Assembly (NCBI GenBank): GCA_015231325.1
Contig: JADGBS010000013.1
Location: forward strand, 1 to 38,001
Length of the DNA stretch: 38,001 nt
Reading direction: 5' to 3'
Source of the DNA: Oligoflexia bacterium
GTDB lineage: Bacteria > Bdellovibrionota > Bacteriovoracia > Bacteriovoracales > Bacteriovoracaceae
Position numbers and translations under genes: made by a program
Shown here: piece after piece, positions 1 through 38,001 of the stretch
How the letters are laid out: each line of letters opens with the position of its first letter
How positions within the stretch are numbered: position 1 is the stretch's first letter
The notes under the pieces: generated by a model
Told to the model about the DNA's origin: nothing
The model's database searches: none
Seen by the model: the letters and a program-made list of their open reading frames with translations, nothing else

Positions 1-1
1 A

Positions 2-463
2 GAAACATACAAACTTAATTTACAAATATTGGGTACAGATATCTCTAGAAAATCCATTGAATATGCTACCATCGGTAAATATAATCCAATCGAGATAGAA
101 CGTGGTCTTCCCAAAGAGATATTGGTTAAATATTTCGATCAAACTTCTGAAAAAAATTTTTGGCTAGTCCGAAATGAGCTTCGTTTGTTCAGCAGTTTCA
201 AGCAGCTTAATTTAATGGAGGACTTCACTTACCTTGGTAAATTTGACATTATATTCTGTAGAAACGTTGCCATCTACTTCGGAGCAGAAGATAAGAAAAA
301 AGTATTTTGCAAGATCAGCAAAATGCTTAAAGGGAATTCTCCGCTGTTAATAGGTTCAACAGAAAGCATCGAAGGTATTTGTCCCGAAATTGAATCGAAG
401 CGCTATCTAGGTGTGACATATTATCAATTAAAAGAACCAGCTGTTTTCTCGATGCGAGGATGA
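2..463 (+). CDS. cheR: CheR-type chemotaxis MCP methyltransferase, C-terminal part (gene continues beyond the left edge)
   Basis: Frame stays open to the window edge (ETYKLNLQILGTDISRKSIEYA...). SAM-methyltransferase CheR signatures: ILGTDIS, FDIIFCRNVAIYF, LLIGSTESI. Confidence 0.9.
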   Translation, partial: ETYKLNLQILGTDISRKSIEYATIGKYNPIEIERGLPKEILVKYFDQTSEKNFWLVRNELRLFSSFKQLNLMEDFTYLGKFDIIFCRNVAIYFGAEDKKKVFCKISKMLKGNSPLLIGSTESIEGICPEIESKRYLGVTYYQLKEPAVFSMRG

Positions 464-492
464 TAAAAGAGGCCAATCATGTGGAGGGGGGC

Positions 493-512
493 CGGCCGGG
501 GGGCCCCGGCCG
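493..512. promoter_or_regulatory. Very GC-rich perfect inverted repeat (CGGCCGGGG-GG-CCCCGGCCG) immediately upstream of the RBS of the response regulator gene
   Basis: Read directly: 9-bp perfect arms with a 2-nt centre, overlapping/abutting GACGGAGGT (512-520), ATG at 529. Confidence 0.6.
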
Positions 513-528
513 ACGGAGGTAAAAAAAT

Positions 529-1161
529 ATGAGTAAAAAAATCAAGGTATTATTTGTCGATGATGAACCTGAATTACGGGAGAACGTTAAATATTGTTTA
601 GAAGGTGCGAACTATGAGGTAATTACCGCAGCTGACGGGAATGAGGGCCTTGAACTGTATAAAAAAGAAATGCCAGATGTGGTGGTTTCTGATATTATGA
701 TGCCCAACAAAAACGGGATTGATTTTTTACAAACTATTGCTCAGCAAAATCAAGATTTTTGTTTTATTTTGGTTACAGGACACGGTGATAAGCATTCTGC
801 AATAAAGGCCGTTGAGTATGGAGCATATCGATTTATTGAAAAGCCTTTCGAGATGGATGAATTGCAGCAGGCAATTAGTAAAGGAGCAGAACATTTGTAT
901 TTGAAAAAGCGGAATATTGAATTATTGGAACACCTAAATGTTGCATATAACATGCTAATTGAATTAAATGATGTTTATTTTGAGAGGACTGCACGTGCCG
1001 AAAATGATGTATTGATGAATAATCAAGAGCAAGGGGTTGAAGATCATCAAAAAAAACGAGAACTAGTGCAGCTGATTCTTAAAACTTTGCGAATGGAAAA
1101 AAATTTAGGGACGATCAAAGAAGAGATAAAAATTTTATCAAGCACGCCAAAGAAAAAATAG
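529..1161 (+). CDS. CheY-like response regulator with C-terminal helical extension
   Basis: REC domain: VLFVDDEPELRENV, VVSDIMMPNKNGI, LVTGHGD, FIEKPF. RBS GGAGG upstream of ATG 529. Confidence 0.92.
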   Translation: MSKKIKVLFVDDEPELRENVKYCLEGANYEVITAADGNEGLELYKKEMPDVVVSDIMMPNKNGIDFLQTIAQQNQDFCFILVTGHGDKHSAIKAVEYGAYRFIEKPFEMDELQQAISKGAEHLYLKKRNIELLEHLNVAYNMLIELNDVYFERTARAENDVLMNNQEQGVEDHQKKRELVQLILKTLRMEKNLGTIKEEIKILSSTPKKK

Positions 1162-1192
1162 GGTCTCTTTTAAATATTATTTAAAGTCCCCC

Positions 1193-2590
1193 CTAGGGTT
1201 TTTTAAATGTTTCGGCGACTGCTTTGTTTAGACCTTCTATGATCTTTCTGAAGTTACCATAGTTGTACGTTACCATTATGTTATCAATTATTCCTTCAAA
1301 TAATTCTTTGTTGATTTGTTTTTGATAGATTGAATTTACTAATTTTTCACTGATGATGAAAATGCTGGCCAGTGGAGAAATTTTTGAAGAGGACAACCCT
1401 TTTGGAAAGCCGCTACCGTCTGGCATTTCATGGTGTTCCATAATAATTTGGTCAATATCTGGTGGGAAGCAATTGGCCTTTCTGATCATTTCTGAAATTT
1501 TTTGGGGATGATCTCTAATTAGAGCAATGTGCTGCTTGGGAATGATCATAGTTTTTGTTTTCTCCTCACCGATATTCTCTATTTTTGCTAATGTGGGTTC
1601 GTCTACTAGTGAGATATCGTGCATAAGTCCTGCCAGAGATAATTTCTCGAGGGTATTTTCGGTGTTCCAAGACATCTTTGATGCGACCAATCCAGATATA
1701 TAGGAGATTAAAATGCTATGTTCATAGATATAGTCACGATTATTCATCATTTTGGAGAGGAGTTCAAATATATTTGGTTTTCCACGAATCACCTTGATAT
1801 TGGAATTGATGAGTTCGTTGATTGTTTTAGCAACTTGTTCATTGATTCCCATGTAAGGGAGAATTTCTCCTACTAAACGTAGACATTCTCCCTCTGAAAA
1901 CATACGTTCTTCAATGGTAATATTCTCTTTACATAGAATGGATCCGAATGCCTGGGCATAATAATCAAAAAGTGAACTAAAATCTTCTTTTTTGACATGA
2001 AAATATTTAATGCCTTTATCCTGATATTTTTCGATCAGCTGTTTGTCATAGAGTTCATTTTTATTGATAATCTTTAGATACTTATTCGTACTCATTTTTA
2101 TGAAGATGTCGGAATTGATGGAATTGAATCGTAGTAATTTTTTTATACCGATTTTACAAAATTCAATAGGCTTTTCAGCTTTTTTTTCTTCTTTTTCTTC
2201 TTTCATTCCATTTTCTTTTGATTTATTTAATACACTGAGCACTGTCTCAGCTAAAGATTTCAGACCCTCCGGTTTTTGTAGATATGCCTCTCCTTTTTCT
2301 GTTGCAGGAAAACACTCAAAGTTATCAATCTGTGCAAGTGTTTTAGAAGTAAAGAGAATAAAAGGAATGGGCCTGGTTTTTTTTATATATTCATACAATT
2401 GATTTCCATTCCCTCCAGGCATATCGTAGTCGCTGATAATTAGCTGTATACTAGGCGTTTCCGTAATGAATTTTATCGCTGCTTGGACAGATTTGCATTC
2501 ATATGTTTCTAATTCTGTAGTACCTTCTATTTTCAAGGTGGCCAATTCTCTAAAATCATCATCATCATCTACATAAAGAATTTCATTCAT
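1193..2590 (-). CDS. Response regulator with HD-GYP-like (c-di-GMP phosphodiesterase-type) output domain
   Basis: N-terminal REC (ILYVDDDDDFREL, LIISDYDMPGGNG). C-terminal HD (LMHDISLVDE) and HHEMPDGSGFPKGL, a GYP-variant motif. Confidence 0.87.
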   Translation of the reverse strand: MNEILYVDDDDDFRELATLKIEGTTELETYECKSVQAAIKFITETPSIQLIISDYDMPGGNGNQLYEYIKKTRPIPFILFTSKTLAQIDNFECFPATEKGEAYLQKPEGLKSLAETVLSVLNKSKENGMKEEKEEKKAEKPIEFCKIGIKKLLRFNSINSDIFIKMSTNKYLKIINKNELYDKQLIEKYQDKGIKYFHVKKEDFSSLFDYYAQAFGSILCKENITIEERMFSEGECLRLVGEILPYMGINEQVAKTINELINSNIKVIRGKPNIFELLSKMMNNRDYIYEHSILISYISGLVASKMSWNTENTLEKLSLAGLMHDISLVDEPTLAKIENIGEEKTKTMIIPKQHIALIRDHPQKISEMIRKANCFPPDIDQIIMEHHEMPDGSGFPKGLSSSKISPLASIFIISEKLVNSIYQKQINKELFEGIIDNIMVTYNYGNFRKIIEGLNKAVAETFKKP

Positions 2591-2712
2591 TTATCAATTG
2601 TCCTTGCTAGTGCGATATTAAGTATTATAGCACTCGACAGAATTATAGTACTTTTATTAAATTTTAAAACAAATCGGTCTAAAAGTGAATAAGCATAGGT
2701 GTTCCTATGGAT

Positions 2713-2742
2713 ATTTGGTGATCAGCATGCTGATCACCAAAT
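2713..2742. promoter_or_regulatory. Perfect 30-bp palindrome ATTTGGTGATCAGCA|TGCTGATCACCAAAT in a divergent intergenic region
   Basis: Read directly: every position pairs, no spacer. It lies between the divergent genes starting at 2590(-) and 2949(+). Confidence 0.75.
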
Positions 2743-2948
2743 TGAAATATTTTGGTCGTGTAAATTTAAAATACAGTTTAGTGTCTATATTTTGAAGCCA
2801 GGTACATTTGTCGTTATTACTATAAAAAAACGGTAAAAAATTCCGAAAGGCGTCGCCCAGATTTAATCGGCATAATTTGTTATAATCAATTGAACTCTAT
2901 GCTTGTCGGGGGGAACTGCAAACAATTAACTAACTGGGAGGATGGTTT

Positions 2949-4091
2949 ATGGATGAAACGAAGAAGGATAACAATATAATGCAAAGGCTATTTAATGCGC
3001 ATAAAAATCCTGAGGTAAATAGTGAAGGTCAGGCCGAAGAAAGTGTAGTTAGAAATGTAGAAAATGCGAGTAACAGTGAAGATCATCTTAACAAAGAGAC
3101 GGCAGGTGGAACGACAAATACTATAGGTATAGATATTGGAACTAGCCGAATCGTTAGTTGTAAAATCGGTACTGATCGCAAGGAAGTTTCGCAATCAGAA
3201 TTAAATGCATTCTTTTCCATTCCACTCTCTCCTATGACTAGGGAAATATTAGAGCGAAATGGAATGCATTACACTGAACTCAAAAATCAGTTGGTGGTTT
3301 TTGGATATGATGCACAGCGTTTTGCAAATATGTTTAATGGTGAATTACTGCATCCAATGCAAGAGGGGCTTTTAAAGGCAGATGAGCCTAATGCTACTCA
3401 CATGATAAAGGAAATTATCACTTCACTGATAAAAAAACCGCGTGAATTGGGACAAAAATTATGCTTTTCTATTCCTTCGCCAAGGGCAGGAATGGAAAGT
3501 GATCTTGTTTTTCATGAGGCGATTTTAAAGAAATTTTTTGTGGGACTGGGGTACAATGCTTTTAGTGTTAATGAAGGTTTGGCAGTAATTTTGTCTGAAT
3601 TGGCATCCGAAAATTATACGGGAATTGGCATTAGTATTGGGGCGGGTATGTGCAACGTCTGTTTCTCCTTCCTCTCCGTCCCGGTTATAACTTATGGTTT
3701 GCCCTGCGGTGGTGACCTCATTGATCTGAGCGTTTCCAGAGTAATTAATGAATCAATAACCAGAGTAAGGGTAATCAAGGAAGAGTCGCTGGACCTCAGT
3801 CGGGCACCGAAGAATAATCTGGAACAAGCACTGCACATCTACTATGATGATATGTTGTCTAAGATTGTTAACTCTTTGGCCAATACCTTTTCTAAAAGTA
3901 GTAACTTGCCGAAACTTAGTCAACCGATTCCCTTGGTGTTGGCGGGTGGACCATGCATTCCTAATGGTTTCAAGACTAAATTTGATAAAATGTTAAGATA
4001 TGTAGAATTACCGTTGGAAATATCGGAAACTAGAATGGCCGCCGATCCACTTCGTGCCACGGCCAGAGGTGCGTTGGTATATTCTAAATGA
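2949..4091 (+). CDS. Actin-like (MreB/MamK/ParM superfamily) ATPase with long N-terminal extension
   Basis: Phosphate-1-like IGIDIGTSRIVSCKIG, phosphate-2-like GIGISIGAGMCNVCFSF, adenosine-like PLVLAGGPCIPNGF. RBS GGGAGG upstream. Confidence 0.75.
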   Translation: MDETKKDNNIMQRLFNAHKNPEVNSEGQAEESVVRNVENASNSEDHLNKETAGGTTNTIGIDIGTSRIVSCKIGTDRKEVSQSELNAFFSIPLSPMTREILERNGMHYTELKNQLVVFGYDAQRFANMFNGELLHPMQEGLLKADEPNATHMIKEIITSLIKKPRELGQKLCFSIPSPRAGMESDLVFHEAILKKFFVGLGYNAFSVNEGLAVILSELASENYTGIGISIGAGMCNVCFSFLSVPVITYGLPCGGDLIDLSVSRVINESITRVRVIKEESLDLSRAPKNNLEQALHIYYDDMLSKIVNSLANTFSKSSNLPKLSQPIPLVLAGGPCIPNGFKTKFDKMLRYVELPLEISETRMAADPLRATARGALVYSK

Positions 4092-4111
4092 TTTAGACTA
4101 GGAGTGAAATT

Positions 4112-4465
4112 GTGAATGTGGACTATGATACATTTCCAATAGAGAAGCGAAGACATACTCGTTTTACTATTTCTGGGTCGGCATTTGAATTTGAAGATAA
4201 ATTATATGAAATTGCCAATCTCTCTGCTAGGGGAATACTATTGGACTTGCAATCGAGGGCCGTCGCGGCAGGGGGGGCATCAGAGATCGTAGCAAAAGTG
4301 TTGGATAAAAATAAATTTGATTTCAATCTGGTCGACACCTCATCGAGGAGCAAATTACCCCTCAAGGGAAGAGTGGTCAGGGTTATAAAAGAAAACGAAC
4401 GGGTGGTTGCCTTAGCATTACAATTTTCACTTTTAGAAAATTCTCAACAGGAAGGAACTTATTAG
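4112..4465 (+). CDS. PilZ-domain protein (putative c-di-GMP receptor)
   Basis: PilZ signature EKRRHTRF...IANLSARGILLDL, GRVVRV. Start GTG/ATG near 4112-4118. Confidence 0.8.
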   Translation: MNVDYDTFPIEKRRHTRFTISGSAFEFEDKLYEIANLSARGILLDLQSRAVAAGGASEIVAKVLDKNKFDFNLVDTSSRSKLPLKGRVVRVIKENERVVALALQFSLLENSQQEGTY

Positions 4466-5312
4466 TCGAATATGGGCCATCGGCGGAGGGAAGGGTGGGG
4501 TGGGTAAAACCATCGTCACTGTTAATCTGGCCCTAGCGCTGACGGAAACTGAAAAAAGAGTAGTCATTTTAGATGCAGATTTTGGAAATGCCAATGCACA
4601 TACCCTTTTAGGCATAACTGAAGTTAAGCAATCCATAGAGGATTTTTTTGTCCGAGATGCAAACTTAAATGATCTGATATTGAAAACCAATTTTAAAAAT
4701 TTATACCTAATTTGCGGAGGAATGAACAAGATTGATTATGCACTTTATAAAACTAATGGCCTAAAAAAACAGATCAGGGAGATACTCGCTGATTTCATAC
4801 TGCTGGATTTGGGTGCAGGAATTAGTAATGAGCACTGTGAATTGTATAATCTTGCCGACGAAAAAATTATGGTAGTTACCCCCCAACTTACCTCGCTGCA
4901 AAATGCCTATAGTTTTGCTAAATCCACCTTTATGGAAGATTTGCGCAGCGTAAGAGAAATGTCTATCTGTTTGCAACACATCGACAATGATCTTTTTCGT
5001 TTGGTTCAGGCAATTAAGAAACTTCCTTCCGAACATTTTCTACATAATAAGTTTGCTCAAGTACTTAAAAAGCAAAAGATGTGGATATTGGCAAATATGA
5101 CTCATGGAGAAAAAGAGTTACATACTGTGTATGAACTAAAAAACTTGGTTAAGGAATATTTGGAAATTGAGGCGACCATCCTAGGCGAGTTAGGTGACAG
5201 CAGAGATGTCCAAAATTCGATAAACGAGATGATTCCTTTTATAATGACCAATCCACAATCAGAGAACGCTAAGCGACTACGAAAGATTGCTTTAAATTTG
5301 TCTGAGTATTAG
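4461..5312 (+). CDS. FlhG/MinD/ParA-family ATPase; most likely start is ATT at 4461 (the ORF track starts inside the Walker A motif)
   Basis: The frame encodes ISRIWAIGGGKGGVGKTIVTVNLALAL (deviant Walker A), then VVILDADFGNANAHTLLG and ILLDLGAGI. No ATG/GTG/TTG lies between the in-frame stop at 4434 and the GTG inside the Walker A at 4500. Confidence 0.85.
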   Translation: MSRIWAIGGGKGGVGKTIVTVNLALALTETEKRVVILDADFGNANAHTLLGITEVKQSIEDFFVRDANLNDLILKTNFKNLYLICGGMNKIDYALYKTNGLKKQIREILADFILLDLGAGISNEHCELYNLADEKIMVVTPQLTSLQNAYSFAKSTFMEDLRSVREMSICLQHIDNDLFRLVQAIKKLPSEHFLHNKFAQVLKKQKMWILANMTHGEKELHTVYELKNLVKEYLEIEATILGELGDSRDVQNSINEMIPFIMTNPQSENAKRLRKIALNLSEY

Positions 5313-5419
5313 TTTAGATGAAACGGTTTTTCCCTTCCGAAAATACTCTGGTTGTAGTAACATGAAAATCGTTCTAATGCTCAATTAATAATGTGTTCAA
5401 ATTTTGGAGGTTGCTTACG

Positions 5420-5593
5420 ATGATAACTTTGAAAGTTTTGGGGGGAATTTTGGGCTGGATCTTGATTATACTTGGCGGAATTTATTTGGTCCGTAAAACG
5501 AGAGGTGGAGCTGAAATGCTTAACTCGATTAAGAATTTTGGTACTCAGGTGAAAAATTCTTTTTTCGAGGGGTATGCCGAAGCCGTTAATTAG
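5420..5593 (+). CDS. Small single-pass membrane protein (about 57 aa)
   Basis: RBS TTGGAGG 9 nt before ATG 5420. Hydrophobic VLGGILGWILIILGGIYLV, then a basic stretch. Confidence 0.6.
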   Translation: MITLKVLGGILGWILIILGGIYLVRKTRGGAEMLNSIKNFGTQVKNSFFEGYAEAVN

Positions 5594-5678
5594 TAGACAG
5601 ATATCTACTTAGGCATATATCCACGCAGGCATATAACCCAAGTATGCTTTCAAGTATGCTTTAAATATGGAGTCCGCT

Positions 5679-6971
5679 ATGTGTAAAGCAAGCAACATTA
5701 TGAAAAACACCACCGAAGCAGTATGTCAAAAAGGCCTATGTTTAACTAATATCATCGGAAAATCGGTTTGTAAGTCGATTGGCAAGTCGATCGGTAAATC
5801 GGTTGATTGTGTAGAGGGATTGTTCAGCAAGATTTCTTCCTGTTGTAGTAGTTGTAAACGACCTAAGTTGCCATCAGTTGCTGACTTTGATAGCAAAAAA
5901 ATATCCGGTTTTTTTACCGGTGGGCTAAGGAAAAAATTTGGAATTAATAAATCAGAGGTTAAAGAGCGCATAACCCTTCTCAAAAACTTGATAAACAATC
6001 TCTACTTAGAAATGGGCAAGGTTGGATCAAAAATTGAAAGCGAGGAAAATATTTTCGACAACCGAGAAGTTCAAACCATCATGGTGCAAATTGAAAAGCA
6101 TGAAAAAGAGATCAATTCTTTGAATAGATACTTGGCAGAAATTGAAGAATTGGAAAGAAAAAATGTTCCGCTGACTGAAGTAAATATCGCGATCAAAAAT
6201 GAAGAACTATTGGAAGGTGTCGATAAAAAGATACAACAGGCGATTTCTCAATGTATTAAAAAAGCAAAATTTTCATTGAAGTCCGATGCTATTGTTTATC
6301 AAAAAGTTTTGTACGATTTATTAGACAAAGAGATTGACATTCGGAGACTAGCGGTTGGTCAATTGGCCAAAATTGGTGAAAAACATGCCGCTATAGCGTT
6401 AAAAGAGGTTTTGAAGATCCAAAATCATCAGCTGCAAGCTGAGGTTATCAATGCCTTAATTCAGCTTGCGGACGGAGATATTTTCAATATTTGTAAAAGC
6501 TTCCTAAAGCACGATTATGCTGCTGTTCGCGCTGCCTGTGTACGTGGTCTGTATAAGGCCAATCAACCAGAATCTATTCCCCTGATAAACTCTGCGCTTC
6601 AAGATGAAAATGCTGAGATTAGAAACTCTGCTGCCATGTTTTTAGGTTGGTTAGATGCACGATCAGCAGTTCCCTCACTGCTACAGGCAACGGTGGATCC
6701 AGATCGCAGAGTTAGGCTAAGCGCCATATCCTCTTTGGCCAATATTCGTGATGAAGCATCAGTACTGCCTTTGTCTAGAATATTAAACACTGATGAACAG
6801 GATATTCGTCGAAAAGTTATCGAAGCACTGAAAAGAATATCCGGAGACAACTTTCCTTTTAACCATGAGGCAAATGAGGCAGAACGAATTCGAGAAATAG
6901 CCGAGTTTAAAGATTGGTATTTACGCAAGAAACATGGTGTAGAAAAGCATGGGGTAGCGGATGAAAAATAG
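5679..6971 (+). CDS. HEAT-repeat protein with Cys-rich N-terminus and coiled-coil region
   Basis: HEAT-type repeats (DIRRLAVGQLAKIGEKHAAIALKEVL, AAVRAACVRGLYKANQPESIPLI, AEIRNSAAMFLGWLDARSAVPSLLQA, RRVRLSAISSLANIRDEASVLPL). GGAG precedes ATG 5679; the track start at 5667 is an alternative. Confidence 0.8.
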   Translation: MCKASNIMKNTTEAVCQKGLCLTNIIGKSVCKSIGKSIGKSVDCVEGLFSKISSCCSSCKRPKLPSVADFDSKKISGFFTGGLRKKFGINKSEVKERITLLKNLINNLYLEMGKVGSKIESEENIFDNREVQTIMVQIEKHEKEINSLNRYLAEIEELERKNVPLTEVNIAIKNEELLEGVDKKIQQAISQCIKKAKFSLKSDAIVYQKVLYDLLDKEIDIRRLAVGQLAKIGEKHAAIALKEVLKIQNHQLQAEVINALIQLADGDIFNICKSFLKHDYAAVRAACVRGLYKANQPESIPLINSALQDENAEIRNSAAMFLGWLDARSAVPSLLQATVDPDRRVRLSAISSLANIRDEASVLPLSRILNTDEQDIRRKVIEALKRISGDNFPFNHEANEAERIREIAEFKDWYLRKKHGVEKHGVADEK

Positions 6972-8133
6972 GGAAAACGTAGGCGGTAACGTAGGCGGCA
7001 TGGATAGTGTGCAAGGCAGAGTGGCCGGCCCTAGCTACTCCGAGGCAGAGAATTTATTGCTTGCAAGTGGGCCGATAAAACCGCTTAAGAAGATTATTTT
7101 ACAAATAAAAACTAATGCTCCTATTGAACTTATTCGTGAAGATTATCAGCATGTTGCAGAAACTTGGTTGAAGGTTTCTAAGCTTAACCACGAGCAAGGG
7201 ATTATCCAAAAAATCCAGAGCGTAAAAAATAAACTTGATACGGCCAAACTTGATACCGCGAATGTTTCTCATAAAGAGTTGCTTGCAGAACTTGAGGAAT
7301 TGGCCAGTCTCTTCCCGCAACAGCTGGTTTTGCTGATTCAAAAACTTCTGGAAAATGAAATCTCTCTCGAAAATCTAGCAGAATCGCCATCTTGGAGTCA
7401 CCTATCTCATTTCGAATTTTTGCTAAAAACATTTTCGCCGATTAGCGATCAGGACATCACCCTGCTAAAAGAGCATGGAGTGATGAATGAAAATGACTTC
7501 AATCGCAGTGACCCTTTGGATTTGGCCAATACTCTGGATATGCCATTTGGCAGAATCCTAGAGTTGAAAGCAATTTTTCAGGAATATGGCCAATTAAAAG
7601 AGAAAAGAGAGCTAGGGTTTAAAGTTCTGGAGATGCATAAGATAAATATGGAGTTAACCAAAGAGATTGAGAATCTCTCTTCTGCAAATAATATATTAAT
7701 TGAAGGGAATAAAGGTCTACGGAACAAGAGTGATCAGATTTATCCACAGTATCTCGAAAAGATCCAGCTAATGCGCGACTTACAGAATAAAATCACCACC
7801 GCACAAATTGAGAGCAACCGTTTAGCGATGGAAATTGCTTTTTTGAAAGAAGAACGAACAAAGCTTTCTTCTCAGGCAGAGGAGAAACACTTGTCACTGG
7901 GGAAAATCTTACGACGCATCGAGACGGTTAAAAAGAGCTACGATTTTATCAAAGGGGAAACCACTTTTTCGCAGGATCTATTAGATCACTTAGACTCACT
8001 ACTGGGTGATGCATTGAAGTGTGGTCGTGTGTTGGGAGATAAATTGGATGACACTGAGCGATCCTTAGAGTCTGCTCTATCCGAAATTAGTGAAACTATA
8101 AAAAAAGGCAAAACGATATTTTATCAAAAATGA
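6961..8133 (+). CDS. Coiled-coil protein, unknown function
   Basis: Start overlaps the end of the HEAT gene. Long heptad-rich Leu/Glu/Lys stretch (ILELKAIFQEYGQLKEKRELGF... to the C-terminus). Confidence 0.7.
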   Translation: MKNRENVGGNVGGMDSVQGRVAGPSYSEAENLLLASGPIKPLKKIILQIKTNAPIELIREDYQHVAETWLKVSKLNHEQGIIQKIQSVKNKLDTAKLDTANVSHKELLAELEELASLFPQQLVLLIQKLLENEISLENLAESPSWSHLSHFEFLLKTFSPISDQDITLLKEHGVMNENDFNRSDPLDLANTLDMPFGRILELKAIFQEYGQLKEKRELGFKVLEMHKINMELTKEIENLSSANNILIEGNKGLRNKSDQIYPQYLEKIQLMRDLQNKITTAQIESNRLAMEIAFLKEERTKLSSQAEEKHLSLGKILRRIETVKKSYDFIKGETTFSQDLLDHLDSLLGDALKCGRVLGDKLDDTERSLESALSEISETIKKGKTIFYQK

Positions 8134-8172
8134 TTAAATAATGATCAAGTAATGATCAAATAATGATTAAAT
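8129..8172 (+). repeat. Four tandem 11-bp units AATGAT(T/C)AA(A/G)T spanning a coiled-coil gene stop codon and the following gap
   Basis: aatgattaaat / aatgatcaagt / aatgatcaaat / aatgattaaat read consecutively at 8129-8172. Confidence 0.85.
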
Positions 8173-8186
8173 AATTAGGAACACCC

Positions 8187-8897
8187 ATGGTAGAAAATAT
8201 CGGCAGAGAACAAGAAAGTGAACAAGAAAATGAACAGAACACTCTCGGTTTAAACGGTTTAAAAATCAAAACTTTCGATCATGTAGACAAAAGAAAAATA
8301 AAAGAACAGTTAGAGCGGATTTCTAAATTAAGGCCCTCTGATTTATTAGATTCGAGTGAAAATGAGTTTAAAAATAATGTTACCGAGATGTTCGCCATCA
8401 TCAAAGATTTAGAAAACAATTATCGAGGAACGCTAGAGCTTAACACGGTACTTAGAGGCGAATTACAAGAAAGTAGACAGCATATTAAAGAAGTGACTAG
8501 TACTAACAAGGAATTACAAAAAAAGCTTTCTTGCTTAGAAAATACTTCTCCTTTACTGGGAGAAATCGAACAAAGGATGGAACTGGCACTGCAAGAACGA
8601 GAAAAATACAAAGATCTCTATCAAGAAGTAGAATTGCGTAACCAGAATTTATCTAAAAATATTGAATTGCAAAATCAGTTGTTGGATAAAAGGAAAGAAG
8701 AAATCGAGGATGCGCATAAGGAGATCATTATTCTGGAAGACAAGTGTAAGCATTATCATGGAGATGAATTTGATAGAATAAAACAATTAGAACTAAAGGT
8801 GCAAGAGGCAATTGCCGAAAAAGAAAAAATAGCGCAGGAACTGGCGGATAGCAAAGCAGCATTAAGGGAAATTCATAAGGAACTAAGAAGTGAATAA
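8187..8897 (+). CDS. Coiled-coil protein, unknown function
   Basis: Almost continuous charged heptads over about 200 aa. Co-directional with flanking coiled-coil genes. Confidence 0.7.
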   Translation: MVENIGREQESEQENEQNTLGLNGLKIKTFDHVDKRKIKEQLERISKLRPSDLLDSSENEFKNNVTEMFAIIKDLENNYRGTLELNTVLRGELQESRQHIKEVTSTNKELQKKLSCLENTSPLLGEIEQRMELALQEREKYKDLYQEVELRNQNLSKNIELQNQLLDKRKEEIEDAHKEIIILEDKCKHYHGDEFDRIKQLELKVQEAIAEKEKIAQELADSKAALREIHKELRSE

Positions 8898-9654
8898 TAA
8901 ATCAACTACGCTTAAAGAGACAATCCACCAAAGTTGGGATAAAATTAAGGTTCGCTATCCGATGGTTATTGATGAGACTCCGGTTAAAGGAGATCCAGTA
9001 AAAACAGAGTTTTTGCGTTATATTGATGGCCTAAAGAACGTTGAAGAAATCAGTCACTATTTTACGTTAGAACCTGGGGAAGCGCATCTTATTTTTTCTG
9101 ATTTAATTGCAATTAAGGCCATTCGCTTTATTGATGATTTTGAGCGGTTAGTCTTTCTTAAGCGACGAAACTCGGAGCTTAAGGGCAATTATGATTTCTT
9201 AGTTGCTGAACAAAATAAGTTAAGTGGGGAAAAATACTATCTTTGCAAACAAATCGCTGCACGGGAAAAGGAGATGCTTTCTATTACAGAAGCGATTCCA
9301 GGGTTAGAGCAAAAACTTCAAGAGTTTAATAATGAGTTAGATATCCTTAAATCCAGTTCTAGTGAGCTTTGGAACTATAACTCCGAGCTGTTAGGACTTT
9401 TTAAAGATATGAGTTCTAAAGAACAAGAGATCAACGGACTTCTTGAAGAGATTGAATCGGCATATCCCAAAGCGATTAAAAAGAAAAAAAGAATGTCCAA
9501 ACTTCTACAGGAAGTTGATGAACGAGTTGTTGATGCCAACACTAAAAATTTGACATTAAAACGAAAAATTTCAGTTTATCAAGATGCTCTCTCAGATGTT
9601 CGCGAATGTCTATTCGATGCAAATGTTCATATCAAATATTCTAAAAACGAATAA
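8890..9654 (+). CDS. Protein with N-terminal winged-helix-like segment and C-terminal coiled coil
   Basis: GTG start overlaps the upstream stop. FLRYIDGLKNVEEISHYFTLEPGEAHLIFSDLIAIKAIRFID resembles the C-terminal segment seen with DUF4388-type proteins; then coiled coil. Confidence 0.6.
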   Translation: MNNKSTTLKETIHQSWDKIKVRYPMVIDETPVKGDPVKTEFLRYIDGLKNVEEISHYFTLEPGEAHLIFSDLIAIKAIRFIDDFERLVFLKRRNSELKGNYDFLVAEQNKLSGEKYYLCKQIAAREKEMLSITEAIPGLEQKLQEFNNELDILKSSSSELWNYNSELLGLFKDMSSKEQEINGLLEEIESAYPKAIKKKKRMSKLLQEVDERVVDANTKNLTLKRKISVYQDALSDVRECLFDANVHIKYSKNE

Positions 9655-9691
9655 ATGAATAAAGAATCTAATGAATACTAAATAGGCCACA

Positions 9692-10808
9692 ATGATTCTA
9701 AATCTATTTTCTAGAAAAGAGCACAAAGACCACAGTGCGCACAGAGAGCGCGCGCATAGAGAGCGCACTATTCCCGGAGTAGCGATTGTGGGGAATATGT
9801 GTGTGGGAAAAAGTACCCTCTTTGCAAAGTTATGTGGAACCGAGGTTAAAAGCGTTAATTATCCTGGAACCACCGTTTCTATCGCTGCCGGAAATATAAA
9901 AGGATTGCAAAAGTTGGCATTCGACACCCCCGGAACCTGCTCGATTTTCACTCACAGTGAGGATGAGAGAGTCTCCCGCGATTTTTTTCTCTCCTTTGAT
10001 CAGATAAAAAAAATTAGAAATATCGGTCTCGAAAATGATCGTATCGAGGCGGCAATCTTAGTAGCGGATGCTAAAAACTTGAAACGCTCTCTTGCTCTGG
10101 CAGTTCAATACGCCGAATATGGCGTGCCTATGCTCTTAGATATTAACATGATGGATGAGGCACATAGTCGTGGAATTGTAATTGATCATCAACGTTTATC
10201 CGATATTCTAGGAATTGATGTCTGCTGTTCGGTGGCCACTGAAGGCGAAGGCATAAAAGAAATTAAAGCTAAGTTAACTTCAGTACGTACCCCTCATCAG
10301 CTAATTAAATATCCACAGAAAATTGAAGATTTTATACGGATTACTGAAAAAATATTAAACAAATGTCTTAGTACGATGACCCAGAGTGATGTTTATGATG
10401 CTGGTCAAGTATGTATTTCTCGGGGGATGGCGTTACTGTTGCTAGTTGCCGACAAAAGTGCGGAAGAATATGTTAGACATACTTTCGGCGAGGAAACTTT
10501 ATTACAAATAAGAGATTTACGTTCCATCAACCTAAGAGATGAAAAAATTCCAGTTAATATTTTGCTCACCAATATCTTTAATAAAAGGGCAGAAGAAATT
10601 CTTGCTGAAATCTATCAGGAGCGTGGGCGTCGCAAAAGCTCTTATCTTGAAAAATTTTCCCATTGGTGTATGCACTTAGAGACAGGTATTCCTATCGCCT
10701 TGGCCATCATTTATCTGATGTATCTATTTATTGGGGTATTTGCAGCTGGTTATTTGGTAGACTTAATCAACAATAAACTTTTTGCCGAAACCATTACTCC
10801 CTGGGTAG
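9692..10808 (+). pseudogene. feoB: FeoB-like ferrous iron transporter, N-terminal GTPase plus first transmembrane segment, truncated at a breakpoint (the ORF runs on to 10969 through antisense cheB sequence)
   Basis: G1 GNMCVGKST, DTPG, INMMDEAHSRGI (G4-like NxxD), then TGIPIALAIIYLMYLFIGVFAAGYLVDLINNKLFAETITPWV. Residues after PWV are antisense to cheB. Confidence 0.8.
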
Positions 10809-11058
10809 TGTGTGAACTTAGAACGATGACATTGGAACTGATTTGTTGTATTTTTAGTTCTTCCAGTACCTGGATTCCGGAGAGTTCTGGCATTTCAATA
10901 TCCAGGGTTACTAAATCTGGTTTTAGGGAGATGATTTTTTCTAGAGCAGTTTTACCGTTATCAGCATAATCAATACTTTCGATTCCAGAAATTTCCTCTA
11001 GTATGTGCGTGATACTTTTTCTGAAAATTTTTTGGTCATCGGCCACTAATATTTTCAT
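10798..11058 (-). pseudogene. cheB: CheB receiver domain fragment, truncated in REC; methylesterase domain absent (the ORF runs on to 10750)
   Basis: MKILVADDQKIFRKSITHILEE, PDLVTLDIEMPELSGIQVLEEL, SNVIVLSSHTTQG. After TTQGV the sequence is antisense feoB. Confidence 0.75.
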
Positions 11059-11135
11059 GAAAATAATTTCTCCAATAAATTACATGATCAAGCGTTTACT
11101 CACACCCCAGAAAAGGAAAATACGAACGCATTTTC

Positions 11136-11166
11136 ATCAGACTCAATTATAATCAGACTCAATTAT
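11136..11166. repeat. Near-adjacent direct repeat ATCAGACTCAATTAT x2
   Basis: Copies at 11136-11150 and 11152-11166, in the gap between cheW and the cheB fragment. Confidence 0.8.
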
Positions 11167-11174
11167 CATAAAAC

Positions 11175-11669
11175 TTAATTATCATCACCCTCTTTATTTT
11201 CTCTTAATAGTTCATCGATATTGAGAATAGTGATCAAATGTCCGTTGTAACTGTAAACCTCCGATAAAAATCTATTAATGGATTTATCAATGTTGGGAGG
11301 AAGTCCTCTGATATTCTTTCCTTCTAGCGGAATAACCTCGGCGGCCCTATCAACAACTAGGCCAACACCTTCACCTTTCCATTCAACAATAATAATTTCT
11401 CCCGATTTTTTTTGTTCAGAAGAAATTCCTAGTTTTAATGCCAAATCTATAACGGTAATAATTCGTCCCCGAAGATTAATTACTCCTAAAATGTAGATGG
11501 GTGCATGATAGACCATTGTAAATTCTGAAAATTTAATAATCTCCTGAATACGAAATGCATCTATTCCATAGCAAGAATTTCCAATATTTAAAGAGAGTAC
11601 ATTATTTATTACCACCTTTGTGTCGCTTATAGGTGGATTTACAGAAGGGGTGTTGGCAATTGCTTCCAT
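11175..11669 (-). CDS. cheW: CheW-like chemotaxis coupling protein
   Basis: YGIDAFRIQEIIKFSEFTMVYHAPIYILGVINLRGRIITVIDLALKLG and IIIVEWKGEGVGLVVDRAAEVIPL. Confidence 0.93.
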   Translation of the reverse strand: MEAIANTPSVNPPISDTKVVINNVLSLNIGNSCYGIDAFRIQEIIKFSEFTMVYHAPIYILGVINLRGRIITVIDLALKLGISSEQKKSGEIIIVEWKGEGVGLVVDRAAEVIPLEGKNIRGLPPNIDKSINRFLSEVYSYNGHLITILNIDELLRENKEGDDN

Positions 11670-11700
11670 ATTTGATTACGCCTTCATATGGGTTATACAG

Positions 11701-13389
11701 TTATGCTACTTTGAACTTTGAGGTCAATGTTTTCAACTGATCGGATAGTTTTGTCAATTCGCTAGAACTATCTTGCACCTGCTCTCCTGCATTTTTTAAA
11801 TTGATTGCGGAGACACTCACATCTCCGATTTCTTTCGCCATATTCTGAGAAACCTGTGAAACTTGACTGACCTGCTGATTTGCTACTTCCACTTTTTTAG
11901 ATGCTTCGAAAATGTTTTTAGCAATATCTTTGGTAACCACCGATTGTTCCTCTATTGCACTGGCGATACTGGCGACGATGCTGCTTACATCTTTGATAAT
12001 TTGTGAAATTTTATCGATATCAGAGATGGCGGTGCTAGTAGATAATTGTACGCTGCTGATTTTATTTTTAATATCTTCGGTAGCAACTGCTGTTTGTTGT
12101 GCCAGTTCCTTGATTTCATTGGCCACCACCGCGAAACCCTTGCCAGCAGCGCCTGCGCGAGTGGCCTCGATGGTTGCGTTCAATGCCAGAAGATTGGTTT
12201 GGGCCGAAATTCCGTTAATTGTTTCTGTCACTTTGCCGATGTCTTGCGCTGCTTGACCTAATTGTTTCATCACAGTACTGATTCCTTTTGCTTGGTCAAC
12301 TGCCTCGGAAGTGATTTGTCGCGCTTTCTCCGAGTTATTGGCTATCTCCCCAATGGTAGAGGTCATTTCCTCAGTTGCAGTGGAAATACTGGTGAGGCGA
12401 GTGCTGGCATTTTCCATATTACCCACCACCGAAATCGAGTTAGAACTCATTTCTTCTGCGGCCGCGGCAACTGTTGACGATCTGTCGGAAGTCTGTTGAG
12501 TGTTGGTTGCCATTTGACCGGAAACTTCAACTAGCTCGGTAGAAGAGGAGACCAGCGTATGTACACTAGTAGTAACATCCCGAATAATATCTTTTATGTT
12601 TGTATTCATCGCATGAAGTGACTTAGCGGCCGTTCCCATTTCATCGCTGCGGACTTGGGCACTTTTGGACACAGAAACCGAAAAATCTCCTTCTGCCATT
12701 AGTTGCAAGTGCTTAGTCATTCGATCCATAGGGATAGTGATGCTGTTAGCGATTTGAATACCCATAATAATGGTACAACTTATCATAATAACCAGCAAGA
12801 TAATCACGTTTCTAATCGAATCATCACCAGACTTTGCTAATTCACTAAAACGGAATGCATTTCTATCCTCTTGGTATTTTATGAGAGTGTCTGCAACAGT
12901 GTTTATTTCCAAAAATGACGGATACACTGCTTTGTTAAAAAAAGGAAGAAATTCTTCCATTTTATTATTTTGAATCATATCAAATGCAGCATTATTATTG
13001 TTTTTGGCGTTAATAATATTTTCTTTGAACTTGGATATTATTTTTTGTCCTTCTTCGAGAACTTCAAGTTTAGTAAGCTCCTCAAATGCTTTTGCATATT
13101 CTGTTCTACTTTCTGTAATATCATCATGTGCTTGCTTGAGTGCGGTAGGGTCTTTCAGAAAAGCAAGTCTGGCCATTGAAAAATATATATGGGTTATCTC
13201 TTGTTTGATAGTGTTAGCATACTTAATTTTATTATTATTCACCACCATTATCCGATTATACTTATTGGTAAAATTATTGATCAGCCATACTTCTTGAATA
13301 ATGCCAATAACCATGAAAAGGATAATAATCGCATAACCAACCATTAGTCTTGTTTTAATCCTAATATTTTCTAAAAAATCTCGTATCAT
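11701..13389 (-). CDS. Methyl-accepting chemotaxis protein (four-helix-bundle-type sensor, HAMP, MCP signalling domain)
   Basis: Hairpin tip ETINGISAQTNLLALNATIEATRAGAAGKGFAVVANEIKELAQQTA. N-terminal TM and second TM before HAMP. ATGA overlap with CheA. Confidence 0.95.
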   Translation of the reverse strand: MIRDFLENIRIKTRLMVGYAIIILFMVIGIIQEVWLINNFTNKYNRIMVVNNNKIKYANTIKQEITHIYFSMARLAFLKDPTALKQAHDDITESRTEYAKAFEELTKLEVLEEGQKIISKFKENIINAKNNNNAAFDMIQNNKMEEFLPFFNKAVYPSFLEINTVADTLIKYQEDRNAFRFSELAKSGDDSIRNVIILLVIMISCTIIMGIQIANSITIPMDRMTKHLQLMAEGDFSVSVSKSAQVRSDEMGTAAKSLHAMNTNIKDIIRDVTTSVHTLVSSSTELVEVSGQMATNTQQTSDRSSTVAAAAEEMSSNSISVVGNMENASTRLTSISTATEEMTSTIGEIANNSEKARQITSEAVDQAKGISTVMKQLGQAAQDIGKVTETINGISAQTNLLALNATIEATRAGAAGKGFAVVANEIKELAQQTAVATEDIKNKISSVQLSTSTAISDIDKISQIIKDVSSIVASIASAIEEQSVVTKDIAKNIFEASKKVEVANQQVSQVSQVSQNMAKEIGDVSVSAINLKNAGEQVQDSSSELTKLSDQLKTLTSKFKVA

Positions 13390-16300
13390 GCTGCCTCCCG
13401 TGCGACGTTTTGCTCGTCAGTTTTTTCTTGTTGATGTTGTCCCGTTGAGGACAACATCTGCCTGATAGATAATAATAATTTTTCCTTCTCTAATTTTATT
13501 TGGTAATCATTGATTCCTGCAATTTTGCCCTTTTCAACATCGGCCGTATCGGCAAGCGCGCTGAGGGCAATGATAGGTATATGAGAAATATTTTTCTCAG
13601 CTCTGATTTTTTTAGCAAGGTCCAGACCACTTAACTTGGGCATTTCTATATCGGTTAAAACCAGTGAGATCTCGTTCCCTAAATCTTGTAGTACTTTCCA
13701 AGCATCTTGACCGTCTTCGGCAGTTACCACTTTGTATCCTATTTCTTCGACAAATTTTCTAATTTGTTCACGGAAAAATTGAGAATCTTCCACTAGCAAA
13801 ATAGTTGTGGGGGTCCCTCCCTTTTCCTTATGTACTTGATGAACTTTTTGTAATTCGTTAAGAGTATTGTTTTTCCACTGGGGATAAATTGTTTCAACAA
13901 TTTCAAAGATATTTACTATCAGTGTTGTTTGGTCATTGATAATACATGATCCTAAAATTCCATTTTGCGTGTGGACCGATTGATCCAATTGAATGCTTAT
14001 TTCTGCGATATCTAGTGGTCTGGCCGCGAGTAGTCCAAATTCTTTGTTATACAGTTGGAATATTATCATTACCAAACTTTGTTCTGGCGTAAAATCTGCA
14101 ACGTTGGCCACATCCTTTATGCATAGTAATGGGATAGAGGTTCCTTGATATTGAACAGTTCTCTTTCCTCCAAGGTTTAAAATATTATCACGTTCGATGG
14201 ATAGTATTCTTGAGACCAGGCCCAAGTTGACAGCACAGTTTTCGTTGATAGAATTTTTAAATAGCAGAAAAGAAGGTATTTCCCCTGCCTCTTTAGTGCT
14301 GATTAAACTTTGCTCAAGTTGCTTATTCCATCTGGAAGAACCTGAGGAAGAAAGAATATTTGTTTTAATTGCCAACCCGTGCACATCTAGTATCGTGGCA
14401 ATTCTTCCGTCTCCAAGAATAGTTGCACCCATATATTCTTTAAGGTGTTTTAGATGTTTTCCAAATGGTCTAACTACAATTTCTAGTGTTTCATGTATAG
14501 CATCTACTATGATTCCATATTCTTGGACTCCAGTGTTGACGATCACCACATTTAAATCATTAACTTCAGCTATGTCTTCGATCGAAGGAGATTCATTTAT
14601 GAGGAATCTATTTAAACGAATTATAGGAACTAATTTTTCGCGAATGATAATTACTTCCGAATCGCCTAACGTTTCCAAACGTTCGCTTATTTGTTCTTTT
14701 GCAATCCGGATTAATTCAATAACGTTCACCTGTGGGATAGCAAACTTTGAACGATTAATGGAAACTAGTACTGAAGGAATAATTGCTAAGGTGAGTGGTA
14801 GTTTTATCTTAAAAAGGGTTCCTATTCCTTCCTCCGATTGGATTTCAACTTTTCCGCCAAGATGATCGAGATTACTTTTTACTACGTCCATGCCCACGCC
14901 CCTACCAGAGAGATCGGTAATTTTTTCGGCAGTGGAAAGACCAGGAAGAAAAATCAAATCTACTTTATCTTTAAAAGACATGTTTTTTAATTGTTCTTCG
15001 TTTATTATTCCCTTATCTAGGGCCTTTTTGACTATTTTTTCTGTTTGAATTCCCTCTCCATCATCATCAATCTCAATCACTACTTGACCAGCATCATGAT
15101 AGGCATTCAACTTAATTGTACCAGCGGGATTTTTCCCTCGTGCCTTTCGGACCTCGGTGGTTTCTATTCCATGGTCGATGGAATTTCTTATCATATGATT
15201 TAAAGGATCAGACAATCCTTCCAAAATTGATTTATCAATATCTACTTCTTTTCCGGTGATCACTAATTTAATCTCTTTGTGTAATCCTTGGGTTAAATTA
15301 CGAACAACTCTGGGAAACTTATTAAATAAATTTCCAATCGGTTGCATTCGTGTTTGCATGATAGTTTCTTGTAATTCGGAGGTAACTAGATTTATTTTTT
15401 GCTTGCTGGCCTTAATTAAACGCATATCAGATTTATCCACAGCATTCATTAATTGATTCCTGCCCAAAACAAGTTCTCCGGCAAGATTCATTAGTTCTTC
15501 CAAAAGATCAACATTTACACGTAGAGTGTTTTCGGCATTAATATTTCCTGCGGTTGTGAATGGCGATGTCGTCGTTGCGACAGTAACACCTGAGGAAGAG
15601 GTTCTCTCTGTTTGCTGCTGTTGGTTGAATTCAGTATTATCTATTTTGGTTTCTACTTTGGGTTCTATTTGGGGCCCTATTTTTGGTTCCATTTTAATTT
15701 CTTCCATACTCTTTTCCGGTGTTACTATCATTTCTTTTTCTGGATCCAGTTCATGTCCCCCAGTCTGTTGAATACTGGGAACAATCTTTTTATTTCCAAA
15801 ATTAGAGATTAGAATTATTTGCTGCATCGGAATTTCAAGTATTTTACTTAAGTCCTCTTGAGATAATTGAGATGCATAAGCGATTGTGAAGGGTAATGTT
15901 TTAGCAAAATCATCGTCTAAAGACCCTACTGCGCTAATATCCACATAGCTGTCAATTATCAATCCTGTTTCGGCAAGTCGCTTAATTTCCTTAATGGGAT
16001 TTTTATTTTTTTCTTGCAGATCGTGAATTAGGTCGTAGTGCAGAGCGTAGATGTTATGACCATCTTGTAGTGCCTTAAAAACCTCATATTCATCGACAGT
16101 TGAGAGATTGTGGGCGGCCAGTTCTTTAAAATCAAAGGTACCGCCGCTACTATCAGCAGGAGTAGATACGGCCTTTAAAGAGATTAGATTAGATAATGCA
16201 TTACCCAAATCTTCAACATTTATTTGTTCAATATCATCATGATGATTGATTAAATTGCGAAGCATATCAAATGAAGCTAAAAGGATATTTATTATTTCCG

Positions 16301-16550
16301 GAGAAGGGAATAATTCCTTTGTTCGCATTAGGCCTAAAACATTCTCTACCTTGTGGGATAATTCTTTTATTTTGTGCAAACCGAGAAAGCCGGCACCCCC
16401 TTTTATACTGTGGGCCGCCCGAAAAACTTTATTTATCAAATCATTGTCTAAGCTGGCCCCCTGTGATTCGATTGTTAGTAAATCATTTTCAATATTAGTT
16501 AAATGCTCTAATGAATCACTAATATAGTCACTAACGATATCGTTGTCCAT
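13386..16550 (-). CDS. cheA: Hybrid chemotaxis histidine kinase CheA with tandem CheW-like domains and C-terminal REC
   Basis: HPt AAHSIKGGAGFLGL, N-box HMIRNSIDHGIE, DDDGEGI, GLSTAEKITDLSGRGVGMDVV. Two CheW-like regions, then REC TTILLVEDSQFFREQI...LVLTDIEMPKLSG...ALSALAD. Confidence 0.95.
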   Translation of the reverse strand: MDNDIVSDYISDSLEHLTNIENDLLTIESQGASLDNDLINKVFRAAHSIKGGAGFLGLHKIKELSHKVENVLGLMRTKELFPSPEIINILLASFDMLRNLINHHDDIEQINVEDLGNALSNLISLKAVSTPADSSGGTFDFKELAAHNLSTVDEYEVFKALQDGHNIYALHYDLIHDLQEKNKNPIKEIKRLAETGLIIDSYVDISAVGSLDDDFAKTLPFTIAYASQLSQEDLSKILEIPMQQIILISNFGNKKIVPSIQQTGGHELDPEKEMIVTPEKSMEEIKMEPKIGPQIEPKVETKIDNTEFNQQQQTERTSSSGVTVATTTSPFTTAGNINAENTLRVNVDLLEELMNLAGELVLGRNQLMNAVDKSDMRLIKASKQKINLVTSELQETIMQTRMQPIGNLFNKFPRVVRNLTQGLHKEIKLVITGKEVDIDKSILEGLSDPLNHMIRNSIDHGIETTEVRKARGKNPAGTIKLNAYHDAGQVVIEIDDDGEGIQTEKIVKKALDKGIINEEQLKNMSFKDKVDLIFLPGLSTAEKITDLSGRGVGMDVVKSNLDHLGGKVEIQSEEGIGTLFKIKLPLTLAIIPSVLVSINRSKFAIPQVNVIELIRIAKEQISERLETLGDSEVIIIREKLVPIIRLNRFLINESPSIEDIAEVNDLNVVIVNTGVQEYGIIVDAIHETLEIVVRPFGKHLKHLKEYMGATILGDGRIATILDVHGLAIKTNILSSSGSSRWNKQLEQSLISTKEAGEIPSFLLFKNSINENCAVNLGLVSRILSIERDNILNLGGKRTVQYQGTSIPLLCIKDVANVADFTPEQSLVMIIFQLYNKEFGLLAARPLDIAEISIQLDQSVHTQNGILGSCIINDQTTLIVNIFEIVETIYPQWKNNTLNELQKVHQVHKEKGGTPTTILLVEDSQFFREQIRKFVEEIGYKVVTAEDGQDAWKVLQDLGNEISLVLTDIEMPKLSGLDLAKKIRAEKNISHIPIIALSALADTADVEKGKIAGINDYQIKLEKEKLLLSIRQMLSSTGQHQQEKTDEQNVAREAA

Positions 16551-16605
16551 GAAGGTAGTCCTCTCTACTAATTAGAAAAATTATTTTTAGAAAAAATTAT
16601 TTAAA

Positions 16606-16920
16606 TTATTTCTCCATTCCACTTATACTAAAATGTTGTTCAATACGCATAGATTTGAACAATATTAGAAGTTCCGAAGAAACATTCCTAACTAATAACT
16701 TTTTACCAATTTTCTCCAGTGAATTATGAGTTGCAACAAGGAGCCCAATTCCAACAGAATCCACCATGGTCGTTTTCAAGAGGTCTATCACAAATTCATC
16801 GAAATTATTTTCTGATAAAATATTTTTAAAGTTAACACGTATTATTTCCACATTTGTTGCCAGGATATCTCCATCAACCTGAACTACAATTTTTTTATCG
16901 TTTTTAATTATATTTATCAT
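16606..16920 (-). CDS. STAS-domain anti-sigma-factor antagonist-like protein
   Basis: VVQVDGDILATNVEIIRVNFKNIL...FVIDLLKTTMVDSVGIGLLVATHNSLEKIGKKLLVRNV. ATG 16920 has a GAGGAGGGG RBS; the track's longer N-terminus is unlikely. Confidence 0.85.
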   Translation of the reverse strand: MINIIKNDKKIVVQVDGDILATNVEIIRVNFKNILSENNFDEFVIDLLKTTMVDSVGIGLLVATHNSLEKIGKKLLVRNVSSELLILFKSMRIEQHFSISGMEK

Positions 16921-16930
16921 CGGCCCCTCC

Positions 16931-17368
16931 TCACTGATTTTTCTTATTGACATTAATAATAGATGTAGTAGATGCACGTAAGCTTTTCTTTAAATATAAT
17001 TTGTTACCTCGCTGATTAAACTTTAGTTGGTCGGCATTCTGATTTAAAATTAGCAGACCACGTGAAGGAAGTTCAAAAGGGTCAGCATTTATTTCATCAT
17101 TTAGTTTATTTCTCCAGTCAAAACCAGATCCCTCGTCCTCTACTTCAATGATAAATTCATTATTTACGAGAAGACAGAGGCATTGTATTTTTTTATTTTG
17201 ATCTTGGTTACTTCCGTGAATTACTGCATTATTAAGGGACTCGCGTAGTAGTAACTCGACGACAAACAAATCTCTTTTATCAATAACATCTTTATAATAT
17301 TTGCGAATTCTCATACAGAAGGTATCGACATTATGTAAATCCGCAAAGATGGTCTCCGTTAGTTTCAT
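16931..17368 (-). CDS. RsbW/SpoIIAB-like serine kinase (HATPase_c_2)
   Basis: LLLRESLNNAVIHGSNQDQNKKI (N-box), IEVEDEGSGFDWRN (G1), SRGLLILNQNADQLKF. Confidence 0.85.
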   Translation of the reverse strand: MKLTETIFADLHNVDTFCMRIRKYYKDVIDKRDLFVVELLLRESLNNAVIHGSNQDQNKKIQCLCLLVNNEFIIEVEDEGSGFDWRNKLNDEINADPFELPSRGLLILNQNADQLKFNQRGNKLYLKKSLRASTTSIINVNKKNQ

Positions 17369-18531
17369 ACTTCAAATACCAGTAATAATTGATCATCTTT
17401 TTGAACTTGTTGTTTAGATAATTGTCCCTCATTAGATATCAATCCAATTCTATCGGCCAAAGAGTTAAGTAAATAATCTACTGTCGGTGTTCTGTTTTTT
17501 TCTGTGATGATTTTTATTTCATTGATTAGGCAATCTATGTTCAAACAGTTTTTGTTTCCCAAAAGGCCATCAGTAAAAAGAATAAATTTATCTCCAAGTT
17601 TAACCTTCATTGAAGTTTGCATAAGTATCGTAGTATCGTACGCGCCTAATATGTCACCACCACCACCCATTTTGTTGATTTTATCGATAATTACTTTATT
17701 AGTGTCTGCTTCAACTGGAATATAAATCGTTTCAGGGTGCCCTGCATTTATTAATGATAATGATAGAGATTTCCTATTCAATAAGATATAGGTTGCAGTC
17801 AAATGTTGTCCGGGAGTCATTATCGAACGGAGAACCTTATTAATGAGATTCATGGTTTCAATCGGTGTAAATAGTGGTCCAGAGTTTTGTAGCAATAGAC
17901 TTTTAAGCGCAGCAGTAAAAAACGATGATTGAATGTTATGACCGCTAAAATCAGCAACGAAGTATCCGTAGAGATCTTCAGGGATATAAAAAACGTCATA
18001 AAAATCGCCACCGACTTCTTCTAGCGGTTTGTGGAACACCTTGAACTTTGCTTGAGGAATCGTCTGAGGATCAATTAGAATTTCCTTTACGGCATTTCTA
18101 AGTTGTTCTAATTTTTTACTTTGCTGATTGACCAAGAGTTTAAACGCTTCTTTAATTTGTAGATGGATTCTAATTCTTGCTAGCACCTCCAGACCATTAA
18201 AGGGCCTGTTTATATAGTCTACTCCGCCGATGGTAAGCGCTTTAATCTTATCCTCGACATCATCCAGGGCCGATAGGAACACTATTGGGATATCTGCCAA
18301 TTCCGGATCTGCTTTCATTTTTTTACATACTTCAAATCCACCTATTTGAGGCATCACTATATCCAACAAGATCAAATCTGGTTTATATCGTTTCGCTAAC
18401 TCAAAACATTGAATTCCATCCTCAGCAGATACGGTGAGCATTCCCGCTTCTCTCAAAAATTTGTCCAATAGAATAACATTATCCTGACTGTCATCAATAA
18501 TGAGTATGAGGGGAGCATTTCTAATTACCAT
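17365..18531 (-). CDS. Response regulator with PP2C/SpoIIE-type (RsbU-like) phosphatase domain
   Basis: REC LILIIDDSQDNVILLDKFL, PDLILLDIVMPQIGGFEV. SpoIIE EVGGDFYDVFYI, GYFVADFSGHNIQSSFFTAALK, LSLINAGHPETI, FILFTDGL. Confidence 0.93.
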   Translation of the reverse strand: MVIRNAPLILIIDDSQDNVILLDKFLREAGMLTVSAEDGIQCFELAKRYKPDLILLDIVMPQIGGFEVCKKMKADPELADIPIVFLSALDDVEDKIKALTIGGVDYINRPFNGLEVLARIRIHLQIKEAFKLLVNQQSKKLEQLRNAVKEILIDPQTIPQAKFKVFHKPLEEVGGDFYDVFYIPEDLYGYFVADFSGHNIQSSFFTAALKSLLLQNSGPLFTPIETMNLINKVLRSIMTPGQHLTATYILLNRKSLSLSLINAGHPETIYIPVEADTNKVIIDKINKMGGGGDILGAYDTTILMQTSMKVKLGDKFILFTDGLLGNKNCLNIDCLINEIKIITEKNRTPTVDYLLNSLADRIGLISNEGQLSKQQVQKDDQLLLVFEV

Positions 18532-18604
18532 ATACTTTCACGCTTTGAATTTTTTCACAATGAAGTGAATCTGTTCCGCCACCAGCAATAACGATTTTTT
18601 TCAT
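18521..18604 (-). CDS. Possible 27-aa leader/small ORF MKKIVIAGGGTDSLHCEKIQSVKVYGN overlapping the start of the REC-PP2C gene
   Basis: ATG at 18604 to TAG at 18521 on the minus strand. Its end overlaps the ATG at 18531 by 11 nt. Confidence 0.35.
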   Translation of the reverse strand: MKKIVIAGGGTDSLHCEKIQSVKVYGN

Positions 18605-18969
18605 ACTTTTTTCTCTGTAATAACTTTATGACGCAGCCCCAATGAACACTCTCATATTCCCAGAATATTAACTAGGTACTGTTTTGGTCTGCTATGATCT
18701 GTTGCAACCACATGCTAGTATCGACCCGTGAACTAAAAACTTTAACCAACGGAACTTATTTTTGTATAAATTGCAGAGATATTAGGTAGATTCTGCTGAA
18801 GAAGGTGTTTACTATGATAATTTGGAATAAATACTATATAAATACTATGGTAATAGTATCGGATTTTCAGTTTTTAGAATGAGACAAAGCGTTGTTAATC
18901 AAACATGACAAATCAATGCTACTTAGTCCATCGGCACCGATTCAATTATGTATCTAATACGAACAAGAA

Positions 18970-19293
18970 TCATCCGTAAACAGGAATTTGACGTGGTTGT
19001 TTATTGTCATCAGATGTAAGGAATATTTTAACACTCATTCCCATGGCCTTAGCGTACTTACTCAGAGTAGATATTTTTAAATCCTTCCTCCTCTCTATCT
19101 TTGATACCTCTGGCTGAGTCAATCCTTTTAAGTCAGATTGATTTAGACCCAATTTAGTTCTGACTGTCTTTAATTGAAATTCAAGCCCCACCACCTCCTT
19201 CTCTCTCTTTCTCCCTTTTTTCTCGAAATCATCATCCCCTAAGTTTACTTTCGAAACCCTACCAGCAACTTGTCTCTTCTTATTCTTTTTCAT
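18970..19293 (-). CDS. XRE-family HTH protein, HigA-like antitoxin type
   Basis: LKTVRTKLGLNQSDLKGLTQPEVSKIERRKDLKISTLSKYAKAMGMSVKIFL. Confidence 0.8.
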   Translation of the reverse strand: MKKNKKRQVAGRVSKVNLGDDDFEKKGRKREKEVVGLEFQLKTVRTKLGLNQSDLKGLTQPEVSKIERRKDLKISTLSKYAKAMGMSVKIFLTSDDNKQPRQIPVYG

Positions 19294-19671
19294 TCCCCAT
19301 TCCTTGGTTAAAAATTATCAAAATTTTTTATCGACACCAGACACTTCATACGATTATAGTCTATTTTCAAAATGCAGCAAAGCTCATACACCCAAAATAG
19401 CATCGGCCAATCCTGTCCAGTGCATATGCCAATACACTCGGGATAATCACCGTAAAAAACAATACGTTCAATATGTTTGTTGATTTTCTGCCAACTATGT
19501 CGGCCAACAATAATCATCAATAACTGACTGAGAAGAATAAAATTGAGAAAGATAAATTTGATATAGACAATTTATATTAATCTAGTAACTTCTAGTAACT
19601 TAGTAACACTAATCAACTTGGACTTTCCGCAGAATCTTTAATACGGAAGTCCACAGATCAGGAGCAAAACA

Positions 19672-21626
19672 ATGATTTCAATGCTTTCTTTGATGCGAAC
19701 GTTTATGTTTACTAGGCCATTTGGCAAATCACTACTTTGTGCTTCCCTACTTTGTGCACCTTTTATCATCGGTATTACTGACAGTTCTATTGCTATCGGC
19801 GATGAGCGTTCAGACATTCCGATAAAATACACCTGGAATCTCAACGACCTCTATCCAACTATTCAAGATTGGGAGACATCCAAAGATAGGATGTTTAGAG
19901 AAATTCCTAAGGTTGCAGCTTTCAAAGGACATCTAGGCACTTCGGCACAAAATCTGTATCAGGCACTTTCCACAGAAATGGATGTACGTAAAGAAGTTGC
20001 ACGGTTAAGCGTTTATGCGGGACAACTCTCTGATCAGGACACACGAGTCGCTAAACACCAAGCTATGAAACAAATAACTGAACAACTCAGCAGCGACTTT
20101 GCTTCTGCGACTGCATATTTTCGACCAGAAATCGTGCAAATAGGAAAAGCAAAAATTAGCACTTTTTTAAAAAATGAACCTCGTTTAATGGAATATAGAA
20201 TGTACCTGGACAACATCTTACGGATGAAAAGTCACATTCTTTCTCCAGATAATGAAAAAATAATAGCGGCAGCACTTGGGCAAATGGGAGGATCACCACA
20301 AAACATTAATGAAATACTCGATAATGCCGACATCCCCTTTCCTACTATACAACTCAGCACCGGAGAAACCGTCCGATTAGATCCAGCGGCCTTTACAAAG
20401 TATCGTACGGTGGCAAATAAAGATGATCGGATTTTGGTTTACAAAAGTTTTTTTGGAAAATATAAGGAATTTGCCCGAACTCTAGGAACAGTTCTTTACT
20501 CCCAAATTAAAGTACATGTATTCAACAAGGAAGTAAGAAAATATAATAGCTCCCTGGCCGCATCACTAGATCCTGATAATATTCCCGAAGCCGTTTACAA
20601 GCAGTTAATTACAGATGTACACGCTAATCTTCCTACACTCCACCGCTATCTAAGACTGCGACAAAAGATGATGGGATTAGAGAAACTCGGATATGAAGAT
20701 CTCTATACCTCCTTAGTGAAGGATGTTTCCATGTCCTTTACTCCTGAAGATGCAATTGATTTAACTATGAAATCCGTGTCATTGTTAGGAAACGAATACA
20801 CCAGCGCTTTAGACAAGGAATCGATAATCGATGGACCGATTTCTATCCAGCAACCGGAAAAAGATCTGGTGCCTATAGCAATGGTGCAGCTTATGATGTT
20901 CATCCTTATCAACTGCTGAATTTCATGGGCGGATATGACGATGTATCAACTTTTGCACACGAGAGTGGGCACAGCATGCACTCTTACTTCTCTAACAAAT
21001 ACCAACCATATATCAATAGTGACTATTCCATTTTTGTGGCAGAGGTAGCATCGACGCTTAATGAGAATCTACTATCACACTATGCCTTAAAAAATATTAC
21101 TAGAAACAATCAGGAAAAACTATTTTTGTTAGGAAGTAAACTAGAAGGATTCAGAACAACTTTATTCAGGCAAACTCTATTTGCAGAATTTGAATTAAAA
21201 ATACATGAAATAGTCGAAGCGAAAGGATCCCTATCGGATGAGCAGCTCAGTAAACTTTATCTGCAGCTATTAAAAATTTACTATGGGCATGATCAAGGGA
21301 TCTGTCAAATAGATGATATCTATGGCATAGAATGGGCACGCATTCCACATTTCTATTATGATTTCTACGTTTTTAAATACTCAACCAGCTTGGTGGCATC
21401 CACCGCCATCGCCAAGGCCATGCGCGAGGAGACCCAAAAGGGAGGAACTAGTGTACGCGATGCCTACATAAAATTTCTTTCTTCTGGATCATCAAAATAT
21501 CCCATCGAGTTGCTAAAAGGGGTCGGCGTGGATATGACTACCAGTAAACCATTCAACGCAGCGATAGAAGAGATGAACAGCATAATGGATCAGATCGAAA
21601 AAATGATCGCATCTACTCCCCAATAA
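19672..21626 (+). pseudogene. pepF: Oligoendopeptidase F-like M3 metallopeptidase with signal peptide, split by a frameshift near 20832
   Basis: ORFs 19672-20919 and 20925-21626. In the downstream frame WTDFYPATGKRSGAYSNGAAYDVHPYQLLNFMGGYDDVSTFAHESGHSMHSYFS is continuous from ~20832, including HEXXH (HESGH). The upstream frame carries the N-terminal PepF region. Confidence 0.9.
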
Positions 21627-22035
21627 TTTTCACTAATACTCTCTTTTTTCTCTGACCATCAAACTCATAATAGAAAACATGTTCCCATGGCCCTAGATGC
21701 ATTTTTCCCTCAGTAATTGCAATTGTCACTTCTCTGCCCATCAACTGACGTTTAAGATGCGCATCAGCATTATCTTCATATCCATTATGCGCATATTGAG
21801 ACACCGGCGCATGGGGGGCCAACCGCTCTAAGAATCTATCAAAATCCTGATGTAGTCCGGATTCATTGTCATTAATAAAAACGCTCGCAGTAATATGCAT
21901 AGCATTGACTAGACATATTCCTTCTTTTATTCCACTTTGGGCAACTAATTCTTCGACCTCGCGATGAATCGAAACAATTTTTCTGCGGACAGGGATATCC
22001 ATCCATAACTCTTTAGTTAATGATTTCATGTTCAT
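21613..22035 (-). CDS. yjbQ: YjbQ family protein
   Basis: [78 protein letters not shown]. Confidence 0.93.
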
Positions 22036-22092
22036 TTCTACCTTGATTTTTATTTTTTATTTTTGTTTTTTGTTTTTTACCAACATAGTCTA

Positions 22093-23229
22093 TTAATCGA
22101 AAACAGAAAACATATCTATAAGATCTGTCGGACTTAAGTCTCTAATTTCAATGTTACCATTACTTCCCTGGCGATCTATTCCCAGGTTCCGTTCACCTGA
22201 TTCATCCAGTTCACCGAGTTCACCCAGGCCAGCTACTCCAACTTCATTACGTACATCGTTATTTACTTCATTGTCTACGTCTATACCATCCTCAAAAGCA
22301 GAAATTTTTTTGAAATAAAGCTTTGTCGATTTTACATCACTTAAAGCGTAAAGCAATAATCCGTTGCTCTCATTATTCGAACGTAATCTCCCTAGACGAT
22401 ATCCAAGATGCCATCCACCGTTCCCGTGATTATCACGAAGAGAAATGGCCCCTTCAGAATTAGTATTTATTTCTGCCCCATCAACAATGTCAACAAACGC
22501 TTGATGATTATTGGAATCGAGCAAAATTTTTTTCCCATCTTTGTCATAAAAACTAATTATTAACTCATCAGCAAGTAGTTCATCCAAAATAAATGGCACT
22601 AGGTTAAAATATTGCTTACAACCTTCTGGCATGCGTTTGTAGAACTCCCCAAACTGAGAAACATCAATTCTCTTTTCACGTAATCCAAGGAAATCAATAA
22701 CGACACTATGAACTCTATTGCCACTACCACTATCCAGATTATAAAATGTCGGACTGGTCTTCAAAATATTTTTATTAGCATTTTTCCCCAGTTTATGGAG
22801 TCGAAAGAAGTTTAGCAGATCGCCCCACACACTTTCCACCCTAACTTTAACGCTTACTTTATCTTCTCCCTTTCCCCTAATATTAATATTGGGCGGAAAG
22901 GCAGAGAACATTGCATAGAAACATACCTCTGGAGCAGCAATTGTTCCCATCTTGCCAGGTGGCCCACCTACCATCGCACCCACTCCTGCTCCAGCAAAAT
23001 CTGGACTAGACTCTTTGAAATAAGGAATATAACCAATTTTCTCAATCGACTTATAAAAACTATTAAAACCATTAAAACTAGTAAAGGAAGTGCCCTCTGG
23101 GGTTATACCGCCGGCCGCATTCGCGGCCGCTATGGCGGGCGCAGAAAACAACAAAACCAGCAGACTGAGCGCGACGTTAGTCACCCAAATAATCACTTTT
23201 CTCATCAATCCCCCTTTCTTTTGCCTCAT
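22093..23229 (-). CDS. Secreted protein of unknown function
   Basis: N-terminal signal peptide MRKVIIWVTNVALSLLVLLFSAPAIAAANAAG. No family recognised. Confidence 0.65.
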   Translation of the reverse strand: MRQKKGGLMRKVIIWVTNVALSLLVLLFSAPAIAAANAAGGITPEGTSFTSFNGFNSFYKSIEKIGYIPYFKESSPDFAGAGVGAMVGGPPGKMGTIAAPEVCFYAMFSAFPPNINIRGKGEDKVSVKVRVESVWGDLLNFFRLHKLGKNANKNILKTSPTFYNLDSGSGNRVHSVVIDFLGLREKRIDVSQFGEFYKRMPEGCKQYFNLVPFILDELLADELIISFYDKDGKKILLDSNNHQAFVDIVDGAEINTNSEGAISLRDNHGNGGWHLGYRLGRLRSNNESNGLLLYALSDVKSTKLYFKKISAFEDGIDVDNEVNNDVRNEVGVAGLGELGELDESGERNLGIDRQGSNGNIEIRDLSPTDLIDMFSVFD

Positions 23230-23420
23230 TATTCGCCGGCCCTTTATGCAGCCGCTTTAGGCGGGCGCTTTGTGCGGGCGTTCAGCTCTTTTCTCCTATC
23301 GAATCATTTAAAAAAAAGTTTAGGCCACAGTGAAATAAAACTCTGGACAAAATCTATAATTGACCTTATACATTACTAAGGACCTCAAGAAAGATTTTTA
23401 ACTTTACTTTGACTCTATAT

Positions 23421-23496
23421 TGGGGAGTGGCGCAGCGGTTAGCGCAGTAGACTGTTAATCTATTGGTCGAGAGTTCGAGTCTCTCTTCCCCAGCCA
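23421..23496 (+). tRNA. tRNA-Asn (anticodon GTT), CCA encoded
   Basis: TGGGGAG acceptor pairs with TTCCCCA + G + CCA. Anticodon loop CTGTTAA, T-arm GAGAGTTCGAGTCTCTC. Confidence 0.93.
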
Positions 23497-23509
23497 AATA
23501 AGTTTTTTG

Positions 23510-23570
23510 CAGACCATAGGATCTGGGACCTACAATCGAAATGGCCTCTGGTTTTATGGTCTGTTCTTTT
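23510..23570 (+). terminator. Possible hairpin CAGACCATA...TATGGTCTG followed by a T-rich tract, downstream of tRNA-Asn
   Basis: 9-bp perfect arms at 23510-23518 and 23555-23563, then TTCTTTTTATTCTT. The large loop makes this uncertain. Confidence 0.35.
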
Positions 23571-23705
23571 TATTCTTCGGATAATAATAATTTTTTGTTT
23601 CTTACTATTCGCATAATTAGCTCTTGTGCTAGTGGCCGTCAATTTGCACTTATCGCTAACTTGACAAACACTACCGGATAAAACCGGAAAATCGGGAGTT
23701 AAATT

Positions 23706-24647
23706 ATGGCGAAAAAAAAAGAGTTAATGCCTATGGGAAAATTATTAATCGGGTTCGACTGGGCAATGAAGAAACTGCTTCGAAGCAAGACAAACTTCGA
23801 CGTACTTGAGGGATTTTTGAGCGAACTTTTGGAACGCGATGTCAAAATTCGTAGTGTTCTCGAAAGTGAGAGCAATAAAGATAATCGCAATGACAAATTT
23901 AACAAAGTTGATATCCTTGTAGAGGAGAACAGCGGTGAACTTGTCATCATTGAAGTACAGATAGAAAGCGAACCTGACTACCTCACCCGAATACTTTATG
24001 GGGTGGCCAAATGCATCAGCGAGCATATGAGTGAGGGAAGTACTTACAAACAAGTAAAGAAAGTCTACTCGGTGAGTATCGTTTATTTCGACTTTGGAAT
24101 GGGTGCCGACTATGTTTACCACGGGAACATGGAAATGCGTGGTATTCATTATGGAGACGAATTAAAACTCACTCATAATCAACAAAGGCTTTATCAAAAA
24201 ACACGAATTGCGGAAGTGTATCCAGAGTTTTACCTCATAAAAATTAACAATTTCAATCAATTGGCCCAAAATACCTTAGATGAGTGGATCTATTTTTTAC
24301 GTCACGAAGAGATCCCGGATAATTTCAAGGCAAAAGGACTATCTGCTGCTAAAGAAAAATTTTCTATCCTCAAATTACCAAAAGACGAACAACTGGCATA
24401 TCGTCGTTACCAAGAAAACCAGCGATACGCTGCCAGCATGTTAGAAGGAGCTCACCTCGAAGGAAAAGATGAAGGATTAGCGGAGGGGTTAATAAAAGGA
24501 CTGGAAAAGGGAAGAATCGAAGGCGAGACAAAAGCGAAATTGGACCTAGCGAAAGGCCTTTTAGATCTGCTGGATGACAAAACAATTGCAGAGAAAACCG
24601 GAATGTCACTTGAAGATATAGCGAGAATCCGAGATAAAAATGTCTAG
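23706..24647 (+). mobile_element. Rpn family recombination-promoting nuclease / PD-(D/E)XK transposase-like protein
   Basis: LLIGFDWAMKKLLRSKTNFDVLEGFLSELLERDVKI, KVDILVEENSGELVIIEVQIESEPDYLTRILYG, C-terminal EG/KG-rich tail EGAHLEGKDEGLAEGLIKGLEKGRIEGE. Confidence 0.88.
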
Positions 24648-24684
24648 ACAAATTCACTGATAAATTATCTGATAAGTTGCCATT

Positions 24685-25725
24685 TTAATATCGATCTTTT
24701 TTACTCCAACTTGGTTGATTGGCCAATTCTTCTTTGATTTGTAGATAAGATTCCAAGCGAGAAATCAATATTCTTTTTTCCTCGTCCGAGGTAAAAACAG
24801 CGCCAGCGCCAGCACCAGCACCAGAATCATGGGAATAAAATGCACATCCTTTAGAATCTTGATGGTGTTGACAATTACTAAACATGCACTTACGGGCAAC
24901 TTCACTAACATCTGGGTAATAATCTATCAGTTCTTCTTCTAAAATATCTTCCAAAGAGAAAGAACGAATGCCAGGAGAATCGATCATGCAAAAATCATCA
25001 AATTCGATTATCTCCGACCAAGAAGTGGTATGTGACCCTTTGCTGGCCCTGCTAATATCTTGACTCTTTAATTTTATATGTCCACCGGTCAGTGCACCAA
25101 TGATTCGACTTTTTCCTACACCTGACTGACCTAAAAAAGCGACAGTTTTTCCACGTATTCGTTGTTGCAAATGAAAAAATGAACTTTGCAGCGGATCCTC
25201 TATTATAATGCGGGGAACATACTCCGGTTGATGCGCAGAAATCTCATAACAAGGAACGTTCAGTGAGGTCATTCTCTTCGCTTCGAACGCCAGATCAAAT
25301 TCTTTTTCATATTCGACAAATTGGTCCATCTTATTAAAAATTACAATTGCCGGAATTTTCCATTGAAATGAACGTACAATGAAACGATCAAGAATCCCCC
25401 GTTTAAAAACCGGAAGCGATACAGACGTGATCACCGCCACATAATCACAGTTAGCAGCAGTTATTTTTTTTCGCGATTCTCTCTGAGAAATTCTATAAAT
25501 TTGATTTTTACGTTCAGCTACCTTGGTTATCACGTAATCAGAATCTAATGTTCCCGTACCCTTATTTGTCTCTAATTCAACAAGATCACCGGTAACGATC
25601 TCCCCTTCTTTCAAAAGCATTCCCAGCGCGGTAGCACTAACAATTTTTCCATTGTCCGCACAGTCCACATCCAACAACTTGCATTCAAATACTCGCTGCG
25701 ACGAACGATAAACCTTTGCCCACAT
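24685..25725 (-). CDS. rsgA: Ribosome small subunit-dependent GTPase A
   Basis: Circularly permuted GTPase: IFNKMDQF, GQSGVGKSRIIGALTG, RASKGSHTTSWSEIIEFDDFCMIDSPGIRSF, zinc-knuckle C...C.HH...C. Confidence 0.95.
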   Translation of the reverse strand: MWAKVYRSSQRVFECKLLDVDCADNGKIVSATALGMLLKEGEIVTGDLVELETNKGTGTLDSDYVITKVAERKNQIYRISQRESRKKITAANCDYVAVITSVSLPVFKRGILDRFIVRSFQWKIPAIVIFNKMDQFVEYEKEFDLAFEAKRMTSLNVPCYEISAHQPEYVPRIIIEDPLQSSFFHLQQRIRGKTVAFLGQSGVGKSRIIGALTGGHIKLKSQDISRASKGSHTTSWSEIIEFDDFCMIDSPGIRSFSLEDILEEELIDYYPDVSEVARKCMFSNCQHHQDSKGCAFYSHDSGAGAGAGAVFTSDEEKRILISRLESYLQIKEELANQPSWSKKDRY

Positions 25726-25923
25726 AAAAATCCTATAGAATAGTTGTAATAAGTGTCACTTTGTCCCCTTGTCCAAACTCTCATTGTATCTTCTTTTCAA
25801 AAGAGTACAAGTTAACAAAGAAGCACAAGCAAGAAATTTTTACAATTTAAGCATATCCGAGAATATTTTTTTTGATTTAGAGTCTCGCTTGGTTTAGAAT
25901 CGCGTTTCGTTATTTTATTTTAA

Positions 25924-25958
25924 TGTTTATTGTTTATTGTTTATTGTTTATTGTTTAT
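25924..25958. repeat. Heptanucleotide tandem repeat (TGTTTAT)x5 upstream of a secreted-protein gene
   Basis: Five perfect adjacent copies read directly. Confidence 0.95.
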
Positions 25959-25990
25959 TTTTTTACTATTTCTTAAAAGGATTTTTCAAA

Positions 25991-26626
25991 ATGCAAACAA
26001 AAACTCAGACGAACGCTTCAGTAAATGCTTCATGCAAATTGGCCTATTTGTTATTGGTATCCGCCCTCTTTGTCAGCGCTTTATGTAGTTTTACCGCCAA
26101 TGCCCGTGATTTTTACATCGATCGCAGCGGTGATTTCACTAGTAATAAAGATGTAATAAAAAGTATTCTTCTCGACTATCCCAGTTATGGACAGAAACCT
26201 CAACACAAATATCACTTATCTGGTATCGACGAAATGAGGATAGTAAAAAAGGTAGATGAAAATCACTTTTATACTTGGACGTACGTTCATGATTCGAGAA
26301 CGTATAAATATTTTAACTACGTTACTATAAAAGAAGGCGAAGACGGCAAAATTGTTGTTAGAAGTACCTTTCCTAACAGCGACTCTGTTGCTACCCTGCA
26401 ACGCGAAACAGGTCTTCCCCATTTCGCATTCTTCGATTACACTAATGTGTCCTGGACCATCTCAGATAAAAAAGATGCACAAGGAAATGTTATAGGTACG
26501 CACGTTCGTTATGTCGGAAATTTTTCTGCCTCCGGTTTTGCTGCAACTCTTGGGGCCAGAATTATCAACAGCAATCTACAAAGTACTGCTACTGAAATGT
26601 TTGCAGTTTTAGGAGAACAGATCTAA
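25991..26626 (+). CDS. Secreted protein, unknown function (possibly SRPBCC/START-like)
   Basis: AAAAGG RBS before ATG 25991. Signal peptide CKLAYLLLVSALFVSALCSFTANA. The track start at 25937 lies inside the heptanucleotide repeat and is unlikely. Confidence 0.65.
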   Translation: MQTKTQTNASVNASCKLAYLLLVSALFVSALCSFTANARDFYIDRSGDFTSNKDVIKSILLDYPSYGQKPQHKYHLSGIDEMRIVKKVDENHFYTWTYVHDSRTYKYFNYVTIKEGEDGKIVVRSTFPNSDSVATLQRETGLPHFAFFDYTNVSWTISDKKDAQGNVIGTHVRYVGNFSASGFAATLGARIINSNLQSTATEMFAVLGEQI

Positions 26627-27199
26627 GTGGGAGTTATAACCTTCGTACTAGGAGGGGCGAGAAGTGGAAAAAGCTCTTTCGCCCTTAACCTCGCAAAAAA
26701 AGAAGAAGCTAAATTACTGACTGTGGCCGATATAATGCCACAGCAGCGCACTGTGGCATTTATCGCTACCTGCAATCCTTATGACGAGGAGATGGCAGAA
26801 CGTGTGCGAAAGCACCAACAAGAACGTCCTGCACACTGGAGAACCTATCAGGAGATCTCTTTGCTGTCGCCGCTATTGCAACAGATCAAAGACGAGGGCA
26901 TCTATCAAATAGTGATAATTGATTGTCTTACACTTTTTATTTCGAACTTAATGCTAGATAAAATGAGTGAACGAGAAATACAAGAAGAAACTGGAATATT
27001 TTTGGACATAATCAAACAAACCACTAGTCCCTCCATCCAAGCGTTCATAATATCTAATGAAGTGGGCCAAGGCATCGTGCCAGAAAATAAATTGGCCAGG
27101 GAATTTCGAGACGTTTCAGGAAGAATTAATCAGTTGGTGGCGGGATCATCAGACAAGTTTTTTTCCATGATTGCAGGGATCCCCCTACAAGTAAAATAG
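26627..27199 (+). CDS. cobU: Adenosylcobinamide kinase / adenosylcobinamide-phosphate guanylyltransferase (GTG start)
   Basis: VITFVLGGARSGKSSFALNLAK, VAFIATCNPYDEEMAERVRKHQQERPAHWRTYQE, IIDCLTLFISNL, SNEVGQGIVPENKLAREFRDVSGRINQLVA. Confidence 0.95.
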   Translation: MGVITFVLGGARSGKSSFALNLAKKEEAKLLTVADIMPQQRTVAFIATCNPYDEEMAERVRKHQQERPAHWRTYQEISLLSPLLQQIKDEGIYQIVIIDCLTLFISNLMLDKMSEREIQEETGIFLDIIKQTTSPSIQAFIISNEVGQGIVPENKLAREFRDVSGRINQLVAGSSDKFFSMIAGIPLQVK

Positions 27200-27216
27200 T
27201 CTGATTCACGAGAAAA

Positions 27217-27240
27217 ATGAGACTATGAGACTATGAGACT
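27217..27240 (+). repeat. Octanucleotide tandem repeat (ATGAGACT)x3 at the cobS translation start
   Basis: Three perfect adjacent copies. The third ATG (27233) opens the cobS frame; the first two open ATG AGA CTA TGA. Confidence 0.95.
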
Positions 27241-28090
27241 AATAAAGCAAGAAATTAAGATCCTATTTTTGGCCATCACCTTTCTCACCAGAATAAGAAT
27301 TCCTGATTTTCCATATGATCATTCGCTTTTACGACGCGTTTATCGCTATTTTCCATTAGTGGGAGCTTTAATCGGCGCGTGCGGAGGCCTAGTTTTTTTT
27401 ATCTCCACTGCACTACTTAAGCTCAACCTAGAACCCGCCCTTGTTCTATCACTAATGAGTATAACTATGCTCTGTGGCGGCCTCCATGAAGATGGCCTAG
27501 CAGACAGTTGCGACGCATTTTTCGGTGGAGGGGATAGGCCCGTACGCATATTAGAAATCATGAAGGATTCGCGTATTGGTAGCTTTGGCGCGTTAGCATT
27601 ATTTTTTTTCTTACTATTAAAACTGAGCGCACTAAAATCATTGGCACTGAAAATCAACATCGCGGGGGGGCAAGGGGTCGGGGAGGCAGGAACGACAATG
27701 GCATCGGCCACCGTATCGGTGGCAACCGCCGCGGTGATAACCGCCTTTATCATGGCCAACTCGTTAGCACGTTTTTTTGTGACCTTTTTTTTAATTCGTG
27801 GTCAATATGTTAACTCTCAGGTTCAAAGTAAATCCAGTACACTAGTTACTCAATTATCAAATTCCAGACAACTGCTTCAAGATTTGTTGGTTGCTTCCAT
27901 CCAGGTTGTTGTTTTGATTTTTATCGCTATCATTCCCCTTACTAAAATATTCACTATTTTAATAGTTTTGTTATTGGCATTTTTTTTGTTACAAAAATAC
28001 TACAAAAACAAAATTGGCGGGTACACTGGGGATGCGTTGGGAGCGGCAGAGCAAATTTTTGAGACGATCATTTATTTGGCATTATCATAA
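27233..28090 (+). CDS. cobS: Adenosylcobinamide-GDP ribazoletransferase
   Basis: FLTRIRIP, YFPLVGALIG, GGLHEDGLADSCDAFFGGGDRPVRILEIMKDSRIGSFGALAL, GYTGDALGAAEQIFE. Confidence 0.95.
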   Translation: MRLIKQEIKILFLAITFLTRIRIPDFPYDHSLLRRVYRYFPLVGALIGACGGLVFFISTALLKLNLEPALVLSLMSITMLCGGLHEDGLADSCDAFFGGGDRPVRILEIMKDSRIGSFGALALFFFLLLKLSALKSLALKINIAGGQGVGEAGTTMASATVSVATAAVITAFIMANSLARFFVTFFLIRGQYVNSQVQSKSSTLVTQLSNSRQLLQDLLVASIQVVVLIFIAIIPLTKIFTILIVLLLAFFLLQKYYKNKIGGYTGDALGAAEQIFETIIYLALS

Positions 28091-28107
28091 TACTCAATCA
28101 GACATTA

Positions 28108-29493
28108 TCAGACTTTATCAGAACGAACAAGATTTCTGCCACCATGCTTTGAATTTCCATGGGCACTATTACCTGCAGTATTGTTGTTGCTATTACTGAA
28201 TCTATTGTAATAATAAAATTCTACTAATTTTCTGGCCAGCAGTGAAGATCTATTGCTGCTACCAGAATTAATGTTCATAATACTAATAGAAATTCCTTTT
28301 CCCAAACGTTGATCTTTAGGAGCAACGAACATTGTAAACCAGTCTCGTTTACCATATGGCTCACCGCCGGTGATAGTGCCACTTTTCCCGCCCATATCAA
28401 ATATGTCTTTAATCGATGGATCTAATTTGACAAAGCTTTTTTTGCCTGTGCCGATTTGTATAGTAGACTCCATCATTTGTTTTATACGACGTCCAACTTC
28501 CTCGGAAAAAACTCTTCGTTCTATGACAGCTGGTGCCCATACTTCTTTATTGGTATCAACTTCAAAAATTTTAGAAAGAATAATCGGCGTTTTCATAATT
28601 CCGTTGTTAGTTACAACAGAAGAAAGGATGGCCGCATGAATAGGATTGATAGTGCTAGTTTGATTGTATCCAGACGCCAGTTCCGCTAAAGACAGACGAT
28701 CCGTTGGAACAGAAAAACTAGATTTTTCAGTGAATAGATCGCTCATCACTCCCTGATTAAACCCCATACGTACGGCCATATCGTAGAGCTCATGCGGGGC
28801 AAGGTATTTTATTGCGGCCCTTCCGAATACAATATTATTAGAACTAGCAAATGCCTCATCTAATGTCTGGAAGCGCTCTCTGACACGACGAATTCTTTTC
28901 CTTTTATTTTTCTTTTTCCCTCCTCGTTCTGAGTACACATAGTTGCCTTTCATACTACTCATTATCGGAGTTGACTCTGCCAGCACCCTATTCTTTTGGA
29001 AGGCATGTGGCCGCCCTGAATAAGTGAATAACGTGTCATTACTAATCTCACTTTTTTCCAAAAGTGTCGCAGCAGTAATAATTTTTGCTAAACTAGCAGC
29101 AGGGTGAGTACTACTAAACACAATCGAATTATTAAAACGGGATTTTTTTCTCTCATATCCAGATATCGCCAAAATTTCCCCGGTAGCATTGTCAACCACT
29201 ACCACTGCACTATATTCAGCACTGTACTTCTTTAATAGACGGGCCAAATAATCGGTATACATTGGATCAATGGTATAACTAATTTTATATCTCTTTTTGT
29301 TTAGAAGAATACTGTCAGGCAATATACCCTGATCCATGATAACCTTAGAAAGTTCCATCCTCTCACTAGCAAAAGTATTCTTTAGTGAAGCTGTTGACAG
29401 GAGCCCTAGATCCTTTGGTATGCTGGCATCTGCACCGCCGATACCACCAAAAAGTATCACCAACAAAGACACAACGATACACGCAAGGTCCAT
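28108..29493 (-). CDS. Penicillin-binding protein-type transpeptidase
   Basis: SxxK in HPAASLAKIITAATLLE, SSNN, KSGT in GGKSGTITGGEPYGKRDWF. N-terminal signal/TM segment. Confidence 0.85.
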   Translation of the reverse strand: MDLACIVVSLLVILFGGIGGADASIPKDLGLLSTASLKNTFASERMELSKVIMDQGILPDSILLNKKRYKISYTIDPMYTDYLARLLKKYSAEYSAVVVVDNATGEILAISGYERKKSRFNNSIVFSSTHPAASLAKIITAATLLEKSEISNDTLFTYSGRPHAFQKNRVLAESTPIMSSMKGNYVYSERGGKKKNKRKRIRRVRERFQTLDEAFASSNNIVFGRAAIKYLAPHELYDMAVRMGFNQGVMSDLFTEKSSFSVPTDRLSLAELASGYNQTSTINPIHAAILSSVVTNNGIMKTPIILSKIFEVDTNKEVWAPAVIERRVFSEEVGRRIKQMMESTIQIGTGKKSFVKLDPSIKDIFDMGGKSGTITGGEPYGKRDWFTMFVAPKDQRLGKGISISIMNINSGSSNRSSLLARKLVEFYYYNRFSNSNNNTAGNSAHGNSKHGGRNLVRSDKV

Positions 29494-30184
29494 GATATTG
29501 TACCTTTCCCTATTTCAAATTAAATAAAATCAATTCATGCGATAACGCCACAAGAAACATCGCAAAAAAAGAACCCATATCAAAATTCTATTATCTGATA
29601 ATTACCTTTGCAATAGCGAAAATTAGGTAAAACAAAAGTATATCCAGCGTAATAAAAAAATTAAAACTATAACCTAAAAGACCAACCACTTGAGTTGTCC
29701 TTACCCTCCTATTACATTTCGAAAGTGAGACTACAAAAATCCCACTCTCAAGCAGACCAAAAAATCATTGCCAAATATTAACGGCAAAAATTCACTATTA
29801 AATTTAATGATAAATTTTGTCAAAAACTACACAGGGAACAGCTTATAGGACAAAGCGCCAATTAACTATCTGAAAATACTAATCTTTTATCAAACAATTT
29901 CTTACAGATAACCCAATTAGATCATCCTATTAGGTCATCAAAAACTATAAAATCTGCCGCGCAGAATATAACGGCTGCATAAAATCAGTCAAGACCAAGA
30001 TAAAGATCAAGATTTGAACATACGGCCGATCAGACAACAAAATTAATGGAAAACATTCTACTACGATTACACCCAATATGTACACCCTTAACTTTTAGGA
30101 GCAAAAGGATTTAGATGTGTACAATCCAAAAAAATTGCAGTACAAGAAAATAGAATAGAGTGTAACCGAATAGTGTGAGATTAA

Positions 30185-30841
30185 ATGAAGATTATTCAGA
30201 TAACTTCCTTACCGCTGCCCGAGGTAAAAGTCGTTCGTTTTGCCCGTTTCTGTGATGATCGCGGTTATTTTACCGAAACCTTTCGCAATAGTGATCTTTT
30301 ATCACACCCGGAATTGGCCAAAGATTTACAAGGTGTCCAATTTCTCCAAGTAAATGAAAGTTACTCCAAACCAAATGTGATCCGAGGACTACACTTTCAA
30401 GTAAATCCTCCCATGGGAAAATTAGTTCGCGTGCTTTTTGGAGAGATGTTTGATTTTGCTATGGACGTGCGTCCAGATTCTTCTAATTTTGGAAAAATTG
30501 TTGGTTACCATTTGGTCAATGGACTAGATAGTCAGAGCGCCAGAAAAGAAAACTTTAGTGAATGGATCTGGTTACCCCCTGGTTTTGCTCATGGAGTATG
30601 TTTCCTCAAAGAAAGTGCCATCGAATATTTTTGTACTTGCGAATACAATCCTGCTGGAGAATTGGGAATATCCCCACTGTCGCCAGACCTCGACTGGTCA
30701 TTGTGCAACTCTCAGATCAAAGATTACTTTCTGCAGATGACAACAAAAAGTACCGGTATGTGTATTATCTCGGATAAAGACAGAAACTCACCAACACTAA
30801 CCGAGCTATTTCCAAACAAGCACCTCAAAAAAAAGCTGTGA
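30185..30841 (+). CDS. rfbC: dTDP-4-dehydrorhamnose 3,5-epimerase family protein
   Basis: DDRGYFTETFR, QVNESYSKPNVIRGLHFQVNPPMGKLVRVLFGEMFDFAMDVRPDSSNFGK, WLPPGFAHGVCFL. Confidence 0.93.
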   Translation: MKIIQITSLPLPEVKVVRFARFCDDRGYFTETFRNSDLLSHPELAKDLQGVQFLQVNESYSKPNVIRGLHFQVNPPMGKLVRVLFGEMFDFAMDVRPDSSNFGKIVGYHLVNGLDSQSARKENFSEWIWLPPGFAHGVCFLKESAIEYFCTCEYNPAGELGISPLSPDLDWSLCNSQIKDYFLQMTTKSTGMCIISDKDRNSPTLTELFPNKHLKKKL

Positions 30842-31100
30842 CAGAATCTGTTGGCATCAAATCAAAAATTATTACTTGTCTTATTTTTCTGAATTGGTAG
30901 GCGCACATAGGCGCAAGTGGTTAATCAAATGGCACTATCCAAACACACTTCCGACCATAACCAAAGTATTTAAAATTTTTATCAAAAATAATAATCTTCA
31001 ATAACTTTAATTCATGTACAATCGCCGCCACCTGTCAGCTACGGATCTGATAAGTGATTATTAATTAAGCTTTTAAACAAGCTTTCAAAGGAGAAAGTAT

Positions 31101-33218
31101 ATGGAAAAAGTCTTTCAAGGGAGACACAAACATGGACAGAGTACATGCGCTGCGCACTCCAGGTACTCAAGTTTTTCTTTACTTCTAAGATCAACAGTCC
31201 TCGGATCAGCACTGTCATTATCACTATTGGGGGCAACAATAGGATCAGCAGTGGCAGCAGAGTACAAAAGCAAAAGCTTTCACGATGATCTAGTACAACT
31301 AAAAAAAGCAATGATTTTCACCATTCCTGAGTCTAAATATAGAGACATGGATGCGCCCATGCTAGGAAAAGAAGAACTTCGTCAAGAAATAATCAGAGAA
31401 ATAGACACGGCACTGGTAACCAAAGTAGGAGCGGCCGAGCTAGCACGGTTACGAACACCAGGTAATGAAAGCGAATTATTACAAGCACGAAAAGCGACAA
31501 TGAAAGAGTTAGCGGTTACCAACAGATATTGGGTAGACAAAGACCAAGACCCAACTGTGGTTGAAAATGAAATTTGGCGTAGACAACAAAGTGGTGCTCA
31601 TCAGATAGTTCTCGATGCTCAGAGGGTAAATCCACGGAAAGGTGAAGTAATCGAGTACAATCTTACGGCCGCGGAAGTACCTTACGGAGGTAATTATTTC
31701 CCTGATAACTACGGTGGAATAACTCGCCGTTGGGCAGGAAGTCTCTGGGGTGCATTTGCAGATTACTACACTCTTTTTGAAGAAAGCTGGTCAAAACTCA
31801 GCAAGGAAACTTGGAGCAGTGTTCGAAACTTAGATAAACATGAAATGCATCAATTGAAGCTTTCTTGTTCTGAGCTTAACAATGCAAAAAGACAAATTAC
31901 ATCTATTGAGAGAGAGATCGATAGAGCAATGGAGGTATCGAACAATCTTCATGGGGCAGAAAAAACTGCTATCGAGCAACAAATTTATGTACAAGATAAA
32001 AAAGTGGAAGATCTGGCAGCACATTATCCCGCACTTTTTGACCTGATGCATATCCATACTAAATTGGATGAGGTGCTGGGAAAGACCGACTGTTATCAGT
32101 TGTTGCATTACGATGACGCAAAAGGACAAGCGATAGAAGTGATAAAGCAAAAACTACGCGATATGCCACAGAAAGAATTCGATGAATTATCGCCAACAGA
32201 AAAATACGACATTATGAACGGTTTCTATGATTTTCGTACCACTAATTTCGAGAAAGTGTATAAAGGTAAGAAAAGAAAAAATAGAAACGCTACGGAGGCA
32301 TTGCTCTCTAAACATCTACCATGGCTATCGAGCTTCAATTTTATTAGAGGTTGGGAAGGACGATGCAACGCCGACCGAGCTTGCGGAATAAGTAACCGTT
32401 TTGACGAACCGACACATAATGTTAGCATGCCTATTGAAGAACTAGGAAAGGTGTTAACGTTTATGCCATTAGACTCCAAAGCACTATTGATGGCCACATA
32501 TTTTAACGTTGAAAATGACAAATATGCACAATTAGGTGACCGCACTTACGACGTTGTAGGACACGATCCTAATCCTAACCCAGCAATTTTAGATATTCTC
32601 TTGCGCTCATTATTTATGAAATACAAAGTACCATTTGTATTCGATAATCATAATAACTATATGGTAAATAACGTAACTGCAATCGGATTCAAAAGAGTAG
32701 TAAAAAACATTTGGCCGATTCGTGAATTTGAGAAAAGAAAAATAATTGCGAAAATGGAAAAAACCTTGCAAGAGAAAAATCTTGTTGATTATAACGCTGC
32801 TGCAGGTGAATTGAGTTGGCAGAATCCTCGTTCATATTATGAGCGTGTCCGTAAGGCAACGAAAGTTATGCGTGTTGAAACCGAAATCAGAATACTTTCC
32901 GAACTAAAAATGGAATACGCTAATCGTCCAACTAAAGCGTTAATCGCCGCAGATAAAATTGGAACAAAACGAGAAAGCTATATCTATGATCTTTATCTTA
33001 CTGACGAAAACGAAATTGTAGAAGGCGAATTGCTACCTGTCCCCGGAAAAAACAATATGGATTTCTTGTGGTTTACCGCGGGTAAAGGAACTCAAGAATT
33101 TAAGGCCGATGGCGACCCATATTTGCAGTACAACATAATCAGTCAAATTGCCAAGCATTCCGCGCAAGCACACAGTGATACGATTATAGAGCGCTTGCAT
33201 AATCAGGAACGAGAATAA
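31101..33218 (+). CDS. Large secreted protein of unknown function (705 aa)
   Basis: Long ORF with RBS AAAGGAG. Basic N-terminus then SLLLRSTVLGSALSLSLLGATIGSAVAA (signal peptide). No family recognised. Confidence 0.7.
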   Translation: MEKVFQGRHKHGQSTCAAHSRYSSFSLLLRSTVLGSALSLSLLGATIGSAVAAEYKSKSFHDDLVQLKKAMIFTIPESKYRDMDAPMLGKEELRQEIIREIDTALVTKVGAAELARLRTPGNESELLQARKATMKELAVTNRYWVDKDQDPTVVENEIWRRQQSGAHQIVLDAQRVNPRKGEVIEYNLTAAEVPYGGNYFPDNYGGITRRWAGSLWGAFADYYTLFEESWSKLSKETWSSVRNLDKHEMHQLKLSCSELNNAKRQITSIEREIDRAMEVSNNLHGAEKTAIEQQIYVQDKKVEDLAAHYPALFDLMHIHTKLDEVLGKTDCYQLLHYDDAKGQAIEVIKQKLRDMPQKEFDELSPTEKYDIMNGFYDFRTTNFEKVYKGKKRKNRNATEALLSKHLPWLSSFNFIRGWEGRCNADRACGISNRFDEPTHNVSMPIEELGKVLTFMPLDSKALLMATYFNVENDKYAQLGDRTYDVVGHDPNPNPAILDILLRSLFMKYKVPFVFDNHNNYMVNNVTAIGFKRVVKNIWPIREFEKRKIIAKMEKTLQEKNLVDYNAAAGELSWQNPRSYYERVRKATKVMRVETEIRILSELKMEYANRPTKALIAADKIGTKRESYIYDLYLTDENEIVEGELLPVPGKNNMDFLWFTAGKGTQEFKADGDPYLQYNIISQIAKHSAQAHSDTIIERLHNQERE

Positions 33219-33272
33219 TAACAAGGAACAATCATTAAGAGGAACGAAAGCGAAAGCTCCAGCAATATTTAG

Positions 33273-34015
33273 CTACACAAATACCTGATAGTTAACACCA
33301 CTAGGAGTTATTGCCTTAAGCAAAAATCTGGCCTCATCATTTTCTTTCAATGAGGCCAGTTTTTTTGCTATCAGCAGGTCACTTGCACTATTTGGCGACA
33401 TGATATACCTGATAATGTCTTCGTTTTCGCAGTACGCAAGGAGCTCCAACGACGGATGAACATGTCCCAATTCAATAACTTCTTCTTTTAAACCAATCTT
33501 TTTAATCCCAAAAAGAACTTTCTTTAAAGCTCTAACCAATTTATCAATATTGGAAACACTAAATAAATCACCGTGGACTAATTCAGAATAAAATAATTGT
33601 CCAGTAGAGATCGTCTTGACCCTAAATTGGGCAACTTCATGTGGTGCACAATCTAAAGTTGCTGCTGACAATAAGGCGTCATCGTAATATCTATTTGCAA
33701 CAATATCTTGTACCGCACCTGATCTATTTATTAAAAAAAAAGTTTCTCGATAAGCATCGTAACCAATAAAACTGTTCTTGTTTTTGCTGTACAAAATATG
33801 CTGTAAATACATGCTGTAGTTTTTAATCCACGTAAAAACAGTTTGCTTATCAAAAATCTTCTTAGTATCCGTGCCAAACTCTTGGCAATAACGATTAATG
33901 TATCGGTAACTACGTTGCAATAATTTTTTGGGCGGAATGCTTTGCGGCCAATTTATTTTTTTTGTAGGAAGTGATTTAATCACAAATGACCATGGCATAT
34001 AAATGTCAATCATAT
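33273..34015 (-). CDS. Protein of unknown function (start approximate; the track extends to 34115 and overlaps the upstream gene)
   Basis: After the upstream stop the first suitable starts are in ATGATTGACATTTATATGCC (MIDIYMPWSFVIKS). Unknown family; contains GHVHPSLELLAY. Confidence 0.6.
33328..33366 (+). terminator. Hairpin CTGGCCTCAT-N12-ATGAGGCCAG followed by a T-run; candidate terminator of the 31101-33218 gene, embedded in the 3' end of the convergent gene
   Basis: 10-bp perfect arms (33328-33337, 33350-33359), T-run 33360-33366, and an A-run on the other side (possible bidirectional terminator). Confidence 0.75.
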
Positions 34016-34020
34016 AAATA

Positions 34021-34884
34021 TCAATCGTAGATTTTAAAAAGATTGTACATATTCGTACTGTTATCGATAGGAAAATCGTAGTTTTCGCAACCAGTGTAGC
34101 TGAGAATTTCCTCATCGCTCACAACTACCTTTGTTTCAGCTTCGATGAAATCTGAATAAAGCGTCTTATCTTTAGTACTATAAAAAGCAATATCAAAGTA
34201 GTATTCACCAACCATACTTATCCCCGTGTTAAACTCTGGTAAAATCATCCCTCCGCTCTTTGAAAACTGACCCTCGTCAAAGGCACCACCATAGGCAGAA
34301 AAAAGGACAATTTTATCAATAGCGGGTGCAGTATTCTTTAGCACATCTGTTCCCGCAATAGATTTATTGTGTCCACTGCGTGAACAGGGAAACAGTGCAT
34401 TCTTAAAAGTTGGGTAAGCACCATCGTAGGAAATACGCACAACGATTTTGTTGTACAAATAGAATAATAAAAAGTTCTGATAAGCTTGGCGCTCAAAATG
34501 GAACAGAGTATGTCCTAGAATTGAAGTACCACTTCCAGGTACATATTTGCGTACTCTCACTAGAAAAGAATCTATCGGATATTTTTGATTAATAGTTTCA
34601 ATTGCAGAACCACTAATAGGAATGTAATTGATACTAACCGTTATATCACGAGTAACCTTCGCCTTGGTAGTTATTCCTAGTTCCCAACGATTTTCTCGAA
34701 CGTTACCAATTCCAAAATGTACATTACTCAAAACCAAACGATTATCAGCAGTGTCTAATTTCATATTTTGGGAACAAGAAATCAGTATGAAGCATAATGA
34801 AAAAATTAGCAGTTTTAAATAATTTACAGAAATACATCTATGCTTTTGCTTTTGATTGTAATTACGACTAATTGAGTTAACCAT
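34021..34884 (-). CDS. Putative lipoprotein of unknown function
   Basis: Lipobox-like LLIFSLCFILISC|SQN in the N-terminal region. Confidence 0.65.
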   Translation of the reverse strand: MVNSISRNYNQKQKHRCISVNYLKLLIFSLCFILISCSQNMKLDTADNRLVLSNVHFGIGNVRENRWELGITTKAKVTRDITVSINYIPISGSAIETINQKYPIDSFLVRVRKYVPGSGTSILGHTLFHFERQAYQNFLLFYLYNKIVVRISYDGAYPTFKNALFPCSRSGHNKSIAGTDVLKNTAPAIDKIVLFSAYGGAFDEGQFSKSGGMILPEFNTGISMVGEYYFDIAFYSTKDKTLYSDFIEAETKVVVSDEEILSYTGCENYDFPIDNSTNMYNLFKIYD

Positions 34885-34951
34885 ACCGTTGGCCTCCTTT
34901 AGTCATATTTTCGGAATAATGCAAAATTTATTTAGCTTTCTATTGAGCTTT

Positions 34952-37330
34952 TTAAACTTTTTCCATATCCCTAAACACATAGGTGGCACAATTTTCTACT
35001 ATCACTCGAAAAGCTTGCCCGTTATTAATTATTCTACTGCAGTATTTTTGTCGACAATCAGCTCGACACTCAGTTCGACATTTGGCACTACCGGTACTAC
35101 AATCGTTTCTACGATTCATTTCAAAGCATATCCATGACACCATCAACGGCAAATTCTGCTCGTCGCAAATGCTAATAATTGGCAAAAATGAAGATGTAAC
35201 CTGAGATGGAATTTTTTGCCCCTCCACCCAATTATAAGCAAATAGTATCTGTGCTGAAGATGCCATCTTTAGTAAAACTTCCGGCACAAAACGATTAGAC
35301 GTATAAAAATAAAAATCAAGAAAAAATGCAACTTGAGGCATATGAGAAAACCGTTCTATCAGTGATAGATGTGCCAAGTTATTAATTCCCAAATAATATT
35401 TCACCTTAGAGTTCGCCTCAGAAATAAACAATTTAAGTATCTCTTCTAAAGTATCAAAATAAGAATCAACCTGATAATTTCTAATCAATGGAGAAAGCGG
35501 AATAAAATATTTTAAGGATGGGCATGGGCCATAAACAGGGATTGATGCCAACGCCTGTTTACCAGCTCTATTAACGGCCAGCAATTTTTCATAACTGAAG
35601 AAAGGAATAATTCTCTCAGTGGCATCCATAGAACCTCCTTCCTGATAAGGATTTAAATTCGCTCGATGACTAAGAAAATCACTCAATTCCTGATCGATTG
35701 CGGTGACTGCTATATCACGCCCCCCCTTCTTTGTTGTAGACAAAATTTGCTGAATAAACTCTTGGGTTTTTTCTTCCCAACATTGATTCAACTTTTGATA
35801 TAACTGATTTTTAATCTTCTTTATGGACGCCAAAGGGATTGGGTTTGTAAAAAAATCAACCTGATCTTTCAGATGCAAATTCACAACAAAACGAGAAAGA
35901 TCTGATTTCGGCAACAATTTTTGTATAGTGGAGGCAGTCGCACAACCTTGCATAGTAACGTCAACAACTTTTTTGTATATCGGAAAAAGCTTATGATCAA
36001 ATGCCGGCAAATCCTTTTGCTTGCTGCATCGCAATAAGTAGATCTCTCCTTTTACTTCCGGTAAAAAATCTAGGCCACCAACAGTTACTACATTATCAAA
36101 TATCGTAATATTAAATGCGTTAAAGCGCACGAAGTTATCTTTTTCCGGAGAAATATACAATAATAAATCTCCACTATTGATAACCATCTGCAATTTTGAA
36201 TCAATATGAATATGCATATGCATGTGCATGTGCATGTGCATGTGCATACGAAATTTCATCCATGATTTATGGCGATTACTTCCCGAGTTATCTATATTTC
36301 CCAAGAACACACCGCGATGTCCTGGATAATCACTTGATAAAATATCTAGATGCCCACCTGGTTGTTGTTGTTGAAAAAAGAAAGCGCTCGTATATTTCCT
36401 CGCAAAAGTTAAACGCATGCGTTGCAATCGCTCACCAAAAATATTTTGTTCAGTAGAACCATGCATTTCATCAAGTAAACGGCGATAAAAGGAAACTACC
36501 TCAAATACATATTCCCTACTCTTCATTCGCCCTTCAATTTTCAAGGCATTCACTCCCGCATCTTGTAAATAATTGAGTAAATTCCCCCCACCCCCGAAAA
36601 GATCATTACAAGAAAAGCAATACTGTTTACGTCTTTTATCTCTGCCCGATGTAAAATGTGTAAAATAATTACGACAAATCTGTGCACACTTGCCACGATT
36701 ACCTGATCTCCCTAGTAACAACCCCGAGGCCAAACACAGGCCGGAGAAAGAGTAACAGAGCGCACCATGAACAAAAACTTCAATCTCAATGTCTGGGACT
36801 GCTAGTTTTAATTCATGAATAGTATTGATATCCAACTCCCTTGCCAATACAACCCTTTTGAATCCCAAACGTCGCGCAACGGTTAATCCGTGATAATTAT
36901 GAATTGCTAATTGAGTTGATGCATGTAAAGGCAATGTTGGAAAATGTTCTTTGATTAAAAAGGCCAGACCCAAATCTTGAACAATCACCCCATCAACTGC
37001 AAATAATGCCAATTCGTTCACTAATTCAAGGACCAGAGGAAGTTCTTGATCAGTAATCAACGTATTGAGTGCCACAAAAATTTTTTTTTGATGAGTTAAA
37101 GCATATTCTTTAAGACGTCTAAATTCCTCTAGCGTAAAATTAGTGGCCGCATCCCTCGCAGAGAAATGCTTTAATCCTAGGTAGACGCTATCAGCTCCGG
37201 CCTTGAACGCCCAAATAGCAGTCGCCAGATCTTTCGCTGGTGCCAACAATTCTGGAATAAAAGAATCACTTACTCGGTGGTGAGACAGCGGACGCCGTAG
37301 GTTTTGTGGGGTTATTTGATCCTGCTTCAA
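34952..37330 (-). CDS. U32 family peptidase / tRNA or rRNA hydroxylation collagenase-like protein
   Basis: PELLAPAKDLATAIWAFKAGADSVYLGLKHFSARDAATNFT, EIEVFVHGALCYSFSGLCLASGLLLGRSGNRGKCAQICRNYF, NALKIEGRMKSREYV. Confidence 0.93.
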   Translation of the reverse strand: MKQDQITPQNLRRPLSHHRVSDSFIPELLAPAKDLATAIWAFKAGADSVYLGLKHFSARDAATNFTLEEFRRLKEYALTHQKKIFVALNTLITDQELPLVLELVNELALFAVDGVIVQDLGLAFLIKEHFPTLPLHASTQLAIHNYHGLTVARRLGFKRVVLARELDINTIHELKLAVPDIEIEVFVHGALCYSFSGLCLASGLLLGRSGNRGKCAQICRNYFTHFTSGRDKRRKQYCFSCNDLFGGGGNLLNYLQDAGVNALKIEGRMKSREYVFEVVSFYRRLLDEMHGSTEQNIFGERLQRMRLTFARKYTSAFFFQQQQPGGHLDILSSDYPGHRGVFLGNIDNSGSNRHKSWMKFRMHMHMHMHMHMHIHIDSKLQMVINSGDLLLYISPEKDNFVRFNAFNITIFDNVVTVGGLDFLPEVKGEIYLLRCSKQKDLPAFDHKLFPIYKKVVDVTMQGCATASTIQKLLPKSDLSRFVVNLHLKDQVDFFTNPIPLASIKKIKNQLYQKLNQCWEEKTQEFIQQILSTTKKGGRDIAVTAIDQELSDFLSHRANLNPYQEGGSMDATERIIPFFSYEKLLAVNRAGKQALASIPVYGPCPSLKYFIPLSPLIRNYQVDSYFDTLEEILKLFISEANSKVKYYLGINNLAHLSLIERFSHMPQVAFFLDFYFYTSNRFVPEVLLKMASSAQILFAYNWVEGQKIPSQVTSSFLPIISICDEQNLPLMVSWICFEMNRRNDCSTGSAKCRTECRADCRQKYCSRIINNGQAFRVIVENCATYVFRDMEKV
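36211..36249. repeat. Hexanucleotide-type TGCATG/TGCATA repeat encoding a (Met-His)n tract within the U32 gene
   Basis: tatgcatatgcatgtgcatgtgcatgtgcatgtgcat; translated on the minus strand as MHMHMHMHMHMHIHI. Confidence 0.9.
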
Positions 37331-37823
37331 TTTCTGCTAAGGCCTTTTTTAAAATCGCTAATTGCTCTTCTAAATCATTTATGCAACGAAGGATATAAGA
37401 TCTCTCACTTTCACCCTTCCTTTCTAAAGTGGAATTGATTAATTTCTCAGACAATTCTATATTTTCTTTATGTTCTAACTGATAGAAATAAGCTCGAAAT
37501 TTATCTACTACAAAATAGTAAAAGTCGATATATTTATCAATCTCCTTTTCTCTAACGTTGAGCTTGATTATATCATCGAATCGATAAAGATAATCAGCAA
37601 CTTTTTTTAATTCTACAGATAGTGCTGCTCCAATCAACGAATGGATATCCATTTGCAACTGATCAATGTACAAAATATTTTTGCTATCGGTATATTCAAA
37701 AATATTTACTTCAAATTTATCCAATGATGCCACCGCAAACTTATAAAAATCTGCCAATAGTTCAATGTTAAAATCTTGATCTATTGTAGGCATGGATAAT
37801 ATCTTTTTATCTTTCGATTCCAT
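37266..37823 (-). CDS. Helical/coiled-coil protein of unknown function
   Basis: ORF of 185 aa with GGAGGG RBS just upstream of ATG 37823. Helical composition; 3' end overlaps the U32 start by ~65 nt, suggesting an operon or a later U32 start. Confidence 0.6.
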   Translation of the reverse strand: MESKDKKILSMPTIDQDFNIELLADFYKFAVASLDKFEVNIFEYTDSKNILYIDQLQMDIHSLIGAALSVELKKVADYLYRFDDIIKLNVREKEIDKYIDFYYFVVDKFRAYFYQLEHKENIELSEKLINSTLERKGESERSYILRCINDLEEQLAILKKALAEIEAGSNNPTKPTASAVSPPSK

Positions 37824-38001
37824 ACCCTCCTATCGACAATATGCAAAAGAAATATTAATCTTTAATTTTTCTTTAATTTCATTGATCTTTTATATATTAA
37901 TAATTGATTTAAATAATATAGTAATACAATAATATACCGATATGTACGAGAATACACAAAGGATTGTGCAAGATACCACTAATTTCCACAGTTTTACCAT
38001 C

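Follow-up and report, generated by a model that had tools for sequence, protein, structure and literature searches.

A tail-to-tail junction of truncated feoB and cheB in an Oligoflexia contig is very probably a technical inverted chimera

Introduction

Among 475 chimera junctions formed during multiple displacement amplification (MDA), 85% were inverted with an intervening deletion; such chimeras are usually primed by a few complementary bases (up to 21 bp) and join sites that lie mostly less than 10 kb apart (Lasken and Stockwell, 2007; PMC1855051). In a larger set of MDA chimeras, the overlap between the joined sequences peaked at ~6 nt (PMC4595205). For magnetotactic Bdellovibrionota, 10–100 sorted cells were amplified by MDA and assembled with k up to 127, and the magnetosome clusters recovered contain mad17, 23, 25 and 27–30 and lack mamK (PMC13200544).

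Here we analyze a contig from an Oligoflexia bacterium in the light of both sets of findings. The window, 38,001 nucleotides long, is the whole of contig C44; the assembly to which it belongs comprises 470 contigs (4.37 Mb in total) and is estimated to be 66% complete. The original prediction held that a truncated feoB (+) and a truncated cheB (–) meet tail to tail in this window, and attributed this to either a rearrangement or a misjoin in the assembly. Our analysis confirms a discordant junction and narrows that choice: it is very probably a technical inverted chimera that joins neighboring segments of one genome.

Results

Two conserved genes are cut at a short stretch readable in both

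The feoB gene (9692–10806, + strand) retains its N-terminal 371 codons, matched by Pfam FeoB_N at 128 bits and encoding the GTPase and the first membrane segment, and loses its C-terminus at the junction. In an alignment with relatives, FeoB homology ends at residue 371 (ITPWV), and the open frame of 425 codons reaches beyond the joint only as antisense cheB. Facing it, cheB (10807–11058, – strand) retains an N-terminal receiver domain (Pfam Response_reg, 70.8 bits) and loses the linker and methylesterase domain. CheB homology to relatives ends near SSHTTQG, and its open frame of 102 codons continues past the joint only as antisense feoB. Pfam domains and homology stops thus bear out the predicted tail-to-tail truncation and place it at 10798–10806.

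The stretch that can be read in both feoB and cheB is TCCCTGGGT (10798–10806). A slightly longer microhomology, tccctgggtag, had been proposed; the shared TCCCTGGGT stands, whereas the last two letters are not in feoB, which has TCCCTGGGTTG. The microhomology of 8–9 bp is seen directly on the feoB side; on the cheB side, whose parent sequence is missing from the assembly, its length is deduced from protein homology. The T-Q-G codons suggest either TCCCTGGGT or CCCTGGGT as the probable stretch in common with the cheB parent; the Q-G pair at the junction also occurs in one relative, G002. G+C content and tetranucleotide make-up are equal on both sides of the junction, as expected if both come from one genome.

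The missing half of feoB lies at the end of another contig

Searching the assembly for Gate and FeoB_C domains located the missing C-terminal fragment of FeoB at the extreme end of contig C437. This contig (43580–43526, reverse strand) is identical to the window for exactly 55 bp (10752–10806), and the very next base differs. Past the overlap, C437 encodes the remainder of FeoB in frame, and the join between the two contigs is spanned by an alignment of FeoB from G001, a genome of the same genus. The two closest orthologues, in G001 (62% identity) and in G025, a genome of the same family (66%), are full-length, with open frames of 681 and 703 aa. Full-length cheB genes are likewise found in three relatives, G001, G002 and G055 (356, 372 and 358 aa). 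Were the two genes true pseudogenes or split genes that naturally end here, as the contig taken by itself would have it, neither these intact relatives nor the feoB continuation on C437 would be expected. We regard natural ends as next to impossible, in agreement with the original argument that two conserved genes could not both stop at this point.

An exact end overlap of 55 bp points to an assembler run at k=55, with one k-mer having two continuations, so that the overlap marks a branch point in the assembly graph. This value of k comes from the single C44/C437 overlap; confirmatory overlaps were sought at the window start and on C2 and were not found there. Since k went up to 127 in the MDA study of magnetotactic Bdellovibrionota (PMC13200544), the present assembly probably does not come from that work. 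Because C437 shares the 55 bp and then carries the FeoB C-terminus in frame, the normal feoB must be present in the reads. A de Bruijn path also requires reads that carry its k-mers, so the feoB–cheB sequence is presumably in the reads too.

A broken cheR marks the other end of a flipped segment

The rest of the chemotaxis operon (cheW, an MCP gene and cheA; 11175–16550, – strand) lies upstream of cheB in its true order. At the opposite end of the junction-bounded segment, the contig opens with the C-terminal part of cheR (2–463, + strand; Pfam CheR, 107 bits, profile positions 62–181), truncated at its 5' end by the contig start. In the three relatives (G001:C45, G002:C69 and G055:C1; 36–44% protein identity), the operon runs on a single strand from cheA through cheW, the MCP gene and cheB to cheR, with one or two small genes before cheR, and the best match to the window's cheR fragment in each is the cheR of this cheA–cheB operon. 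The two broken che genes therefore mark both ends of the segment 1–10806. In the relatives cheB and cheR share a strand, whereas in the window they lie on opposite strands, so the segment is flipped with respect to its true place. The distance from the cheB break to the start of the cheR fragment is 2.4, 2.5 and 1.6 kb in the three relatives, from which the joint would span about 12.4–13.3 kb.

A search for the missing part of CheB was less successful than that for FeoB, as no continuation was found as another contig end in the assembly. The contig start is also a dead end, with no overlap to other contigs found; both observations are as expected of a coverage drop-out. One contig, C311, was considered as a source of the missing CheB part and was not assigned, since no receiver accompanies its cheB sequence and a 760-codon frame comes after it in place of cheR.

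These positions bear on whether unrelated places were joined, by random ligation during library preparation or by an error in scaffolding or gap closing. Such events also create discordant junctions, and short homology can occur by chance. However, chance alone would place the partner no more than ~13 kb to either side in only ~0.5% of cases in a genome of ~5–6 Mb, and cheR at the contig start identifies the actual partner as the neighboring operon. The window contains no N run, which argues against scaffolding or gap closing. A joining of unrelated places is accordingly highly improbable.

Other discordant joints occur in the assembly

On C311, at ~350–430, a single CheB methylesterase domain is broken into two oppositely oriented parts, which makes this a further inverted junction, within a different cheB. 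The right end of the window is probably a second chimeric joint on C44: its last 69 bases (37933–38001) are identical to C442:31–99, where they form the beginning of an intact gene for an NlpC/P60-like protein, and past them the window diverges. Separately, an Oligoendopeptidase F-like gene (19672–21626) is present in two frames, split near 20850–20920, consistent with a one-base frameshift arising from mutation or sequence error.

A real inversion of the cheB–feoB segment, carried by part of the population or by this cell alongside the ancestral order, would yield an identical cheB–feoB junction, and the ancestral feoB junction on C437 would then show merely that un-inverted molecules also exist. 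Several observations weigh against it. Such an inversion would cost the cell two genes at once, one for magnetosomes/iron and one for chemotaxis, its reciprocal junction was not found in the assembly, and the further discordant junctions point to a general technical cause. Nor is the segment flanked by inverted repeats: none of at least 20 bp was found at the junction or the window start, and an invertible element flipped by site-specific or homologous recombination was rejected on this ground. We consider a real inversion very unlikely, and there is very little to recommend its reversible or polymorphic form, in which a mixed population would carry both orders, one of them interrupting both cheB and the magnetosome-cluster feoB.

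A technical origin is favored by the parental feoB on C437, the full-length genes in relatives and the position of the truncated cheR, at the far end of the flipped segment. The combination of inversion, deletion and a short microhomology (here probably ~8–9 bp) is the signature of MDA chimeras, and MDA is the likely specific cause; the joining probably occurred during MDA rather than library preparation. The span of 12–13 kb counts against this explanation, as it exceeds the under-10-kb class dominant among MDA inversions.

The flipped segment carries part of a magnetosome-type gene cluster

Between the cheR end and the junction lies part of a magnetosome-type cluster (2949–10806, + strand), comprising genes for an actin-like protein (Mad28-like, scored as Volactin by Pfam), a MinD-like protein (Mad29-like), a HEAT protein and three coiled-coil proteins, followed by the N-terminal part of feoB. 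The same gene set is clustered on G001:C31, where a DtxR/FeoA gene comes after feoB. Beyond feoB, C437 likewise carries a DtxR/FeoA gene, and in addition a MamB-like CDF transporter (best match NCBIfam MamB at 233 bits, below the strict cutoff of 350) and MamE-like proteins, of which one has a magnetochrome motif (Pfam, 33.9 bits, above cutoff). By gene content, the flipped segment and C437 together make up a magnetosome cluster, from a bacterium of the Bdellovibrionota/Oligoflexia type. On C437 itself, at ~42520–42535, the DtxR/FeoA gene stands tail to tail with feoB, whereas G001 and G025 have both in the same direction; this order may be a natural change or another chimera.

Discussion

We propose that a copied strand ended inside feoB and could have re-annealed through 8–9 complementary bases to the opposite strand inside cheB, about 12–13 kb away, where copying would have gone on. 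The product would be a tail-to-tail fusion of feoB with cheB that lacks the 1.6–2.5 kb separating cheR from the cheB break. During de Bruijn assembly, the path would then have run along the chimeric k-mers, so that the genuine continuation of feoB ended up on a contig of its own, C437, which starts with the same 55-mer.

With the segment turned back, the real order is most likely cheA-MCP-cheW-cheB, one or more short genes, cheR, response regulators, the magnetosome genes and feoB, continuing into C437. The cheB–cheR adjacency in this order is taken from gene order in relatives, the gap between the two falling outside the assembled sequence. In the real chromosome, the che, mad-like and feoB genes named here would most likely share one strand, with one regulator (1193–2590) pointing the opposite way. 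The arrangement suggests that the magnetosome cluster extends beyond C44 into C437 and would have the chemotaxis operon as a near neighbor, judging from the single stretch C44:1–2949; a cheR adjoining the magnetosome cluster was found in none of the relatives inspected.

Reading the junction as a chimera removes a false rearrangement. Annotation of the contig as it stands would give shortened FeoB and CheB proteins and misplace the border of the magnetosome cluster. The result is also a warning that C44, and probably other contigs of the bin, contain chimeric joints, with C311 and the right end of C44 as candidates.

Like the inverted chimeras of phi29 MDA (Lasken and Stockwell, 2007; PMC1855051), the joint described here connects sites in one neighborhood, in inverted orientation, with a deletion between them and probably a few complementary bases at the point of joining. 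It differs in its probable span of 12–13 kb, longer than most, and in that the microhomology is shown on the feoB side only. The cluster that it cuts shares with those of magnetotactic Bdellovibrionota (PMC13200544) the actin-like, MinD-like, HEAT and coiled-coil genes, feoB and the DtxR/FeoA regulator, as well as the MamB-like transporter, the MamE-like protease with a magnetochrome motif and two-component genes nearby. In contrast to those clusters, it lies here on two contigs and is mis-oriented by the chimera, and the Mad names we use denote likeness only.
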